Shown here: positions 1-64,000 of the stretch, piece after piece
Position numbering within the stretch: the stretch's first letter is position 1
Layout: each line of letters opens with the position of its first letter
From: Nitrospirota bacterium
GTDB lineage: Bacteria; Nitrospirota; Nitrospiria; Nitrospirales; Nitrospiraceae
Assembly: GCA_030684575.1 (NCBI GenBank)
Contig: JAUXVD010000019.1
Span: 1 to 64,000 of the forward strand
Reading direction: 5' to 3'
DNA: 64,000 nt
Notes under the pieces: generated by a model
Databases searched by the model: none
Seen by the model: only the letters and a program-made list of their open reading frames with translations
What the model was told of the DNA's origin: nothing
Program-made: the position numbers and the translations under genes

Positions 1-14
1 ATCAGTCTCCTCAC

Positions 15-587
15 TTGCCGGTCCGTGACCATGCGCCCTCCCTTGGTAGAGCGAAGAGGGTACAGGACTGGCGGTTAGGAGGCGCGGCACCCCGCAATTC
101 TAGTTGTCGTTACCCCGCAATTCTAATTGTCGCTGAACAGGACTTGGAGAAGGGCCGGATCTTTCTCCCTGGCCACCTCACCAAGACGGGGCAGGAACGC
201 CTTGTGCCTCTCACGCTACCCCTACGGCAGGAGTTTCAGCGGCTTAGAGCACAGGATGGGGTGTTACGGATTCAGGGGCTTGTCTTCCACAAGAATGGGG
301 GGAAACTGAGCCATACCTACCGAGAAGTGAAGCGGTTATGTGTGGAGCAGAAGATTGAGGACTTTCTGTTCCATGACCTTCGCCACTGTGCCGTGACGAA
401 CCTCGCAGACTCAGGGGTCGATACCGAAACGATCATGAAGATCGTCGGTCACTCCTCGGTGGAAATGTTTCTCCGCTATCGCACGATCAAGGCAGAGAAT
501 TTAGACGCTGCCATGACTCGCATGAACACGCTAATAACACGGCATGAGAACGCCGCTCGCCAAGTCCCTGGAATCGCTGCACTATAG
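15..587 (+). pseudogene. Tyrosine recombinase/integrase, C-terminal remnant
   Basis: Only the C-terminal catalytic part of a phage/XerCD-like tyrosine recombinase is recognisable, from about base 141. Visible are the beta-hairpin lysine region (TKTG), the HDLRH box (His-x-x-Arg), a GH pair and the nucleophile tyrosine in FLRYR near the C-terminus. The first catalytic arginine, which lies upstream of the TKTG hairpin in this family, is missing. The reading frame before base 141 does not resemble an integrase, and a 23-bp tandem duplication lies at the break. The stop codon is 6 bp from the 3' CCA end of a tRNA-Leu gene, the usual position of a tRNA-targeting integrase. I infer a decayed integrase of a genomic island. 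If the true 5' part lies left of the window, it is not in this frame. Confidence 0.75.
89..134. repeat. 23-bp imperfect tandem duplication
   Basis: Two adjacent 23-bp units (89-111 and 112-134) read ACCCCGCAATTCTA(G/A)TTGTCG(T/C)T and differ at two positions. They sit exactly where recognisable integrase sequence stops. Because 23 is not a multiple of three, gain of one unit would shift the frame. Confidence 0.8.
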
Positions 588-593
588 AGTGGT

Positions 594-680
594 TGGTGCC
601 GAAGGCGGGATTTGAACCCGCACACCCTTGCGGGCGCTAGACCCTGAATCTAGTGCGTCTGCCAGTTTCGCCACTTCGGC
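594..680 (-). tRNA. tRNA-Leu(CAG), CCA encoded
   Basis: The minus strand folds as a class II tRNA. The acceptor stem is GCCGAAG/CTTCGGC with discriminator A and an encoded CCA (594-596). The anticodon stem is CTAGA/TCTAG around loop TTCAGGG, giving anticodon CAG. A long variable arm follows, then a T arm with the GGTTCAAATCC core. The 3' end faces the integrase remnant, which suggests it served as an attachment site. Confidence 0.95.
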
Positions 681-698
681 ACATCGAGGTGGAGGGGG

Positions 699-728
699 AT
701 TATCCTGAATTATTGAGGTCCCCGTCAA
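699..728 (-). promoter_or_regulatory. Predicted promoter of tRNA-Leu
   Basis: On the minus strand there is a TTGACG -35 box (723-728) and a GATAAT -10 box (699-704) with an 18-bp spacer. The -10 box ends 18 nt before the tRNA 5' end. This is a standard sigma70-type arrangement. Confidence 0.6.
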
Positions 729-742
729 GCAAGGGGCTTGAA

Positions 743-2248
743 TTACTTAGCTTGCGCTGCTCGTGAGGCCCAGAGGCCAGCCTTCGCGATGTCCCTGGTG
801 TCTCCGCTGATCACGATCCGTTCTCGGACAAGCCCGGCGGCGCCGAGCAAGGGGGCCGCTGCGATCCAGGGTGCCTCATCGGCGATCAAGATATCGAACC
901 GGACACGGCTGAACAGGGGATCGCTTAGCACCCGGGATGCGGTGGTGACCACGAGCCGACGGTTTTGTATGAAGGCCTGGCGGTTGGTGTCTTCTTCGGC
1001 TGCGAGCAATTCACGGATCTTTTTCGTCCCGCCCAGATGGACGATGTCTTCTTTGAGTTCGTCAAACTCCGGCCGCATGTCTTTCGGTACCGCGGCTTCC
1101 GGCACGAGTTCGTCGATGCGCACCTTGGCGACATCAAGTTCCCCCTTCAATTCGGCGCATTGACTCTCATGCAGTTCGAGATATTGATGCAGCGTTTGGA
1201 CGTTTTTCCCGACGGCCTGCAAGCTGAGCCGTCGAAAGAGCGGGAGGTTTTCATATTCAGCCAGCGTGGCAGTCACGTCTTTGATCTTGTTTTGTACGTC
1301 GGTGAGCTGCGTGAGCAGTCGCCATTCCAGCAGGCGCACTTCATCGAGATCCCTTTGTTTCTGCCCCTTGTAGGCTAAGACAGGGGTCAACTCACGAAAC
1401 CGCTCATATTTGCGCCGGAGTGCGGCCTTGTCCGCGCGCGACTTGGCATAGAACTGGTGCATTTGGGCTTCGAACCCCAGTTCTTGAATCCCGATACCCT
1501 CGGCCTGATGGGACAGGGTCATTTCATAGCGACTGACCCAAGTCTTATATGTGAGCCCGACGGCTTTCATGGCCCGCGCGATGGTTCCGACGAGTGCATC
1601 CGCCGACTGGTGATCGGGAGAGACCAGCAGGATACGTTTATTCGTACGAATCAGTTCGATGACGAGGACCGCTAATCGTTGTCGTCGCACCGCAAGCTCG
1701 TCCGACCAAATGGTCATGAGAATCGAGGAGCCGGGTCCGGTTCCGGACAGTTCTCCCGCTTCCGTCGTCGTCTCGAGGAGGGGAGCCAATCGGTCTGCGG
1801 GACCGAGCCGAAAGGCGTCTGGTTGCGCGAGCATGTCGCGCAATCGCTTGGCAGACGGAGCGAGAAGCCCGGCACGGTCAGGAACGACCGTCATGTTGGC
1901 GCAGGACTGTCCAATCGCATCGAACGTCTGCACAAGGATCACGTGACCTTGCCCGCCAAGTACGATGCCTTCCGTCGGTTCCATGTCGTCCGGAGGGACA
2001 ATAGAGAGGGGCGTGTCATGCGCGATGGACGAACCATGCGGAAGTGTCAGCTCGTAGAGGTGCAGCGTGCCGATGGTATGCAGCAGTCGTCCTGTTACAT
2101 GCGTAATGGGCTGATCAAACGCCGTGGCGCTCACCTGTTTCTGCTCGGCTTCAAGCCGGAGTGCCCATGTCTCGATGAGGTCACGCGCTGTCATGCGATC
2201 CTTGGGAAATAGTTTGTGTGCAGCGGCGGCCATCATACGGTTGGCCAT
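743..2248 (-). CDS. Degenerate SF1 helicase-like protein (N-terminal core only)
   Basis: A 501-residue protein resembling the first RecA-like domain of UPF1/AAA_11-type superfamily 1 helicases. Family-like features are a segment resembling the region after motif I (ILLVSPDHQSADALV), a long helical, probably coiled-coil insertion at about residues 250-400, then VVTTASRVL (motif Ic-like), LIADEA (motif II) and VISGDTRDI (motif III-like). Motif I itself (GxxGxGKT) is not seen: the corresponding stretch reads GTGPGSS without the GKT. The protein ends soon after motif III, so the second RecA domain with motifs IV-VI is absent. ATP hydrolysis is therefore doubtful. It stands alone, with a degenerate repeat at its 5' side. 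A weak AGG is the only ribosome-binding hint before the ATG. Function unknown. Confidence 0.6.
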   Translation of the reverse strand: MANRMMAAAAHKLFPKDRMTARDLIETWALRLEAEQKQVSATAFDQPITHVTGRLLHTIGTLHLYELTLPHGSSIAHDTPLSIVPPDDMEPTEGIVLGGQGHVILVQTFDAIGQSCANMTVVPDRAGLLAPSAKRLRDMLAQPDAFRLGPADRLAPLLETTTEAGELSGTGPGSSILMTIWSDELAVRRQRLAVLVIELIRTNKRILLVSPDHQSADALVGTIARAMKAVGLTYKTWVSRYEMTLSHQAEGIGIQELGFEAQMHQFYAKSRADKAALRRKYERFRELTPVLAYKGQKQRDLDEVRLLEWRLLTQLTDVQNKIKDVTATLAEYENLPLFRRLSLQAVGKNVQTLHQYLELHESQCAELKGELDVAKVRIDELVPEAAVPKDMRPEFDELKEDIVHLGGTKKIRELLAAEEDTNRQAFIQNRRLVVTTASRVLSDPLFSRVRFDILIADEAPWIAAAPLLGAAGLVRERIVISGDTRDIAKAGLWASRAAQAK

Positions 2249-2261
2249 TGCGCCTGTCTAG

Positions 2262-2450
2262 CAGGATGCAGAAAAAATGATGGATGACCCGGTGAGTCCC
2301 ATGTGCTCGCGCAACGCGCGGTCTCAAAAGACCCTCGTTGGACGCGCGCACTGAGGGACTTATCCGGGCCATCTTAGAGGAACGTATCGGAGAAAACTTC
2401 TCCCTTCGGTCTCTTACTGCGGACTTGCTGGACGGTCTTTTGAGCATTCT
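2262..2450. repeat. Dispersed hairpin repeat, copy R0 (long variant)
   Basis: The left end (CAGGATGCAGAAAAA) and right end (TTGCTGGACGG...TTTTGAGCATTCT) match the outer arms of the ~125-bp repeat seen at 27.2, 29.2 and 31.0 kb. The interior differs. One long nested palindrome runs 2288-2368 (CCCGG...CCGGG, with an inner GGTCT/AGACC tip), and a second hairpin centres on GGAGAA-AAC-TTCTCC at 2389-2403. It lies in the divergent gap between the helicase-like gene and anmK. Confidence 0.6.
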
Positions 2451-2593
2451 TCAGGGGGGGTCCTCTTGTTCCGGCGTGGTTATTTCTGAGCCTGCTAGGC
2501 TGAGAATCGTGTGTCTGCTTGACCCCACCGAACAGTTCCATTAGCGTAGACATTTTGCAGCGCCTGCTCGATAGCCATGGGAGGACGTCGTAC

Positions 2594-3772
2594 ATGCATG
2601 TAGTTGGACTTATGTCCGGAACATCCGGTGACGGAGTCGATGCCGCACTTGTGGACATTACCGGGCGAGGCCGTACCGTGAAGGTGAGAACCCTGGCGTC
2701 GCATACGCTGGCGTATCCACGCTCGCTACAGCAGCGGATTCTCTCCGCGTCTGTTTCCGGGACGGTCGCAGATATTTGTCACCTCAATGCGCTGCTCGGT
2801 GAATGGTTCGCGAATGCCGCGCTGCATGTCATTCGGCAGGCAACACTTCAGCCGAGCGATGTGCTGTTGATCGGTTCGCATGGACAAACCGTGCACCACC
2901 TTCCGCATGGCGTTCATGCGCCAGGTGTCGGCTCGATTCGTTCAACCCTCCAAATCGCCGAGCCGGCTGTGATTGCCGAGCGAACGGGGATAACCACCGT
3001 TGCGAATTTTCGTCCACGGGATATTGCTGCAGGGGGCCAAGGGGCTCCACTCACCCCGGTTGCGCATGCTTTGCTGTTGAAACATGCGCGTCGCGCACGG
3101 TTGATCGTGAATCTCGGCGGCATCAGCAACGTGACCTATGTGCCGAAGGGGGGACGCCTGAGCGGAGTGCAGGCCTTCGATACGGGGCCGGCTAATATGG
3201 TGCTGGACAGTCTCATGGTGCGCGTGACTGACGGACGACTATTGATGGACTGCGATGGAAAGTTAGCGATGAAGGGGCAGGTTGATTCACGATTGCTGGG
3301 TAAGTTGCTCGCTCACCCGTTTTTGTCCAAGCGACCTCCGAAATCGACCGGACGGGAAGCGTTTGGCCCCGATCTCATCGAGGAGCTGATTGCGACTCAA
3401 CAGCAACGGAGCCTCTCAATCGAGGATTTGTTGGCGACCTGCAGTATGTGGACCGCCAAGGCGGTCGGCGCGTCGCGTCGGTGGATCAACGGGGAGATCG
3501 ATGAGGTGGTGGTGGGCGGCGGCGGTGTCCGCAATCGGGCAATTATGACTCATCTCTCGACGGTGTTCGCTCCGGTGCCGGTCTCCACGTTCGAAGCCCT
3601 GGGGTGGGACAGTAAGTCGTTTGAAGCGGTAGCCTTTGCCTTGTTGGCCTATCAAACCGTGACCGGCCAATGGGGCAATATCCCGTCAGTGACGGGTGCC
3701 ACGCATCCCGTGATCCTTGGCACGATTGTGCCGAATGGCCCTCGCTGGCGTGAATCATTTCCGGCGCGATAG
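2594..3772 (+). CDS. anmK: Anhydro-N-acetylmuramic acid kinase
   Basis: A 392-residue AnmK-type sugar kinase. It phosphorylates and opens 1,6-anhydro-MurNAc to give MurNAc-6-phosphate in cytoplasmic cell-wall recycling. The N-terminus has the family signature GLMSGTSGDGVD. It is followed by GSHGQTVHH, VANFRPRDIAAGGQGAPL and NLGGISN, and by FDTGPAN and GGGGVRN of the actin/hexokinase fold. The chosen ATG has GGGAGGAC 7 nt upstream; a longer in-frame start 75 bp earlier lacks this site and precedes the conserved region. A DUF2726-like gene follows after 4 bp and is probably cotranscribed. No MurQ is seen nearby. Confidence 0.95.
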   Translation: MHVVGLMSGTSGDGVDAALVDITGRGRTVKVRTLASHTLAYPRSLQQRILSASVSGTVADICHLNALLGEWFANAALHVIRQATLQPSDVLLIGSHGQTVHHLPHGVHAPGVGSIRSTLQIAEPAVIAERTGITTVANFRPRDIAAGGQGAPLTPVAHALLLKHARRARLIVNLGGISNVTYVPKGGRLSGVQAFDTGPANMVLDSLMVRVTDGRLLMDCDGKLAMKGQVDSRLLGKLLAHPFLSKRPPKSTGREAFGPDLIEELIATQQQRSLSIEDLLATCSMWTAKAVGASRRWINGEIDEVVVGGGGVRNRAIMTHLSTVFAPVPVSTFEALGWDSKSFEAVAFALLAYQTVTGQWGNIPSVTGATHPVILGTIVPNGPRWRESFPAR

Positions 3773-3776
3773 CAGC

Positions 3777-4292
3777 ATGATGGAGAATATAGGTATCGGA
3801 CTAGCCATCGCCTCTCTGGTGTTTCTGATTTGGCGCCTGATGATGTCTTCAAGCGGTGAGTCGGCCAGGAAAGAGAGCCTGGTGATTCCTCCTGGCGTGA
3901 CGCTGCGGCCTCAGCCCTTGCTGACCGATACGGACCTCATGCTCTACAATCTCATACGGTTGGCCGTGGAAGATCATTATCTTGTCTTTGCGAGGGTTCC
4001 ACTCTGGTCTGTTGTCAGTGTCGAGGCGGAGGGAAAGATTCGGTCTCAGGTGTTAAGGCAGATCGCGCTGAAGCAACTCGACTTTGTGTTGGTTCACCCG
4101 GGAACGAAGGCGGCTGAGCAGGTTGTGTTGCTTGAGGAAGGGTTTCCCCCTCAGCCACATGAGGTCACTCGAACTCGCGAGATTCAAGCTGTTCTGCAGG
4201 CAGCGGGCATTACGTTGACCACCTTGAAGCCCAACACGTCCTATACCGTGCCTCAGCTGGCTCAGCTGCTTGGCGTCGGCGAAGACGAGTGA
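3777..4292 (+). CDS. DUF2726-like membrane-anchored protein
   Basis: A 171-residue protein with one N-terminal membrane helix (about residues 4-20, IGIGLAIASLVFLIWRL) and a soluble domain resembling DUF2726. That domain shows a LLT...LMLYNLIRLA helix, a beta strand ending in RVPLWSVV, then LKQLDFVLVHP and QVVLLEEG, the pattern of nuclease-fold-like DUF2726 proteins. The acidic core usual in PD-(D/E)XK nucleases is only partly visible (DFVL), so I do not claim activity. It begins 4 bp after anmK. Tandem ATG codons at 3777 and 3780 make the exact start ambiguous by one residue. Confidence 0.7.
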   Translation: MMENIGIGLAIASLVFLIWRLMMSSSGESARKESLVIPPGVTLRPQPLLTDTDLMLYNLIRLAVEDHYLVFARVPLWSVVSVEAEGKIRSQVLRQIALKQLDFVLVHPGTKAAEQVVLLEEGFPPQPHEVTRTREIQAVLQAAGITLTTLKPNTSYTVPQLAQLLGVGEDE

Positions 4293-4308
4293 CCGTCGGG
4301 ATGCGACG

Positions 4309-4821
4309 CTATTCGCCAGGCCCGGTGCCGACCAGCTGTGTCGCCGGTTCCACATCGCGTATCGCGGCGACGTCAATGGCTTTCCTCGCCAGTTCGGCTT
4401 CTGCGCTCTCGGGATATTGATCGATGACTCGTTCGTACATCATGCGGGCTTTTTCATGATCTTTGATCTTGGTGTAGGTTTGACCAAGTTTGAGCGTGGA
4501 TGCCGCAAGTTTTTGGCTCATCGGATAGTCGGACACGACGTTGTAAAATGACTTTAGGGCTTCCCTGTAGCGTCCGAGCCGGTACTGGCATTCTCCTACC
4601 CAATACTGCGCGTTGGCGGCCAAAGAGGATTGCCCGTGCAGTTCGAGAAAGAATCGAAACCCTGCCAGCGCGGCTTCGTAATCCCGATGTTTAAACTCTT
4701 CCATCACTCGATCGTAGAGGTGTCGAGACGAGTCCTGCATGTGGGATGGTGCAGCGACAGCGGGGTTGAACGATAGCAGTAACGCCATGATTCCTGGGAG
4801 CACAATTTTCAGTATTGTCAT
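4309..4821 (-). CDS. Exported TPR protein, YbgF/CpoB-like C-terminal type
   Basis: A 170-residue protein with a signal peptide (MTILKIVLPGIMALLLSF..., cleavage near AVAA) and three tetratricopeptide repeats. The YbgF-family hallmarks are visible: YDRVMEEFKHRDYEAAL, NAQYWVGECQYRLGRYREAL and LKLGQTYTKIKDHEKARM. YbgF/CpoB links the Tol-Pal system to cell-wall synthesis in other Gram-negative bacteria. Here only the TPR part is present, without the N-terminal coiled-coil trimerisation segment, and tol genes are not adjacent. It is convergent with the DUF2726-like gene. Confidence 0.8.
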   Translation of the reverse strand: MTILKIVLPGIMALLLSFNPAVAAPSHMQDSSRHLYDRVMEEFKHRDYEAALAGFRFFLELHGQSSLAANAQYWVGECQYRLGRYREALKSFYNVVSDYPMSQKLAASTLKLGQTYTKIKDHEKARMMYERVIDQYPESAEAELARKAIDVAAIRDVEPATQLVGTGPGE

Positions 4822-5179
4822 CGTGATACCTCCATACTGCTCAGCCTGGTCTCAGTACCCATATCCCCGTGATCCCGCAATCGCCATGCCACCAGACGAG
4901 CGATCCGGCATGTCTAAAACAGACGAGAATCCAGTAGCTTGGCATTGTTCCATGGCAGAAGTTGCCGAGTGCCAGCCCTGCCCGGATGACAGATTTGTAC
5001 GATGTGTGTGTGATTCCTGGCTTGACAAAATTGAGACCACTATTGAGTGGATGTGACGGGTGTCAACGGCGTGAGATGAACTTGACTTGCGTGGATGTGC
5101 CCGAAATAATGCCGCTCCTGATTTTGGGCCAGTGGCCGAGTGCAGTGAAGCCATCCTGTGAGAATGAAGAGATGTGGAT
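4822..5179. other. Intergenic region, no gene recognised
   Basis: About 360 bp between divergent genes. A TTGACA at 5022-5027 has no convincing -10 box at 16-18 bp. Short open frames here show no family resemblance and no consistent ribosome-binding sites. It presumably carries both promoters. Confidence 0.5.
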
Positions 5180-5968
5180 ATGAAGACCGAGCCTCCGCTG
5201 AATCCACTCGGTGGAAAGACCTTGATCGTCGATGCGAATGACGCTGACGCCTATCCGCGACCCAGTGCGGCGCTTCTCGATGCTGGTGAGCAGGATCAGG
5301 TGTTTGTTCGTCCAGGGATCTACGAGGACAAAGTCTTTGTCACGGGGCGGCCGATACATTTGGTCGGCGCCGGGCGAGATGATGTGCAGATTTTTTCCCG
5401 TCGTGGGGGACCGCTCTATCTCCAGCAGGTCCCCAGTGGGCGCATCTCCGGCATCACGTTTCGATATGTCGGAAGTGACCAAAATTCCGCGATGAACCTG
5501 CTCGACTCCTCTTGTACGGTGACCCAGTGCCGTGCCACGGAGGGTATTCTCTCCGGTGTGGTGATTTATGGACCGCAATCACGACTGACATTTGTCGGAA
5601 ATGAAGTTTGTGGCAACCGGGAATCTGGGATATTTGTGTTTGCCGGAGCACAGCCGAGGATTGCCGACAATGTCTGCAGGGGCAACCACCATTTCGGCAT
5701 TGCGGTCCGCGATTCAGGGAGCCATCCTGAGCTCGTCAGAAACCAATGCCGTGAAAACATGCTGAGCGGGATTCTCCTCTTCCATCACGCGGAAGCGCTT
5801 CTCGTCGACAATACCTGCAGTGAGAATCAGCATTGGGGGATTGTGATGACTCCCGATTCTCACCCGACTCCCGGTCAGGAGGCGCTCGACACCTCAAACA
5901 TTCTTGCCCCCAATCCGCGAGGAACCTTGATCGTAACAGACCAGCCGCTGGGTGACATCGGGCGGTGA
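5180..5968 (+). CDS. Right-handed parallel beta-helix protein (NosD/pectate-lyase-like)
   Basis: A 262-residue protein. It opens with a DUF1565-like start (a strand ending LIVDAND, then VFVRPGIYEDKVFVTGRPIHLVG) and continues as regular PbH1 coils of about 22-24 residues: SRLTFVGNEVCGNRESGIFVF, AQPRIADNVCRGNHHFGIAV, HPELVRNQCRENMLSGILLF, AEALLVDNTCSENQHWGIVM. Each coil has the N-x-C-x-x-N-x-x-x-G-I pattern. No signal peptide is visible. Such folds bind or cleave carbohydrates or act as scaffolds, and no catalytic set could be assigned. GAAGAG lies 8 nt before the ATG; a GTG two codons upstream is the alternative. Confidence 0.75.
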   Translation: MKTEPPLNPLGGKTLIVDANDADAYPRPSAALLDAGEQDQVFVRPGIYEDKVFVTGRPIHLVGAGRDDVQIFSRRGGPLYLQQVPSGRISGITFRYVGSDQNSAMNLLDSSCTVTQCRATEGILSGVVIYGPQSRLTFVGNEVCGNRESGIFVFAGAQPRIADNVCRGNHHFGIAVRDSGSHPELVRNQCRENMLSGILLFHHAEALLVDNTCSENQHWGIVMTPDSHPTPGQEALDTSNILAPNPRGTLIVTDQPLGDIGR

Positions 5969-6092
5969 CGAGGTCTGGCGTCGAGGATACGGCTATCTCG
6001 GCTGGGCGTGTACAGTGAAAAGAGGAAATCTTGGAGGACGGGAAGTCTGCATCGGCCCTCGATACGCTTGATGCCAGACGTCTGTGGCTACG

Positions 6093-7016
6093 TTATGCGG
6101 GGAGATTCGGAACCTGCGCTTCAACGACTTCGTGTAGGTGAAAGCTGTTGCCGCCTTGCTGTTTCGCTCGATACATTGCCGTGTCGGCATGCTTCAGTAA
6201 TTCGTCGACGGGATGATCGTCGTGCGGATAAATCGTCACACCAATGCTGACCCCGATGGAGATGTGATGGTCCTGTAGTTCGAACGGCGTGGCGATCGAC
6301 TCCGCGATGCGTTTCGCCACCACCAGGATATTCTGGTCAGAGGAAACGCCTTCTAGGATAATGGTGAATTCGTCTCCACCCATCCTGGCCACAGTATCGA
6401 CTTCACGCACACAGGTCTTGAGACGCTCCGATACGGCTTTAAGCAGGTCGTCTCCCATGTCGTGCCCGAAGGTATCGTTCACGGCCTTGAACCGATCGAG
6501 ATCGAGGAGCATGAGGCCAATCGGTTGTTGCAGTCGCTTGCTTCGAGCCATGGCTTGAATCAGTCGATCACGAAAGAGGCTACGATTCACCAATCCGGTC
6601 AAGTGATCGTACTGCGCGAGGTAGGTCAGGCGTTCTTCTGTGCGTTTTCGTTCAATCGCATAACGAACGGCACGAGCTAACAGCTCGGGATGACCCTGCC
6701 CTTTGACGAGGTAATCTTGCGCCCCCTGTTGAACGGCTTGAAGTGCAAGGCTTTGGTCGCTTACACCGCTTAGAACGACGACCGGGATTGTTGGGCTTGT
6801 GGCGTGGACTTGCCTGACAGTCGGGAGACCGAAGGCATCCGGGAGCGATAGGTCCAAGAGCACAGCGTCGAACCGGTCACGGCCGAGTAGCGCAAGTCCT
6901 TCTCCCAGCGTTTTCGCTCGAGTGACTCTGAATTCCTCGATGCTCCATTCAGACAGGAGATCTTGCGTGAGTTGCGCGTCGACATCATTGTCTTCGACGA
7001 GGAGCACTTTGATCAT
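6093..7016 (-). CDS. Response regulator with GGDEF diguanylate cyclase domain
   Basis: A 307-residue two-domain signalling protein. The receiver domain (residues 1-120) has the acidic pair E8-D9, phosphoacceptor D55 and K105. The GGDEF domain (about 130-290) has intact GGDEF at 213-217 and an RxxD inhibitory site (R204-E-V-D207) five residues upstream. It is therefore predicted to synthesise c-di-GMP with product feedback. No partner kinase is adjacent. Two PilZ proteins in the window (8.3 and 62.5 kb) are plausible c-di-GMP effectors, though nothing ties them directly. Confidence 0.95.
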   Translation of the reverse strand: MIKVLLVEDNDVDAQLTQDLLSEWSIEEFRVTRAKTLGEGLALLGRDRFDAVLLDLSLPDAFGLPTVRQVHATSPTIPVVVLSGVSDQSLALQAVQQGAQDYLVKGQGHPELLARAVRYAIERKRTEERLTYLAQYDHLTGLVNRSLFRDRLIQAMARSKRLQQPIGLMLLDLDRFKAVNDTFGHDMGDDLLKAVSERLKTCVREVDTVARMGGDEFTIILEGVSSDQNILVVAKRIAESIATPFELQDHHISIGVSIGVTIYPHDDHPVDELLKHADTAMYRAKQQGGNSFHLHEVVEAQVPNLPA

Positions 7017-7170
7017 CCAACTCCCTCACTGCCGAGTGAATCCGTCTCGTGTATTGTCAGGTGCCTCTGAGGAACATGGCAGATTCGGCAGTGTGATTAT
7101 AGCCAAGTGGAGAGGGTGGACAAAGCAAATGCGGAAAACCTGTGAGGTTTTCTTCCTGGCTCAGGACATA

Positions 7171-7243
7171 CCTAATCCCTGCGCAAGCAGATGCAATACA
7201 ACGCGATTCCTTCCATGGCCACTCCGTATGGGCAGGGATTAGG
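7171..7243. repeat. Perfect 12-bp inverted repeat with long loop
   Basis: CCTAATCCCTGC at 7171-7182 is exactly complementary to GCAGGGATTAGG at 7232-7243, with a 49-nt loop. It lies between the stop of the minus-strand gene at 7281 and the start of the receiver-GGDEF gene. It could be a weak terminator, an mRNA end structure or a regulator site. No T-run follows. Confidence 0.6.
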
Positions 7244-7280
7244 AGTTGCGGCAGACGATCCAGGATGTAGAGTTCTGGCT

Positions 7281-7658
7281 CTAAGCTACCTGAAGTGCTT
7301 CAGCTCGGCGCCGAACTTCCTCAGCTTTCTGTGCCTGTCCCAGGTTGTCATAGAGCGAGGCGATGTTGGCATGCAAGTGCGACAAGAGTTGCCCCAACTG
7401 GGCTTCTTGTGCGATCACGTTGGCTTCAAGCGCCAGCTTCTTTTCTTCGCTCCGGCGGAAGCGTTCCTCAAGTCGCTGCACGAGCTGGATCCAGCCTTTG
7501 ACCTTGCCGGAATCCAAGTCAGGAATGGTCGGCAAGGCTTCGGCACGATCGAGGGATTTTTCTGTTTGATTCATCCAATTGATGAACACGAGAAAATCCC
7601 CAAGTGTGATTTTCAGTGCGGATGAGGCGCCTTCTTCTTCGATAACCAGGTCTTCCAT
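7281..7658 (-). CDS. Hypothetical coiled-coil protein
   Basis: A 125-residue soluble protein I do not recognise. The N-terminus is acidic (EDLVIEEEG). A central LGDFLVFINWMNQTEKSLDRA helix is followed by a long charged helix rich in E, R, Q and L (about residues 60-120) that ends in a TPR-like LYDNLGQAQKAEEVRRRAE. The start is supported by AAAGGAG 5 nt upstream of the ATG. No membrane segment or signal peptide is present. Role unknown; the final helix pair could mediate protein contacts. Confidence 0.65.
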   Translation of the reverse strand: MEDLVIEEEGASSALKITLGDFLVFINWMNQTEKSLDRAEALPTIPDLDSGKVKGWIQLVQRLEERFRRSEEKKLALEANVIAQEAQLGQLLSHLHANIASLYDNLGQAQKAEEVRRRAEALQVA

Positions 7659-8002
7659 GGCAACTCCTTTTACCTAAAATTATTGCGAATAGTGTGCGAC
7701 CGGCGAAGCAAGCACTTCTGCGAATTGACCGACGAGCAGTGCTCCTATCGGCTCCTGAACAGTGAGTAGCGCGGCGAGCTCAACGTGAGCCACCTCCTTT
7801 CGCAGGTTTTGGCTTTTGGGTGAAATCGGAGGGGGAGTCCAAGAATGGACAACTCATAGGCTACATCCAGTAGTGTTAGCCGAGTGATACTGCTCTAGCA
7901 GTGGTATTGTCAACAGCTCTCTTGGGGGATTGATAATGAAGAAATCTCTGTTGGGTTTTTAGAAATGGGGGTGGGGCAAAAAAGAGTGGGAAGCGGGCGC
8001 TA
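7659..8002. other. Intergenic region, no gene recognised
   Basis: About 340 bp between two minus-strand genes. It contains no convincing ORF, tRNA or strong hairpin. It is the leader and promoter zone of the coiled-coil gene at 7281-7658 and is visibly less GC-rich than its surroundings around 7900-7980. Confidence 0.5.
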
Positions 8003-8323
8003 TTATCCTTGAGGTGAGAGTGGTGGAACGTTCGGATAGGGCCCGCGTGGAAGGCGTTCTGGGCCGATGGCCCCTTCGCAGGCATACCCTGGCTCGAAGG
8101 GCCAGAGGAGGGACCGACCTTCCCAGGAACCTCTCACTTGAATCGTACGAAATGTGACCCCAAGTTGAGCGGCCTCCTCGTGCATCGTGGAGAGACAGCC
8201 TTCGTAGGAATAGGCGCGGCGACCGATTATGAGCGGTTCGCCCGTCTGGTTATGGAATACCGTATAGGGTTCAGCGCAGCCGACGAGGAACAGTATCATG
8301 GTAAGCAGAATGCCTCGCGTCAT
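8003..8323 (-). CDS. Small lipoprotein of unknown function
   Basis: A 106-residue protein with a lipoprotein signal peptide: MTRGILLTMILFLVGC, where LVGC is the lipobox and C16 the predicted lipidated cysteine. The mature part has two further cysteines (C43 and C82) that could form a disulfide and a proline-rich tail. No known domain was recognised. The start has AAGGGGGAAAC directly upstream. It lies 12 bp downstream of the PilZ gene on the same strand, so the two may be cotranscribed. Confidence 0.7.
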   Translation of the reverse strand: MTRGILLTMILFLVGCAEPYTVFHNQTGEPLIIGRRAYSYEGCLSTMHEEAAQLGVTFRTIQVRGSWEGRSLLWPFEPGYACEGAIGPERLPRGPYPNVPPLSPQG

Positions 8324-8335
8324 GTGTTTCCCCCT

Positions 8336-8710
8336 TTACCCGCAGATCTGACCGACTAGGAGCTGCGTCTTTGCCCTATACGTGACTGAGGTAGCAGAGA
8401 GAGGACCCTCTTTTCTGACTAGCCGGCCTAATTGAACTTGGTCTTCACCTGGCATTTGGATAAATTCGACACCGAACTGTCGGCCCTCGCACCAGCGCAC
8501 TTTGGCTAGCCCGACTCGGAGCGGAGACGGGGCGTCAGGAACGAGTGTTCGCATCTCAAGATAGGAACCAGGCGGTACTCGCTTTCGACTGTGAATGGCG
8601 CAGCCAGGGACGGATACATTGAGCACGGTTCCTTCACCTACATAGGCCTCACCGGCAAATACAGCGGGGAAGTGCGTGTCGACTCGTTCACAGTACCGAA
8701 GTTTCGTCAT
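8336..8710 (-). CDS. PilZ-domain protein
   Basis: A 124-residue single-domain PilZ protein, predicted to bind c-di-GMP. The arginine motif RxxxR is present near the N-terminus (RYCER) and is followed about 25 residues later by NVSVPG, matching the (D/N)xSxxG motif. The rest is a PilZ-like beta barrel (LRVGLAKVRWCEGRQFGVEFIQM). The start at MTKLRYCER is chosen because homologous sequence begins there; in-frame sequence further upstream looks non-coding. It resembles the second PilZ protein at 62.5 kb in length and motif spacing. Confidence 0.8.
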   Translation of the reverse strand: MTKLRYCERVDTHFPAVFAGEAYVGEGTVLNVSVPGCAIHSRKRVPPGSYLEMRTLVPDAPSPLRVGLAKVRWCEGRQFGVEFIQMPGEDQVQLGRLVRKEGPLSATSVTYRAKTQLLVGQICG

Positions 8711-9081
8711 GATAATTGATTCCTTCGCAGTCAGATAACTCGGAGAGCAGAGCGTAGCACAGTCTTTCTTGGGGAGGCGAGCAACCCCCCTCATTTGTGT
8801 GATCTTGAATAAGAGCAAGGGATCCACCGTAGCATACTCCCTGAGCCGCAAAGTGCGGCAAGGAGAGCCAAAAAATGGGTAGACCCCACCCCCAGCTCCC
8901 CGCGAAAGTTGGGGCGCCTGGTAGTCGCAAGTTATTGGAATCATGACAGAGGCAATGATTTCTCCCTCCCTGCCAGGCGGCATAGAATCTGCGCTTATAG
9001 CGACAGAGGGTCGAGAGAGCTCCCGAGAACATGAAAGCCGAATCCAAGGTGACAAGGATTTCGGCATAGGGAGGAGACGGG
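8711..9081. other. Intergenic region, no gene recognised
   Basis: About 370 bp between the divergent PilZ and transglycosylase genes. It holds a small GCCGCA/TGCGGC stem near 8850 but no convincing ORF. It presumably carries both promoters; neither could be placed confidently. Confidence 0.5.
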
Positions 9082-9783
9082 ATGAACCAGGTTGACATGC
9101 ACAACGAATCATCTAGCGATGGTTCTGGGCTTAGAGCCTTCATCCTCTTAGGTTCTGCCAGGTTTCTTACCTGCACGGTGGCGATATTGATGATGTCATC
9201 AGCGCCTTCTGTTCTCGCCGACGAGCCGGTATTTGGATACGTCGACTCCACGACGTTGGTGGACCTCGGGAATCGACAGACAGATGATCCTGTTACCCCC
9301 GTTCGCCCCAAGGCCCGCTATCACCATGGATTAGTCGATCTCGAACTTGAACAAGCGGTGAGTCGAGCGGCACAGCAGTGCCAGATTCAACCGGCCTTGC
9401 TCCTTGCGGTGATGAAGGCGGAGTCTTCATTTAATCCGACAGTGGTTTCACGGGCAGGCGCGATAGGACTGATGCAATTGATTCCGGAAACCGCTATCCG
9501 TCATGGCGTGCGCAATCTGTACGATACAAAGGACAATATCACCGGTGGAGCCAAACATTTGCGTTACCTTCTGGATCGGTTCCACGGGAATCTCCGGTTA
9601 GCCGTGGCTACCTATAACGCGGGCGAACGTAAGATGGATCGATATGGGCAGATCCCGCCTTATAAGGAAACACAGGGTTATGTGAAAAGGGTGCTTATCT
9701 ACTATCGTGGCTATAAGAAAGACGGTTGGGTTATGCCCGTCGTGATGAACGATCCGTCTCTGCACGCAGGCCGACGGTACTAG
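9082..9783 (+). CDS. Lytic transglycosylase, SLT (MltC/Slt70-like) domain
   Basis: A 233-residue exported murein transglycosylase. An N-terminal hydrophobic segment (about residues 22-45, ending near VLADE) looks like a signal peptide or anchor. The SLT domain spans roughly 85-215. The catalytic glutamate is in VMKAESSFN, followed by GAIGLMQLIPETA and the late motif AVATYNAGERKM...YGQIPPYKETQGYVKRVL. Lytic transglycosylases cut peptidoglycan to 1,6-anhydroMurNAc products, the substrate recycled by AnmK 6 kb upstream. GGGAGGAGAC precedes the ATG. Confidence 0.9.
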   Translation: MNQVDMHNESSSDGSGLRAFILLGSARFLTCTVAILMMSSAPSVLADEPVFGYVDSTTLVDLGNRQTDDPVTPVRPKARYHHGLVDLELEQAVSRAAQQCQIQPALLLAVMKAESSFNPTVVSRAGAIGLMQLIPETAIRHGVRNLYDTKDNITGGAKHLRYLLDRFHGNLRLAVATYNAGERKMDRYGQIPPYKETQGYVKRVLIYYRGYKKDGWVMPVVMNDPSLHAGRRY

Positions 9784-9859
9784 AGGTCGAGTTTAAGCGT
9801 CTTGAGCGATTCACGAGCAACACGGAAGGTGCCATCAGAATGTTGAAGCGGGAGAGGCG

Positions 9860-10057
9860 TTAGACAGGTTTTTCAGCGACGTAATCCAAATACTTCCACA
9901 GCTCTTTGGCATCCTCTTCGGCGAAGACCAGCGGGGCATTGTTCGCGGATCCGGCGAAATAGACCTTGAGCGACATCTCATCTTGCCAAATCTGAGCTTC
10001 ACAGTAGCTTACGCTATCGAGATTGAGGGCTTTTTTGCCGATGCGGACGAAGTGCAT
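9860..10057 (-). CDS. Small hypothetical protein
   Basis: A 65-residue soluble protein (MHFVRIGKKALNLDSVSYCE...) with alternating beta strands, including MSLKVYFAG, followed by a helix EEDAKELWKYLDYV. I do not recognise a named family. The pattern resembles small proteins whose strands surround a metal- or ligand-binding loop, but that is not assignable. The start follows AAGGAGTTCC, a strong ribosome-binding site, and is preferred over an in-frame start 66 bp upstream. Confidence 0.65.
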   Translation of the reverse strand: MHFVRIGKKALNLDSVSYCEAQIWQDEMSLKVYFAGSANNAPLVFAEEDAKELWKYLDYVAEKPV

Positions 10058-10221
10058 GGAACTCCTTACGTCTTGTGTCTGCAGGACGCAATATAGCATC
10101 AGAAGAGGATTCGTCCAATGCATACCACAATTCCGTACAAGTGCTGGGACGCCAGCTGACGAGCAGCGACCGGTCCTGGATTGCGGTCATATGGTGGTGA
10201 AGTGAGGAGAGGAGAACTGGT

Positions 10222-10298
<77 letters not shown>

Positions 10299-10304
10299 AG
10301 AGGA

Positions 10305-10333
10305 TGCTAACAAAGCGGTGATCGGCAAGTCAA
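10305..10333 (-). promoter_or_regulatory. Predicted promoter of tRNA-fMet
   Basis: On the minus strand: TTGACT (10328-10333), 17-bp spacer, TTAGCA (10305-10310), only 6 bp before the mature tRNA 5' end. The same TTGAC(A/T)-N17-TTAGCA pattern precedes tRNA-Val at 20.2 kb, which supports it, although the short distance to the tRNA is unusual. Confidence 0.4.
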
Positions 10334-10389
10334 GCCGCTCTCCTCGCATCCAAGTTGCTTTCGCTCACCTGCAATGCTAAAGCGATAAC

Positions 10390-11337
10390 ATGCGTCTCGT
10401 ATTTATGGGCACACCAGACTTTGCGGTTGCTTCTCTTGAGGCCTTGTTGCAGTCGGACGATTCCGTTGTTGGGGTGGTCACACAACCGGATCGCCCGAAA
10501 GGGCGCGGGCAAATTCTCACGCCGTCACCGGTAAAACTTCTGGCTCAGCGAGCGCACATCCCGCTGCTGCAACCACTGAAGATGAAGGATCCTGAATTTA
10601 TCCAGACCCTGGCTGACTGGAAGCCGGACTTCATTGCCGTTACGGCGTTTGGGCGTATTTTGCCTCCGGCGATCCTCTCGCTTCCTCCGCGTGGCTGTAT
10701 CAATGTGCATGGTTCCCTTCTTCCAAAATATCGCGGCGCCGGTCCGATTCAGTGGGCCATCATCAACGGCGAGATGGCAACAGGCATTACGACCATGCTG
10801 ATGGATGAGGGGATGGATACCGGCGCGATGTTGCTTCAAGAAGCCATTCCCATTACCCCTGAGGATACAGCAGGCACCCTCTCGCTACGTTTGGCTGAAC
10901 TCGGGGGCAGATTGCTGGTCGAAACGATTGCCCGACTCAAGGCCGGCACCCTTGTGTCGCGGTCACAAGATTCTTCGCAAGCGACCATGGCGCCTTTGCT
11001 GAAAAAGGAAGATGGGGTAATCGATTGGACTTTGCCAGCCACGGCTCTGGCTAGCCGGGTTCGTGGCCTCGCTCCTTGGCCTGGAGCCTACACCGCTGTG
11101 CCGGGGGGCGACCGTTGGACAATCTGGCGAGCCCAGGCCCTCCCAGGATCGGCCTCGAAGCCTCCGGGGGCAGTGGTGGCGGTCACCACCGAGGCGATTC
11201 ATGTCGCCACGGGGGAGGGACTGCTTGCATTGCTGGAGTTGCAACCAGCCAATAGTCGCCGCATGGCGGTTTCTCAATATTTGGCTGGCCACCCGATTGC
11301 CGTTGGATTGCAGCTAGGGGGACCGGTTCCTTCCTAG
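10390..11337 (+). CDS. fmt: Methionyl-tRNA formyltransferase
   Basis: A 315-residue protein of full family length. It transfers a formyl group from 10-formyl-THF to the methionine on initiator tRNA. The N-terminal formyltransferase domain shows MGTPDFAVASLEAL, QPDRPKGRGQ, FGRILPP and INVHGSLLPKYRGAGPIQWAI, containing the catalytic N-H-D set (INVHGS and the later MDEGMDTG). The C-terminal OB-like tRNA-binding domain begins near residue 205 (VRGLAPWPGAYT). It lies next to the tRNA-fMet gene and ahead of rsmB-rpe; def is not seen. Confidence 0.97.
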   Translation: MRLVFMGTPDFAVASLEALLQSDDSVVGVVTQPDRPKGRGQILTPSPVKLLAQRAHIPLLQPLKMKDPEFIQTLADWKPDFIAVTAFGRILPPAILSLPPRGCINVHGSLLPKYRGAGPIQWAIINGEMATGITTMLMDEGMDTGAMLLQEAIPITPEDTAGTLSLRLAELGGRLLVETIARLKAGTLVSRSQDSSQATMAPLLKKEDGVIDWTLPATALASRVRGLAPWPGAYTAVPGGDRWTIWRAQALPGSASKPPGAVVAVTTEAIHVATGEGLLALLELQPANSRRMAVSQYLAGHPIAVGLQLGGPVPS

Positions 11338-11383
11338 TTTCCTGTCTATTCATTCAACAATCTGAATATCCTCTGAGTCACCT

Positions 11384-12823
11384 ATGGCATCTGGTCCTCG
11401 ATCCCTCTTTACTGCCCAGACCGCACCGTCAGCCCGTGCGATCGCGCTCTCGTTGCTGGTGGAGTCCGACAAGAGCGAGGAGGGAGTCGATGTGCTGTTG
11501 GACCGCGCCCTTGCGCGTTGCTCGTTCGACAGTAGGGATCGGGCCCTCACGGTGGAGCTCACCTATGGTGTCTTGCGTCGGCTTGCGACTATCGATTGGC
11601 GTCTTGAACCGGTTTTGGACAAGCCGTTGCTTCGCCTTCCAGTCGCCGTGCAGATGGTGCTCCGTCTTGGAGCCTACCAACTGCTGTTTCTCGATCGCAT
11701 TCCGCAGTCTGCTGCTGTCAACGAATCGGTCAACCTCACCAGAGCGTTTGCCTGCACGGTGGGCAGGGACTGGAGCGGTCTCGTCAATGCGGTGTTGCGC
11801 TCGCTCTTGCGTCATCCGCCTGAGCCTTGGCCTAGCATGGACCATGATCCAGTACAGGCGCTCGCCGTACGGTACTCGATTCCTGGATGGCTCAGCCGGC
11901 GATGGGTGGAACGGCTGGGGCCTGCTGCTGCGGAGGCGGCTTGCGCGGGGGTCAGCGTCGCGCCTCCAATGACGCTTCGGGTGAATCAGCTCGTGACGAC
12001 CAGGGACGCGCTCCTCGAACAGTTTGCGCAGGCTGGTATTGCAGCCAAGCAGGCCCGCGTAAGCCCCTTTGGAATTGTGCTGGAAGACGGAGGTCTTGTT
12101 CCTTCGATCCCGGGGTTTCAAGAGGGCGCCTTTTATGTCGAAGATGAAGCCGCGCAACTGATTCCTCTAATTCTTGACCCTCGGCCAGGTGAGGTTATAC
12201 TTGATGCTTGTGCGGCGCCGGGAGGGAAATCCACTCATCTGGCCGATCTGATGCAGAACAAGGGAACGATCTACGCCGTCGATCGGAAAGGGACCCGCCT
12301 GGATCTGCTGCGAAGTAATTGCAGTCGACTGAACGTTCAGATTGTTGTGCCGATTGTCGGCGACATTCGCCAGCCGAGGGAATGGGTTTCTCCGATTGAG
12401 ACCGCTGCTGCTCACGTGAAGAAAGCCAATGTGGGCGAACTATTGGTTGATCGAATATTAGTGGATGCGCCCTGCAGCGGGCTCGGTGTGTTGCGGCGGC
12501 ACCCCGAAGCAAAGTGGCGGAAAGATGAGCAGGCGCTCCCTCGACATCAGGCGCTCCAGTCTCAGATCCTCGAAGCGGTTGCCCCATGCTTGCGGCCTGG
12601 CGGGGTGCTGGTCTATAGTACGTGCTCGACGGAACCGGAAGAAAACGAAGATGTCATTGAGCGGTTCTGTCGTACCCATAGAGAGTTCCAGCGTGAGTCC
12701 GTTATTCGCTGGCTCCCGCCTGAGGCACAGGGTTTTGTCACCGAACAGGGTGCATTCTCGACAGTGGGAAACCAGCTCTCGATGGACGGATTTTACGCTG
12801 CACGACTGAGGAAGGGTTTGTGA
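11384..12823 (+). CDS. rsmB: 16S rRNA m5C967 methyltransferase
   Basis: A 479-residue RsmB/Sun protein. The N-terminal NusB-like RNA-binding domain (about residues 10-160) is typical of this family (ARAIALSLLVE...DRALTVELTYGVLRR). The SAM-dependent Rossmann domain has DACAAPGGKSTHLADLM for SAM binding and two catalytic cysteines, in VDAPCSGLGVLRRHPEAKW and YSTCSTEPEENE. It follows fmt by 46 bp, as in many bacteria. Its stop overlaps the start of rpe by one base (TGATG), indicating coupled translation. Confidence 0.96.
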   Translation: MASGPRSLFTAQTAPSARAIALSLLVESDKSEEGVDVLLDRALARCSFDSRDRALTVELTYGVLRRLATIDWRLEPVLDKPLLRLPVAVQMVLRLGAYQLLFLDRIPQSAAVNESVNLTRAFACTVGRDWSGLVNAVLRSLLRHPPEPWPSMDHDPVQALAVRYSIPGWLSRRWVERLGPAAAEAACAGVSVAPPMTLRVNQLVTTRDALLEQFAQAGIAAKQARVSPFGIVLEDGGLVPSIPGFQEGAFYVEDEAAQLIPLILDPRPGEVILDACAAPGGKSTHLADLMQNKGTIYAVDRKGTRLDLLRSNCSRLNVQIVVPIVGDIRQPREWVSPIETAAAHVKKANVGELLVDRILVDAPCSGLGVLRRHPEAKWRKDEQALPRHQALQSQILEAVAPCLRPGGVLVYSTCSTEPEENEDVIERFCRTHREFQRESVIRWLPPEAQGFVTEQGAFSTVGNQLSMDGFYAARLRKGL

Positions 12824-13524
12824 TGGCCCGCCCCATTTATATCGCCCCTTCGATTTTAGCCTCCGACTTTGCCAGACTGGCCGATGAAGTGGCAGCCGTG
12901 GAACGGGCTGGGGCCGACTTCCTCCATATCGATGTCATGGATGGACATTTCGTTCCAAACTTGACCATCGGTCCGCCGATTGTGGCGGCGCTGAGAAAAG
13001 TGACCAAACTACCGCTCGACGTCCACCTCATGATCACCAATGCTGACGCCTTCATCGATGAGTTTGCCGAGGCGGGAGCGGATTACCTCACGGTTCACGT
13101 AGAAGCCTGTCCGCACCTCCATCGCACGGTTCAAGCGATCAAAGAGCGAGGCGTCAAGGCAGGGGTGACGCTCAATCCGGCCACCTCGCTCAGTACGATT
13201 GAGGAAATTCTCTCCGAGGTTGATTTGGTCCTGATCATGTCAGTCAATCCAGGTTTTGGCGGTCAAAAGTTTATTACGTCCTGTTTGAAGAAGATTGCCG
13301 CGGCTCGCGCCATGCTCGACCGAGCCGGGAGCCATGCGCTGCTCGAAGTGGATGGCGGCGTCAAGATCGACAATGCGAACCAGGTGCTTGCTGCGGGAGC
13401 CGACGTGTTGGTCGCCGGGTCGGCCATTTTCTCCAGTCCAGATTACGCCGCAACGATCGCTGCGATGCGCGCAGCCGGCCAACCTTCTTCCTCGACGCCT
13501 CAGCGCGTCGCTGCTCACCGATAG
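12823..13524 (+). CDS. rpe: Ribulose-phosphate 3-epimerase
   Basis: A 233-residue TIM-barrel enzyme that interconverts ribulose-5-P and xylulose-5-P. Visible motifs are IAPSILASDFARL, FLHIDVMDGHFVPN (metal-binding His and Asp), DVHLMI (second metal His), SVNPGFGGQKF, and LEVDGGVKIDN with the catalytic Asp. The ATG overlaps the rsmB stop; a GTG one codon earlier is the only alternative. The cytoplasmic reaction serves the pentose phosphate pathway and, where present, carbon fixation. Confidence 0.97.
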   Translation: MARPIYIAPSILASDFARLADEVAAVERAGADFLHIDVMDGHFVPNLTIGPPIVAALRKVTKLPLDVHLMITNADAFIDEFAEAGADYLTVHVEACPHLHRTVQAIKERGVKAGVTLNPATSLSTIEEILSEVDLVLIMSVNPGFGGQKFITSCLKKIAAARAMLDRAGSHALLEVDGGVKIDNANQVLAAGADVLVAGSAIFSSPDYAATIAAMRAAGQPSSSTPQRVAAHR

Positions 13525-13533
13525 GCCTCGCGG

Positions 13534-15096
13534 GTGGATATTTCTTCTCTCATCGATAGTCTGCATCCTCTCGAAGTCAAAGTCCTTTCGACCTTTGCCT
13601 CGAACCCCTCTGCGGTGCTCCAAACAGAGCAGTTGGCGCAGTCCTCCGGGTTGGAGCCCTCGCAGCTGAGCATGGCGGTCGAATGGTTGCTCGCCAAGTC
13701 GTTGTTAGCAGTCGATACCGAGATCGTGACGCCGGTGGTCTCGCTCACCAAAGTCGGCGAACTGTACGTTGAAAAGCATTCGCCGATTGAACGGGTGCTC
13801 GCTGCGGCTCGCGAGGCGGCGACAACGGGCAAACGTCTGACCATTCAGGATATCCAATCGCGGGAGGGGCTGGAACCGGCTGAAGTGAGCGGTGCGATTG
13901 GCCGGCTCAAAAAAGAAGGCGCGCTCCTGATCATTCAAGGCGGCTGTCTCGAATCGACCGGCCGGCCGAGCCCAACGGCAGAGGCCATACGAGGATTACT
14001 ATTACGGGTACATGAGACGCCTCGGGAGATGCAGTCATTTTCGGATGTACAACGGCAAGTCATTCAAGACCATGCCGTCAAACGAGGAAATGCGAAAGAG
14101 CCATTCCGCATCGATGATCGGGTCGCCAGATCGCTGAAGCTTTCCGCCGCCGGCACCGAGGCCGCGCAGCAGCTCTCCAAGCAAGGGGTTCTGGAAGAAG
14201 TTTCCCAGCTGACCCCTGAGTTGTTGAAAGACGGGAGCTGGCGAACGAAACGCTTCCGTAAGTACACGATCAGTCTTCGCGCACCACGGATTGCGCCGGG
14301 CAAGAAACATCCCTATCGCGAGTTTCTCGATACCGTGAAGACGAAGCTTGTGAGCATGGGATTCCAGGAAATGCGGGGCCCGCTGGTAGAGACTGAATTC
14401 TGGAACATGGACGCGCTCTTTATGCCACAGTTCCATCCGGCCAGGGATATCCATGACGTCTACTTCGTCAAGGAACCGAAACAGGCCACGTCGATTGCAG
14501 AACCGTTTTTGTCTCGGGTCGCGCAAGCGCATCAGGATGGCGGGGCAACCGGTTCAACCGGCTGGAACTATCCCTTCGATATGGCGCGTGCGCGTCGGCT
14601 GGTCTTGCGGAGCCAGGGGACGGCTGTCTCGGCTCATACGCTGGCTGCACAACCGGCGGTGCCGGGAAAGTATTTTTCCATCGCCCGTTGTTTTCGCTAT
14701 GACCAAGTCGATGCGACGCATGCGACCGATTTTTTCCAGGTGGAAGGGATTGTCCTTGGCGAAGATATCAATTTCCGTACGTTGCTCGGTCTGCTGAATC
14801 TCTTTGCCCGTGAAGTGGCTCAGGCGAAGGAAGTTAAGTTTCTTCCGGCCTATTTTCCGTTCACCGAACCATCGGTCGAGATGCATGTGCGCCATCCGAA
14901 GCTTGGCTGGATGGAACTTGGCGGAGCCGGGCTGTTCCGGTCGGAAGTCACTCTTCCGCTGGGTGTGACCGTGCCGGTGATCGCCTGGGGGCTGGGGCTC
15001 GATCGCATGGCGATGGTGGCGCTCGGGATTCACGATATTCGAGAGTTGTTTACCGACAATCTTGACCTCATCCGTTCCACCAAGGGGGCCCTCTAG
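13534..15096 (+). CDS. pheS: Phenylalanine-tRNA ligase alpha subunit, archaeal/eukaryotic-type architecture
   Basis: A 520-residue PheS, far longer than the usual bacterial ~330-350. The first ~200 residues look like winged-helix repeats (SLHPLEVKVLSTF..., TEQLAQSSGLEPSQL, LTIQDIQSREGLEPAEVSGAI), as in archaeal and eukaryotic alpha subunits. The class II catalytic core follows: motif 2 FRYDQVDATHATDFFQVEG and motif 3 GAGLFRSEV...WGLGLDRMAM. It starts at GTG, 9 bp after rpe, and pheT follows 7 bp later. Core function is certain; the architecture suggests acquisition from an archaeal-type lineage. Confidence 0.95.
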   Translation: MDISSLIDSLHPLEVKVLSTFASNPSAVLQTEQLAQSSGLEPSQLSMAVEWLLAKSLLAVDTEIVTPVVSLTKVGELYVEKHSPIERVLAAAREAATTGKRLTIQDIQSREGLEPAEVSGAIGRLKKEGALLIIQGGCLESTGRPSPTAEAIRGLLLRVHETPREMQSFSDVQRQVIQDHAVKRGNAKEPFRIDDRVARSLKLSAAGTEAAQQLSKQGVLEEVSQLTPELLKDGSWRTKRFRKYTISLRAPRIAPGKKHPYREFLDTVKTKLVSMGFQEMRGPLVETEFWNMDALFMPQFHPARDIHDVYFVKEPKQATSIAEPFLSRVAQAHQDGGATGSTGWNYPFDMARARRLVLRSQGTAVSAHTLAAQPAVPGKYFSIARCFRYDQVDATHATDFFQVEGIVLGEDINFRTLLGLLNLFAREVAQAKEVKFLPAYFPFTEPSVEMHVRHPKLGWMELGGAGLFRSEVTLPLGVTVPVIAWGLGLDRMAMVALGIHDIRELFTDNLDLIRSTKGAL

Positions 15097-15103
15097 GTTT
15101 CAC

Positions 15104-16822
15104 ATGCCCACGATTACGATTTTCAAACAGGATCTTGAGGGATTGCTTGCAGGGCCGGGAGAGGCTCGCCAACCGATTACTCTTGAACAAATCGAAGACT
15201 CGTTGATGCTCGTGAAGGGTGAGTTGAAGGGGCAGAACCCGGATACCGGCGAACTGCGCATTGAATTACAAGATAGTAACCGTCCCGATCTTTGGTGCTG
15301 TGAAGGGATTGCGCGGCAGATCAGGGTGAAGCGGCAGGGTTCCCTTCCAATGTACGATTTTCTTGCGACTAAGCCGCAAGTACCGAAGCAATTGAACGTG
15401 ACTCCCGGCCTGGAAAAGGTTCGGCCATTTGTGGCGGCCTGCACGGCGACCGGTTATCGCGTTACGAAAGAAGGTCTTGCGCAGCTGATCCAGTCACAAG
15501 AAAAGCTGGCCGAAATGTTCGGTCGTAAACGCCGGACCGTGTCGATCGGGCTCTATCGGCTTGCAGCGATCGAGTTTCCTGTCACGTATGACTTAGTAAA
15601 GCCTGACGAAGCATCCTTCACGCCGCTGGGTATGGATACGGCCATGACGTTGGGAGAGATGTTGCTCGTCCATCCCAAGGGCTTGGAGTTCGGCGGGATT
15701 CTCTCGGGACAGGAGCGATTGCCATTCTTGCGCGATGCGAAAGGGCGAGCCCTCTCGTTCCCGCCGATCATCAATAGCCGTGAAGTCGGCGAAGTGAAGG
15801 TGGGAGACGATGCCCTCTTCGTCGAAGTGACCGGCACTGACCTTTCGATGGTGGTCCTGACTCTCAATATTTTCGCAGCGAATCTGGCAGATCGTGGTGC
15901 AGTGATTGAGCCGATCGAAGTGCGGTATCCCTATAAGACCGACCTTGGCGAGGCCGTCCTGACCCCCCAAGATCTTGGAAGGTCGCGGACACTTCCTCTA
16001 CAGACGATTGAGCGGGCACTCGGGCAGGCCTTAGGTGTTCATGAAGTGGCCAAGGCCTTAGTGGCCTATGGCTATCAAGTGACGACGGATTCTGAACAGG
16101 TAACGGTGACACTTCCTCTGTATCGGCAGGATCTGATGCATGCGATGGATGTTGTCGAAGATGTGGCGATCAGCCGGGGATACGCGGACTTTTTGCCGGT
16201 GATGCCTTCGCAGTTCACGGTCGGGGGTCTGTCGCGCATTGAAGAATTCTCTGACAGGGTGCGAGCGCTCATGGTCGGCATGGGCTTTCAGGAAATTATT
16301 TCTAACATTCTCGGTTCACCTCAAGATTTGCGTGATGCGATGCGGCTGGAAGGGACTGAGTGGGGGCAGTTGGTCGAGGTGGACAATGTGATGTCCTTGA
16401 ATTTCTCCGCGCTTCGGCAATGGATGCTTCCGTCGTTGCTTCGCGTAGAAGCAGCGTCGAACCGGGCCTTTTACCCCCATCGGATGTTCGAAGCCGGCGA
16501 AGTGGCCAGGCCCGACCCTGCGCAGGCTCTCGGATCACGGACGGTCATGGTGCTCGGCGGGATGATCGCTCATGCCGATGCGCATTTCTCCGAGATCCAC
16601 TCCTGTCTGGACACATTGTTTTACTATGTGGGACAAGCGTACAGCTTAGAACCGATTCAGCATCCGTCATTTCTTGCCGGACGTGCCGGCAGTATTCTGT
16701 CCGAAGGGAAACGGGTAGGTGTGATCGGGGAACTGCACCCTGAAGTACTCGAACGCTGGCAGATCAGCGTCCCGGCCGTCGCATTTGAAATCGATCTGAC
16801 ACAACTAGCCGAACGGCCCTGA
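15104..16822 (+). CDS. pheT: Phenylalanine-tRNA ligase beta subunit, archaeal/eukaryotic-type architecture
   Basis: A 572-residue PheT. Bacterial beta subunits are usually ~790-800 residues, with an N-terminal tRNA-binding (EMAP-like) domain and a C-terminal FDX-ACB domain. Neither is present here. The N-terminus MPTITIFKQDLEGLL followed by ELQDSNRPDLWCCEGIARQI is typical of archaeal-type PheT, and a B3/B4 editing region follows. The C-terminus ends with the catalytic-like core (GSILSEGKRVGVIGELHPEVLERW). The ATG is chosen because homologous sequence starts there; a longer in-frame start overlaps pheS. It pairs with pheS as an alpha2beta2 enzyme. Confidence 0.95.
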   Translation: MPTITIFKQDLEGLLAGPGEARQPITLEQIEDSLMLVKGELKGQNPDTGELRIELQDSNRPDLWCCEGIARQIRVKRQGSLPMYDFLATKPQVPKQLNVTPGLEKVRPFVAACTATGYRVTKEGLAQLIQSQEKLAEMFGRKRRTVSIGLYRLAAIEFPVTYDLVKPDEASFTPLGMDTAMTLGEMLLVHPKGLEFGGILSGQERLPFLRDAKGRALSFPPIINSREVGEVKVGDDALFVEVTGTDLSMVVLTLNIFAANLADRGAVIEPIEVRYPYKTDLGEAVLTPQDLGRSRTLPLQTIERALGQALGVHEVAKALVAYGYQVTTDSEQVTVTLPLYRQDLMHAMDVVEDVAISRGYADFLPVMPSQFTVGGLSRIEEFSDRVRALMVGMGFQEIISNILGSPQDLRDAMRLEGTEWGQLVEVDNVMSLNFSALRQWMLPSLLRVEAASNRAFYPHRMFEAGEVARPDPAQALGSRTVMVLGGMIAHADAHFSEIHSCLDTLFYYVGQAYSLEPIQHPSFLAGRAGSILSEGKRVGVIGELHPEVLERWQISVPAVAFEIDLTQLAERP

Positions 16823-16907
16823 GGTATACGCCGGCTGGCGCATTCCTCAAGGCTCGCATCCTGTCCCGCTCAATGGTTCGAAGAGTGCTCTTGCGAGGCG
16901 ACTGCGT

Positions 16908-17276
16908 TTAGGCAGCAGCCGGAGCAAGCTGTTGCTTGGCAAGACCGACCAACTGCTCGAATCCCGAGGCATCCTTGATCGCCATATCCGAAAGGACCTT
17001 GCGGTCCAAGAGGATATTCGCCTTCTTCATGGCATTGATAAACCGGCCATAGGTGAGTCCATGTGCCCGAACTGCCGCGTTGATGCGCGCAATCCACAAT
17101 ACACGGAAATCCCGTTTCCGATTTTTCCGTCCGGTATAGGCGTAGGCCTGACCCTTATCAACTGATTCTGTTGCGGTACGGAACAGACGGCTCTTCCCGC
17201 CGTATTGTCCTTTGGCCAGTTTCAGCCGTTTCTTCCGACGATGTCTTGTTTTGGGGCCACCTTTTGCGCGAGGCAT
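16908..17276 (-). CDS. rplT: 50S ribosomal protein L20
   Basis: A 122-residue L20. The basic N-terminal tail ([20 protein letters not shown]) threads into 23S rRNA, and the globular domain has the conserved [16 protein letters not shown] and AFDEL-like region ([14 protein letters not shown]). It is last in thrS-infC-rpmI-rplT on this strand. L20 acts as an autogenous repressor of this operon in some bacteria; no such structure was traced here. Confidence 0.98.
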
Positions 17277-17319
17277 GGGTCATTACTCCTTTTGGTTAAC
17301 GCGAGTCGTGTCTTCTCAT

Positions 17320-17523
17320 TTAGCTGTAGGGCAATAAGCGATCCAGCGCCTGAGTTTTGGTCTTATCCACGAGAACCGTGCCGCTCAACCGGCGCTTCCG
17401 ATCCTGCGTCTTGCTGGTGAGGATATGGCGTTTTCCCGCTTTCCGCCTGACCAATTTTCCAGAGCCGGTGCGGCTAAACCGCTTTTTGGCTCCACTGTGG
17501 GATTTCATCTTCCTATTCTTCAT
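17320..17523 (-). CDS. rpmI: 50S ribosomal protein L35
   Basis: A 67-residue L35, highly basic. The family core MKSHSGAKKRFSRTGSGKLVRRKAGKRHIL is present (shown as MKSHSGAKKRF and RRKAGKRHIL), and the C-terminus is DRLLPY. A downstream ATG at residue 6 (MKSHSG) is an alternative start; the upstream ATG is retained because AAGGAAG lies before it. It lies between infC and rplT, the usual order. Confidence 0.95.
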   Translation of the reverse strand: MKNRKMKSHSGAKKRFSRTGSGKLVRRKAGKRHILTSKTQDRKRRLSGTVLVDKTKTQALDRLLPYS

Positions 17524-17564
17524 GTCCGTGCTTCCTTTTGTTAATAGCGTTCGGGCCGACCGTC

Positions 17565-18071
17565 TTACTTGGGCGCTACGATCATGATCAAGCTCCGCCC
17601 TTCCATCCGGGGGGCGTACTCGATGGTGCCCTTCTCTCCCACTTCGGCGATCACCGTATTCATGAGCGTTCGGCCCATTTCCTGGTTCGCCATTTCACGC
17701 CCGCGGTAGGTCAAGACAACTTTCGTCTTGTTGCCGTCGGCCAGAAATCCCTTGATCTGTCGAACCTTGATCTCCAAGTCGTGCTTATCCGTTCGAGGCC
17801 GCAGCTTGATTTCCTTGACCTGCGTCGACTTTTGATGGCGCCGGTTCTGGTGATCTTTCTTGCTCAGCTCAAACTTATACTTCCCGTAATCCATAATGCG
17901 GCATACGGGAGGCACGGACGTTGGGGCGATCTCGACGAGGTCATACCCCTGATCCTGTGCTTGTTTGAAGGCATCTGCCGTTAGGAGAATTCCAAGCTGT
18001 TCGCTCTCCGGCCCAATTACCCGGACTTCGCGCACTCTGATTTCTCGGTTAACTCGTAGTTTGGGGACGAT
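17565..18071 (-). CDS. infC: Translation initiation factor IF-3, apparent AUC start
   Basis: A 168-residue IF-3. The conserved N-terminal segment (PKLRVNREIRVREVRVIG) lies upstream of the first GTG at 18035. Between that GTG and the in-frame upstream TGA there is no ATG, GTG or TTG, only an ATC (18071-18069) preceded by AAGAGG at a 6-nt spacing. IF-3 genes characteristically start with a rare AUU/AUC/AUA codon, so that IF-3 represses its own initiation. I therefore set the start at ATC. The N- and C-domains, with a linker around VKEIKLRPR, are full length. It starts 10 bp after the thrS stop. Confidence 0.9.
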   Translation of the reverse strand: MVPKLRVNREIRVREVRVIGPESEQLGILLTADAFKQAQDQGYDLVEIAPTSVPPVCRIMDYGKYKFELSKKDHQNRRHQKSTQVKEIKLRPRTDKHDLEIKVRQIKGFLADGNKTKVVLTYRGREMANQEMGRTLMNTVIAEVGEKGTIEYAPRMEGRSLIMIVAPK

Positions 18072-18081
18072 AAGACACCTC

Positions 18082-20013
18082 TTATTGTGTCAGTGAATGT
18101 TGCTGCTCTGCCGGCTTGAGGTCTGCACGGAGCAGGTCGAGCGCGCCCGCGATGGTCATGCTACCGAGGTTGGCACCGCTCCGGCCCCGTATAGCCAGGG
18201 TCCCACTCTGCACTTCTCGGTCGCCAACCACAAACATAAATGGAACCTTCGCTTTTTCTGCTTCTCGAATTTTGAGCCCGATTTTTTCATTCCGAAGGTC
18301 TGCTTCAGCGCGGAATCCGGCAGCCTTGAGCTGAGCCACGACTTCGGCAACATAGGGCCGCTGGTTGTCCGTGATGGACATGACGGTTGCCTGAACCGGA
18401 GCGAGCCAGGTTGGGAAGGCGCCTCCGAAATGCTCGATCAAAATGCCGAAGAACCGTTCGATTGATCCCATCAGGGCCCGATGGATCATGATGGGTTGGT
18501 GAACTTTGCCGTCTTCACCGATGTAGCCTAATTCGAACCGCTCGGGATTATTGAAGTCGACTTGAATAGTCGAGCATTGCCAGGAGCGACCCAGCGCATC
18601 TTTGATTTTGATATCAATCTTTGGCCCGTAGAAGACGCCTTCGCCAGGATCGACCTGGTAGGCGATGCCTCGACCCTTCAATGCGGCTTCGAGCGCGCTG
18701 GTGGCCTGGGTCCATCGTTCTTCCGAGCCGACTGACTTTTCCGGTTTCGTCGAGAGGTAGACTTCAAAGTCGGTGAACCCGAAGGTGCCGAGAATAAAGA
18801 ACGTGAAGTCCAGGACCTGGCTGACTTCGCTTTCAATCTGATCGGGCCGACAGAACAGGTGTGCATCGTCCTGTGTAAAGCCTCGGACTCGCAGCAACCC
18901 ATGGAGCACGCCGGTCCGTTCGTATCGGTAGACGGTTCCTAACTCGCCATAACGGATGGGGAGGTCACGGTAACTGCGCAGATGCGACTTATAGATCATG
19001 ATATGGAACGGGCAATTCATCGGTTTGAGCTGATACTCGCTATTCTCAAGCATCATGGGTGCGAACATATTGTCGCGGTAATAATCGACGTGGCCGCTGG
19101 TTTTCCAGAGGTCGAGTCGGGCGACATGAGGGGAATACACCAGTTCGTACCCGTTCTGAATATGCTGGTCGCGCCAAAAGTTTTCGATCAACAGCCGTAT
19201 CGTTGCGCCCTTCGGGTGCCAGAGGATCAGGCCAGGGCCAATTTCATCCTGGATGGAGATCAAGTCGAGCTCCTTGCCGACTTTGCGGTGGTCTCGTCGT
19301 TTGATCTCTTCGAGCCGGGCAAGATGCGCGTCGAGCTCCGTCTGGGACGGGAAGGAAGTTCCGTAGATCCGCTGCAGCATGGGATTGCGCTCGTCACCGC
19401 GCCAGTAGGCTCCGGCCGTGTTCAGGAGCTTGAACGCTCCGACATGACCTGTCGTCGGAAGATGCGGTCCGCGGCAGAGGTCGGTAAAGTCACCCTGACT
19501 ATAGGCAGAGATCGGTTCGTTGTCCGGGAACCCCTGAATCAGTTCAACTTTATAGTTCTCGCCGCGAGACTGAAAGAATTTCACGGCCTCTTGTTTTGAG
19601 AGTTCCGTACGTGTCACAGGAAGGGCGCGCTTGATGATTGCCTTCGCACGCGCTTCAATCTTCTCAAGATCTTCCGGGGTAAAGGGGCGTTCATAGGCAA
19701 AGTCGTAGAAGAACCCATCCTCAAGAGCCGGGCCGACTGTCAGTTGTGCGGTGGGAAATATTTCTTTGACGGCCTGTGCCATGATGTGGGTGCTGCTATG
19801 GCGGTAGACCTCGCGGCCTTCCACGCTGTCGAATTGCAATGGGGCCACTTCAGCATCTTCAGTCAGTGCATGTGAGAGATCGACGGTTTGGCCGTTCATC
19901 TTCGCAGCGAGGATGTTGGGGCCAAGCTTCAGGCCGAGAGCCGACAGGGCAGACCCAACGGTTTGTCCTGCCGGAATATCCCGACTACTGCCGTCTTTGA
20001 GCGTAATTTTCAT
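18082..20013 (-). CDS. thrS: Threonine-tRNA ligase
   Basis: A 643-residue ThrRS with all domains. TGS domain (residues 1-60); editing/SAD domain with HSSTHIMAQAV and the C/H editing residues in the FTDLCRGPHLPTTG region; class II core with motif 2 RYERTGVLHGLLRVRGFTQDDAH and motif 3 MIHRALMGSIERFFGILIEH; C-terminal anticodon-binding domain. The ATG start MKITLKDGS matches the family N-terminus; a TTG 18 bp upstream is the alternative. Neither has a strong Shine-Dalgarno. An intrinsic terminator lies in its leader, after tRNA-Val. Confidence 0.95.
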   Translation of the reverse strand: MKITLKDGSSRDIPAGQTVGSALSALGLKLGPNILAAKMNGQTVDLSHALTEDAEVAPLQFDSVEGREVYRHSSTHIMAQAVKEIFPTAQLTVGPALEDGFFYDFAYERPFTPEDLEKIEARAKAIIKRALPVTRTELSKQEAVKFFQSRGENYKVELIQGFPDNEPISAYSQGDFTDLCRGPHLPTTGHVGAFKLLNTAGAYWRGDERNPMLQRIYGTSFPSQTELDAHLARLEEIKRRDHRKVGKELDLISIQDEIGPGLILWHPKGATIRLLIENFWRDQHIQNGYELVYSPHVARLDLWKTSGHVDYYRDNMFAPMMLENSEYQLKPMNCPFHIMIYKSHLRSYRDLPIRYGELGTVYRYERTGVLHGLLRVRGFTQDDAHLFCRPDQIESEVSQVLDFTFFILGTFGFTDFEVYLSTKPEKSVGSEERWTQATSALEAALKGRGIAYQVDPGEGVFYGPKIDIKIKDALGRSWQCSTIQVDFNNPERFELGYIGEDGKVHQPIMIHRALMGSIERFFGILIEHFGGAFPTWLAPVQATVMSITDNQRPYVAEVVAQLKAAGFRAEADLRNEKIGLKIREAEKAKVPFMFVVGDREVQSGTLAIRGRSGANLGSMTIAGALDLLRADLKPAEQQHSLTQ

Positions 20014-20043
20014 GACATGCACGAACTTCAATCAAGCACTAGA

Positions 20044-20084
20044 AACAACAAAGGCACCCCGCCTACGAGAAGCAAGCGGATGCC
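20044..20084 (-). terminator. Rho-independent terminator between tRNA-Val and thrS
   Basis: Read on the minus strand, GGCATCCGC (20084-20076) pairs with GCGGGGTGCC (20062-20053) with one bulge. The tract TTTGTTGTTT follows directly. It sits about 30 bp upstream of the thrS start, so it ends the tRNA-Val transcript. It could also act as an attenuator on the thrS-infC-rpmI-rplT operon. Confidence 0.6.
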
Positions 20085-20094
20085 CTCAGCTGGG

Positions 20095-20169
20095 TGGTAG
20101 GCGCGGACGGTCTTGAACCGTCGACCTCTACCGTGTCAAGGTAGCGCTCTCCCCCTGAGCTACGCGCCT
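20095..20169 (-). tRNA. tRNA-Val(GAC), CCA encoded
   Basis: A 75-nt tRNA on the minus strand starting AGGCGCG and ending CGCGCCT-A-CCA. The anticodon stem is CTACC/GGTAG around TTGACAC, giving anticodon GAC. The D-arm GGGGG loop and T-arm GGTTCAAGACC are regular. Confidence 0.95.
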
Positions 20170-20186
20170 GTCGATCCGAAGGCGCA

Positions 20187-20215
20187 TGCTAATATAGCCC
20201 TGCCCAACCTGTCAA
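20187..20215 (-). promoter_or_regulatory. Predicted promoter of tRNA-Val
   Basis: Minus strand: TTGACA (20210-20215), then TTAGCA (20187-20192) after 17 bp. TATTAG two bases earlier is an alternative -10. The pattern matches that before tRNA-fMet. Confidence 0.5.
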
Positions 20216-20228
20216 GAAACGCATAAAG

Positions 20229-20267
20229 AGAAGGGAGTGCCCCTCGTGATAGAAATGGCTCCCTTCT
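20229..20267 (-). terminator. Terminator downstream of HU gene
   Basis: AGAAGGGAG (20229-20237) and CTCCCTTCT (20259-20267) form a perfect 9-bp stem. On the minus strand a short CTTTAT tract follows. It lies about 40 bp after the HU stop codon. Confidence 0.6.
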
Positions 20268-20307
20268 TTCTCATTTCCCGCCGGCAGGATCAGAGAATTG
20301 CGAGAGA

Positions 20308-20580
20308 TTACCGGACGGCTGACTTGAGGATTTTCCCTGCCGAGAACTTCGGGACTCTGGCGGCGGGAATTCGTAATGCTTCACCGGTTCGGGGATTCCG
20401 TCCAAGCCGGGCTTTCCGTTTCGCGACCGTAAAGGTCCCGAAATTCACCAGCGACACGCGCTGTCCCTTTTTCAGGGATGTGGTCACTGCGCCGGTAAAG
20501 GCCTGTAACGCAGTGCCTGCGGCAACCTTGGTGATACCAGCGGATGCCGCCATTTTTGCGATCAGCTCTTCTTTCGTCAT
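20308..20580 (-). CDS. HU-family DNA-binding protein
   Basis: A 90-residue HU/IHF-type histone-like protein. The dimerising helices (MTKEELIAKMAASAGITK) are followed by the family signature FGTFTVAKRKARLGRNPRTGE and the DNA-inserting beta arm with conserved proline (RIPAARVPKFSAGK). The true start is MTKEELIAKM, with CAGGAGGGGC upstream; in-frame sequence further 5' does not look coding. It is one of two HU/IHF-like genes in the window, the other following sppA. Confidence 0.95.
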   Translation of the reverse strand: MTKEELIAKMAASAGITKVAAGTALQAFTGAVTTSLKKGQRVSLVNFGTFTVAKRKARLGRNPRTGEALRIPAARVPKFSAGKILKSAVR

Positions 20581-20678
20581 CGTGCCCCTCCTGTTGTTGG
20601 GTTGAACTACGCGACTCTTTGCCATCGATGTCTCTACTGCGTATCCGTGTATCTGTGCCGCCGGCGGTACTCGATCGG

Positions 20679-21269
20679 TTAGGTTTCTCGCGTGTGCGTC
20701 GTCCGAATCCGTTTCACGGGAATGTGCAAGTCGTGGATCTTTTTTCTGAGGGTGTTCCGGTTCAAGCCTAATAGCTCTGCTGCCTGGATCTGGTTGCCTT
20801 TGGTTTCCTGAAGCGCTCTGGTGATCAAGGGCCGTTCGATGGCCGTGATCAACATAGGATGTAGGTTGCGTCCCGAACCGTTTCGCATCCCCTTCACGAA
20901 ATCTCCCATCTTCCATTCGAGATAGTCCTCAAGTGAGAGGGCATCTTTTCCGTTCGCTCCCGTACTGCTCTGCCGCGCGATTACCTGCATGGACTTGGCG
21001 GCTCGTTTGAGTACGGTTCGAGAACCGGTGATGAGCAGGGTCTGCGTGAGATTCATATTGGTGGGGATGGCGGCGGTTCCCTCGGAAGACCCGGGTTTCG
21101 ATTCGACGATGACCACATCAAAGGTGCGTCGTGCTGCCTCTTTCGGCAAAGCGGCCGCGTCTTTTGCCACCGTGACAGAGGCATCTTTGAAGATATGGCT
21201 GACCTGACTCTGGACGTCTGGGTCGCCGCAGAGAAGCAAAATACTGAAGACGGAAGATGTAGGCGACAT
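20679..21269 (-). CDS. Pseudo-receiver plus Fis-type HTH regulator
   Basis: A 196-residue protein. The N-terminal half (about 8-115) resembles a CheY-like receiver (FSILLLCGDPDVQSQV; VVIVESK; TLLITGS), but the expected phosphoacceptor position reads Glu (VIVES) and the first acidic pair is weak, so phosphorylation is doubtful. The C-terminus is a Fis/NtrC-type helix-turn-helix (LITRALQETKGNQIQAAELLGLNRNTLRKKI; key motif AAELLGLNRNTLRKK). There is no AAA+ domain, so it is not a sigma54 activator. It may act as a Fis-like DNA-binding regulator. It is divergent from the Rrf2 gene. Confidence 0.8.
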   Translation of the reverse strand: MSPTSSVFSILLLCGDPDVQSQVSHIFKDASVTVAKDAAALPKEAARRTFDVVIVESKPGSSEGTAAIPTNMNLTQTLLITGSRTVLKRAAKSMQVIARQSSTGANGKDALSLEDYLEWKMGDFVKGMRNGSGRNLHPMLITAIERPLITRALQETKGNQIQAAELLGLNRNTLRKKIHDLHIPVKRIRTTHTRET

Positions 21270-21477
21270 GCAGGTTCCAGGAGAAGGGCGAAAAGTGGTG
21301 CGGATTATTGCCCAGGGCCCATTTGATGTCAACGAGGAAAATGGAGAACGCGCTGTTCCTGTTGACTCATGTGGGAGGAAATCGGCGAGGTTCACGTCGC
21401 TGGATGAAGGGCGTACCTCCTGGTTCCGCAGTCACATTTTCAGGACTCTGCGGTGAGGAATATAGGGGAGGGGTGAC

Positions 21478-21507
21478 TTGACAGGGGAGCCGTGCAGGTA
21501 GTATTAA
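21478..21507 (+). promoter_or_regulatory. Predicted promoter of the rrf2-sulfur operon
   Basis: TTGACA (21478-21483), 18-bp spacer, TATTAA (21502-21507), about 40 bp ahead of the Rrf2 start codon. The -10 box is embedded in a palindrome (separate entry). Confidence 0.65.
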
Positions 21508-21534
21508 AACGATCTGAATGTTTTAATTCCTACC
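21497..21534. promoter_or_regulatory. Probable Rrf2-family operator
   Basis: GGTAGTATTAAAAC (21497-21510) faces GTTTTAATTCCTACC (21520-21534). It is an inverted repeat with one gap and one mismatch and a 9-nt centre. It covers the -10 box and the likely transcription start of the downstream Rrf2 gene. Its length and AT-rich inner half fit the dimer sites of Rrf2/CymR-type repressors, so autorepression is inferred. Confidence 0.6.
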
Positions 21535-21547
21535 GGAATACTCATGT

Positions 21548-21997
21548 ATGAAAGTCTCTTTGAGGGCAACGTACGGGATCATGGCGGCTGTCGATTTAGC
21601 GATGCATCTTGGAACGGCGCCTGTTCAGGCCAAATCGATTGCACGCCGGCAAGCCATTCCTGCTCGCTTTCTCGAACAGGTTCTTCATGGGATGAAGAAG
21701 GCCGGTCTTGTGTCGAGTCTTCGAGGTGCTCAAGGGGGCTATGTGTTGTCGAAGAAGCCGTCCGAAGTATCGGTCGTCGAGATCCTCGAGGCGCTCGATG
21801 GCCCGCTTTCAACTCCGAGCGGCGGTGCTGGGCGCACTCAGGTGAAACGACTGAGTAAGCCGGAGTTGCTGCTTGGAAAGATGTGGGAGCAGGTTCATCA
21901 GGCGGAGCGCCATGTGCTCGAAGCGATCAGCGTGGAAGAATTAGCCGGGCAGCAACGAGTGCTCGAGCAAGAGCGATCATTGATGTACCATATTTGA
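21548..21997 (+). CDS. Rrf2-family transcriptional regulator (no Fe-S cysteines)
   Basis: A 149-residue Rrf2-type repressor. The N-terminal winged helix is canonical: MKVSLRATYGIMAAVDLA, IARRQAIPARFLEQVLHGMKKAGLVSS, RGAQGGYVLSK. The dimerisation helix carries no cysteine at all, so unlike IscR/NsrR it cannot ligate an Fe-S cluster. In that respect it resembles CymR, the cysteine-metabolism repressor. It is the first gene of a sulfate-assimilation cluster and ends 4 bp before the sulfite reductase gene. I infer control of sulfur assimilation, probably by a metabolite or protein partner. Confidence 0.9.
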   Translation: MKVSLRATYGIMAAVDLAMHLGTAPVQAKSIARRQAIPARFLEQVLHGMKKAGLVSSLRGAQGGYVLSKKPSEVSVVEILEALDGPLSTPSGGAGRTQVKRLSKPELLLGKMWEQVHQAERHVLEAISVEELAGQQRVLEQERSLMYHI

Positions 21998-22001
21998 GGC
22001 C

Positions 22002-24497
22002 ATGATGAGTCATACACCATTGAGTACAGTTTCGATCAAGACAGAGCCCATTTCTCCTGACATTGCCGAGGAGATCGAGACCTTTGAGGCCGAAGCGACG
22101 CGCCTGGCTTCCGGCGATGTGTCGAGCGATCTGTTCAGGCCGTTTCGGCTCCAATACGGTATTTACGGGCAGCGGCAAGCCGGTGTCCAGATGGTTCGCA
22201 TCAAGATTCCGTTCGGTGGCATGACGGCCAATCAGCTTCGCCGTGTTGCAGAATTGACCGAGCACTATGCCACCGGGGTCGGGCATGTCACGACGCGTCA
22301 GGATATCCAGTTGCATTTCGTCGAACTCAAGGATGTGCCAACGATCATGCGTGGGTTGGCAGAAGTCGGGCTAACGACGAGAGAGGCCTGCGCCAATACC
22401 GTTCGTAACGTGACGGCCTGTCACCTGGCCGGGGTGTGCCAGGGGGAAGTATTCGATGTTACGCCCTATGCGAAGACCGTGGCGCTGCACCTGTTGCGGA
22501 ACCCGCTCAACCAGAGCCTTCCCCGAAAGTTTAAGATCGCGTTTTCCGGTTGCAAACAGGACTGCGCCCTCACGCCGATTCACGATGTCGGTCTGCTCGC
22601 GGCGAAACGTGCCGATGGAGTCATCGGCTTTCGCATGGTGGCAGGCGGCGGACTCGGTTCGGCCCCTCGCCTGGCCCAGGTTCTCCGGGAGTTCACCCCG
22701 ATGGATGAACTCATTCCAAGTGTCGAAGCGGTGATTCGAGTGTTCGACACCCTGGGCAATCGAAAAAATCGGACGAAGGCCCGGATGAAGTTCGTGATCG
22801 AAAAGCTGGGGTTCGAGGAGTTTAAACGTCGTTGGGAAGAGGCCTATGTATCGCTGGGGCATGCCCGTCCGACCCACGAGCCCATCAAATTACTGTCGTA
22901 TCCGGATGAACCGGTTCCTCTCATCATGCCGACGTCGAGTAGGCCGAAGCAGGCAGTGGTGCAGACTAATGGCCATGCCGATGGCGTATCGGCGGAGACG
23001 CCGTTCGAGATGTGGCGACGGACCAATGTGGTGCGACAGAAGCAAGAAGGTTACGTCGCCGCCGTGACTAAACTTTTCATGGGCGATCTCACGACAGAGC
23101 AGATGCTGCTCATCGCCGATCTTGCCGATCGCTACTCCAATGGCAACATTCGGACGACGATCAATCAGAACATGATCATCCGCTGGATACCAGAGTCGCG
23201 TATCGCCGACCTCTATGCCGATTTGGCCTCACAGGGTTTGGCCGATCCCGGCGCCGAATTGGTTGAAGATATTATCGCCTGCCCCGGTACCGACACATGT
23301 GGCTTGGGGATCACGTCTTCCAAGGGGCTCGCGCGGGCCCTGGCCGAGGTATTTCCAGCCGGGCGGGTTCCCGAAGACTTACATGACGTCACGGTCAAGA
23401 TCAGCGGCTGCCACAACTCCTGCGCGCAACACCATATCGCCACGATCGGTTTGCATGGTGTCGGAAAGCGGATTGCCGATCATGTCGCGCCTTTCTATGA
23501 ATTGCATTTGGGCGGGCGGGTCGACGGGACCGCGAAGATCGGACAGATGGTGGTGAAGTTGCCGGCGAAGAGCGTGTCGGCGGCGATCACACATTTGATT
23601 CGTGTCTACCGGCGAGATCGTCTTTCAGGTGAAGGGTTGCCGGCCTTTATCGATCGCGTTGGCAAGGTCAAACTCAAGGACGAGTTGATTCCCTATACCA
23701 TCGTTCCATCCTTTCAAGAGGACCCCACGTTTTACTATGACTGGGAAGGTGAGGCGGAGTTCGTTCTGGAAGATCTCGGACCTGGCGAATGCGCCGGGGG
23801 CGCGCTTGAAATGATCGAGAACGGCATTCTCGAAGCCGATCAAGAGCTCTATCAGGCGAAGCTGCTTGTCGATAACCATCAATATTCCGTGTCGGTGAAC
23901 AAGTCCTATCGAGCCGTGTTGTCCGCTGCGAAGGCGTTGCTCGTGACGGAAGGGCTTGAGCCCTCGACGGATGCGGAAACCTTTTTCGAGTTTGATAGCC
24001 GCATTGCCCAGAAGGGCATCGTTCCGGCGATGTATCGGGACTTGAGAAAGAGTGTTGGCGATTTAGGGCCCAAGGAGACGACCGGCGAATCGGCCCGTGA
24101 GAAGATGGTGTTTGCGAAGGGCTTCGTCGATGCCTGCCGTTCCGCCACGGAGCAGATGGGCAAAGATCTCAAGTTGGCTGCGGTGGGCCAGGCAACGGCC
24201 AAGACTAGTGCGACACTTGAGGTGAAGCCGGCGGTGTCTTCTGTTGCCACGCCTGCTACGTCCGGTGCGCCGGTGTACGATCTGCGGGGGGTGGCCTGCC
24301 CGCTGAACTATGTGAAGACGAAGTTGAAACTTGAGATGATGGATGCGGGTGAGCAATTGGAAGTCTGGCTCGATGCGGGCGAGCCGATCAAAAACGTGCC
24401 CCTGAGTTTAAAAAACGATGGGCATAAGCTGTTGTTGCAGGAACCACTCGAAGCCGAGGCGGCTCATTTTCGGATTCTGGTCGAAAAAGTAGAGTGA
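22002..24497 (+). CDS. Ferredoxin-type sulfite/nitrite reductase fused to a TusA-like domain
   Basis: An 831-residue fusion. The NirA/SiR-type siroheme reductase occupies about residues 30-590. The second half has the cluster-siroheme motif C427-x5-C433 and C470-x3-C474 (CPGTDTC, CHNSC). The pseudo-repeat in the first half also keeps C140-x5-C146 and C184-x3-C188 (CHLAGVC, CKQDC). A helical HEPN-like stretch (about 610-740) follows, then a C-terminal TusA/SirA domain with the persulfide cysteine C766 in DLRGVACPL. The context (Rrf2, CysH, CysD, CysN) indicates reduction of sulfite to sulfide for biosynthesis; nitrite activity cannot be excluded from sequence. Confidence 0.9.
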   Translation: MMSHTPLSTVSIKTEPISPDIAEEIETFEAEATRLASGDVSSDLFRPFRLQYGIYGQRQAGVQMVRIKIPFGGMTANQLRRVAELTEHYATGVGHVTTRQDIQLHFVELKDVPTIMRGLAEVGLTTREACANTVRNVTACHLAGVCQGEVFDVTPYAKTVALHLLRNPLNQSLPRKFKIAFSGCKQDCALTPIHDVGLLAAKRADGVIGFRMVAGGGLGSAPRLAQVLREFTPMDELIPSVEAVIRVFDTLGNRKNRTKARMKFVIEKLGFEEFKRRWEEAYVSLGHARPTHEPIKLLSYPDEPVPLIMPTSSRPKQAVVQTNGHADGVSAETPFEMWRRTNVVRQKQEGYVAAVTKLFMGDLTTEQMLLIADLADRYSNGNIRTTINQNMIIRWIPESRIADLYADLASQGLADPGAELVEDIIACPGTDTCGLGITSSKGLARALAEVFPAGRVPEDLHDVTVKISGCHNSCAQHHIATIGLHGVGKRIADHVAPFYELHLGGRVDGTAKIGQMVVKLPAKSVSAAITHLIRVYRRDRLSGEGLPAFIDRVGKVKLKDELIPYTIVPSFQEDPTFYYDWEGEAEFVLEDLGPGECAGGALEMIENGILEADQELYQAKLLVDNHQYSVSVNKSYRAVLSAAKALLVTEGLEPSTDAETFFEFDSRIAQKGIVPAMYRDLRKSVGDLGPKETTGESAREKMVFAKGFVDACRSATEQMGKDLKLAAVGQATAKTSATLEVKPAVSSVATPATSGAPVYDLRGVACPLNYVKTKLKLEMMDAGEQLEVWLDAGEPIKNVPLSLKNDGHKLLLQEPLEAEAAHFRILVEKVE

Positions 24498-24625
24498 GAA
24501 GGGAGGCACCAGGGTTGGTCTGTGCTCCCAGAACGCGCACGATGTGAATGTGCTCGTTCGATGGGCGCAGTGGACCAATCCTGATGCCTCTCCTGATGAA
24601 AGTGTGGAGAGGGAGAGGGGTTAGC

Positions 24626-25345
24626 GTGGAGAATAGAGAGCATTCAACTTCTGCCGAGGAGCTTGCGGCCTGGAGTGAGTCGTTCGAGGCGAAGCAGCCA
24701 CAAGAGCTGTTGACCGCAGTGATTGAGCGGTTTGCGCCGAAGATCGTGCTGGCCTGCAGTTTTGGGGCGGAGGATGTGGTGCTCTTGGACATGGTCCACC
24801 GCATCAATCCCTCCGTGCCGCTCTTCTATCTCGATACGGAGTTCCTGTTTCCTGAGACCTACACGACGCGCGATCGTGTGATCGAGCAGTATGGGCTACA
24901 GCCGCAACAGGTCATTCAGGTACAGTCGCTGCTGACGTCGGAGCAGCAGGCGGCTCAGCATGGCGAGGCTCTGTGGACGCGCCATCCCGATCAATGTTGC
25001 GAGTTGCGCAAAGTGGAGCCGCTGACCCGCGTGCTCAAGGGATTCGACGCCTGGATCACCGGCATCAGGCGGGACCAGTCTCCCACGAGAGCCCAGGCGA
25101 AACTGATCGAGTGGGATCAGAAGTTTCAGTTGGTCAAAGTGAATCCCCTCGCGAAGTGGGCGTGGGAGGATGTCTGGACCTACATTCGTGTCTACGAGGT
25201 TCCCTACAACGAACTGCATGACCGCAACTATCCCAGTATCGGCTGCACCCATTGTACGAGCCCAGTGATGCCCGGCGAAGACCCCCGCGCGGGACGATGG
25301 AAAAATTTTACCAAGACGGAGTGCGGGTTACACAAGGCCCCGTAA
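24626..25345 (+). CDS. cysH: APS reductase, assimilatory Fe-S type
   Basis: A 239-residue CysH, reducing adenylyl sulfate to sulfite. The PP-loop-like N-terminus (LACSFGAEDVVLLDM) and the LDTEFLFPET segment bind the nucleotide. The four [4Fe-4S] cysteines of the APS-specific subclass are present (DQCCELRK and GCTHCTSPVMPGED), as is the catalytic cysteine in ECGLH at the C-terminus. APS rather than PAPS is therefore the expected substrate. The start is GTG with AGGGAGAGG upstream; an earlier in-frame start precedes homologous sequence. It supplies sulfite to the upstream reductase. Confidence 0.95.
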   Translation: MENREHSTSAEELAAWSESFEAKQPQELLTAVIERFAPKIVLACSFGAEDVVLLDMVHRINPSVPLFYLDTEFLFPETYTTRDRVIEQYGLQPQQVIQVQSLLTSEQQAAQHGEALWTRHPDQCCELRKVEPLTRVLKGFDAWITGIRRDQSPTRAQAKLIEWDQKFQLVKVNPLAKWAWEDVWTYIRVYEVPYNELHDRNYPSIGCTHCTSPVMPGEDPRAGRWKNFTKTECGLHKAP

Positions 25346-25350
25346 TATCG

Positions 25351-26406
25351 ATGCAGGAATTTATTGCAAAAATTGCCAAGGGGCCAAGGGCTGCCAAGGA
25401 TCTGACCTGGGACGAAGCGAAGCGGGCGATGAAGGCCCTCATTGAAGGAGAGGCCACGCCGGCACAGATCGGGGCCTTTCTCATTGCCATGAGAATCAAG
25501 ATGGAGTCTGTCACCGAGCTGGCTTCGATGACCGCGACCGCACGTTCGTATGTTGCGCCTGTGCCGATCCCCCGAGAGCTTGGTGTCGTGGATCTGCCGA
25601 GTTATGCAGGGAAGCAGGAGACCTTTCATGCCCTTGCGGCTGCCGCCATCGTGGCAGCATCGGCAGGAGCGTCGGTGTTGATGCATGGGTATGACGGGAT
25701 TCCCGGTCGCGCGGGGAATGCCGGGGTGCTCAAGGCCCTGGGCTTGCCGATCGACATGGAGCCGAAAGTCGCGGCAGAGGCGGTGAGGAAGCATGGGTTC
25801 GCCTACCTCGACATCGCCTTGTACCATCCCCCGGTCTATCGCTTTTTGGAGATGCGACAGGAGTTGGGCGCGCGGAACGTCTTTCATCCGATTGCGAGAC
25901 TCTTGAACCCGGCTCGCGCCGCGTCACAGGTCGTCGGTCTGTCTCATCCGCCTCACTTTGAAAAGACCGCTGAAGTGTTGCGGATGTTGGCCTGCCCTCG
26001 GGCGCTGGTGGTCAGCGGCGTGGAAGGCGATCCGGAGTTGTCGATTAGCGCACTCACCAGGGTGCTGGAATTGCGGGATGAGCGGATTACTCCTCTTTCG
26101 TTCGCGTCAAAAGATGCCGGATTGCCGCTGGGTACGCCGCGCGACATGGCCGGCTTTCCGTCGGACCAGCGAGACAAGGAAGCCGACCTGCTTCGGCGGA
26201 TTCTCCATAATCAGGTACAGGGCGGATCGCACAACTGGGTCTTGATGAATGCGGCGTTGATTCTGTACGCCGCAGGCAAAGGGGCCACGTGGGTGGCCTG
26301 CATTCCGCTGGCGCGTCGAGCGCTCGAAGAAGGGGCTGCGGCACGCAAATTAGAAGAGCTGACACAGGAGCCGGTGGGCACAGGCGTACCAGGACGAACC
26401 CATTGA
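25351..26406 (+). CDS. Anthranilate phosphoribosyltransferase-like protein (TrpD2/YbiB-like)
   Basis: A 351-residue protein with the glycosyltransferase family 3 fold. The helical N-terminal domain reads [33 protein letters not shown], and the alpha/beta domain includes [21 protein letters not shown]. The PRPP-binding signature GTGGD of true TrpD is replaced by a SYAGKQET-type sequence, as in TrpD2/YbiB proteins, which bind nucleic acid rather than act in tryptophan synthesis. It sits 5 bp after cysH and 20 bp before cysD, so it is part of the sulfur operon. Its role there is unknown. GTG/ATG starts overlapping cysH are possible alternatives. Confidence 0.8.
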
Positions 26407-26426
26407 CACAGGAGAGGATCGAGTCC

Positions 26427-27224
26427 GTGCAACATCTTCGTCATTTAGAAGACCAGAGCGTCTACATTCTGAGAGAAGCCTACAAACATTTCGGCAACTT
26501 GGCCATGTTGTGGTCGATGGGGAAGGATTCGACCGTCCTGCTGTGGCTGGCCAGAAAAGCCTTTTTCGGCCATGTCCCGCTTCCGCTTCTCCATGTCGAC
26601 ACGAGCTACAAAATTCCAGCCATGATCGAATATCGGGATCGAGTGGCCCGCGAGTGGGGCCTGAAATTGGTCGTGGGGCAAAACAAGGAAGCGCTCGCGG
26701 CCGGGATGAACCATACCCTGGGCCGCGTGACGTGCTGTACGGCCTTGAAGACCAATGGGCTCAAGCAACTGATCGAGCAAAAGGGCTATACGGGCATCAT
26801 TCTCGGTGTGCGGGCAGACGAGGAAGGGACCAGAGCCAAGGAGCGCTATTTCTCACCGCGCGACAAACATGGCGATTGGGATTTCCGCGATCAACCACCG
26901 GAACTCTGGGATCAATTTAAGACGACCTTTCCTCCGGGGACCCATATCCGGATCCATCCGTTGCTGGATTGGACGGAAATCAATATCTGGGAATACATTA
27001 AATACGAGAACATTCCCTTCATCGATCTCTATCTCGACAAGGGAGACGGGACGCGTTATCGCAGTCTCGGCTGTGCCCCCTGTACCACGCCGATCAAATC
27101 GACGGCGAAGTCCGTCGATGAGATTATTGACGAATTGCGGCATACCACAGTCGCAGAGCGATCGGGCCGCGCGCAGGATGAAGGACGCGGGATGGAGTTG
27201 CTACGTAAAGACGGCTACATGTAA
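26427..27224 (+). CDS. cysD: Sulfate adenylyltransferase subunit 2
   Basis: A 265-residue CysD, the PP-loop subunit that forms APS from sulfate and ATP. Visible are [19 protein letters not shown] at the N-terminus, the PP-loop [49 protein letters not shown] and [12 protein letters not shown] is chosen, with GGAGAGG 9 nt upstream; a TTG overlapping the previous gene's stop is the alternative. It is separated from cysN by repeat copy R1, so the usual cysDN coupling is interrupted. Confidence 0.95.
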
Positions 27225-27225
27225 T

Positions 27226-27350
27226 GAGGATGCTGAAAAAGTCTGCCAGCTTCGTGCTCGGCTCATCGAAATCCTCAACGTGCCGCAGGGAGGACGCCTG
27301 CGGTTTCTCTTCTCCTGCAGCCTTGCTGGGCTGCCTGTTTGAACATTCTG
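27226..27350. repeat. Dispersed hairpin repeat, copy R1 (125 bp)
   Basis: It begins 1 bp after the cysD stop with GAGGATGCTGAAAAAG and ends GTTTGAACATTCTG, directly before the cysN ribosome-binding site. The outer arms are partly complementary. The inner stem here is CCGCAGG/CCTGCGG. It is the same length as copy R2. Confidence 0.85.
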
Positions 27351-27360
27351 GAGTGTGAAA

Positions 27361-29205
27361 ATGACGGAAGTAATTGCGAAATCATCAGACAATCTCAACA
27401 TCGTCATCGTCGGGCATGTGGACCATGGCAAGTCTACCTTGCTGGGGCGGCTCTATGCCGATACGGGATCGTTGCCGGACGGCAAACTTGAAAAGGTTCA
27501 AGCGATCTGTCAGCAGCAGGGGAAGCAGTTCGAGTACGCGTTCCTGTTCGATGCCTTCCTGGAAGAGCAGGAGCAGGGAATCACGATCGATACCGCGCGG
27601 ACATTTTTCGGCTGGAAGGGCCGGCAATATATCATCATCGATGCGCCGGGGCATAAGGAGTTTCTCAAGAACATGATTTCCGGGGCGGCCCGGGCTGAAG
27701 GGGCGTTGTTGTTGATCGATGCCTTGGAGGGTGTGAAGGAGCAGTCCAAGAAGCATGGCTATCTCTTGTCGCTCCTGGGCGTCCGCCAGTTTGCCGTGGT
27801 CGTGAACAAGATGGATCTGGTCGGCTACAAGCAGGATGTGTTCGACGCGATCGAAAAGGAATATCGCGAGTTCCTCGGGCAGTTCAAGGCGGTTCCGCAA
27901 CAAATCATTCCTGTCAGCGCCAAGCTCGGCGATAACATCGCCAACCGGAGCGAGCAGATGCCCTGGTATAGCGGTCCGACCGTGCTGGATGCGCTTAGTG
28001 CGTTTAGGAAGGAGCCTGGGCGCTCCGAGCAACCGCTTCGCCTGCCGGTTCAGGACGTGTACAAGTTCGACGCCCGCCGCATCATCGCCGGACGCATTAC
28101 GGCAGGGCAATTGAAAGTCGGCGATTCGGTGGTGTTCTCGCCCTCGAATAAGCGGGCAACGGTCAAAACGATTGAAGCGTTCAATGTCGATCCCCTGCCG
28201 GTTGAAGGCCATGCAGGCCAGTCCGTTGGGATCACGCTCGATGAACAGATTTTTGTCGAGCGAGGAGAGGTGGCATCGCATCAGGAGCAGCTTCCGCTCG
28301 TCTCGACGGCCTTTCGCGCGAATGTGTTCTGGCTGGGCCGGAAGCCGTTGGAACGAGGACGGCGGTATCAGCTTAGAGTGGCGACGAAGGAAGTGGATTG
28401 TGAAGTCGCGACCATTCACCGGATCATCGATACGATGGATCTGGCTCAGCAGCAGGGCAGCAGCGTGGTGAATAAGAATCAGGTTGCAGAGATTACCATT
28501 CGAGCCAAAGCGCCGGTGGCGTTCGATCTCTCGGCGTCGTTCGAGGCGACAGGCCGGTTCGTGCTCGTGGATGAGTACGACATTGCCGGCGGCGGCATCG
28601 TCACAGAACTGGTCCATGACGATCAGGAATTCCTCCGCGAAGAAGCGCGGCAGCGCGATTTTGCCTGGGTCAAGGGCGAGGTCGGGGTCGAGGACCGTGC
28701 GCAGCAATATGGTCACCGAGCCGCAATTGTGCTGGTGACTGGGGGGCGGCATACAGGGAAGTCATTTTTAGCCAAGACTATCGAGGCCCGGCTTGTGGCA
28801 GACGGCCGGCATGCCTACTTGCTCGATGGGGGGAATCTCCGCCGCGGACTTGATGCAGACCTCACGGAGGGGGAGCGGGGGCAGGCGGCCGAAATGGCTC
28901 GTCGTTATGGCGAGGTGGCGAGGTTGCTGGTCGATACAGGGCTGATCGTGGTCTCGACGACCAATCCTTTCGGGATGGCCTACGTCGAGGCGGCTCAGGC
29001 TATTCGTACACTCGTCCACCCGGTCCCAGTCATCGCCATTCATATGAGTAAGGTGCCGGAGGAAGCTCCGCCAAATACGGATATCGTGCTGTCAGGTCCG
29101 GTAGACTTTGATGCGGCGACCAGACAAATTCTTGAAGAGCTCAAACGCCGCGGAGTTTTGGCTCAGGCGATTGGGGCGAAGCCGATCTTTCAGTACTCCA
29201 TCTAG
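27361..29205 (+). CDS. cysN: Sulfate adenylyltransferase subunit 1 with APS-kinase-like C-terminal domain
   Basis: A 614-residue protein. The CysN GTPase part (about 1-430) has G1 [10 protein letters not shown]3 DAPGHKEF and G4 NKMDL, and drives the CysD reaction. The C-terminal ~165 residues resemble CysC APS kinase, with P-loop GGRHTGKS and [19 protein letters not shown]. The usual DGDN motif reads DGGN and the following arginine-rich region is altered, so kinase activity is uncertain. Because CysH is of the APS type, PAPS is not needed for reduction. The start ATG has GGAG 7 nt upstream. The stop codon TAG abuts repeat R2. Confidence 0.93.
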
Positions 29206-29330
29206 CAGGATGCTGAAAAAGCCCGCCAGCTTCGTTCTCGTCTCATCGAAATCCTCAACGTACCCCTGAGGGTACGCCTCCGGTTTCGATTCGCCTGCGG
29301 CCTCGCTGGACGAGCTTTTTGAGCATCCTG
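29206..29330. repeat. Dispersed hairpin repeat, copy R2 (125 bp)
   Basis: It begins immediately after the cysN TAG, and CTAG itself resembles the start of other copies. Ends CAGGATGCTGAAAAAG and CTTTTTGAGCATCCTG are near-perfect inverted repeats. The inner stem is ACGTACCC-CTGA-GGGTACG flanked by CGAAATCC and CCGGTTTCG. This is the most regular copy. Confidence 0.9.
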
Positions 29331-29562
29331 CGGGAGGTTTCCCCCTGCTTGTTATATACCTACAGACCCGCGAAGCTCCCCCTACGACGAAACAGGTTTT
29401 CTTCAGCCGTATGGTCCATGATTTGTTCGGGCGCAGTGTTGCATAGCTAGTTGAATTATATAATATTATTGGATGTTTATCGCGGCCATTGATGGCGTAT
29501 TACGCGGACAGAAATGGCAGATCCTGCTCTTGTGCTGATCGGCCTAAACATAGTTGGGCGTT
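29331..29562. other. AT-rich intergenic segment, possible cassette boundary
   Basis: No gene recognised. It is visibly less GC-rich than neighbours (long A/T runs near 29450-29475). It ends in GCCTAA-ACATAG-TTGGGC, a 6-bp hairpin just before the next gene, of which AGTTGGGC resembles the GTTRRRY core of integron recombination sites. Confidence 0.35.
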
Positions 29563-29928
29563 ATGAAGCAAGGCTACCTAGAGTCATTTGCGCGGAGCGT
29601 TATCGGCACCGTTGTATCAGCTCCGGCGTTTCAAGAGCTTTGCACTCTTCAGTGCGCCAACACATCGGAGCTCCTTGACCGTTTGGCTCGCCATATTGCT
29701 GAGAGCTACTGCGCGGGCAACTGGTCCTTTGAGGACGCTGATGGCGCAATGAACCATCTCTGGGCATTCCTATCCTTCCAGAAAGATTGTGAGATTCCGC
29801 CTTACTTCTACAGCGTTTATGATGCATTTGATGCCGGGGAGTATTACCACTCCGGTGACTCAAGAGATGCCTCGCCTGAGCAGCTCTACACGAAGCCGCT
29901 CATTGCGAAGATAGTGAGTAGTCCCTGA
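29563..29928 (+). CDS. Hypothetical protein, possible integron-cassette-type gene
   Basis: A 121-residue soluble acidic protein I do not recognise by name. It is helical at the N-terminus (YLESFARSVIGTVV), central W/F-rich (NHLWAFLSFQKD), and ends with VYDAFDAGEYYHSGD and a YTKPLIAKI tail, a style common among small cassette-borne or immunity-like proteins. It is bracketed by GTTGGGC (29553-29559) and GTTAGAC (29936-29942), and local composition is more AT-rich than neighbours. No integrase or clear attC hairpin is present. Function unknown; horizontal origin is a guess from context. Confidence 0.55.
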   Translation: MKQGYLESFARSVIGTVVSAPAFQELCTLQCANTSELLDRLARHIAESYCAGNWSFEDADGAMNHLWAFLSFQKDCEIPPYFYSVYDAFDAGEYYHSGDSRDASPEQLYTKPLIAKIVSSP

Positions 29929-30054
29929 ATTTGGTTGTTAGACCTGAAATGTGCGCCATCTGGGGGGCTGGATGTGCGGAGTTTGACTCTCCAGAAACCG
30001 CTATGATACCGTTTCAGCTCGCTGAATTTGCACTGTTAACAAGGGGTATTTCCC

Positions 30055-30975
30055 ATGGCCGTCGAGAAAGATTTGAAAGCCATCCTTGGCAAATTGAAGT
30101 TCTCAGACGATGCCAAGGTCCTCGCGCAGATTTCTGAAAATACGAAATTGGTCCATGCCCGCATGGCCAGCATCAAGCACAAGCTGGTGGTCATGAGCGG
30201 AAAGGGCGGCGTGGGCAAGAGCATGACGACCGTGAACCTGGCCCTGGCATTTGCGCGGCAGGGGGCGAAGGTCGGATTGCTCGACGTGGATCTGAACGGA
30301 CCCTGTGTGCCCCGTATGTTGGGCATGCATGGTCAGTCGTTGACCATGAGGCCAGAGGGAGCGACTCCACCGGTCGGGCCGCTTGGCGTGAAAGTCGCGT
30401 CGATGGACTTCTTTCTGGACGATGCCTCGCCGGTTCGCTGGAAGGGGCCGATGGATGTCAGCCCGGTGTGGCTTGGCCTGATGGAGATGAACGTCATCCG
30501 TGAGTTTTTAGCCGATGTCGTGTGGGGCGAGCTCGACTATCTCCTCGTCGATTTGCCTCCAGGAGCGGCAGCGGATAAGCCACCCGTCATCGCTGGGTTC
30601 ATTCCAGATTTGGCGGGAGCGATCGTCGTCACGACCCCGTCGGAAGTGGCCTCAGACGTGGTGCAAAAGTCTGTCACCTATGCGCGGGATATGGGGATCA
30701 AGGTCCTGGGCATGGTCGAGAACATGAGTGAGTATCGTTGTCCCTCTTGCGGGGAGGTCAACGAGCTATTCGAGGGCAACACCGAGGCGATGTGTGAGGC
30801 GCTGGACCTGCCGTTGCTCGGACGAATTCCTTTCGACCGGAAGCTCGCGCGCACCTTCGACAAGGGTGAGCCGTTGCTCGACGACACGTATCCGACGATT
30901 CAACGGTACCAGGAAATTGCCGGACGTATCAGGACATTACTCGATTACAAGAAGGTGCTGGCCGATAAACTGTGA
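30055..30975 (+). CDS. Mrp/NBP35-family P-loop ATPase
   Basis: A 306-residue Mrp-type (ApbC/NBP35) Fe-S carrier ATPase. The deviant Walker A MSGKGGVGKS, switch LLDVDLNGPCVPRMLG and VDLPPG are clear, as is the family's C-terminal C-x-x-C (CPSCGEVNELF), which bridges an Fe-S cluster between subunits. It lacks the N-terminal DUF59 domain of some Mrp proteins. A role in loading Fe-S clusters, possibly into the neighbouring Fe-S sulfur enzymes, is inferred. Repeat R3 follows 13 bp after the stop. Confidence 0.92.
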   Translation: MAVEKDLKAILGKLKFSDDAKVLAQISENTKLVHARMASIKHKLVVMSGKGGVGKSMTTVNLALAFARQGAKVGLLDVDLNGPCVPRMLGMHGQSLTMRPEGATPPVGPLGVKVASMDFFLDDASPVRWKGPMDVSPVWLGLMEMNVIREFLADVVWGELDYLLVDLPPGAAADKPPVIAGFIPDLAGAIVVTTPSEVASDVVQKSVTYARDMGIKVLGMVENMSEYRCPSCGEVNELFEGNTEAMCEALDLPLLGRIPFDRKLARTFDKGEPLLDDTYPTIQRYQEIAGRIRTLLDYKKVLADKL

Positions 30976-30988
30976 TGTTCCGCCCTAA

Positions 30989-31110
30989 CAGAATGCTGAA
31001 AAAGTCCGCCAGCGGTGTTCTCGCTTCACGAAGAGGCTCAACGTACTAACTAGTACGCCTCGCCTCTTCGCTCGCTGCGGCCTTGCTGGATGGCCATTTT
31101 GAGCATTCTG
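30989..31110. repeat. Dispersed hairpin repeat, copy R3 (122 bp)
   Basis: Ends CAGAATGCTGAAAAAG and TTTTGAGCATTCTG are complementary. The inner hairpin CGAAGAGGC-tca-ACGTACTA / TAGTACG-cctc-GCCTCTTCG is almost perfect and differs from R2 by matched changes on both arms. Confidence 0.9.
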
Positions 31111-31202
31111 TGCGATATGCTCCTGTTGTCCTAGATGTGCGGGCCATTGAGTTTCCGCTGTGCCACAATAGTTTTTCCGCAGCCTGCTAAAGAGGAGACG
31201 CC

Positions 31203-31967
31203 ATGAAATTCGTGTGCCTCAATTGTGAAACCTACATGAACTTTGAGAAGGTGGAGAAGCCCGGAGAGGGCACGCTCGGCGTGTTCTTCGGCTGCCCGTC
31301 TTGCAGCGCCAAGTTTTCTATGGTGACCAACCCTGGTGAAACTCAGATGGTCAGTTCTCTCGGCGTGCAGTTGGGTGGACGTACCGTAGCCGCCGAGCCC
31401 TTTGAGATGACCCGTGGCACGTTGAAGGACGAGGCGACCGCTGGCTCCGGTCAAATGGCAGCCTATCTGAACGAGAAGATTCAGGCTGGCCAACCGGCTG
31501 CAGCCGCACCGACGGCCACCGCCGCACCGGCGGGTAAGCCTGGAGAAAAGCCCAGTGGCGGTTGTCCCTTCTCCGCGATGGTCGCGGAAATGGGGCTGAC
31601 GTCTGGCGGAAAACCTGCCACCGGTGGCGCAGCGGCCTCCGAGTTTACCTGGTCAGTCGATGCAAAAGAGAAGCTCGAGCGTCTTCCGTCATTCGTGAAG
31701 CCAATGGTGCAGAGCAGTGTCGAGGCTTTTGCCCGTAAGCAGGGGTACCAGACCATTACGTTGCAAGTGATGGACGATTCCAAGAGCGACTCGAGCAACG
31801 GGATGGCCTGGACGCCTGAGGCTGAGAAGCGGCTTGAGAATATCCCGGACTTCATCCGTCCGATGGCCCGCAAAGAGGTCGAGCGGGTGGCGAAGGAGCG
31901 CGGGTTGGCGACCATTACGGCGCAAGTGATGGATGAGACGAAAGATAAGTTTATGAAGTTCATGTAA
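31203..31967 (+). CDS. Zinc-ribbon protein with two PCP-reductase-like domains
   Basis: A 254-residue protein. The N-terminus is a zinc ribbon (C5-LN-C8 and C31-PS-C34). A low-complexity Ala/Pro linker (about 100-120) leads to two copies of the short helical PCP_red-type domain, known from the C-terminus of light-independent protochlorophyllide reductase subunit B. The copies read WSVDAKEKLERLPSFVKPMV and WTPEAEKRLENIPDFIRPMA, each ending in an IT-x-Q-V-M-D strand. No catalytic subunit of that enzyme is nearby and the organism is presumably not phototrophic, so the domain must do something else here. A related repeat protein lies at 46-47 kb. Confidence 0.75.
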   Translation: MKFVCLNCETYMNFEKVEKPGEGTLGVFFGCPSCSAKFSMVTNPGETQMVSSLGVQLGGRTVAAEPFEMTRGTLKDEATAGSGQMAAYLNEKIQAGQPAAAAPTATAAPAGKPGEKPSGGCPFSAMVAEMGLTSGGKPATGGAAASEFTWSVDAKEKLERLPSFVKPMVQSSVEAFARKQGYQTITLQVMDDSKSDSSNGMAWTPEAEKRLENIPDFIRPMARKEVERVAKERGLATITAQVMDETKDKFMKFM

Positions 31968-31996
31968 GGAATAGATTCGTGCAAGTGTGGGAGCAG

Positions 31997-32024
31997 AGGC
32001 CCATCCAGTTTTCTGGATGGGCCT
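31997..32024 (+). terminator. Strong intrinsic terminator-like hairpin
   Basis: AGGCCCATCCAG-TTTT-CTGGATGGGCCT is a perfect 12-bp stem with a 4-nt loop, followed by TTCC. It lies 30 bp after the zinc-ribbon/PCP-reductase-like gene. A start for the next gene upstream of it is therefore unlikely. Confidence 0.8.
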
Positions 32025-32080
32025 TTCCATTACAACGAGGGTGTTCACTGTCTGTCGCGTTCCGATTGGCGAGCCTGTGG

Positions 32081-32800
32081 ATGGGGCTTGCCATTACCGT
32101 GATGGTTGTAGCCCTGTCCATTGATGCAGGTTGGCTCTATGCTGAGGCCGTTGGCGGCGAGCATGCTTCCGGTCATGATCACCATGGCCTCACCGTCAGT
32201 GGGTGGGAGGGCTCGGCTCAGGGCATCGCCTATTCGGAGTTCAATCACCATCTCGCCGGGTTCATTGTTCTGCTGATGGGTTGTGCCGAGTTGAGCCATC
32301 CCTTACGCCTGACGTCTCTGTTGTGGATGAGGCTGGTATTGCCTATCGCCATGGTATCGGGCAGCCTTATCCTCCTAATTTGGAGCGATCATGAGGCCTG
32401 GCCAATCGGATCTCTCGGTTTTCTACAGACATTTTCAGGGGAAGATCCGGAAATCCTCCAACATAAAATCTATGGATTCTTGTTGTTCTTTGTAGGATCT
32501 ATTGAAGTGCTACGGCGGGTTGGCCGTATCTCCTATGGCTTATGGAGTCTGCCCCTGCCCCTATTTGCCATCATCGGTGGGCTCATGCTCTTTGGCCATT
32601 CGCATGGAGCCCATCTCTCTGCGTACAAAATCGCAATGGACCATGCGTTGATGGGGACTCTTGCCGTGACAGCTGGTTCGTCCAAGCTGCTCGTCGAACG
32701 GTTTCGCTTCCCATCGCATACAGTTGGCTCAAAATGGGAGTTGCTCTGGGCTGGTCTGATCGTCCTCATCGGGGTACAGTTATTGATGTATTCTGAGTAG
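32081..32800 (+). CDS. Multi-pass membrane protein with His-rich segment
   Basis: About 239 residues with six or seven hydrophobic helices. A His-rich, probably extracytoplasmic stretch (GGEHASGHDHHG) follows the first helix. Further histidines occur in or near helices (NHHLAGFIVLL, GHSHGAHLSAYK, MDHALMG), the sort of placement seen in CopD-like or cytochrome-like metal or heme membrane proteins. No defined family could be named. The start is uncertain: ATG at 32081 is taken because the perfect terminator hairpin lies between the preceding gene and the further-upstream GTG at 31979. Confidence 0.6.
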   Translation: MGLAITVMVVALSIDAGWLYAEAVGGEHASGHDHHGLTVSGWEGSAQGIAYSEFNHHLAGFIVLLMGCAELSHPLRLTSLLWMRLVLPIAMVSGSLILLIWSDHEAWPIGSLGFLQTFSGEDPEILQHKIYGFLLFFVGSIEVLRRVGRISYGLWSLPLPLFAIIGGLMLFGHSHGAHLSAYKIAMDHALMGTLAVTAGSSKLLVERFRFPSHTVGSKWELLWAGLIVLIGVQLLMYSE

Positions 32801-32934
32801 TTGGCTCCGTCGCGGTGCCCGCCCTGGTCTAATTGACTCCCTTTCAGCCCTGTGCTACGTGTACCAGCTCTAATCGATTGACATCATGTTCTTACGCGGT
32901 CGGCTCTCCTTGAGCCGGTTGCATGGAGTACATT

Positions 32935-33687
32935 ATGGGTGGACATAGCCATTGGGCAACGGTTAAGCGGCACAAGGGGGCCATGGATGTTAAGCGCGGG
33001 AAGATTTTCACGCGAATCATCCGCGAAGTGACGATTGCCGCCCGGTCAGGCTCTGACCCGGACGGAAATCCGCGTCTTCGGCTGGCCATCCTAAAGGCCA
33101 AAGAAGCCAATATGCCTGGCGATACGCTGAAGAAAGCTATTCAGCGTGGCACGGGGGAATTGCCCGGCGTTATCTATGAAGAGTTTCATCTGGAAGCATA
33201 TGGACCTGGAGGGGTCGGCGTATTGCTGGAGATCACGAGTGACAATCGTAATCGTACCGTCGCCGAGCTGCGGAACCTCCTCACGAAAAATCATGGCAAC
33301 ATGGCTGAGGCGGGCGCTGTCTCCTGGCAGTTTCACAAGAAGGGCCTGCTCACGATCGAGAAGGGCAAAGTCGACGAAGATACGCTGCTCTCTCTCGCGC
33401 TCGACGCGGGAGCGGAGGACGTCAAGGTGGGCGAGTCAAGCTATGAAGTGCTCACGGATCCGCACCACTTCGAGGCCGTGAAGAAAGCGCTCCTTGATGC
33501 GAAGATTGAGACCGTGCTGATGGAAGTGACCTTTGTTCCGCAGAACACGATCAAGCTGGAGGAAAAGGCCGCCGAGCAAATGCTCAAGTTGATGGAAGTC
33601 TTGGATGAGCATGAAGATGTCCAGAAAGTGCATGCGAACTTTGATATTTCCGACGAGGTGATGGAGAAGGTAGCTGCCGCTGGATGA
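32935..33687 (+). CDS. yebC: YebC/PmpR (TACO1) family protein
   Basis: A 250-residue YebC-family protein with the invariant N-terminus MGGHSHWATVKRHKGAMDVKRGKIFTRIIRE, of which GHSHWATVKRHKG is diagnostic. Three alpha/beta domains follow (GPGGVGVLLEITSDNRNRTV is the second-domain signature). Members act in translation of difficult motifs or as DNA-binding regulators. It precedes ruvA as in many genomes, but ruvC, which usually lies between, is absent. A GTG/ATG slightly upstream (32923) is less likely because the family begins at MGGHSHW. Confidence 0.95.
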   Translation: MGGHSHWATVKRHKGAMDVKRGKIFTRIIREVTIAARSGSDPDGNPRLRLAILKAKEANMPGDTLKKAIQRGTGELPGVIYEEFHLEAYGPGGVGVLLEITSDNRNRTVAELRNLLTKNHGNMAEAGAVSWQFHKKGLLTIEKGKVDEDTLLSLALDAGAEDVKVGESSYEVLTDPHHFEAVKKALLDAKIETVLMEVTFVPQNTIKLEEKAAEQMLKLMEVLDEHEDVQKVHANFDISDEVMEKVAAAG

Positions 33688-33787
33688 ACAACAACGGTAA
33701 TATTTCAGGTATCCAGGCTGAAGGTCGGCGCTCCGAACAGGTCAGTCTTGAGCCTGAACACCTTCAGCTTATGTTGCCTCACAGAGT

Positions 33788-34396
33788 ATGATCGCCTCAT
33801 TGACGGGCCGATTGGCCTTCAAGGCGCCAGCCTATCTGGTTCTCGACGTGCACGGCGTCGGCTACGAAGTATTCATCCCGCTCAGTACCTACTATGGGTT
33901 GCCCAATCTCAGTGAAAGCACCGTTCTGAGCATCCATACCCATGTCCGTGAAGACGCGATTCAGCTCTTCGGCTTTTTGACATCGCAGGAAAAAGAGGCG
34001 TTCGTGCTCTTGACCAGCGTCTCCGGCGTCGGTCCCAAGCTGGCGCTCAGCGTCTTGTCGGCGCTTCCAGTGTCCGACCTCGTGTTCGCGATTCAGTCGG
34101 AAGATGTCGAGAAGCTGACTACGGTTCCAGGGATCGGGAACAAATCGGCCAGCCGTCTCGTGTTGGAGCTCAAGGATAAAGTCGCAAAGCTCCATCCTGG
34201 CCTCGTCCCAAGAGATGATTCATCCTGGCAGGGGCAGGATGTGACCTTCGATGACGCGCTGTCCGCGCTTGTGAATTTAGGGTATCGCCCGCAAGATGCC
34301 AAAGAGGCATTGAAACAGGTGAAGAAGTCCAATCCTGAATCCATCGTGCTGAAAGACATGATTCGTGAATGTTTAAAAGAGCTGGCAAGGGGGTAG
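33788..34396 (+). CDS. ruvA: Holliday junction branch-migration protein RuvA
   Basis: A 202-residue RuvA of full length. Domain I OB-fold (MIASLTGRLAFKAPAYLVLDVHGVGYEV), domain II with helix-hairpin-helix motifs (LLTSVSGVGPKLALSVLSAL and LTTVPGIGNKSASRLVLEL), and domain III, which contacts RuvB (ALSALVNLGYRPQDAKEAL). It targets RuvB to junctions. A 9-bp inverted repeat (GCTGAAGGT/ACCTTCAGC) lies in the gap after yebC. The next gene begins 2 bp after the ruvA stop. Confidence 0.96.
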   Translation: MIASLTGRLAFKAPAYLVLDVHGVGYEVFIPLSTYYGLPNLSESTVLSIHTHVREDAIQLFGFLTSQEKEAFVLLTSVSGVGPKLALSVLSALPVSDLVFAIQSEDVEKLTTVPGIGNKSASRLVLELKDKVAKLHPGLVPRDDSSWQGQDVTFDDALSALVNLGYRPQDAKEALKQVKKSNPESIVLKDMIRECLKELARG

Positions 34397-34398
34397 CA

Positions 34399-34887
34399 AT
34401 GATGGCGAGGTCGACCCAACGAAGAGCCTGGACTCACCTATCGATCGGACTTGTCGCGCTGCTACTGGGGTTGTGGACCATGCCCGTGCAAGCCGAAGAG
34501 CCGAGCGAGCCGAAAAGCATCAGGAAGACCTGCGGCAAGTGCCCTGAAGGCTATGCGACGACCGGCGTGACTGAGGCGAAGGAGATTTGCAAGGACGGCG
34601 ACCCCACCCTCGTTCAATGTGTTCCGCTCGGGGCGAATCTGTTGTCCGTCTGTGGGTCTTGTCCTGAGGGCTACCGCGAAATCGGCAGCTCGTCTCTGCC
34701 GGGCCGCTGTGGGAGCCAGGACGGAGGGCGGCTTGCGCAATGTCAATTGGAGAAGATGGAGCAGAACCTTCCCGATCCGACTCAGGGTGGTAAGACGTGC
34801 CCCCCAGATTGCGGGAGTACGGCAACACCTGGGCAGGGGGCCTTGCCGCCTCCGCCCAAGTACCTCCCAACGCCTGAAAAGAAATAA
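34399..34887 (+). CDS. Cys-rich exported protein with two CPEGY repeats
   Basis: A 162-residue protein with a signal peptide (hydrophobic [16 protein letters not shown], cleavage near VQAEE). The mature part has two similar cysteine-rich units, [12 protein letters not shown]...C and [12 protein letters not shown]...C, then CPPDCGS and a Pro-rich tail ([10 protein letters not shown]). The cysteines are probably disulfide-bonded in the periplasm. No known family was recognised. It is inserted between ruvA and ruvB with near-overlapping spacing, so it is cotranscribed although functionally unrelated. Confidence 0.75.
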
Positions 34888-34915
34888 GCGCACAACGAGA
34901 GAGGCTTCAGTAACG

Positions 34916-35923
34916 ATGGCCGAGCGAGTGATCAGCACGCAGATTACGGACGAAGAGCGCAGTACCGAGAATGTGCTGCGTCCGCAGACCTTGGATGAGT
35001 ATATCGGCCAAGAGCGGATGAAAGAGTCCTTGCGGGTCTGTATCGAGGCGGCGAAGCAGCGGAACGAAGCGCTCGATCATACGATTTTTTACGGTCCGCC
35101 TGGATTAGGGAAAACCACGATCGCGCACATCATTGCTCGTGAAATGGGAGCCTCCCTCCGATCGACCTCCGGCCTTGTCTTGGCTCATGCGGGTGATTTG
35201 GCCGCGATTTTGACCAATCTCCAAGAGCACGACGTCCTATTCATTGACGAGATTCACCGGCTTCCCGCCTCCGTTGAAGAGGCGCTGTATCCGGCCATGG
35301 AGGATTATCAGCTCGATCTCGTGATCGGCCAAGGGCCTGCAGCCAGAACGGTAAAGTTGGATCTCCCGCGTTTTACGTTAGTTGGCGCGACGACGAGGGC
35401 CGGTGCTCTGACGTCCCCGCTTCGGGACCGATTTGGCCTCGTCCATCGCCTGGAGTTCTATTCTCCCGCGGAGCTGGAGACTATCGTGACTCGCTCAGCG
35501 GGGGTGCTCGGAATTCCAATCGACTCCAACGGAGCGAGGGAAATTGCCTGTCGCGCTCGCGGGACTCCTCGTATCGTTAACCGGCTCATCAAGCGAGTGC
35601 GTGACTATGCTCAGGTCAAGGCGGGTGGACGCATTACCCAGCCTGTCGCGCAGGATGCGCTCGCCTGGCTTGGCGTCGATACGGCGGGGTTTGATGAGAT
35701 GGATCGTCAGATTCTGCTCACCATTATCGATAAATTTGCCGGGGGACCGGTCGGAGTCGAGTCTCTGGCGGCGGCAGTCCAGGAGGATAAGGGGACCCTC
35801 GAGGATGTCCATGAGCCCTACTTGATTCAAGCCGGCTTTCTTGAACGAACCGGCCGCGGGCGCCAAGTCACGAAACTGGCTTTTGATCATTTCAAAAGGC
35901 CCAGCTCTCTCCTCTTCTCGTGA
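34916..35923 (+). CDS. ruvB: Holliday junction branch-migration helicase RuvB
   Basis: A 335-residue RuvB. The AAA+ core has Walker [14 protein letters not shown], Walker [11 protein letters not shown], sensor 1 [18 protein letters not shown] and the arginine finger region. The C-terminal winged helix ends in [20 protein letters not shown]. The start MAERVIS is chosen from family length; the open frame continues upstream through the previous gene but is not coding. It works with RuvA. RuvC must be encoded elsewhere or replaced. Confidence 0.97.
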
Positions 35924-36113
35924 GTATTTTGGTCTCTGTCAGACTCTTCTAATACAGGTTCAACCAGCTGGCGCGCCTCACGCAAGTCCCTGAAACGGCG
36001 AGGGTCTCCTTGCATTGCCTGGAATGATTCCTGTATCATTCCCTACTTAGCTTGTGCCATTCCAGCCGACGGACGGGTGACCGCCTCACTGGGCTGGGAA
36101 GAGGAGGTTGGCT

Positions 36114-37190
36114 ATGTCCGGAGACCTTTCCGACTACAGGAAAGAAATCGATCGCATCGATGACGAGATCTTGCGTCTGCTCAATGAGCGGTCCAAAAGC
36201 GTCATTGAGATCGGTAAGCTCAAGAAGCAGCAGGATGCCGACGCCAATCTCCATACCCCGGCGCGTGAGGCGGCCATCATCGAGCGTCTCATACAGCAAA
36301 ACTCCGGGCCCTTTCCTTCCGAGGCTATTCGGCCGGTCTATCGAGAAATCATGTCCGCCTCTCTCTCTCTTGAGGGCCCGCAGAAGGTAGCCTATCTCGG
36401 GCCCCGAGCGACCTTTACGCATATGGCCTGCATGCAGAAGTTCGGGTCGTCGGCACAATATATCCCGGTCAATAGCATTAAGGACGTATTCAGCGAAGTT
36501 GAGCGCGGGCGCGCCAACTTTGGTGTAGTCCCGATCGAGAACACGACAGAAGGCGTGGTCAATCACACGCTCGACATGTTCATTGATTCCAATCTCCTGA
36601 TCTATGGAGAGATTCATCAGGACGTGTCCCACCATTTGATGTCGAAGTCTGGGCTGATGGAAGAGGTGAAGAAGATCCAGTCTCATCCCCAGCCCATTGC
36701 GCAATGCCGAAATTGGTTGGAAACGAACTTGCCCCATGTGCCTTTGTCGGAAGTGGCGAGTACCGCACGCGCTGCAGAGCTATGCGTGGAAAACCCTTCC
36801 CTTGCCGCCATTGCATCGGAGCTTGCGGCTCAACTGTACGGCTTGAAGGTCATCAAGGCTCGCATCGAAGATAATATGAACAATATGACCCGCTTTCTTA
36901 TCTTGTCTCAGAAACCGCCTCAGCGGACGGGGAAAGACAAGACCTCCTTGATGCTTTCGGTAAAAGACAAAGTCGGTGCCCTGTACGATCTTCTCCGTCC
37001 TTTCGCGTCGCATGGCCTGAGCATGACCAAGATTGAATCGCGTCCCTCTAGACGAAAAGCCTGGGAGTACATTTTCTTTGTCGATATCGAAGGCCATATT
37101 GAGGACGACCGGGTTAAGAAAGCGATCGAAGAAGTCTCCGGTAGATGCTTGTTCATGAAAATCCTCGGGTCCTATCCGGCTCATAGCTAA
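36114..37190 (+). CDS. pheA: Bifunctional chorismate mutase/prephenate dehydratase (P-protein)
   Basis: A 358-residue P-protein. AroQ-type chorismate mutase (residues 1-90: YRKEIDRIDDEILRLLNER), prephenate dehydratase (about 95-275: YLGPRATFTHMA, VPIENTTEGVVNHTLD, NMTRFLILS) and a C-terminal ACT domain for phenylalanine feedback (LMLSVKDKVGALYDLLRPF; ESRPSRRKAWEYIFF). It makes phenylpyruvate from chorismate. ATG is preferred over TTG two codons earlier because GAGGAGG lies 7 nt before it. First gene of the aromatic operon. Confidence 0.97.
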   Translation: MSGDLSDYRKEIDRIDDEILRLLNERSKSVIEIGKLKKQQDADANLHTPAREAAIIERLIQQNSGPFPSEAIRPVYREIMSASLSLEGPQKVAYLGPRATFTHMACMQKFGSSAQYIPVNSIKDVFSEVERGRANFGVVPIENTTEGVVNHTLDMFIDSNLLIYGEIHQDVSHHLMSKSGLMEEVKKIQSHPQPIAQCRNWLETNLPHVPLSEVASTARAAELCVENPSLAAIASELAAQLYGLKVIKARIEDNMNNMTRFLILSQKPPQRTGKDKTSLMLSVKDKVGALYDLLRPFASHGLSMTKIESRPSRRKAWEYIFFVDIEGHIEDDRVKKAIEEVSGRCLFMKILGSYPAHS

Positions 37191-37194
37191 CGCC

Positions 37195-38277
37195 ATGCCA
37201 CTGAAGGTCCACCCAGATATTGCCTCGCTGAGTCCCTATGTTCCAGGGAAGCCGATTGAGGAACTCCAACGGGAGCTCGGGCTCGCACGTGTCATTAAGC
37301 TGGCGTCCAACGAAAATCCGCTGGGCCCTTCCCCTAAGGCACTCGCTGCATTGAGCGAGGGGTCCTCGACGCTGCATCGCTATCCAGATGGCGGGGCGTT
37401 TCGCCTCCGTGGAGCCTTGGCAGATCGCTGTAAGGTGACGCTGGATCAGGTCATCCTTGGGAATGGATCGGATGAAATTTTGGGCCTGCTCGCCCGTACG
37501 TTTTTGGCGCCGGGCGATGAAGCGATCATGGCCGATCAGACCTTCGTCATTTACAAGATGGAAGTAACGGCTGCTCACGGAAAGCCTGTCATCGTTCCGT
37601 TGAAGCAATGGAGGCACGATCTTCCGGCGATGGCCGATGCGATTACCGACCGGACGCGGCTTCTGTTCCTCTGCAACCCCAATAACCCGACCGGAACGAT
37701 GGTGTCGGCCGATGAGGTTGAACAGCTGCTCGCGCATGTCCCTGCGCATGTCGTCGTGGTATTGGATGAGGCCTATGTCGAATATGTTCGAAGTCGGCAG
37801 TTCCCGGATTCCCTGGCCTATGTGAAGCAGGGGCGGAATGTGATCGTGCTGCGGACGTTTTCGAAGATCTATGGCCTTGCTGGATTGCGCATTGGATATG
37901 GCGTGACGACCGCAGAGATCGCCAACTTCCTGAACCGCCTCCGCCCTCCCTTCAATGCCAACAGTCTCGCCCAGCATGCCGCGCTCGCCGCCCTCGGCGA
38001 CGATGAACATGTGGCGCGAAGCCGGGTGGTGAATGAGGCCGGAATGGGGCAAGTGGTCAAGGGGTTGACCGATCTTGGCTTTGCGCCGATCCCGAGCGAA
38101 GCAAACTTCGTGTATGTCGATATTCGACGAGATGGCCGCAAGGTATTCGATGCCATGCTGAGTGAGGGGATTATTATTCGTCATATCGAGGGGTCCATGG
38201 TTCGAGTAACCATCGGCCTGGAAGAAGAAAACAGAGAATTCTTGGCTGTGTTCAAGCGGGTGATCCACTCGCAGTGA
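37195..38277 (+). CDS. hisC: Histidinol-phosphate/aromatic aminotransferase
   Basis: A 360-residue class I/II PLP aminotransferase of the HisC branch. Visible are IKLASNENPLGPSP, LHRYPDGG, LGNGSDEIL, NPNNPTG, VVLDEAYVEY, and the Schiff-base lysine in RTFSKIYGLAGLRIGYG. Its place between pheA and aroF suggests that it aminates phenylpyruvate and hydroxyphenylpyruvate in this operon, possibly in addition to histidinol phosphate. It starts 4 bp after pheA. Confidence 0.93.
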   Translation: MPLKVHPDIASLSPYVPGKPIEELQRELGLARVIKLASNENPLGPSPKALAALSEGSSTLHRYPDGGAFRLRGALADRCKVTLDQVILGNGSDEILGLLARTFLAPGDEAIMADQTFVIYKMEVTAAHGKPVIVPLKQWRHDLPAMADAITDRTRLLFLCNPNNPTGTMVSADEVEQLLAHVPAHVVVVLDEAYVEYVRSRQFPDSLAYVKQGRNVIVLRTFSKIYGLAGLRIGYGVTTAEIANFLNRLRPPFNANSLAQHAALAALGDDEHVARSRVVNEAGMGQVVKGLTDLGFAPIPSEANFVYVDIRRDGRKVFDAMLSEGIIIRHIEGSMVRVTIGLEEENREFLAVFKRVIHSQ

Positions 38278-38295
38278 GTGGAAGGTGAGGGCAAC

Positions 38296-39309
38296 ATGAT
38301 CATTGTATTAAAACCGGAAGCCAGTGAACGGGAAGTCGACCACATTATCGATCGTCTTCGTGAGTTAGGGCTGAAGTCGCAACTGACGACCGGTCAGGAA
38401 CGGACGATCATCGGCGTGATCGGTGACGATCGGGTTTTGCACAATCAACCTCTCACGGCCTTGCCGGGCGTTGAAAGTGTGTTGCCGATTCTCGCACCGT
38501 GGAAACTTGTCAGCCGCGAATTTAAGCGTGAAGGCACGATCATCGACGTGAGCGGCGTCAAGATCGGCGGCAACAAACTGGTGATCATGGCAGGGCCTTG
38601 TGCGGTGGAGCGGCTCGAACTCACGGTCGGTATTGCCCACGAGGTCAAGGCGGCGGGGGCGAGTATTTTGCGCGGCGGCGCCTACAAGCCTCGCACGTCC
38701 CCCTATTCCTTTCAGGGGCTCGGACGCGAAGGGTTGGATTATCTCGTCGAGGCCAAGAAACAAACCGGGTTGCCGGTGGTCAGTGAGATTCTGGATACCC
38801 GCGACATCGAATTGTTTCTTGAGAAAGCCGACATTATCCAAATTGGCGCACGTAATATGCAGAATTTCGAGCTCCTCAAGGAAGTTGGAGCGTACGACAA
38901 GCCGGTGCTGTTGAAGCGGGGACTGTCGGCGACGATCAAGGAGTTCCTCCTCTCTGCGGAATACATCATGTCCCGGGGAAATCAGAACGTCATGTTATGC
39001 GAGCGGGGGATCAGGACCTTCGAGACGCAATATCGCAATACACTCGACCTCGCGGCGGTTCCAACGTTGAAGGAACTGTCGCATCTGCCAGTCATCGTCG
39101 ATCCTAGCCATGCTACCGGTAAGTGGAATCTGGTGGCGCCGATGTCAAAAGCGGCTGTGGCTGCTGGGGCGGATGGTCTTTTGATCGAAGTCCATTCGAA
39201 TCCGGAATGTGCGCTGTGTGACGGTGAAGAGTCTATTAAGCCGAGTAAGTTTAAAGAATTAATGCATGACATGCGAAAGATCGCGGTCGCCGTCGGTCGA
39301 GAATTGTAA
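38296..39309 (+). CDS. aroF: 3-deoxy-7-phosphoheptulonate synthase (type Ib)
   Basis: A 337-residue DAHP synthase, the first shikimate pathway enzyme. The N-terminal ferredoxin/ACT-like regulatory domain (residues 1-70, [18 protein letters not shown]) is as in Thermotoga-type enzymes. The TIM barrel has [55 protein letters not shown] and [14 protein letters not shown] precedes the chosen ATG. The N-terminal domain likely confers allosteric inhibition by an aromatic amino acid. Confidence 0.95.
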
Positions 39310-39368
39310 ACAAAAGAACTGCGGTTGAAGGACGTAGGGTTGAGGTTCGGCTCAGCCTCGTTTGAAAA

Positions 39369-40262
39369 GTGGCGCTGCATTTTACTCAAGTCACGATTAT
39401 CGGAGTCGGGCTGATCGGCGGATCGCTCGGCATGATTTTGCGCCGAAAGGGCTTGGCGACAAAGATTGTCGGGGTTGGGCGACGTGTCGAGAACTTGAAG
39501 ACGGCGGTCGAGTTAGGTGCGATCGACTGCTATGTTGCCGACCCCAAAGACGGGGTGAGGGATGCCGATCTCGTGGTGTTAGCCACGCCGGTCGATACCT
39601 ATGATCGGCATTTGACGGAGTGGGCCTCCTCGTTGAAGCCTGGCGCAATTGTGACCGATGTTGGAAGCGTGAAGGGTCTTCTGGTGGAGCAGGCAGAACG
39701 GGCCATGCCGACGGGGGTCCATTTTGTCGGTGCCCATCCTATCGCCGGTAAGGAAAAGACGGGCGTGGCGGCTGGTTCGGACCGGCTCTTTATGGGAGCG
39801 CGCTGCATCATCACGCCGACGAACAGGACAAACCCACAAGCGCTTGAGCAGGTTCAAGCAATGTGGCGGGAGACCGGCTCTGTCGTGTTGACGATGGATG
39901 CCCATTTACATGACAAGGTTCTCGGTGCGGTGAGCCATTTGCCCCATGTGGCGGCCTTTGCGTTGATCAATGCCCTGGCAGAGATACGCGAGCAACAGAT
40001 TCCCTCCCTCGATTTGGCAAGGCATTCGGGCGGCGGGTTACGGGATACGACCAGGATTGCCGCGAGTTCTCCTGAAATGTGGCGCGACATTTTCCTCTGG
40101 AACCGAGACAATGTGGTCATGTTCATCGAAGCCTACGAACGTTCACTGGGCCAATTGAAGCAACTTATTCAAGCGGGCGATGCCGCAGGTATCGAGAAGA
40201 CATTGGAGCGAGCCAGGCAGGAACGGGAAAAACTTTCCACTCAACCGGCTGTGTCGGCGTAG
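39369..40262 (+). CDS. tyrA: Prephenate dehydrogenase
   Basis: A 297-residue TyrA. The NAD(P) Rossmann motif is [17 protein letters not shown]. It is followed by [27 protein letters not shown] and the C-terminal helical domain with [14 protein letters not shown] and [21 protein letters not shown]. It converts prephenate to 4-hydroxyphenylpyruvate for tyrosine. It starts with GTG. There is no C-terminal ACT domain, so feedback control is likely absent or of another type. Confidence 0.95.
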
Positions 40263-40269
40263 GATCCCT

Positions 40270-41592
40270 ATGGCGTCGTTGACGATTACCCCAGGCCGAC
40301 CGTTACAGGGAACAATCTCTGTCCCCGGTGATAAATCGATTACCCATCGTGCGATCATCCTGACCGCGCTGGCGAGTGGAATGAGTCGGGTTTCGCGCTA
40401 TTGCCGGGGTGAAGATTGTCTCAACACGATGCGCGCGTTTCAGGCCCTCGGTGTACGCATCGATGAATCGGTCGATGAACTTTCCGTGCATGGTAAGGGT
40501 CTTTGGGGTCTGATCGAGCCGGACGGGCCGATCGATTGCGGGAATTCAGGGACGGGTATTCGTCTCCTGGCCGGTCTGTTGGCGGGACAGGACTTTTTTA
40601 CGGTATTGACCGGCGACGAATCGATTCGGCGTCGTCCAATGGGGCGGGTCGTCAAGCCATTGCGGGAAATGGGGGCGACGATTAGCGGCCGCAAGGGCGG
40701 TGAACTTGCGCCGTTAGCGGTGCAGGGAAGCCGTCTCCGCGCTATCAGCTATGTTTCGCCGGTAGCGAGCGCGCAAATCAAATCCGCTCTGTTACTTGCC
40801 GCCTTGTTTGCCGAAGGGACGACTCGCATCACAGAACCTCGCCTCTCACGGGACCATACGGAGCGGATGTTTCAGTTTTTCGGTATCGGGTTGCGACGAG
40901 AAGGGACCAGCGTGCTGGTCGATGGACGGCCTGCGGTCGGGTGGGATGCGGTGCCTCAACTTGTCGTGCCTGGTGACTTTTCTGCCGCCGCGTTCTTCAT
41001 CGTGGGTGCGACGATTGTTCCTGGCTCGGATGTGACGATTCGTCACGTTGGCATCAACCCGACAAGAACAGGCTTGCTGGACGTGATGACGAGAATGGGC
41101 GCAGATATTCAATTGCTGAATCAGCGGGAAGAGGCCGGAGAACCGGTCGCGGATATTCGGGTGAAGTCGGCCAGGCTGCATGGGGTAGCGATCGGGCCAG
41201 ACTTGATCCCGCAGACGATCGATGAGTTTCCCATCTTGTGTGTCGCAGCTGCAGTGGCAGAGGGTGAGACGATCATCTCCGGGGCCGAAGAATTACGTGT
41301 GAAAGAGAGCGATCGGATTGCGACGGTCTCGGCAGAGTTGAGAGCCATGGGGGCGCAAATTATAGAAAAGCCTGATGGGATGGTCCTGCAAGGGCTTGGC
41401 ACGGTAGCGGAGAATGGTCGGTTGCGGGCTGCGCATGGCCGTAGCCATGGGGATCATCGAGTGGCGATGTCGTTGGCGATCGCGGGCTTGACGGCTTCGA
41501 AGCCCACGCTGATTGACGAGACCGCCTGTATTGAGACATCCTTTCCCGACTTTCATCAGACATTGCTGAACTTATTGGACGATTGCCGGTGA
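40270..41592 (+). CDS. aroA: 5-enolpyruvylshikimate-3-phosphate synthase
   Basis: A 440-residue EPSP synthase, joining shikimate-3-P and PEP. Visible are VPGDKSITHRAIILTALA, DCGNSGTGIRLLAGLLA, DESIRRRPMGR, SAQIKSALLLAALFAEG, PGDFSAAAFF and LRVKESDRIATV. The ATG at 40270 matches the family start and lies 7 bp after the tyrA stop; an earlier start inside tyrA is not supported. It reads into cmk. Confidence 0.97.
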   Translation: MASLTITPGRPLQGTISVPGDKSITHRAIILTALASGMSRVSRYCRGEDCLNTMRAFQALGVRIDESVDELSVHGKGLWGLIEPDGPIDCGNSGTGIRLLAGLLAGQDFFTVLTGDESIRRRPMGRVVKPLREMGATISGRKGGELAPLAVQGSRLRAISYVSPVASAQIKSALLLAALFAEGTTRITEPRLSRDHTERMFQFFGIGLRREGTSVLVDGRPAVGWDAVPQLVVPGDFSAAAFFIVGATIVPGSDVTIRHVGINPTRTGLLDVMTRMGADIQLLNQREEAGEPVADIRVKSARLHGVAIGPDLIPQTIDEFPILCVAAAVAEGETIISGAEELRVKESDRIATVSAELRAMGAQIIEKPDGMVLQGLGTVAENGRLRAAHGRSHGDHRVAMSLAIAGLTASKPTLIDETACIETSFPDFHQTLLNLLDDCR

Positions 41593-41597
41593 CGGTT

Positions 41598-42311
41598 ATG
41601 ATGCGGGGGCACGACGTGGGGTCAGCTGCGAAAGAACAACCGGCGAGCCGACTCATTATCGCCATCGATGGCCCGGCAGGGGTCGGCAAGAGTACGGTGG
41701 CGAAGCTGCTGGCTTCTCGGTTGGATTATTTGTATCTCGATACGGGAGCCCTCTATCGGGCGACGGCTTGGGCCGTGATCGAGTCGGGGCGGGATCCGGC
41801 TGATGCAGAGGCGGTCTCCGCTCTCTTACCGAGCTTATCGATTCAAATGCAGCTCCATCACGGAGCCGCGACGGTGTTGGTCAATAGCAGAGATGTGACT
41901 GGCGGACTCCGAACTCCTGAGGTGTCGTCCGCCGCGTCGGTGGTCTCAGCAATTCCCGCGGTTCGGGCCTGGCTATTGCCCATCCAGCGGCAGATTGGAC
42001 AGGGCGGTGCAGTGGTGGCGGAAGGCAGAGACATGGGAACAACGGTCTTCCCTTCCGCAGACGTGAAGTTCTTTCTCGAAGCCGATCCGAATGTCCGGGC
42101 ACAGCGCCGGCACCGGGAACTTGTGACGGCAGGACATTCCGGGGTACTTGAGGAAACGAGTGCGGATTTATCGACCCGTGATACAAGGGATCGGTCCCGT
42201 TCGATCGCCCCGCTGACTCCCGCTGAAGATGCTCGGCATATCGATACCTCGAACGTGTCTGCCGCAGAGGTGGTAGACCAGATGATGGCTGTGATTGCGG
42301 CGAAGTTGTGA
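41598..42311 (+). CDS. cmk: Cytidylate kinase
   Basis: A 237-residue CMP/dCMP kinase. P-loop IAIDGPAGVGKSTVAKLLA, LDTGALYRA, VAEGRDMGTTVFPSADVKFFLEAD, and the conserved STRDTRDRSRSIAPL, the Cmk-specific S-RD-DSxR region. Several starts are possible around the aroA stop (GTG 41589 overlapping it, ATG 41598, ATG 41601); I use the first ATG. Linkage aroA-cmk-rpsA is widespread in bacteria. Confidence 0.95.
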   Translation: MMRGHDVGSAAKEQPASRLIIAIDGPAGVGKSTVAKLLASRLDYLYLDTGALYRATAWAVIESGRDPADAEAVSALLPSLSIQMQLHHGAATVLVNSRDVTGGLRTPEVSSAASVVSAIPAVRAWLLPIQRQIGQGGAVVAEGRDMGTTVFPSADVKFFLEADPNVRAQRRHRELVTAGHSGVLEETSADLSTRDTRDRSRSIAPLTPAEDARHIDTSNVSAAEVVDQMMAVIAAKL

Positions 42312-42964
42312 GTTCGGCGATCTACGGGGTCTTATGGGCCCTCTTTCGGACCGTCGGGAGGATCTGTTTTCGTTACCGAGTCGTGGGGGCGGTTCCCAAG
42401 ACCGGCGGGTTCATCGTGGCGGCGAACCATGCTAGCTATCTGGACATTCCGTTTCTCGGTTGTGGGATTTGGCGGCGGGCCTGGTATTTAGGCCGTAGCG
42501 ACCTCTTCCCCGTGCCAGGCTTTAAGGCAATCTGCCAATGGTTGGGATGGATTCCCTTGCGGACCGGCCGATTGGATCGAGACGCCTTTGGCAAGGCGGT
42601 CAGTCTCGTCAAGGCTGGAAAGATTGTGGTGATTTTTCCCGAGGGTGGCCGCAGCGTGGACGGACGGTTACAATCTCCTAAACCGGGGATTGGTGTGATT
42701 GTGGCGCAAACAGGTTGTGCTGTGGTTCCGGCCTATCTCAAGGGGACCCACGAGGTATTGCCGACAGGAACCATGTGGCCGCGCTTTCGTCCCGTGACCG
42801 TTTTTTTGGGGGCGCCGATTACGTTCTCTCGGAATGGGGAGAGCGGAGAGGCCAAGCAGTTTTATCAGGAGGTGGCTCGCACCGTGATGGAGCGCATTGC
42901 CTCTTTAGGTGATGTCGAGTCTCCGGTTCAGCAGTCCCGTGCCGGCATTCGCAAGGCTGAGTGA
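42308..42964 (+). CDS. plsC: 1-acyl-sn-glycerol-3-phosphate acyltransferase
   Basis: A 218-residue LPLAT-family acyltransferase that makes phosphatidic acid at the membrane. The catalytic N-H-x4-D motif is ANHASYLDIPFL, the glycerol-phosphate binding motif is IFPEGGRSVDGRL, and VPAYLKGT follows. An N-terminal hydrophobic helix anchors it. It begins with GTG, whose bases overlap the cmk stop (GTGA), a sign of coupled translation. Confidence 0.93.
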   Translation: MSSAIYGVLWALFRTVGRICFRYRVVGAVPKTGGFIVAANHASYLDIPFLGCGIWRRAWYLGRSDLFPVPGFKAICQWLGWIPLRTGRLDRDAFGKAVSLVKAGKIVVIFPEGGRSVDGRLQSPKPGIGVIVAQTGCAVVPAYLKGTHEVLPTGTMWPRFRPVTVFLGAPITFSRNGESGEAKQFYQEVARTVMERIASLGDVESPVQQSRAGIRKAE

Positions 42965-43020
42965 ATGTCGGTGTATAACCATCAGCACCCGACTCCGGTC
43001 GGAAGGGTAGGATTTACATC

Positions 43021-44736
43021 ATGAGTACGGTTTCACCATCGAGTGATCAGCAATTAGACCGAGCGGCCCTAGCGGCCCTCTACGAGGAGACGTTTAAAAA
43101 CCTCGAAGAGGGTACGATTACAGAGGGTCGTGTCGTTGCCGTGAGCAAAGACAAAGTGGTCGTCGACATCGGATACAAGTCCGAGGGCATGATCTCCAAC
43201 GATCAGTTCTCCACCGAGGAGCTCCAGAACCTTAAAGTCGGCGATCCGCTGAAAGTCTACATCGAAGAATGCGAAGACGCCGACGGCAATCTGGTTCTCT
43301 CCAAAGAAAAAGCCGACAAGATGAAGATTTGGGAGGAGCTGGAGAAGCTCTTCAACGAAGAAAAAAGCATCGACGGCAAAATTGTGGCGCGGATCAAGGG
43401 CGGCATGATGGTGGATATCGGCGTGAAGGCCTTTTTGCCTGGCTCGCAGATCGACCTGCATCCGGTGCGGGATCTCGACGGATTGGTCGGGCGCACCTTC
43501 CCCCTCAAGATCATCAAGATCAATCATCGGCGCGGCAACGTGGTCGTATCCCGACGCGTGCTCCTGGAGGAGACGAGGGATTCGAAGCGGAAGAATACCC
43601 TCTCCACGTTGAAGGAAGGGCAATTGATCCAAGGCGTGGTGAAGAACATCACGGACTACGGTGCCTTCATCGATCTCGGCGGCATCGACGGGTTGCTGCA
43701 CATTACGGACATGTCCTGGGGCCGTGTCGGTCATCCGTCGGAGATGTTCAACATCGGTGACAAAGTGGAAGTCAGTGTTCTCAAGTACGATCGGGAGACC
43801 GGGCGTATTTCGTTGGGCTTAAAGCAGAAGAGTGCCGATCCCTGGAGCGGCGTTGCCGGCAAGTACACGATTGGCACCCGCGTTCGGGGTCGTGTGGTGA
43901 GCTTGACCGACTACGGAGCCTTCATCGAGCTCGAACCCGGTGTCGAGGGACTGGTACATGTCTCTGAGATGTCCTGGACACATGAAGTCCGCCATCCGTC
44001 ACGTGTCGTTTCCATCGGGGATCAAGTCGAAGCGGCTGTGCTGAATGTGGATCCTGGCAGCAGGAAGATTTCGCTCGGCATGAAGCAGACTGCGCCGAAT
44101 CCCTGGGATATGGTGGAAGGGAAGTACGCCATCGGGACACGCATTGAAGGAAAAGTGAAGAGCCTCACAGACTTCGGCGCGTTCGTCGGACTTGAAGAGG
44201 GCATCGATGGATTGATCCATATTTCCGACATGTCCTGGACGAAGCACATCAAGCACCCCTCTGAACTCTTCAAAAAGGGCCAGAAGGTCGAAGCGGTGGT
44301 GTTGCGGATCGACAAAGAGAAGGAACGGCTGTCACTCGGGTATAAGCAGCTCGGGAGCGATCCCTGGGACGCCGAGATCCCGAATAAATATGGCGTCGGG
44401 GATGTGGCGGTCGGGAAGGTCAGCAAGATCGCCGATTTTGGCATTTTCGTCGAACTGGACGGAGGAGTCGAAGGGCTGATTCACATCAGCGAGGCGGGCC
44501 TCGACCAACAGGCCAAGCTGGAAGAGAAGTTCAAGTTGGGGGACGAAGTCACGGCCAAGATCATCAAGGTCGATCGCGAAGAGCGGAAGATCGCGCTCAG
44601 CCTGCGTGATCACCAGTCGGACAACGATCGCCGGCAGGTCGATGAATATCACTCCACGCAAGGCACGTTAGATCAAAGCTTGGGTCGTGCGGTCAAGCAG
44701 AGCCGGAAGCGAAACCAAGCTGAGGACGAGAAGTAG
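43021..44736 (+). CDS. rpsA: 30S ribosomal protein S1
   Basis: A 571-residue S1 with six S1/OB RNA-binding repeats. The first two are divergent ribosome-docking repeats (EGRVVAVSKDKVVVDIGYKSEG; GKIVARIKGGMMVDIGVKAFLPG) and four are canonical (VVKNITDYGAFIDLGGIDGLLH, VVSLTDYGAFIELEPGVEGLVH, VKSLTDFGAFVGLEEGIDGLIH, VSKIADFGIFVELDGGVEGLIH; each reported separately). It brings mRNA to the 30S subunit. AGGGTAGGATTT precedes the ATG. A perfect palindrome follows the gene. Confidence 0.97.
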   Translation: MSTVSPSSDQQLDRAALAALYEETFKNLEEGTITEGRVVAVSKDKVVVDIGYKSEGMISNDQFSTEELQNLKVGDPLKVYIEECEDADGNLVLSKEKADKMKIWEELEKLFNEEKSIDGKIVARIKGGMMVDIGVKAFLPGSQIDLHPVRDLDGLVGRTFPLKIIKINHRRGNVVVSRRVLLEETRDSKRKNTLSTLKEGQLIQGVVKNITDYGAFIDLGGIDGLLHITDMSWGRVGHPSEMFNIGDKVEVSVLKYDRETGRISLGLKQKSADPWSGVAGKYTIGTRVRGRVVSLTDYGAFIELEPGVEGLVHVSEMSWTHEVRHPSRVVSIGDQVEAAVLNVDPGSRKISLGMKQTAPNPWDMVEGKYAIGTRIEGKVKSLTDFGAFVGLEEGIDGLIHISDMSWTKHIKHPSELFKKGQKVEAVVLRIDKEKERLSLGYKQLGSDPWDAEIPNKYGVGDVAVGKVSKIADFGIFVELDGGVEGLIHISEAGLDQQAKLEEKFKLGDEVTAKIIKVDREERKIALSLRDHQSDNDRRQVDEYHSTQGTLDQSLGRAVKQSRKRNQAEDEK

Positions 44737-44762
44737 GTTCGAGCCAGCAGACATCAGCATCA

Positions 44763-44788
44763 GCCGGGGGCGCCTAGGCGCCCCCGGC
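44763..44788. terminator. Perfect 26-bp palindrome after rpsA
   Basis: GCCGGGGGCGCCT is followed directly by its exact complement AGGCGCCCCCGGC, with no unpaired loop. There is no T-run, so it may be a processing or stability element, or a weak terminator, between rpsA and sppA. Confidence 0.6.
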
Positions 44789-44809
44789 ACTGTGAGCAGG
44801 TAATACAAT

Positions 44810-45706
44810 ATGAGTCATGAAGCAACAGAAAAGCCGGCCAAGCGCGGGATCGTGCGGAAAGTGTTTTGGGCGCTCGGCATCGGGCTTGGCCTGCTCTTTC
44901 TGATGAACCTGTTCCTTCCCGATCTTGATCTTTCGATGGAGGATCGGGTTGGGCTGATCCGCATTGAAGGCGTTATTCTGGATGCCCAATCCACGATCAG
45001 CGAATTGAAGCGATTTGCCGACAATCCTTCCGTGAAGGCGATCGTCCTAAGAATCGACAGCCCCGGCGGTGGAGTTGTGCCGTCGCAAGAAATCCATGAT
45101 GCAGTCCTACGCATTCGAAATAAGAGCAATAAGCCTGTGATCGCCTCGATGGGATCTGTGGCGGCATCAGGGGGCTATTACATTGCCGTGGCGACTGATC
45201 GGATCATGGCCAACTCCGGGACGCTGACGGGGAGTATCGGCGTAATCATGGAGACGGCCAACATCGAAGGGCTGCTCAAGAAGATCGGGGTTGAAGGTGT
45301 GGTGATCAAGAGCGGACGATTCAAAGACGTGGGGTCGCCCCTCCGGAAGATGAGTGACGAAGAACATGCGCTGCTCCAATCCGTCATGGACGATGTTCAT
45401 AAGCAGTTCATCGAGGCCGTAGCGGAAGGTCGCGGGCTTGCGTTGGTTGATGTGCAGGCTTTGGCGGATGGACGAATTTTCACGGGTAGGCAAGCCAAAG
45501 AGTCGAAGCTGGTGGATGAGCTTGGCGATCTCGAAGATGCGATCCAGCTGGCTGCGGATGCGGCTGGCATCGAAGGTGAGCCGAAAGTCATCGAACCTCG
45601 CCGGAGATTTTCCTTTAGAGAGCTGATCGAGTCTCGAATCTCGATGCTTTTTCCCAGGCTGGACTTTTACCATGGGCTCGGATTCAAGTATCTCATGGCA
45701 TTCTAG
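44810..45706 (+). CDS. sppA: Signal peptide peptidase SppA (short form)
   Basis: A 298-residue S49 peptidase. A single N-terminal membrane helix (about residues 20-40, ALGIGLGLLFLMNLF) is followed by the protease domain: LRIDSPGGGVVPSQEIHDAV, the catalytic serine in SVAASGGYYIAVATD, GSIGVIMETAN, and the general-base lysine in VVIKSGRFKDVGSP. It degrades cleaved signal peptides in the membrane. The rpsA-sppA-HU/IHF order is common. Confidence 0.93.
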   Translation: MSHEATEKPAKRGIVRKVFWALGIGLGLLFLMNLFLPDLDLSMEDRVGLIRIEGVILDAQSTISELKRFADNPSVKAIVLRIDSPGGGVVPSQEIHDAVLRIRNKSNKPVIASMGSVAASGGYYIAVATDRIMANSGTLTGSIGVIMETANIEGLLKKIGVEGVVIKSGRFKDVGSPLRKMSDEEHALLQSVMDDVHKQFIEAVAEGRGLALVDVQALADGRIFTGRQAKESKLVDELGDLEDAIQLAADAAGIEGEPKVIEPRRRFSFRELIESRISMLFPRLDFYHGLGFKYLMAF

Positions 45707-45759
45707 TGCGGTCGGATCGACGAGCGGGTTGATGCATCAACACGAAAGGGGAGTCCGAT

Positions 45760-46041
45760 ATGACGAAGGCCCAGATCATCGAGCGCGTCTCCGAGCAGAT
45801 CACGACGTTGACGAAACGGCAGGCGGAAGTCGTCGTCAACACGATTTTCGATTGTGTGCGTGATTCGTTAAAGAACGGCGATAAGACGGAGATTCGAGGG
45901 TTCGGCAGTTTTCGCCTGCGGGCACGCAGGATGAAAGAAGGACGAAATCCTAAGACCGGTGCGACCGTCGCGGTCCCTGCTAAGAAAGTCCCATTTTTTA
46001 AGGCCGGCAAAGAGTTGAAGGAACTCCTGAACCAGTCATAA
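45760..46041 (+). CDS. HU/IHF-family DNA-binding protein
   Basis: A 93-residue histone-like protein, closer to IHF subunits than to HU (MTKAQIIERVSEQITTLTKRQAEVVVNTIFDCV; EIRGFGSFRLRARRMKEGRNPKTG; VPAKKVPFFKAGKELKELL). The conserved proline of the DNA-intercalating arm is present. Location after rpsA and sppA is the classic position of ihfB-like genes. Whether it acts as a homodimer or with the HU at 20.3 kb is unknown. GAAAGGGGAG precedes the ATG. Confidence 0.92.
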   Translation: MTKAQIIERVSEQITTLTKRQAEVVVNTIFDCVRDSLKNGDKTEIRGFGSFRLRARRMKEGRNPKTGATVAVPAKKVPFFKAGKELKELLNQS

Positions 46042-46054
46042 CAGGAAGCGCACC

Positions 46055-47056
46055 ATGAATTCACCAGATTCCCAGAATACAGCTGAGGTTGAGGTTCGAT
46101 GGACGGACGAGGCATCCAAGCGTCTGGAGCGGGCACCGATCTTTTTGCGTGGCATGGTCCGTCGGCTGGCCGAGAAAAAGGCCAGAGAGCTTGGCTATGC
46201 AGAGATCACGGGGGAAACCCTCGATCAGTTCAAGAACCAAATGATGGGCGGGATGGGTGGCGAATCCGGCATGGCGGACGCTGCGGAGCAAATGGCGCAA
46301 GGCCATCTGCCCTGGACTGCCGCGGCAAAGGAACGGCTGAATTCCGTTCCTGAGTTTATGCGCAATATGACCAAACAGATTGCCGAGGAGATTGCCAAGG
46401 AGCGGGGCCACCTTGAGGTGAACGTCGATCTGTTTGAAAAGGTTGAAGCACTGGGAGATCTCCGGGAGGCCGCTGCTCCTCCGCTTGAATGGAGTGAGGG
46501 CGCGTTGGCTCAACTCCACGAAAAATTGAAGCAATCGCCCCCGATCGCCATCGAATTTGTCACGGACATGTTGCGGCGGGACACTGAAGATTTGGCAAGA
46601 GAGAAGGGCCTGACGCGGATCGACGAGTCGGTGTTGCTTCAGTTGTGGGATGCGCCACAGGAGCGAGTGACGTGGACCGATGAAGCGTGGAAGCGCCTAC
46701 AGACGTCCCCGGATTTTGTACGGAGCGGAATTCGTAAGGCTGCTGAGCGACGGGCTCGGAAGCTTGGGCTTAAGGAAGTGGATTCGGAGCATCTGACGAC
46801 CTTTCGGAACCAGGCTATGATGAAAGCCGTCAAAAGGATTCGCTCGTTTGGCTACAACGAGTTGACGTTTGAAGCGTTCGATACGGCGCTGGAGAAGACA
46901 AAGCGGCTTCAGGGCAATGACCAGGCAGAGAAACGTCTGCAGGAAATTCGAGGGCATTTTGCCGATCCGGATGTGAAGAAGCCGGACGGTGGGACGCTTG
47001 GCGCCGATTTGATGGGCCGCTTTCGCCGGTATCTCAAAGGAGAAGGAACGCTCTAG
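46055..47056 (+). CDS. Tandem PCP-reductase-like repeat protein
   Basis: A 333-residue soluble protein made of four or five divergent copies of the PCP_red-type helical unit: WTDEASKRLERAPIFLRGMV (about 15), WTAAAKERLNSVPEFMRNMT (86), WSEGALAQL...PPIAIEFV (145), WTDEAWKRLQTSPDFVRSGI (206), then a partial unit. Each has W-(T/S)-x-x-A at the start and a basic helix with A(R/K)xxG. It has no zinc ribbon, unlike the related protein at 31.2 kb. Function unknown. It starts 14 bp after the IHF-like gene, so it belongs to the rpsA operon. Repeat R4 abuts its stop. Confidence 0.75.
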   Translation: MNSPDSQNTAEVEVRWTDEASKRLERAPIFLRGMVRRLAEKKARELGYAEITGETLDQFKNQMMGGMGGESGMADAAEQMAQGHLPWTAAAKERLNSVPEFMRNMTKQIAEEIAKERGHLEVNVDLFEKVEALGDLREAAAPPLEWSEGALAQLHEKLKQSPPIAIEFVTDMLRRDTEDLAREKGLTRIDESVLLQLWDAPQERVTWTDEAWKRLQTSPDFVRSGIRKAAERRARKLGLKEVDSEHLTTFRNQAMMKAVKRIRSFGYNELTFEAFDTALEKTKRLQGNDQAEKRLQEIRGHFADPDVKKPDGGTLGADLMGRFRRYLKGEGTL

Positions 47057-47059
47057 CAG

Positions 47060-47150
47060 CAGGATGCCGAAACAGGCCGCCAGCTTCGTTCTTGCTTCGC
47101 TCAAACCCTCAATGGGGATCAGGCCGCCTCACCGTTCGGCGGCGCGCATA
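47060..47150. repeat. Dispersed hairpin repeat, copy R4 (degenerate, left part)
   Basis: CAGGATGCCGAAACAGGCCGCCAGCTTCGTTCTTGC, of which only the first ~20 bases (CAGGATGCCGAAACAGGCCG) need be compared, matches the left arm of R1-R3 and begins 3 bp after the preceding stop codon. An inner GCCGCC/GGCGGC hairpin is retained, but the right outer arm is not found. Confidence 0.7.
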
Positions 47151-47286
47151 AATATGGTGCTCCTTACTCGTCGCACCGTCAAGAGCAGTTTCTTCTTTCC
47201 GCCAGCTCGCATCAAGGTGCCACTGGTTCTTCGTGCAGCTACGGACCCGTCTTGGACGAGTAGTTGGGGCTGTCTATGAGGTAGAG

Positions 47287-47314
47287 GCAGGGGCCGTTTG
47301 AGGACGGCCCCTGC
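47287..47314. terminator. Hairpin terminator between convergent genes
   Basis: GCAGGGGCCGT-TTGAGG-ACGGCCCCTGC is a perfect 11-bp stem. It lies just after the stop of the minus-strand gene at 47319 and downstream of the plus-strand rpsA operon, so it could serve both. No T-run on either side. Confidence 0.6.
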
Positions 47315-47318
47315 TGTA

Positions 47319-47639
47319 CTAGAGGGCGGCTGCCTGTTGCGGCCAAAATTTATGACGGATTTGGGGGAGAGGCTCGCTATCGAGATTAGGGATATCGTAG
47401 AGGCAACGATCGATCGTTGTGACCTCGTCTTCTGTCAAGTCCACGGCCACTCTTTTTTTCCAGAACTGATCGAGAGTGAAGTAATCTCCAGACTGAGGCT
47501 TTTCCGCCAGAAGTGCCTTCATCTTTTCAAAGCCCGCCGTGTCTACTCCGGGGATGCGCCCCTTATTGCGCTCGTGGCACCAGTGCAACACTTCAGCGAT
47601 TCCGTACATCGATAATTCGATCTGCATCATCTTGCCCAT
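47319..47639 (-). CDS. Hypothetical protein
   Basis: A 106-residue soluble protein I do not recognise. It is mixed alpha/beta with a helix (MYGIAEVLHWCHERNKG), a KMKALLAEKPQSGDYFTLDQFWKKR middle and an acidic DLTEDEVTTIDRCLYDIP stretch. No signal peptide or membrane helix. The ATG is preceded by AGGAGGAATC, an excellent ribosome-binding site, which decides this start over one 30 bp upstream. It is monocistronic and convergent with the rpsA operon. Confidence 0.7.
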   Translation of the reverse strand: MGKMMQIELSMYGIAEVLHWCHERNKGRIPGVDTAGFEKMKALLAEKPQSGDYFTLDQFWKKRVAVDLTEDEVTTIDRCLYDIPNLDSEPLPQIRHKFWPQQAAAL

Positions 47640-47887
47640 GATTCCTCCTTGCCAAACTAAGAGGGACATTCTACCTTAAACCCTGTTCCATTTTCAAAGC
47701 CGTTGGTAAGCGCTCCTGGATTGGGGAAATTGCGATTTGGTAGGGGTTGTTTTGCCGTCGGATTGATTGCCATGAGAAAGCGGCGGTCTGTATACTGGCG
47801 CGGCTTGCCTCGACCGGAAGACCCGCTAAAAGGCACCTCTCGGCAGGCGATCTTTCTGTCGCTAGTTTTCTGCTCAAGGAGTCGCGC

Positions 47888-49084
47888 GTGATCATGCAAG
47901 ACGGCGGCCGTTATGGCGGTAGGCCATGGTGTCTTATGGCCTTGGCGATAAATCTGTGCCTTCTTCAGGCAAGCGGCTGCACCAAACAAGATCCCTATAC
48001 CCCACCGGATCTTTTCTACTATTTTGCCAGTTATCAAGTTGGTAAGAACCCGACGACGGTCACCCCTACCGATGTCAATCAAGACGGGTTGACCGATTTG
48101 TTGACGACCAACATCGGCAGCAATACGCTTTCGATTCTTTTGGGGAACGGCGACGGCACCTTTCGCGAGCAAGTCCAACTCAATACCTGTAAAGAGCCCC
48201 GCTCGCTCGCTCTCGGGATGTTCAACCATGATCCGTACTCCGATGTGGCCTTGGCTTGCTCAGGGGGAGACGAGGTGGCTGTACTCTTCGGTCGAAACGA
48301 CGGGAAGTTTGAAGAAGGTCCGCGTTACCCGGTACACCGGACTCCCATTGCCATTGCCAGCGGCGATCTCAACAATGATGGTGCCGCGGACCTCGTGGTT
48401 GCATTGCGAAACGACAAGATCAAAGTATTTTTGGGGACCGGCGCCGGTGAATTCTCCCATGGGGCACAGTACGAATATGGCGATACGCCGACGTCTGTGG
48501 CGTTGACCGACTTGAATGGCGATGGGAAGGTCGATTTGGCCGTAACCAACGGAGGGCCGATGTCGAATGCGGTTTCCATCTGGGTTGGAAACGGGGACGG
48601 CACGTTTCGCCCTCCCGTCGACTATAAGACAGGGAAGCGCCCGCTCGGGGTGAGTTTCGCAGATTTCAACAATGACCGGAACAGTGATTTGCTCGTAATC
48701 AATGGCGAGCGAGATAGCTTTACGACGTATCTCGGCAACGGGAATGGAACTTTTCAGGCAGGACACGATTCCGGCGCCGATGCAGGGCCCAATTTCGGTC
48801 TCGCACGAGATTTCAACGGCGACCGACGCACCGACGTGGCCATCGTCAATCTTCAGTCGAGCGATCTCTCTATTCTTTTCGGCCGGGGCGATGGCACCTT
48901 CGAATATCCGCCGAGAAATTATCGAACGAAGCCAGGCCCCTTTGCGCTCGCGATTTTCCGAGTGACGACGAAGGAGGCAGAAGAGCCTGGGCTGGTCACT
49001 GTAGATAACGGTAGTGGAACGGTCTCCATCTTTCTCCATAAGGGATTGAAGGGGGCGACCGCACCGGCGGTGAAAGTGCCATGA
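47888..49084 (+). CDS. FG-GAP/VCBS-repeat lipoprotein (beta-propeller)
   Basis: A 398-residue exported protein. A signal peptide ends in a lipobox-like LLQASGC, so it is probably lipid-anchored. The mature part has six or seven FG-GAP/VCBS repeats (D-N-G-D-G-x-x-D calcium loops, e.g. DVNQDGLTDLL, DLNNDGAADLVV, DLNGDGKVDLAV, DFNGDRRTDVAI, each followed by G-N-G-D-G-T-F), predicted to fold as a seven-bladed propeller. Such proteins usually mediate surface contacts. GTG is chosen (AAGGAG 6 nt upstream), with an ATG two codons later as alternative. Confidence 0.85.
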   Translation: MIMQDGGRYGGRPWCLMALAINLCLLQASGCTKQDPYTPPDLFYYFASYQVGKNPTTVTPTDVNQDGLTDLLTTNIGSNTLSILLGNGDGTFREQVQLNTCKEPRSLALGMFNHDPYSDVALACSGGDEVAVLFGRNDGKFEEGPRYPVHRTPIAIASGDLNNDGAADLVVALRNDKIKVFLGTGAGEFSHGAQYEYGDTPTSVALTDLNGDGKVDLAVTNGGPMSNAVSIWVGNGDGTFRPPVDYKTGKRPLGVSFADFNNDRNSDLLVINGERDSFTTYLGNGNGTFQAGHDSGADAGPNFGLARDFNGDRRTDVAIVNLQSSDLSILFGRGDGTFEYPPRNYRTKPGPFALAIFRVTTKEAEEPGLVTVDNGSGTVSIFLHKGLKGATAPAVKVP

Positions 49085-49213
49085 GGCCCATGCGTCGCAT
49101 TCGGGTATGCAAGGAGACGGTAAAGAGCGGTCTGCTTGACAGCCTACTGACCCTCGGATAGAGTGGCCCACAGTGCGTTTCATGCCTGTTGATGCTCTGT
49201 TTCGAGGATACCA

Positions 49214-49414
49214 GTGAGATCTTTTGGGTGGTGGTTTGCTGTCGGCGCGTTGCTCACCCTATCTGTGCTGATGGTGCAGGGTGGCGTACGGGATTTGCTC
49301 GATGGCGCCCCTCCCGGCAGCGGAGCGAGCCCGTACCTCTCGTTTGGCACGACGATTTTCGGCGGAGGGTTGTTGGCCGGTTGCTTAGCCTTAGTCATGA
49401 ATCGACTGCGATAG
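49214..49414 (+). CDS. Small membrane protein
   Basis: A 66-residue protein with two hydrophobic segments (FGWWFAVGALLTLSVLMV and GTTIFGGGLLAGCLALVM) separated by a Gly/Pro-rich loop. No family recognised. GTG start with GAGGA 5 nt upstream. It is likely an inner-membrane accessory protein. The next small gene follows after 28 bp. Confidence 0.6.
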   Translation: MRSFGWWFAVGALLTLSVLMVQGGVRDLLDGAPPGSGASPYLSFGTTIFGGGLLAGCLALVMNRLR

Positions 49415-49442
49415 ATACAGAATCTGAAGAACAGGCGTCTCG

Positions 49443-49631
49443 ATGCACTGTTTGAAATGCAAGGGATGTATGATGATCGAGCGTCACTATACGTTAGAGA
49501 ATCGGCGTCTCTATGCCCGTTGCTTGAATTGCGGTTTCTGGATTGACCTTGCCGATCTGCTTCGATTTTTCCATAAAGTGATCGACAGTGGATTTCGTGG
49601 AGGGAAGGTGCGGGAGTCCTTTACGCTGTGA
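49443..49631 (+). CDS. Small zinc-ribbon-like protein
   Basis: A 62-residue protein with paired cysteines (C3-LK-C6-KG-C9, and C28-LN-C31) matching a zinc ribbon, followed by a hydrophobic helix LADLLRFFHKVI. No named family. It overlaps the next gene's GTG start (GTGA), so the two are coupled. It is probably a small nucleic-acid- or protein-binding factor; no function is assigned. Confidence 0.6.
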   Translation: MHCLKCKGCMMIERHYTLENRRLYARCLNCGFWIDLADLLRFFHKVIDSGFRGGKVRESFTL

Positions 49632-50572
49632 GTAGGAGTCACGAATTCATGATGACAAGAGACCGCGAGATGTTCTCTCGTGGAGCATTCCTGGCCCACG
49701 CAACTGGGCTGCTCACCGGGCTGATGTTGATCAGTGCCGTGACCGGCACATTCTCGGTCGCATTTGCGAAGAATGCGACCGCACAGCAGGCCCATACCCG
49801 TACGGCCATCGATTCGCACCAGTTTCCGCCCTGGCGAGTCGCTCCAGCCCATGGCATTCTTCTCAAGGACCTTAAAACCGGGCGAGTTTTGTATGAGCAC
49901 GATGCCGGGAAGCGCATGTCTCCCGCCAGTCTCACCAAGATTATGTCGGCCCTGGTTATTCTCGAAAAAGGTCACTTAGACGATCTCGTCACGATTAGCC
50001 CCAATGCTGCACGAGCCCACAAGACGCATCTGCGCGTGAAGGCAGGGCAGGTCTTTAGGCTGGAAGATCTGTTGAAGGCTATGTTGATCATGTCCGCGAA
50101 CGATGCTTGCCTTGCAGCGGTGGAGCATGTCGGCGGCGATGAAGCGCAGTTCGTGACGCTCATGAATGCCAAGGCTGCAGCCTTGGGCTTGGCCGATACG
50201 CATTTCAGTAATGGCTGTGGGTTCGATAATCCGGACCATTACTCGACGGCCGAAGACCTCGCCGCGTTGAGCCTCATTGCCCTCGATCAGCCGATCTTCC
50301 GGCAGTTGGTTCGTGAAGAGCGCGCGATCATCACGGCTGTCAACGGCCACCATGCGTATATTTTGCACACGACGAATAAATTGCTGGGACGTATTCCCGG
50401 TGTTGAAGGGATTAAGACAGGCTTTACGTCCAAAGCCGGCCGATGTCTTATTGCCAAAGTCTCTCAGAACGGGAGCGATCTTCTGCTGGTGATCCTCAAC
50501 TCGAATCGTCGATGGAATACCGCGACGAATCTCATTACCTACGGGCTGCAGGTTGTCGACGCGCCACACTGA
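49628..50572 (+). CDS. D-alanyl-D-alanine carboxypeptidase (PBP5/DacA-type)
   Basis: A 314-residue S11-family penicillin-binding protein. A signal peptide or anchor spans about residues 20-47 (TGLLTGLMLISAVTG). The catalytic motifs are complete: SLTK (SxxK), SAND (SxN) and KTGFTSKAG (KTG). It trims peptidoglycan pentapeptides in the periplasm. It has no C-terminal amphipathic anchor domain, unlike E. coli PBP5. GTG overlaps the preceding stop; ATG codons 21-24 bp later (49649, 49652) with AGGAGT upstream are credible alternative starts. Confidence 0.92.
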   Translation: MSRSHEFMMTRDREMFSRGAFLAHATGLLTGLMLISAVTGTFSVAFAKNATAQQAHTRTAIDSHQFPPWRVAPAHGILLKDLKTGRVLYEHDAGKRMSPASLTKIMSALVILEKGHLDDLVTISPNAARAHKTHLRVKAGQVFRLEDLLKAMLIMSANDACLAAVEHVGGDEAQFVTLMNAKAAALGLADTHFSNGCGFDNPDHYSTAEDLAALSLIALDQPIFRQLVREERAIITAVNGHHAYILHTTNKLLGRIPGVEGIKTGFTSKAGRCLIAKVSQNGSDLLLVILNSNRRWNTATNLITYGLQVVDAPH

Positions 50573-50767
50573 AATCCCGTTCGATCAAGTCGACAGGCAC
50601 ATGTATGTTGAGACGGTTGCCATGGGGTGGCCTGCTCGTGCAAGTGATTCACAGGTGAGCGGGTAGCTGTAGTGAGTCTTGCCAGGGCAGAGATGTATAG
50701 ATGGCAAGGGGGCGATGAATCTCTTTAGCACGACGAGCGCGCAGAGTAGTTAATCGGATCGGGCCTG

Positions 50768-51301
50768 CTACCGAATCGGGGAGAACTCCACGTTGACATC
50801 TTTCCCGAGATAATTGATGACGAATCCTTGTTTGTCGTACGACAGGATGGCGCCCATCACGTTTTCGTCTCCATACTCTTCCTGCCCTAGAAGCTTTCGC
50901 ACGTCATCAGGGCTTTCGCTGTTCAACACGTTGCGAAAGATGCCGCGAGTTTTATAAGAAAATCGGTTATTGATAAAGATCAGATCGACTTTGCCATCCT
51001 GGATGCGGACGCCAGCCATTGGACCGGTCGGTTTGCGTTGATCGAGCAAGAAAATAAACGAAGCTTCTTGCTCCACTTTAATCCCAGGAATTTTTTCATT
51101 CACCAGCGAATCTACGGCGGTGGCTTCAGGGTCTCCCAACTTGACTCCAAACAGCGAGATGTCAACACTCTTCAAGGTCTTAGGGTCCATCACGTCGTGC
51201 TTGCTCAATTCGTAGGGCTCTCCGTAACCAGGGGCCGCCCATGCACCGACTCCGGTCATCACCATGCAGATTAGCGTGACGACTCGCAGTAAATCCTTCA
51301 T
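50768..51301 (-). CDS. Exported hypothetical protein
   Basis: A 177-residue protein with a clear signal peptide (MKDLLRVVTLICMVMTGVG, cleavage near AWAAP). The mature part has DISLFGVKLGDPEATAVDSL, a helix-strand pattern reminiscent of SmpA/BamE-like or YARHG folds, and ends KDVNVEFSPIR. I cannot name the family. GGAGGAGT lies directly before the ATG, which favours this start over GTG 18 bp upstream. Monocistronic and divergent from the truncated hemoglobin gene. Confidence 0.7.
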   Translation of the reverse strand: MKDLLRVVTLICMVMTGVGAWAAPGYGEPYELSKHDVMDPKTLKSVDISLFGVKLGDPEATAVDSLVNEKIPGIKVEQEASFIFLLDQRKPTGPMAGVRIQDGKVDLIFINNRFSYKTRGIFRNVLNSESPDDVRKLLGQEEYGDENVMGAILSYDKQGFVINYLGKDVNVEFSPIR

Positions 51302-51441
51302 CGACTCCTCCTTAACCATGAATTTCTGGAGCTGTAACGTGTTGAAAATTTATTAGCAAAATTGGTGGGGCCATGCAGTATGCGTACATTTTATCGAACA
51401 GCCTGAGAACTTGCAAGGAATGGCTGAATGTGAGAGGGCAG

Positions 51442-51894
51442 ATGACGGCGAAATATATGTTGCGGCAAACGGTTGCCGGACTTGGTCTGTTGGCGATCTT
51501 TGCAGGTTGTGTGGCAACGGAGCAGGTTCCGGCAGGAAGGTCTCTCCATGCGCGGATTGGTGGGCAACCTGTCATTTCCGTGGTCGTCGAACAATGTGTG
51601 GCCAATGTGCTTGCTGATACCAGAATCAATGGTCGGTTTGCGACCACCGATATACGGAAACTGAAAGGCCAACTCGTCGACCACCTCTGCATGGCCACAG
51701 GGGGTCCTTGCATCTACAGCGGACGTGACATGAAGACGACTCATGTCGGGATGAGGATTTCCACTGGAGACGTTAGCGCATTTGTAGAGGATCTGGTGAA
51801 AGCGATGGATATAGCGAAGGTGCCAATGCAAGAAAAGGGAGAAATCCTAGGTCTATTAGGGTCAATGAAGAAGGATATTATTGAGGTACCGTAA
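51442..51894 (+). CDS. Lipoprotein truncated hemoglobin (group I-like)
   Basis: A 150-residue protein. A lipoprotein signal (VAGLGLLAIFAGC, lipidation at Cys) is followed by a TrHb-like globin: LHARIGGQPVISVVVEQCVANVLAD (helix A/B), RINGRFATTDIRKLKGQLVDHLC, and the proximal histidine in DMKTTHVGMRI. The truncated 2-over-2 globin length fits. Truncated hemoglobins bind O2 or NO, so a membrane-tethered copy could guard the envelope against NO in a nitrite-using organism; that role is inferred. GAGAGG precedes the ATG. Confidence 0.85.
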   Translation: MTAKYMLRQTVAGLGLLAIFAGCVATEQVPAGRSLHARIGGQPVISVVVEQCVANVLADTRINGRFATTDIRKLKGQLVDHLCMATGGPCIYSGRDMKTTHVGMRISTGDVSAFVEDLVKAMDIAKVPMQEKGEILGLLGSMKKDIIEVP

Positions 51895-51951
51895 CGGCTG
51901 TGGGGCACTGGGGGGGGTGAACCATCCCGGCTCGTATCTCGACGTGAGAGA

Positions 51952-52245
51952 TTAGTTGCGGTGGTGAGTGCTCATCAGGACGGCACCGAGGTGCCGGAGT
52001 CGTTGAAAATAGGGCCGGCAATCTTCGTCAAGCTCGTTGGTCAGGCCATCGAGATCGGCAACACAATCTTCGAGGATCACGAGGCGCTGGGCATCAAGGC
52101 CTTCGGGACTATCGAGGAAATACACCACACATCCACTGATCACCGTATCCAACGTCATCAATGGCCCCTCATGTTGGCGCTCCACGCGAGGCCATTGTGC
52201 CTCCTTATGGGCTTCCCAGAGTGACAACAGTGCATCCCGATCCAT
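51952..52245 (-). CDS. Hypothetical protein
   Basis: A 97-residue soluble protein I do not recognise. It is acidic, with two helical parts (MDRDALLSLWEAHKEAQWPR and EDCVADLDGLTNELDEDCR) flanking a beta core ISGCVVYFLDS. No membrane segment. ATG with GGAG about 10 nt upstream is chosen over TTG at 52260. It appears to be the last gene of the minus-strand run from the protease to gdhA. Confidence 0.55.
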   Translation of the reverse strand: MDRDALLSLWEAHKEAQWPRVERQHEGPLMTLDTVISGCVVYFLDSPEGLDAQRLVILEDCVADLDGLTNELDEDCRPYFQRLRHLGAVLMSTHHRN

Positions 52246-52272
52246 TCTACCGGTCTCCAACCATTTACCGAC

Positions 52273-52662
52273 TCAGTTTCGACCGATCCACCCTAACGCA
52301 TGGAATAACAGGGCCGCAAGCATACAGAGCCCCAGTCCCCAAAACCGGTAGTCGATGTCTTGTCGTTCAAGGCACCATTTAATGACTGGTGTCCGCCACG
52401 AGGGCGGTCCGACGGACAGGAAGGTGCCTTTCGCGATCATGCCTCCCGCCGTCACCGCCCAGAGCCATGGGTAGGGCAGGTCGTTCGCGGCAAAGAGCAA
52501 GAGGGTGCCACCGAAGATCGCAAGAAGCTCCCATCGCAATATCCCGGGGGATTGCTGCAGTACTTCGCGGACCTGCGCGATGATGTAGCGTGGAGAGATC
52601 AAAAGCACGATCCCGTCGGTCAGCCAAATCCCGGCGAGTGCGGCCAAGGCATAATCCTTCAA
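52273..52662 (-). CDS. Small multi-pass membrane protein
   Basis: About 129 residues with four predicted membrane helices (LAALAGIWLTDGIVLLI, WELLAIFGGTLLLFAA, LWAVTAGGMIAKGTFL, GLGLCMLAALLFHALGW). No family recognised. The frame continues upstream into gdhA to a GTG at 52728; the TTG at 52662 is preferred because the hydrophobic core begins just after it and it avoids overlap, but the start is uncertain. Confidence 0.5.
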   Translation of the reverse strand: MKDYALAALAGIWLTDGIVLLISPRYIIAQVREVLQQSPGILRWELLAIFGGTLLLFAANDLPYPWLWAVTAGGMIAKGTFLSVGPPSWRTPVIKWCLERQDIDYRFWGLGLCMLAALLFHALGWIGRN

Positions 52663-52711
52663 TCGAACGTTCCAGACGGTTGGTGCCCCTTGCCCTCGTG
52701 TCCGGTGTTGC

Positions 52712-53968
52712 TCATGGATACAGACCACGATGGAGATGGGCTTGCGCCACTTTGTCGATTCCGCTCATCAATGCGGCCATACGCATGGACGTATTCTTGG
52801 AAAGAGAAAACTGTAACGTCCGATGGAAGGCGTTGATCAAAATATCTTGTAGTCGCTCCTGAATGTCCTTGGCTTTCCAGAAAAAGCGCTGCCCATCCTG
52901 TACCCATTCGAAGTAGGAGACGATGACGCCACCGGAGTTGGCCAGGATGTCCGGGATGATAAAGACCCCCTGATTCTGCAGGATGCGATCGGCCTCCAGG
53001 GTCGTCGGACCGTTTGCTCCTTCAGCGAGAATTCGACAGCGGAGCTTCCCGGCATTTCGCTCGGTGATCTGTTCAGATAACGCGGCGGGGACCAGTACGG
53101 TGCAGTCAAGCTGGAGCAGTTCGTCGTTGGAGAGCCAATCTCCCAGCTTGGTGTCACGGAGGGGTTGTCCGTGAGTTTTGCAGCGCGTGAGGAGTTCAGG
53201 AATGTCCAGACCGTTTGCGTTGTGAATCCCTCCGTGTACGTCGCTCACGGCGGTGACGCGCGCACCACATTCCTGCATGATGCGGGCAGTGTGGGCCCCC
53301 ACATTGCCGAATCCCTGGATCACCACAGTGCTGTTCCGGATATCGAGATTGAGGTGCCGAAGCGCCTCAATGGTGACATAGACCACTCCGCGTCCGGTGG
53401 CTTCCTCACGCCCCAGGCTGCCTCCAATCGAAAGGGGCTTGCCGGTTACGACGCCCGGCACCGAATACCCCACTTGCTGACTGTAGGTGTCCATGATCCA
53501 GGCCATCACCTGAGCATCTGTCCCGACATCCGGCGCCGGCACGTCTTTCTCCGGGCCGATCAAGGGGAAGATTTCCGTTGCATAGCGTCTAGTCAATCGT
53601 TGTAATTCTGCCTGCGACAATTGTTTCGGATCGACCGCGACCCCACCCTTCGCTCCGCCATAGGGTAGGTCGGCCAATGCGCATTTCCAGGTCATCCACA
53701 TGGCGAGTGCTGCGACTTCCCCAAGATTTACGTCCGGGTGATAGCGAATGCCGCCCTTGGTGGGGCCGCGAGAGGAATCATGCTGCACACGATAGCCGGT
53801 ATAGACCTCGACTCGGCCGTCATCCATTCGAACGGGTACGCTGACGATTAGAGACCGCTGTGGGAGTTTCAGCCGCTCGCGCAAATTGGGATCCAGTTCC
53901 ATGGCCTTGGCTGCTTGGTCAAATTGCGCCATCGCCAGTCGGAAGGTCGGTGTGTCGAGTTCATGCAT
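52712..53968 (-). CDS. gdhA: Glu/Leu/Phe/Val dehydrogenase (glutamate dehydrogenase)
   Basis: A 418-residue ELFV-family dehydrogenase, most like NAD(P)-glutamate dehydrogenases of the ~420-residue class. The active site shows GGIRYHPDVNLGEV, the catalytic lysine in LPYGGAKGGV, PAPDVGTDAQVMAWIMDTY, and the Rossmann motif VVIQGFGNVGAHTARIM. It interconverts glutamate and 2-oxoglutarate plus ammonium, linking to ammonium assimilation. Distinguishing glutamate from leucine dehydrogenase needs substrate-residue comparison. It starts 15 bp after lipB. Confidence 0.9.
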   Translation of the reverse strand: MHELDTPTFRLAMAQFDQAAKAMELDPNLRERLKLPQRSLIVSVPVRMDDGRVEVYTGYRVQHDSSRGPTKGGIRYHPDVNLGEVAALAMWMTWKCALADLPYGGAKGGVAVDPKQLSQAELQRLTRRYATEIFPLIGPEKDVPAPDVGTDAQVMAWIMDTYSQQVGYSVPGVVTGKPLSIGGSLGREEATGRGVVYVTIEALRHLNLDIRNSTVVIQGFGNVGAHTARIMQECGARVTAVSDVHGGIHNANGLDIPELLTRCKTHGQPLRDTKLGDWLSNDELLQLDCTVLVPAALSEQITERNAGKLRCRILAEGANGPTTLEADRILQNQGVFIIPDILANSGGVIVSYFEWVQDGQRFFWKAKDIQERLQDILINAFHRTLQFSLSKNTSMRMAALMSGIDKVAQAHLHRGLYP

Positions 53969-53983
53969 CGGCGGTTCCTCTCG

Positions 53984-54778
53984 TCAGCTGTGCGTGAGCG
54001 TCGTCGCGGCGAGGGTAATGTGATCGTCTCCTTGTTCCGTGATCTCTGGCGGGAGATTCAGCCACTGTACGTTGAACGTTCGCGCGAATTCCTGCGCTAC
54101 CTGTTGCGTGACGGTTGCAATAGACAAGGGAGACTGTCGGATTTCGGCCATGGACGTGATCGGGCATGCGGTCAGGCCACAGGGCACGATATGGGAAAAG
54201 GGGGAGAGGTCCAGGTCGACGTTGAGCGCAAAGCCGTGAAGCGTCACGCCATGATCGATCCGGACTCCGATGGCTGCAATCTTTGCATCCGCATCACGCC
54301 AGCGGACCCAGACGCCAGGTGCCTTCTTGACACGATAACCTTCAATTCCCCATCGTGCGAGCGTATGGATCAAGACCTCTTCCAAATTCCGCACATACTG
54401 TTTCGGCCCTGAACAATAATGCGACAGCTTGAGGATCGGATACCCCACGATCTGTCCCGGTCCATGATAGGTAATGGAGCCGCCACGATCGACGGATTGG
54501 AAGTTGGCCCCTGTTTGGCGGAGGGCTTCTTCTCCGCAGGCCCAATGCGCGGGTTTGGTACTTCGGCCCAGGGTATAGACGGGCTGATGTTCAAGGAGTA
54601 ACAACGTATCCCCTTGATTCTCCGCAATCCGTTCTTCCCGTAATTGTTGCTGTAGTCGCCAGGCTTCGTCGTAGGGGACCGGCTTGGGAAACAGGACGAG
54701 CCTGCCTTCTTGCGGACCGGGTCTGCTCTCGTGTCCTGTACCGTCGTGACTGTGCAGGGACCCGTCGGCGTGATTCAT
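53984..54778 (-). CDS. lipB: Lipoyl(octanoyl) transferase
   Basis: A 264-residue LipB that moves octanoate from ACP to lipoyl domains. The family signature SVDRGGSITYHGPGQIVGYPI (RGGSITYHGPGQ) is clear, as are the catalytic lysine in KIAAIGV and the cysteine in FSHIVPCGL. An extra ~30-residue N-terminal extension rich in H, G and D precedes homologous sequence. The start overlaps the protease stop by four bases (ATGA), so the two are cotranslated. No lipA in the window. Confidence 0.95.
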   Translation of the reverse strand: MNHADGSLHSHDGTGHESRPGPQEGRLVLFPKPVPYDEAWRLQQQLREERIAENQGDTLLLLEHQPVYTLGRSTKPAHWACGEEALRQTGANFQSVDRGGSITYHGPGQIVGYPILKLSHYCSGPKQYVRNLEEVLIHTLARWGIEGYRVKKAPGVWVRWRDADAKIAAIGVRIDHGVTLHGFALNVDLDLSPFSHIVPCGLTACPITSMAEIRQSPLSIATVTQQVAQEFARTFNVQWLNLPPEITEQGDDHITLAATTLTHS

Positions 54779-55851
54779 GGAAGAGCCTTCTGCCGCGAAG
54801 GCTTGTGAATCGAGATGGTGGACTGGACGTTTTTTCTCTGTACGGTCAGTTGCAGGCTGGGGAGATCTTCCGAACGTCGGATGGAGTGCCAGAAGTCTCC
54901 GAGATTATAGATCTGATGTTGATCGACGGCAGTAATGATATCCCCGCTCTGGAGGCCTCCTGTGACGGCGGTTCCTCCCGGCTCGACATTCAGCGCCAAG
55001 ACCCCGCGGTCACCGTCCAGTCCAAAGCTCGCCATGATGCTTGCGGTGATGGTCACAGGCGTAAATCCGATGTCCGGACGAAGGACCGATCCACGGACGA
55101 TCATCGATTGAATGTGGGGGTAGATGGCCTCCATCGAAATCGCATAACTAATGGCCTGGGCGGATGGCGCGATGGCCACATTAATGCCGATCACATGACC
55201 GGCCAGATCCACGAGCGGACCTCCGCTGTTGCCAGGGTTGATGGCCGCATCGGTTTGGATCAGATCGTAGAGTGTTTCACCATCCGGAGTGAGGACTGAG
55301 CGATCGACGGCGCTGACGACACCGACAGTGACGGTTGAGCCTCCCTTGAGCGCGAGGGGATTGCCGATGGCAACGACCGACTCGCCAATCTCAAGTGCCG
55401 GTACAGGACTGAGCGTCGCGGGCACCAAGTCCGTTGCCGTGATTTTGACGAGGGCCAGGTCCAGCAGGAAATCACGTGCAACGACACGGCCTGGGGTGAG
55501 CCGACCCGTTGAGAGTCCGACGACCAGGCTCTTGATGCCCGCGACCAAATGATTGTTCGTCAGAATATAGCCGCTCGCGTCGATAATCACGCCGGACCCA
55601 GACCCCGATTGGGCCTGCGTGGGAGTGGACGGCATGCCGCGAGTGAGAATGGTGACAACTGAGGGGCGTACTTGTGCCACGACGGCAGGGACTGACAGAG
55701 ATTTTTCGTGGATGGGGACCGATCCAACCACGGTCTCAGCCTTGGCAAACCGTCCGTCCGGGACCATGACGATGACAAGAGGGAGAAGGAGCGAAACGGT
55801 GAAGACGTGAAAGTGGCTTGATTTTGTCTCTACTGTGCGGATTGTGGTCAT
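54775..55851 (-). CDS. DegP/HtrA-like serine protease with PDZ domain
   Basis: A 358-residue S1C protease. An N-terminal membrane or signal segment (FTVSLLLPLVIVMV) suggests periplasmic location. The trypsin-like domain has the catalytic triad His (LTNNHLVAG), Asp (FLLDLALVKI) and Ser (NPGNSGGPLVD). A single PDZ domain follows (GVLALNVEPGGTAV, GLQSGDIITAVD). With one PDZ domain and a membrane helix it is closest to the DegS type. Degradation or sensing of misfolded envelope proteins is expected. It precedes lipB. Confidence 0.93.
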   Translation of the reverse strand: MTTIRTVETKSSHFHVFTVSLLLPLVIVMVPDGRFAKAETVVGSVPIHEKSLSVPAVVAQVRPSVVTILTRGMPSTPTQAQSGSGSGVIIDASGYILTNNHLVAGIKSLVVGLSTGRLTPGRVVARDFLLDLALVKITATDLVPATLSPVPALEIGESVVAIGNPLALKGGSTVTVGVVSAVDRSVLTPDGETLYDLIQTDAAINPGNSGGPLVDLAGHVIGINVAIAPSAQAISYAISMEAIYPHIQSMIVRGSVLRPDIGFTPVTITASIMASFGLDGDRGVLALNVEPGGTAVTGGLQSGDIITAVDQHQIYNLGDFWHSIRRSEDLPSLQLTVQRKNVQSTISIHKPSRQKALP

Positions 55852-55919
55852 GGGGCCTCACATACTGAGTCGGCCTCATTGTGGCATAAGTGGCTTCAGG
55901 GGGAAAGCTGCGTGACAGA

Positions 55920-55948
55920 AAAGGGGCGAGGATGAGCCTCGCCCCTTT
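55920..55948 (-). terminator. Intrinsic terminator of the sigma factor gene
   Basis: AAAGGGGCGAGG-ATGAG-CCTCGCCCCTTT is a 12-bp stem with a 5-nt loop. On the minus strand TTTTCTG follows the stem. It lies 20 bp after the sigma factor stop and separates it from the protease gene. Confidence 0.85.
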
Positions 55949-55968
55949 CTGCTTCATGCGTCTGCGGT

Positions 55969-57225
55969 TTACTGGATGGCGGCAAACATTTCCTTAATCT
56001 GTGGGGTTTTCAGTTTCTTGAGCGCTTTCGCTTCGATCTGGCGAATCCGCTCCCTCGTGACCGACAGGCTTTGCCCGACCTGCTCCAATGTGCAGGACTG
56101 ATCGTGACCGATCCCGAAGCGCAGGCGGATGACGGTTTGCTCCCGAGGCGTGAGCGTGTCGAGAATACGTTCGAGCTGCTGCGCCATTTCCGTCTGATGC
56201 ACATTGGCATCTGGCGGGACGGCTTGCAGGTCGGGAAGAAGTTCCCCGAATTCCGTGCTCCCGTCACCCACCAGTTTCTCCAAGGCGACCGGCTCTTGAA
56301 AGGCCTGCACGGTTTCGTGGAGCCGTTCCGGTCTCATCCGCAGCACGTCCGCCACTTCTTCGATTCGGGCCGGCCGGCCCAGCTGTTGCCCGAGCCGTCT
56401 GGTGACACGGAGGATTCGGTGCGAGGCTTCAGTCTGGTGAACCGGAATACGAATGGTCCGCGATTGATCTGCGAGCGCACGGGTGATGCCTTGACGGATC
56501 CACCAGGTTGCATAGGTGCTGAATTTGAACCCCTTGCGGTATTGATACCGTTCGGCTGCTTTCATCAACCCGATATTGCCTTCTTGCACGAGGTCCAGCA
56601 GCGTCAGTCCGCGGCCTGTGTAATGTTTTGCGACATCCACGACGAGCCGTAGGTTGCAGCGCACCAATTCGTCCTTGGCCTGTTCAAGCAGGACCCGAGC
56701 GGAGCGGAGGGTGGCTAACCCCTCCTTGAGTTGTTTGGCGATGGTCACCGGAAGCTTCTGCTGTCCCGCTTCCTGGCTGATCATGTCAGTGAGCCTCTGC
56801 TCGGCTTTATCGATCGCGCTGGCTGAGAGTCCGCTCAACTCTTTGACCATCTGGAGTGTGTGTTGCGCCTCAAGCACCGAGGCTGTGCGCGTGAGCTTCG
56901 GGAAGACTCGGAGGGTCTGACGTAAGGTCTTCCGAATCGTGCTCGTTCCAGAATCGATCTTCTTTGCCAGCTCGACTTCTTCTTCTCTGGTCAAGAGGGC
57001 TCGTTCGCCGAAGGAGCGAAAGTAGAGTGACTCCAACATGAACGGGCCGCCGCTCACTGCGGTACGAGTCGCCGTCTTCACCGGCTCATCCGGTTGTTCC
57101 TCTTCGGAGGTGTCTTTGCCGATCACATCTAACAGGTCGCTCGCCTCGGGATCGTCCGCATCAACGTCCTTTGCCATCCTGACAAGTTCTTCCGGCTCAG
57201 GGGTTGGGAATAGATTCTTTTTCAT
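55969..57225 (-). CDS. RNA polymerase sigma factor, RpoD-family
   Basis: A 418-residue sigma70-family factor. Region 1.2-like segment (SLYFRSFGERALLTREEEVELAKKID), region 2 (NLRLVVDVAKHYTGRGLTLLDLVQEGNIGLMKA; YRKGFKFSTYATWWIRQGI), region 3 and region 4 (LTPREQTVIRLRFGI, TLEQVGQSLSVTRERIRQIEAKALKKL). Region 1.1 is lacking and the N-terminus is acidic and unrelated, so it may be a group 2 or alternative primary-like factor rather than the housekeeping RpoD. GGAGG lies upstream of ATG. Confidence 0.9.
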   Translation of the reverse strand: MKKNLFPTPEPEELVRMAKDVDADDPEASDLLDVIGKDTSEEEQPDEPVKTATRTAVSGGPFMLESLYFRSFGERALLTREEEVELAKKIDSGTSTIRKTLRQTLRVFPKLTRTASVLEAQHTLQMVKELSGLSASAIDKAEQRLTDMISQEAGQQKLPVTIAKQLKEGLATLRSARVLLEQAKDELVRCNLRLVVDVAKHYTGRGLTLLDLVQEGNIGLMKAAERYQYRKGFKFSTYATWWIRQGITRALADQSRTIRIPVHQTEASHRILRVTRRLGQQLGRPARIEEVADVLRMRPERLHETVQAFQEPVALEKLVGDGSTEFGELLPDLQAVPPDANVHQTEMAQQLERILDTLTPREQTVIRLRFGIGHDQSCTLEQVGQSLSVTRERIRQIEAKALKKLKTPQIKEMFAAIQ

Positions 57226-57772
57226 GTCGTCGCCCCTCCTCTGATTATCTGATCTGTTGCTCCGCATGGTCGTGACCCCGACTGGTTCTGGTTCTATGTC
57301 CTACTCTATGAGAGACAGCGTTCCGTCAAACGATTCATGCTGAGTACTGTGTGGACGGGCTGCTCTCTTGCCTCACTACGGAGCAAATCCTGTGCTGGAT
57401 TCTTTATGAGAATGGCGGATCGCAATCTTATGGAAAAGGCTACTCTATTAGAGTGGCTTAATGAGGATTTCGGAGAGGGAGTGAGGCAACCTTGCTGCAG
57501 GTGTGTAGTAGTGGCAATCGAGCAATAGGCTGAATTGCCACATCCTCTCCTTGAGGCATTTCTTTCAGGATAGAGGAGATCGAGCGGAAGGGAGGCGAGA
57601 AAGTTGTGGTGGAATTGCTCGCCGCTATGCGCTCAACGAACGTCAGCGTCCTGCGCTCATGGCATGCGTGCATTAAGCTTTTCAAGAAGACTCATGGTGG
57701 AGCTCGTTAAATCTCCCAGGCGGCTGTTTGTTTGGTTGAAAACCTGGCACAGCACTTCTAGAATGAGCCCCC
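57226..57772. other. Long intergenic region, no gene recognised
   Basis: About 550 bp between the divergent sigma factor and trmI. It contains an inverted repeat GTGGCAA/TTGCCAC (near 57510-57540, 17-nt loop) and a segment TGGCAC-N5-TTCT near 57746 that only loosely resembles a sigma54 site. Open frames here lack family resemblance. Both promoters should lie in it. Confidence 0.5.
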
Positions 57773-58642
57773 ATGTCACAACTTCAATCAGGCGAACGTA
57801 TTCATTTGGTCGATAAAAAAGGGCGGCAGTATGCCCTGACCCTCAAGGCTGGAGATCGCTATCAGCTAAGCGGTCATAAAATTGCGCACGACGATCTCAT
57901 CGGAAAGCCCGATGGTTCTCTCGTCACGCTCTCCGGCAACAAGACGATGTTGGCGCTGAAGCCGACGTTCGGCGACTATGTGCTGAAGATGCCACGGGGC
58001 GCGCAGGTATTGTACCCGAAGGATCTGGCGCTCATTCCCATGTGGGCGGATGTCTATCCCGGCGCGCGCGTCTTCGAAGCGGGAACTGGCTCCGGGGCCT
58101 TGACGATGGCCCTCTTACGAGCCGTGGGCCCGCGGGGCGTCGTCGTGACGTACGAAGCCCGCGAGGATTTTGCGAAAACGGCGATGACGAACATCGAACG
58201 GTACATGGGCACGATGCCCAACCTTATCTCGCTTCGTCGGAACGTATACGAGGGGATCAGCTTGCTCGACGATGGCTTGCCGTTCGATCGCCTCGTCCTC
58301 GATCTTCCTGAGCCTTGGCAGGTGGTCCCGCATGCCGCGCAGGTCCTTCGTCCCGGCGGCATGTATTTGAGTTTTGTTCCCACCGTTCCTCAAGTGGTGC
58401 AGACGGTTGAGGCCCTTGAGAAAGCGATGGTCTTTGGCATGATTGAAACGTTCGAGTCGCTGTTGAGAACCTGGTCGATTCAGGGCCGTAGCGTACGTCC
58501 GGATCACCGGATGGTCGCCCATTCAGGCTTCATTACCGTGGCGAGAAAAATCGAGTCTGGTTTGTGGCCTACTGCTCAAGCGGCTGAGGCTATGGATGAG
58601 GCCGGTGATGCTCATGAAGAGCGAGAGGACGACGCGCGATGA
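57773..58642 (+). CDS. trmI: tRNA (adenine-58-N1)-methyltransferase
   Basis: A 289-residue TrmI-type SAM methyltransferase, making m1A58 in the T loop. The N-terminal barrel (SGERIHLVDKKGRQYAL, HDDLIGKPDGSLV) is followed by the Rossmann domain with the SAM motif VFEAGTGSGALTMALLRAVG, the TYEAREDFAKTAMTNIER segment and DRLVLDLPEPWQVV, which contains the conserved DLPEPW. It overlaps fabG by four bases. Confidence 0.93.
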   Translation: MSQLQSGERIHLVDKKGRQYALTLKAGDRYQLSGHKIAHDDLIGKPDGSLVTLSGNKTMLALKPTFGDYVLKMPRGAQVLYPKDLALIPMWADVYPGARVFEAGTGSGALTMALLRAVGPRGVVVTYEAREDFAKTAMTNIERYMGTMPNLISLRRNVYEGISLLDDGLPFDRLVLDLPEPWQVVPHAAQVLRPGGMYLSFVPTVPQVVQTVEALEKAMVFGMIETFESLLRTWSIQGRSVRPDHRMVAHSGFITVARKIESGLWPTAQAAEAMDEAGDAHEEREDDAR

Positions 58643-59394
58643 ACCGATTGCAGGGGAAAGTGGCGGTCGTTACCGGGGGCAACGCGGGTATCGGTGAAGC
58701 GATCGCGAAAGCCTTTGCGCGCGAAGGAGCATCGGTCGTGATTACGGGGAGACGGCAAGGAGAGCTGGACCGAGTCGTGAGCGACATTGTGAAGGCGCAG
58801 GGCAAGGCCGTTGCCGTTGCCGGATCGGTCACAGACGAACGCCATGTCCAGGAGGCCGCGCTGGTGACGGTGCAGCAGTTCGGACGGCTCGATATTCTCG
58901 TCAACAATGCCGGAGTCGGGGATTTCGGAAAGCGTCTGCATGAAACTGATGATGCAACCTGGGCGCAGATTCTCGACGTCAATCTGACCGGGGTGTTCCG
59001 GATGACGCGCGCGGTGCTGCCGCAGATGTTGAAGCAGGGGAAGGGCGCCATCGTCAATATTTCCTCCATCGCGAGCCTCGTCGGACTTCCTACATTGCCG
59101 GCCTATGCTGCGTCCAAGGGGGCACTCGATGCCATGACCAGAGCCATCGCGGTCGATTATGCCAAGGAGGGCATCCGCTGTAACGTGGTGAACCCCGGAC
59201 TTATTGATACGCCGATGGCCGCCCCGTTGATGAGCAACCCCGAGCAACTGGCCCCGATTCTCGCGCACTATCCTATCCGTCGAGCTGGTAAGCCAGAGGA
59301 AGTGGCCAATATGGTTCTCTATCTGGTTTCCGACGAGGCAGCCTGGGTTACGGGCGGGACCTTTCCGATCGATGGAGGGATGACGATCTCGTGA
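58639..59394 (+). CDS. fabG: SDR-family 3-oxoacyl-ACP reductase-like protein
   Basis: A 251-residue classical short-chain dehydrogenase. NAD(P) motif VTGGNAGIGEAIA, NNAGVGD, the catalytic Ser-Tyr-Lys set (ISSIASL, YAASKGALDAM) and a DGGMTI tail. Similarity to FabG is strong, but many SDRs of this length have other substrates, so the gene symbol is provisional. Translationally coupled to trmI (ATGA overlap); aroE follows after ~95 bp. Confidence 0.85.
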   Translation: MNRLQGKVAVVTGGNAGIGEAIAKAFAREGASVVITGRRQGELDRVVSDIVKAQGKAVAVAGSVTDERHVQEAALVTVQQFGRLDILVNNAGVGDFGKRLHETDDATWAQILDVNLTGVFRMTRAVLPQMLKQGKGAIVNISSIASLVGLPTLPAYAASKGALDAMTRAIAVDYAKEGIRCNVVNPGLIDTPMAAPLMSNPEQLAPILAHYPIRRAGKPEEVANMVLYLVSDEAAWVTGGTFPIDGGMTIS

Positions 59395-59490
59395 GTCGGC
59401 GTTCCTTGCGAGTGGTCAACCCTACCGTCGTCGTCTCGATGAGTGTCTATCCGTTCTTCTAAATCAACAGCAGCCGTGAGTCTTCGACCT

Positions 59491-60345
59491 ATGGACATCA
59501 ACGCACATACTCAGTTTTGCGGTGTCATCGGTAATCCCGTCGAGCATTCGCTTTCGCCGGCGATTCATAATGCCGCGTTTCAGAACCTCGGGCTGAACTT
59601 CGTGTACCTGGCGTTCCGCGTAGAAGCGATCGGCGATGCGATTCGAGGACTGCGCGCGTTGGGGAATTTCCGCGGTGCGAGCGTGACCATCCCTCACAAG
59701 GTGGCAGCCGTTCCATTTCTTGACAAGGTTGAACCGACTGCGCGGCATATTGGTGCGATCAATACTATTGTGGCTGAAGGCGGGACCCTCACAGGCTATA
59801 ACACCGACGCGACCGGCGCGTTGCGCGCACTTCGTGAGGGTGGGGTTGCCTTGAAAGGGCGTCAGGTCGTCATGCTTGGATCCGGAGGCGCAGCTCGCGC
59901 GATTGCCTTCGCGCTTGGGACCGAGGCTGGGATCGCTGGCTTGAGCATACTAGGAATCGATGACCGTGAACGCACCGCCTTGGCCGGAGACCTCCGGTCG
60001 AAGACTGGGATGACCGTGCAGGCATTGTCTCTAGACGAGGAGACATTGCGAAAAGTTCTGCCGGACACACATGTGCTGATCCATTGCACCCCGATGGGCA
60101 TGTCTCCCAACATACAGGGAACTGCTGTGCCAGCGACGTTGCTGCATGCGGGATTGACGGTCATGGATATCGTTTATAATCCGCGGGACACCCAGTTGCT
60201 GAAGGATGCAACGGCGACCGGTTGTCGTACGATTCCCGGACTCGAGATGTTTCTTCATCAAGCCGCCGCGCAGTTTGAACTCTGGACCAATCACACTGCC
60301 CCAACCGATGTGATGCGCGCCGTCCTGGAGTCCCGTTTCTCATGA
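59491..60345 (+). CDS. aroE: Shikimate dehydrogenase
   Basis: A 284-residue AroE reducing 3-dehydroshikimate with NADPH. GVIGNPVEHSLSPAIHNAAF (substrate Ser/Ser), SVTIPHKVA with the catalytic lysine, GAINTIV, NTDATGA with the catalytic Asp, and the dinucleotide motif VVMLGSGGAARAIAFAL. ATG at 59491 (MDINAHTQFCGVIG) matches the family start; an earlier in-frame start at 59443 is possible. The stop overlaps aroK (ATGA). Confidence 0.95.
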   Translation: MDINAHTQFCGVIGNPVEHSLSPAIHNAAFQNLGLNFVYLAFRVEAIGDAIRGLRALGNFRGASVTIPHKVAAVPFLDKVEPTARHIGAINTIVAEGGTLTGYNTDATGALRALREGGVALKGRQVVMLGSGGAARAIAFALGTEAGIAGLSILGIDDRERTALAGDLRSKTGMTVQALSLDEETLRKVLPDTHVLIHCTPMGMSPNIQGTAVPATLLHAGLTVMDIVYNPRDTQLLKDATATGCRTIPGLEMFLHQAAAQFELWTNHTAPTDVMRAVLESRFS

Positions 60346-60851
60346 ATATCGTGCTGATTGGCTATCGAGGGACCGGCAAGAGCACGGTGGGACGACTGTT
60401 GGCGGCGCGGTTGGGACGAACGCTCGTGTCAACTGATGCGGAGATCGTCGTTCGTGCGAAGCGCGCGATTCCTGAGATCGTTGCCCAAGAGGGATGGGAC
60501 TACTTTCGCGACCTGGAGTCCGATATCTGCAGGGAACTGGCCGGCCGTGACCAGTTGGTGATCGATACCGGCGGCGGGGCAATCCTTCGCCCGCAAAATG
60601 TAGAGGCATTGAAGAAGAGCGGCAGGTTGTTTTGGCTGACGGCCTCCGTCGAGACGATCGCAACACGAATCGGCGGCGATAATCAGCGCCCCTCATTGAC
60701 GGGGACCAAGTCGTTTGTCGAGGAAGTTGCGGATGTCTTGCGAGAGCGGACGCCGAAGTATCAAGCGGCCGCCGATCATGTCGTTGCGACGGATGATCGC
60801 TCGATCGATCAACTGGTTGAGACGCTTCTCACGTTGGTGGGAACAGATTAG
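60342..60851 (+). CDS. aroK: Shikimate kinase
   Basis: A 169-residue AroK phosphorylating shikimate. P-loop GYRGTGKSTVGRLLA, STDAEIV, FRDLESDICREL, VIDTGGGAILRPQNV and the LID-region arginine in DNQRPSLTG. It is coupled to aroE by overlap. Together they supply the pathway completed by aroA and aroF about 20 kb away. tRNA-Arg lies ~90 bp downstream. Confidence 0.96.
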   Translation: MNIVLIGYRGTGKSTVGRLLAARLGRTLVSTDAEIVVRAKRAIPEIVAQEGWDYFRDLESDICRELAGRDQLVIDTGGGAILRPQNVEALKKSGRLFWLTASVETIATRIGGDNQRPSLTGTKSFVEEVADVLRERTPKYQAAADHVVATDDRSIDQLVETLLTLVGTD

Positions 60852-60938
60852 ACTTCCGTCGTCGATATATCTGGATTAAGGCTGTGCCATTTTCCCATCC
60901 TTGACAAGGTCTCCTTCGAAGTGTTTGAAATAGCACAT

Positions 60939-61015
60939 GCGCCCGTAGCTCAATTGGATAGAGCATCGGACTTCGGATCCGGGGGTTGGGGGTTCAATTC
61001 CCTCCGGGCGCACCA
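60939..61015 (+). tRNA. tRNA-Arg(TCG), CCA encoded
   Basis: A 77-nt tRNA: acceptor GCGCCCG/CGGGCGC, discriminator A, CCA at 61013-61015. The anticodon loop CTTCGGA between TCGGA and TCCGG gives TCG. The T arm GGGTTCAATTCC is regular. A TTGACA at 60901-60906 upstream could be its -35 box, but a clear -10 box at standard spacing was not found. Confidence 0.95.
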
Positions 61016-61178
61016 CATCCTCCAGTAAATTCTCAGTACACAATCATCGAAGTATCAGAGGCTTGCAAGTGCCTTCCCGGTCTTTTGGGGCGGGCTATCC
61101 CCCACAAAAGCTGCATAGATTTCTCTGCTCCTCGGCAGTATCCTTACGGGAAGAAACAGGATTCATGGAGAGCTGAAG

Positions 61179-61346
61179 ATGGTGCTATGCTATAGGCGTG
61201 GTTGTGTGGAGTCTCTTCGCTGGAGACTAGCAGGGCGTGAGCACCGGCAGGCTTGGACGAGGCATTGTCCCTGCTGTGGACGTTGGCTGACGAAGCAAGA
61301 GCCTGCAGCACCATGGGCCTGTTCGTGTGGATGGTGGAGTGGATAG
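61179..61346 (+). CDS. Very small Cys-rich (zinc-ribbon-like) protein
   Basis: A 55-residue open frame starting MVLCYRRGCVESLRWRL and ending WACSCGWWSG. The pairs HCPCCGRW and ACSCGWW form a treble-clef/zinc-ribbon-like CxxC...CxC arrangement, and the protein is rich in Trp and Arg. GGAG lies 8 nt before the ATG. No family recognised. Short length and absence of homologous evidence make it tentative, but cysteine spacing and the ribosome-binding site argue it is real. Confidence 0.45.
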   Translation: MVLCYRRGCVESLRWRLAGREHRQAWTRHCPCCGRWLTKQEPAAPWACSCGWWSG

Positions 61347-61376
61347 CGCATCGTCACCGATGAGGAAAGGCGTATC

Positions 61377-61523
61377 ATGAACTATGTAGTCCTCCATGAC
61401 GTCCGGGCGAGTTTTTTTCTGATGGTAGGTCTGGCTATGCTGGCATTTATTTGTGCCGTGGCGGCGTTGAGTACCGTGATGCGTCCGGTTCGGTGGGCGG
61501 ATCGTAAGTCGTCACAACTATAG
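61377..61523 (+). CDS. Very small single-helix membrane protein
   Basis: A 48-residue open frame: a short N-terminus (MNYVVLHDVRAS), one membrane helix (FFLMVGLAMLAFICAVAA) and a basic tail (MRPVRWADRKSS). GAGGAAAGG lies just upstream of the ATG. It begins 30 bp after the small Cys-rich gene, so the two may form a mini-operon. Function unknown. Confidence 0.45.
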   Translation: MNYVVLHDVRASFFLMVGLAMLAFICAVAALSTVMRPVRWADRKSSQL

Positions 61524-61743
61524 GCGAGTGTTTGCTCTGGCCACTCCTTATACGGGTGGAATGTAGACCGCTTTAGGTTGCATCTTATTCCTCAATCGTT
61601 CTCCCTTCCCTCTCAACTGACTGATATTTGTGGGGAAATGCTCCCCGGCTGCCTCTGAATCTCACTTTTTCATTCAGGTGCTATAGTTGATCTGCGCAGG
61701 CTCAGTTGTGTTTCCGTGTCATTCCAACGATGGGGGAAGAATC

Positions 61744-62391
61744 ATGGTCGGAAGTTCAATGAAAATGAGTACGGTGGCTGCTTTGGGGCTCGCCCTGTTG
61801 GTCAGTCAAGGCTGTAGCATGAAATGGTTGCAGTCAGATGGAGAGACGGGAGCAGGGGCGTCGCAAAACGGTTCGAATCAGGGTTTCCCCGGTATGTCTC
61901 AGGGTGATTCTGGCAGAGGGCTCAGCGGGTTTTCTCAGAATCCCTCAGAAGAGCGATTGGGAAAGGGTGGCGATATTGCCTCGCTGTCCTCTAATGGGAT
62001 GAGTGCCCGTCAGCGTGCGGAATTAACTAGAGAAGAAAAAGCGGCCATCGAAGCCGGTTTGCAGGACGTATTCTTTGGGTATGATCAATGGATGTTATCA
62101 GATGCTGGAATGGAAGCATTGAACCGCGACGCAGAGTGGTTGAAGGCCCATCCTGGTGCGGTGATGAAGGTCGAGGGGCATTGCGACGAACGGGGAACGG
62201 GTGATTACAACGTGGTGTTGGGAGATAAGCGAGCCAAGGCCGCGCGCAGCTATCTGGTCGAATCGGGTGTGAGCCCGAAGCAGGTGGCGATTGTGTCGTA
62301 CGGTAAGGAGCGTCCCTTCTGCTCCGACCAGGCCGAGTCATGTTATCAGCAGAACCGTCGCGGGCATGTGCTCTTGAAAGTGCAGCAGTAA
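61744..62391 (+). CDS. pal: Peptidoglycan-associated lipoprotein (OmpA/Pal family)
   Basis: A 215-residue outer-membrane lipoprotein. Lipobox LLVSQGC, a Gly/Ser/Asn-rich linker, then an OmpA-like domain (about 110-215) with VEGHCDERGTGDYNVVLGDKRAKAARSYLV and SYGKERPFC, which bind diaminopimelate-containing peptidoglycan. FFGYDQWMLSDAGM is the domain start. It is the Tol-Pal anchor in Gram-negative cells. The start at MVGSSMKM is preferred over an earlier ATG because the lipobox lies 23 residues in and GGGGGAAG precedes it. Confidence 0.88.
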   Translation: MVGSSMKMSTVAALGLALLVSQGCSMKWLQSDGETGAGASQNGSNQGFPGMSQGDSGRGLSGFSQNPSEERLGKGGDIASLSSNGMSARQRAELTREEKAAIEAGLQDVFFGYDQWMLSDAGMEALNRDAEWLKAHPGAVMKVEGHCDERGTGDYNVVLGDKRAKAARSYLVESGVSPKQVAIVSYGKERPFCSDQAESCYQQNRRGHVLLKVQQ

Positions 62392-62414
62392 GAAGCGGGT
62401 CACGATCTCTACGG

Positions 62415-62447
62415 AACCCCGGCGCCCCTGTAGGTAAGCCCGGGGTT
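62415..62447 (+). terminator. Hairpin after pal
   Basis: AACCCCGG (62415-62422) and CCGGGGTT (62440-62447) pair, followed by TCGTGTTTG. It lies 24 bp after the pal stop and likely ends its transcript. Confidence 0.6.
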
Positions 62448-62548
62448 TCGTGTTTGTAGTTGGATGAAGCAGGCATGGCGGTGTCACGATTCAGCCTGAT
62501 TCACGTCCGAGGCCTCCTCAGCCTCGCATGATCAAAGAGGAACCTTGT

Positions 62549-62869
62549 ATGGAAAAACGACAACAGCCACGTTTTACCTCGCAGTTCAGAAGCACATTTT
62601 CTGGCGGGCAACGAGAAGGCCAGGGCCGGACGTTGGATCTCTCCTCGGGCGGTTGCATGATCGAAACGGATTTACCCGTTGTCGTGGGGGCGTCGTTTGA
62701 GTGCCGTATTTATATTCCTGGGCTCGACTGGCCTTTGCGGATCGACGAGGCTCAGGTACGTTGGGTCAAGACCAAGACATTTGGAATTCAGTTCACGAAG
62801 GTGCAGCCTGATGAGGCGGCAAAGCTCAAGCAAGTGATTGCCAACCTCAACGCGGAATGTGCGGCATAA
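62549..62869 (+). CDS. PilZ-domain protein
   Basis: A 106-residue PilZ protein. Arginine motif RQQPR (RxxxR) near the N-terminus, then DLSSGG (DxSxxG), and the C-terminal barrel strand with FGIQFTKV. Predicted to bind c-di-GMP. AGAGGAACC directly before ATG supports this start over ATG at 62528. Both PilZ genes in this window have the same simple architecture, so they may be paralogs. Confidence 0.82.
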   Translation: MEKRQQPRFTSQFRSTFSGGQREGQGRTLDLSSGGCMIETDLPVVVGASFECRIYIPGLDWPLRIDEAQVRWVKTKTFGIQFTKVQPDEAAKLKQVIANLNAECAA

Positions 62870-63072
62870 GCGTTCTTCCTCTTCTCCCTCTCAGCGTGAT
62901 ACCCGACAGGTCAGACCTGGTCCCTTGATCGAAAGAACGAGGCTTTCTGCCTGCGCTCTCGGGTCTGTTCGCGAGATCATCGCCTCCTATGGTATAAGGC
63001 CTTGGGGGAATTCAGACGCAGAGATGCTCCATTACATACATTACTCAGGTCAGAGAGTGAGAGATTGATACG

Positions 63073-63633
63073 ATGGGACAAACACCACCAACAGAGACTG
63101 GATACGACATTGCCACCGTTGCCGGCGGTTGCTTTTGGTGCCTCGAAGCGGTGTATGACCAGATGAAAGGCGTGGTGTCTGTCGAGTCCGGTTACCTCGG
63201 TGGCCAGATGGATCATCCGACGTATGAAGCGGTCTGTAGCGGCAGGACCGGACATGCAGAAGCCGTTCGTATCACGTTCGATCCCACCGTCGTCAGTTAT
63301 CGCGAGTTACTCGAAGTGTTGTTTGTCATCCACGATCCTACGACACTCAATCGCCAGGGACATGATGTCGGTTCGCAATATCGATCGGCGATTTTCCATC
63401 ATACGCCTGAGCAGAAGCAGGTTGCGGAGGATGTCATTGCGGCGATGACGAAAGAGGGGATCTATCCGGGGCCAATTGTGACGCAAGTTGAGCCAGCGGG
63501 GATGTGGTATGAGGCTGAACCCTACCATCAAGAGTATTTTGCGAGAAATCCCTATCAGGGATACTGTACCGCGATCGTCGCTCCCAAGGTCGTGAAGTTC
63601 CGCAAGCTGTTCACCTCAAAACTCAAGGCGTAA
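63073..63633 (+). CDS. msrA: Peptide methionine-S-sulfoxide reductase
   Basis: A 186-residue MsrA. The active-site GGCFWCLEAVYDQ contains the nucleophilic cysteine of GCFWC, with the substrate pocket in GHAEAVRITFDP and GHDVGSQYRSAIF. It repairs the S-epimer of methionine sulfoxide. The usual C-terminal resolving cysteines are not obvious (one Cys in YQGYCTAIV), so recycling may use thioredoxin and a single resolving cysteine. No msrB seen. Confidence 0.95.
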   Translation: MGQTPPTETGYDIATVAGGCFWCLEAVYDQMKGVVSVESGYLGGQMDHPTYEAVCSGRTGHAEAVRITFDPTVVSYRELLEVLFVIHDPTTLNRQGHDVGSQYRSAIFHHTPEQKQVAEDVIAAMTKEGIYPGPIVTQVEPAGMWYEAEPYHQEYFARNPYQGYCTAIVAPKVVKFRKLFTSKLKA

Positions 63634-63783
63634 CAGGTTCCGACTCTTCTTCCTTCTCTCTGTCGAGCAAGCGGCCGCATGTGCGCGCTCGCGGGATTCA
63701 ATGCCCCAACGCCAGCCGTTATCAGCAGAATATACATAGGGGAGGGGTTTGTGTTGGGACGTGATCGAGCGCGGGGATTCAGA

Positions 63784-64000
63784 TCACGCGTGATGTTCGT
63801 CCAGCCAGGCATCCTCGTGCCCCTCTGTTCGGTCCGATGCGCGCAAAGACTTGAAGTCGAACAGTCGTTGGTCCAGGAGAAGAGGCGGTGCCACGTTCGA
63901 GAGCGCGGCAAACATGCTATCGGTGCAGCCAGGTGACCGCAGCTCCCATTCACGCAACATTCCTTTGACCTCTTGCCGTTTGAGATCCTCCTGTGAGCCA
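63784..64000 (-). CDS. 3' end of an unidentified gene, truncated at the window edge
   Basis: An open frame of 72 codons reads from the window edge to a TGA at 63784. It is acidic and helical in pattern (EDLKRQEVKGMLREWELR) and ends VAPPLLLDQRLFDFKSLR...EDAWLDEHH. Amino-acid use is more protein-like than in the other frames, which supports it, but no family is recognised. The start is outside the window. Confidence 0.4.
   Translation of the reverse strand, partial: GSQEDLKRQEVKGMLREWELRSPGCTDSMFAALSNVAPPLLLDQRLFDFKSLRASDRTEGHEDAWLDEHHA

Follow-up and report, generated by a model that had tools for sequence, protein, structure and literature searches.

ZnR-PCP2, a cysteine-ribbon protein with two PCP_red units, as a possible part of a non-photosynthetic haem and Fe-S maturation module in Nitrospira and its relatives

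The gene at 31203-31967 of the window studied here, a stretch of 64,000 nucleotides (G000:C19:1-64000) from a Nitrospirota genome of 3.79 Mb that is 99.84% complete, encodes a protein, denoted ZnR-PCP2, in which a four-cysteine ribbon is joined to two PCP_red units. The reading that we favour, tentatively and just short of calling it probable, is that ZnR-PCP2 is part of a conserved PCP_red module, unconnected with photosynthesis, whose task would be to mature haem centres, Fe-S centres or both in a respiratory complex; the most likely complex is the bd-like terminal oxidase found in the nitrite-oxidising Nitrospira and in related bacteria. By gene order, PCP_red proteins are tied to an Fe-S carrier ATPase and to an AhbD/NirJ-like radical SAM enzyme; in several lineages the linkage extends to genes for haem synthesis and for a bd-like oxidase. 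The pathway assignment is moderately supported; the data themselves establish domain architecture, linkage of genes, co-occurrence and homology, and the biochemistry given below is the one that we infer. This haem and respiration reading of PCP_red is new here, the earlier note on this DNA having offered no function.

Tandem PCP_red units and their fold

The relevant features of the window, all on the forward (+) strand, are as follows.

30055..30975, +, Mrp/NBP35-type P-loop Fe-S carrier ATPase, directly upstream of ZnR-PCP2 (PF10609 NUBPL, 3.9e-75)
31203..31967, +, ZnR-PCP2, four-cysteine ribbon and two PCP_red units (PF08369, 5.2e-33, two stretches; 27-sequence alignment; AlphaFold model)
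31215..31304, +, CxxC...CxxC ribbon of ZnR-PCP2 (C5, C8, C31, C34), NrdR-ribbon-like in the model
31563..31571, +, conserved CPF linker motif of the two-unit form (alignment)
31650..31781, +, PCP_red unit 1 of ZnR-PCP2 (4.1e-14, 55 bits)
31809..31943, +, PCP_red unit 2 of ZnR-PCP2 (2.1e-17, 65.5 bits; structural matches of the model)
31979..32800, +, membrane-like protein of 273 aa after ZnR-PCP2, membership of the module uncertain
46055..47056, +, PCP4, four PCP_red units and a conserved C-terminal region (PF08369, 1.2e-48, four stretches; alignment of 18)
46100..46801, +, the units of PCP4, at 46100-46234, 46313-46441, 46490-46642 (weak) and 46673-46801 (whole-genome PF08369 scan)

The ORF of ZnR-PCP2 is real, starts with ATG and encodes 254 residues, and its match to PF08369 (113.3 bits, curated cut-off 32.5) confirms the PCP_red-like units that the earlier note had read in this stretch. 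The four ribbon cysteines are invariant in all 27 aligned sequences, that of the window among them, and in the AlphaFold model (mean pLDDT 70.4, with a linker of low confidence) a ribbon of three strands precedes two helical units; the proposed fusion of both parts holds. Having kept two CxxC pairs, the ribbon is a putative zinc ribbon, with zinc as its predicted ligand. The CPF motif is found in 22/22 rows of the ZnR-PCP2 alignment and in none of the four one-unit ribbon forms shown alongside.

PCP_red is an already known domain, represented by the Pfam family PF08369 and by two NMR structures (2kru and 2l09). In the model, unit 2 matches 2kru with a Z-score of 9.0 (rmsd 2.2 over 56 residues), 2l09 with 8.9 (rmsd 1.5 over 56 residues) and 2ynm_D with 7.2, and the model of PCP4 has the same two top matches, 2kru and 2l09. 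By PF08369 and by fold this is the domain of BchB/ChlB, subunit B of the light-independent protochlorophyllide reductase (2kru, 2ynm_D). Unlike BchB/ChlB, ZnR-PCP2 and PCP4 lack the nitrogenase-like catalytic body and carry two or four tandem units, joined in ZnR-PCP2 to a cysteine ribbon, and the organisms concerned have no photosynthesis genes. The free-standing unit Asr4154 of Nostoc (2l09) also shares the fold, but it has 62 residues in the solved chain, lacks a ribbon and is cyanobacterial.

The model allows another comparison, as its ribbon resembles that of NrdR (9gex_A: Z 5.3, rmsd 2.2 over 44 residues) and its helical units match RuvB lids with Z up to 7.4 (8efy_F: rmsd 1.7 over 54 residues), which could point to a nucleic-acid-binding or regulatory protein made of an NrdR-like ribbon and histone- or AAA-lid-like units. 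Such a role is very improbable, considering that these scores lie in what the structure-search tool itself gives as the range of common arrangements, that the solved PCP_red structures score higher and that the neighbour table contains no DNA-linked gene kept beside the ribbon gene across families. The histone-like version is not favoured, the model being like RuvB lids and weakly like histones, but not above common arrangements.

The second protein announced at 46-47 kb is indeed present, with four units and not five. PCP4 (333 aa) scores 163.4 bits against PF08369 (cut-off 32.5); in the whole-genome scan three of its four units exceed the cut-off, and the third one, 46490-46642, reaches 26.9 bits. 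A PCP4 match was obtained in 41/41 genomes searched, near full length in most. The region after unit four (46805-47053) ranks with the best-conserved stretches of PCP4 in the alignment of 18 sequences and finds nothing near the cut-off in Pfam.

The whole-genome scan located 12 PF08369 units spread over five proteins of the window's genome, the other three being:

radical SAM/SPASM protein of 461 aa with one unit (model searches)
protein of 707 aa with two Usp domains, a rubredoxin-like domain and three units
second ribbon protein, of 166 aa, cysteine-rich at its N terminus and with two units

In a domain tree of 103 units and 45 columns, to which three BchB units were added, PCP_red units cluster by protein type and by position, with support that is often weak; therefore, on this alignment, the tandem units look old and not recently duplicated. 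The BchB units fall with those of the radical SAM proteins at a support of 0.656, a grouping too weak to rely on.

The domain outside phototrophy

PF08369 was found in 164 of 295 sampled Nitrospirota genomes and in every sampled genome of the window's class (113 by row count), where all but three have at least eight matches. The E-values given above and this conservation throughout the class exclude a chance origin of the domain matches in ZnR-PCP2 and PCP4. Families f12 and f20 of the same sample include genomes that have a single PCP_red unit and lack a bd-like protein, possibly reflecting a different use.

A relic or cryptic chlorophyll pathway has next to no probability, its only common point with BchB being the PCP_red domain itself. 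No BchB body was found in the window's genome: the DPOR_BchB profile gave ten matches, all restricted to its own C-terminal tail (beginning at position 442 of 512 or later), the best of them at 43.3 bits against an equivalog cut-off of 490. Matches to BchL in this genome all stay below the cut-off, and the BchL profile also matches all 14 control genomes, in one of them over the cut-off. The reaction-centre protein Photo_RC (PF00124) is absent from the window's genome and was found in 0/295 sampled Nitrospirota genomes, with a positive cyanobacterial control. A chlorophyll pathway was rejected on these grounds. The earlier note had seen no chlorophyll gene nearby, and reading parts of the window brought none to light. 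The profile match is significant, and of BchB and the reaction centre the searches found only the BchB tail; the earlier note's proposal of a separate use of the domain is supported, and is strengthened by the five paralogues and by the Mrp/NBP35 and bd-like oxidase links described below. That this use is undescribed agrees with searches of open-licence papers, which brought up none on PCP_red outside phototrophy.

PF08369 is therefore unsafe as a sign of photosynthesis, since 164/295 Nitrospirota genomes carry it and none has a reaction centre. In the accessible portion of PMC12815261, PF08369 is named among the most prevalent Pfams of phototrophs, and genomes are pre-screened by photosynthesis-related Pfams before a pathway check; a pre-screen such as the one set out in that portion would let many non-phototrophs through.

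The Mrp/NBP35-type ATPase and its linkage to the ribbon gene

The ATPase encoded upstream of ZnR-PCP2 shares with the Mrp/NBP35/ApbC Fe-S carriers the NUBPL match, the Walker motif (GKGGVGKS in 80 of 81 distinct relatives) and the CxxC motif (C[PS]xC in the C-terminal half in 77/81). It differs from them in scoring below the MrpORP and ApbC equivalog cut-offs and in being tied to a ribbon-PCP_red gene. Indeed, it lies directly upstream of the ribbon gene in the window and in 20 of 21 relatives taken, the other flanking genes varying between families, and all 15 copies in 29 searched genomes stand beside a ribbon-PCP_red gene. The pair also turns up in Elusimicrobia (L125, and L146, where a single gene intervenes) and in L133, from a record titled Myxococcales.

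A survey of named loci covered the best 80 of 200 relatives, among which the nearest named record to the window's Mrp is Nitrospira sp. RSF6 (94.8% identity), so that the organism is probably a Nitrospira or closely related to it. A script found the ribbon ORF in 67 of these loci, with Mrp upstream in 36 and not upstream in 31; in 30 of the latter the protein is a shorter, Nitrospira-type one, some of these loci being cut by the locus end, and the remaining one (L107) contains only a fragment of Mrp within the locus. Thirteen of the 80 loci were not scored, and among these thirteen Mrp was seen upstream by eye in L103, L104, L109, L114, L125 and L146. One locus (L151), which bears a Nitrospira-type gene, comes from a record titled uncultured Nitrosospira sp. 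and may be mislabelled.

The single exception among the 21 relatives (L040) belongs to a Nitrospira sublineage in which Mrp was lost: at an E-value of 1e-60 it is absent throughout eight genomes of this sublineage, which keeps ZnR-PCP2, and the synteny around the ribbon gene is maintained (L040, L127, L129, L130, L150, L152). Mrp as an obligate partner was rejected for this reason.

These data bear on the possibility of general Fe-S trafficking, in which ZnR-PCP2 would serve numerous Fe-S proteins as an adaptor of Mrp/NBP35 or as its client loader, and genes for haem and oxidase would be neighbours only because such genomes are redox-rich. No gene neighbours the ribbon gene more constantly than Mrp, and the radical SAM and rubredoxin-like domains of the paralogues likewise belong to metal-centre proteins. 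However, one sublineage keeps ZnR-PCP2 without Mrp, PPOX and haem o synthase (see below) are not Fe-S proteins, and the link to the bd-like oxidase runs in one direction, without exception in the sample. We regard general trafficking as unlikely, with a chance that is real.

Other neighbours are less constant. A homologue of the 273-aa protein adjoins ZnR-PCP2 in some family-level relatives only, and profile searches place it in no confident family. ZnR-PCP2 and PCP4 in the window are surrounded by genes for sulfate assimilation, by yebC/ruvAB and by housekeeping genes, with no haem genes among them. In the window's family, the sulfate-assimilation genes (22002-29205; sulfite/nitrite reductase-like, CysH-like, CysD-like and CysNC, names read off the sequence) are found a short way upstream of the Mrp-ribbon pair. 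In three genomes of family f27 (L059, L063 and L064), a one-unit ribbon-PCP_red gene is flanked, without Mrp, by a conserved 530-aa protein and by a gene that we take to be LeuD-like. In a Candidatus Scalindua record the ribbon gene adjoins DUF420, which is presumably related to the oxidase-assembly protein CtaM.

Haem-synthesis genes, the bd-like oxidase and the proposed function

The radical SAM-PCP_red enzyme of the window's genome scores 333 and 317 bits with AhbD/NirJ2-type models (cut-off 500), and in the seven proteins tested the top model was always TIGR04055 (NirJ2) or TIGR04545 (AhbD haem b synthase), the best scores of 304 to 344 bits remaining below the equivalog cut-off of 500. 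AhbD and NirJ/NirJ2 thus supply the highest-scoring models; the paralogue differs from them in having all its scores below cut-off and an extra C-terminal PCP_red unit. From these scores, a porphyrin is its likely substrate. The enzyme also matches mycofactocin, PqqE and other SPASM maturase models, and a Haem_oxygenas_2/TENA-like gene, matching a Pfam family named for TENA/THI-4/PQQC, is a neighbour in several loci. Both facts would suit a SPASM enzyme acting on a peptide or on a novel redox cofactor, with PCP_red units as recognition elements, but tetrapyrrole models came top in 7/7 cases and we deem this reading improbable. An AhbD-like enzyme as the sole route to haem b is also unlikely: ferrochelatase is present in the window's genome, and therefore ordinary haem b needs no AhbD.

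The haem and/or Fe-S maturation reading draws as well on the genes found near this enzyme outside the class. Protoporphyrinogen oxidase (PPOX) lies near the radical SAM-PCP_red gene in five loci (four of four tested over the TIGR00562 cut-off); haem o synthase does so in two loci, and each time exceeds its cut-off. In L203 and L205, whose genomes were sampled from the same phylum as the myxobacterial locus, one cluster includes PPOX (TIGR00562, 223/231 bits vs 97.85), haem o synthase (TIGR01473, 272/300 bits vs 210) and a cytochrome c-EB_dh protein, and in another Nitrospirota family (L057 and L067) PPOX (304/291 bits) adjoins the radical SAM-PCP_red gene. A single locus (L114) gathers PCP4, Mrp, ZnR-PCP2, Haem_oxygenas_2, DUF420, SUMF-like, CopD-like, radical SAM-PCP_red and a further PCP_red protein, and in L056 the Mrp and ribbon-PCP_red genes are flanked by c-type cytochromes. 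When 23 PCP_red loci outside the class were compared with 40 other stretches (368 kb) from 14 of the same genomes, cytochrome c-EB_dh was found in 8/23 vs 0/40 (Fisher p 1.3e-4) and PPOX in 5/23 vs 1/40 (p 0.02), in a test that was not blind, its reference proteins having been taken from those loci after the loci were seen. One of the 23 loci (L210) was not flagged by our own PCP_red profile, and two of the 40 controls (L247 and L248) appear masked.

In the window's genome, the second ribbon-PCP_red gene heads a bd-like gene run within one 14-kb stretch:

L264:601-14818 (at G000:C8), DUF420, 166-aa ribbon-PCP_red protein, 360-aa membrane-like protein, CydA-like protein (PF01654, 6.1e-16), DUF3047, two SUMF-like proteins, a second CydA-like protein, two c-type cytochromes and cytochrome c-EB_dh

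Its order of CydA-like protein, two c-type cytochromes and c-EB_dh resembles, by gene order, the bd-like clusters of Nitrospira and of Manganitrophaceae TO_1 as given in the accessible parts of PMC6606698 and PMC9040806, respectively. The former, in the part available, reports that none of the analysed Nitrospira genomes has a canonical haem-copper oxidase and that a novel oxidase of the bd-like type may be used instead, and describes the bd-like cluster of N. moscoviensis as conserved in Nitrospina and anammox bacteria. The word 'protochlorophyllide' is absent from the main text of both papers.

At a threshold of 1e-40, a CydA-like protein is found in 137/295 Nitrospirota genomes, and PCP_red in all 137 of these. 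Outside the class, PCP_red occurs in 24/24 genomes with a CydA-like protein (ten families) vs 27/158 without one (Fisher p 4e-16, uncorrected for ancestry), and this co-occurrence is partly shared ancestry. The reverse fails, given that 27 of the 51 PCP_red genomes outside the class, many of them with one unit, have no CydA-like protein at that threshold. The cytochrome c-EB_dh set (141/295 genomes) was left out of the co-occurrence, as plain c-type cytochromes match it too.

All these observations could be integrated in a model in which PCP_red would be the docking unit common to the proteins of the pathway. The Mrp/NBP35 ATPase may carry a [4Fe-4S] cluster to clients or redox partners, with the ribbon protein as adaptor; the radical SAM/SPASM-PCP_red enzyme, of the AhbD/NirJ kind, would alter a porphyrin side chain; and the product, a haem or an Fe-S centre, would be delivered to the bd-like oxidase as the putative client. 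The module reading is favoured because of the Mrp linkage, the AhbD/NirJ2 scores, the PPOX and haem o synthase neighbours, the c-EB_dh enrichment, the G000:C8 run, the cytochromes of L056 and the CydA-like co-occurrence. Against it were counted the 27 PCP_red genomes without a CydA-like protein, the Mrp-less sublineage, the window surroundings without haem genes, ferrochelatase, shared ancestry and the neighbour references picked post hoc. A bolder version, which we consider rather unlikely, takes PCP_red as an ancient module of tetrapyrrole pathways that chlorophyll synthesis borrowed and that, in Nitrospirota and scattered phyla, would organise a haem-modifying line (AhbD/NirJ-like radical SAM enzyme, PPOX, haem o synthase, Mrp/NBP35 and the ribbon adaptor) making a modified haem for an orphan bd-like terminal oxidase.

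By the accessible part of PMC6606698, it is still to be settled which terminal oxidase Nitrospira uses; a dedicated maturation module would open a direct way to the cofactors of this enzyme.
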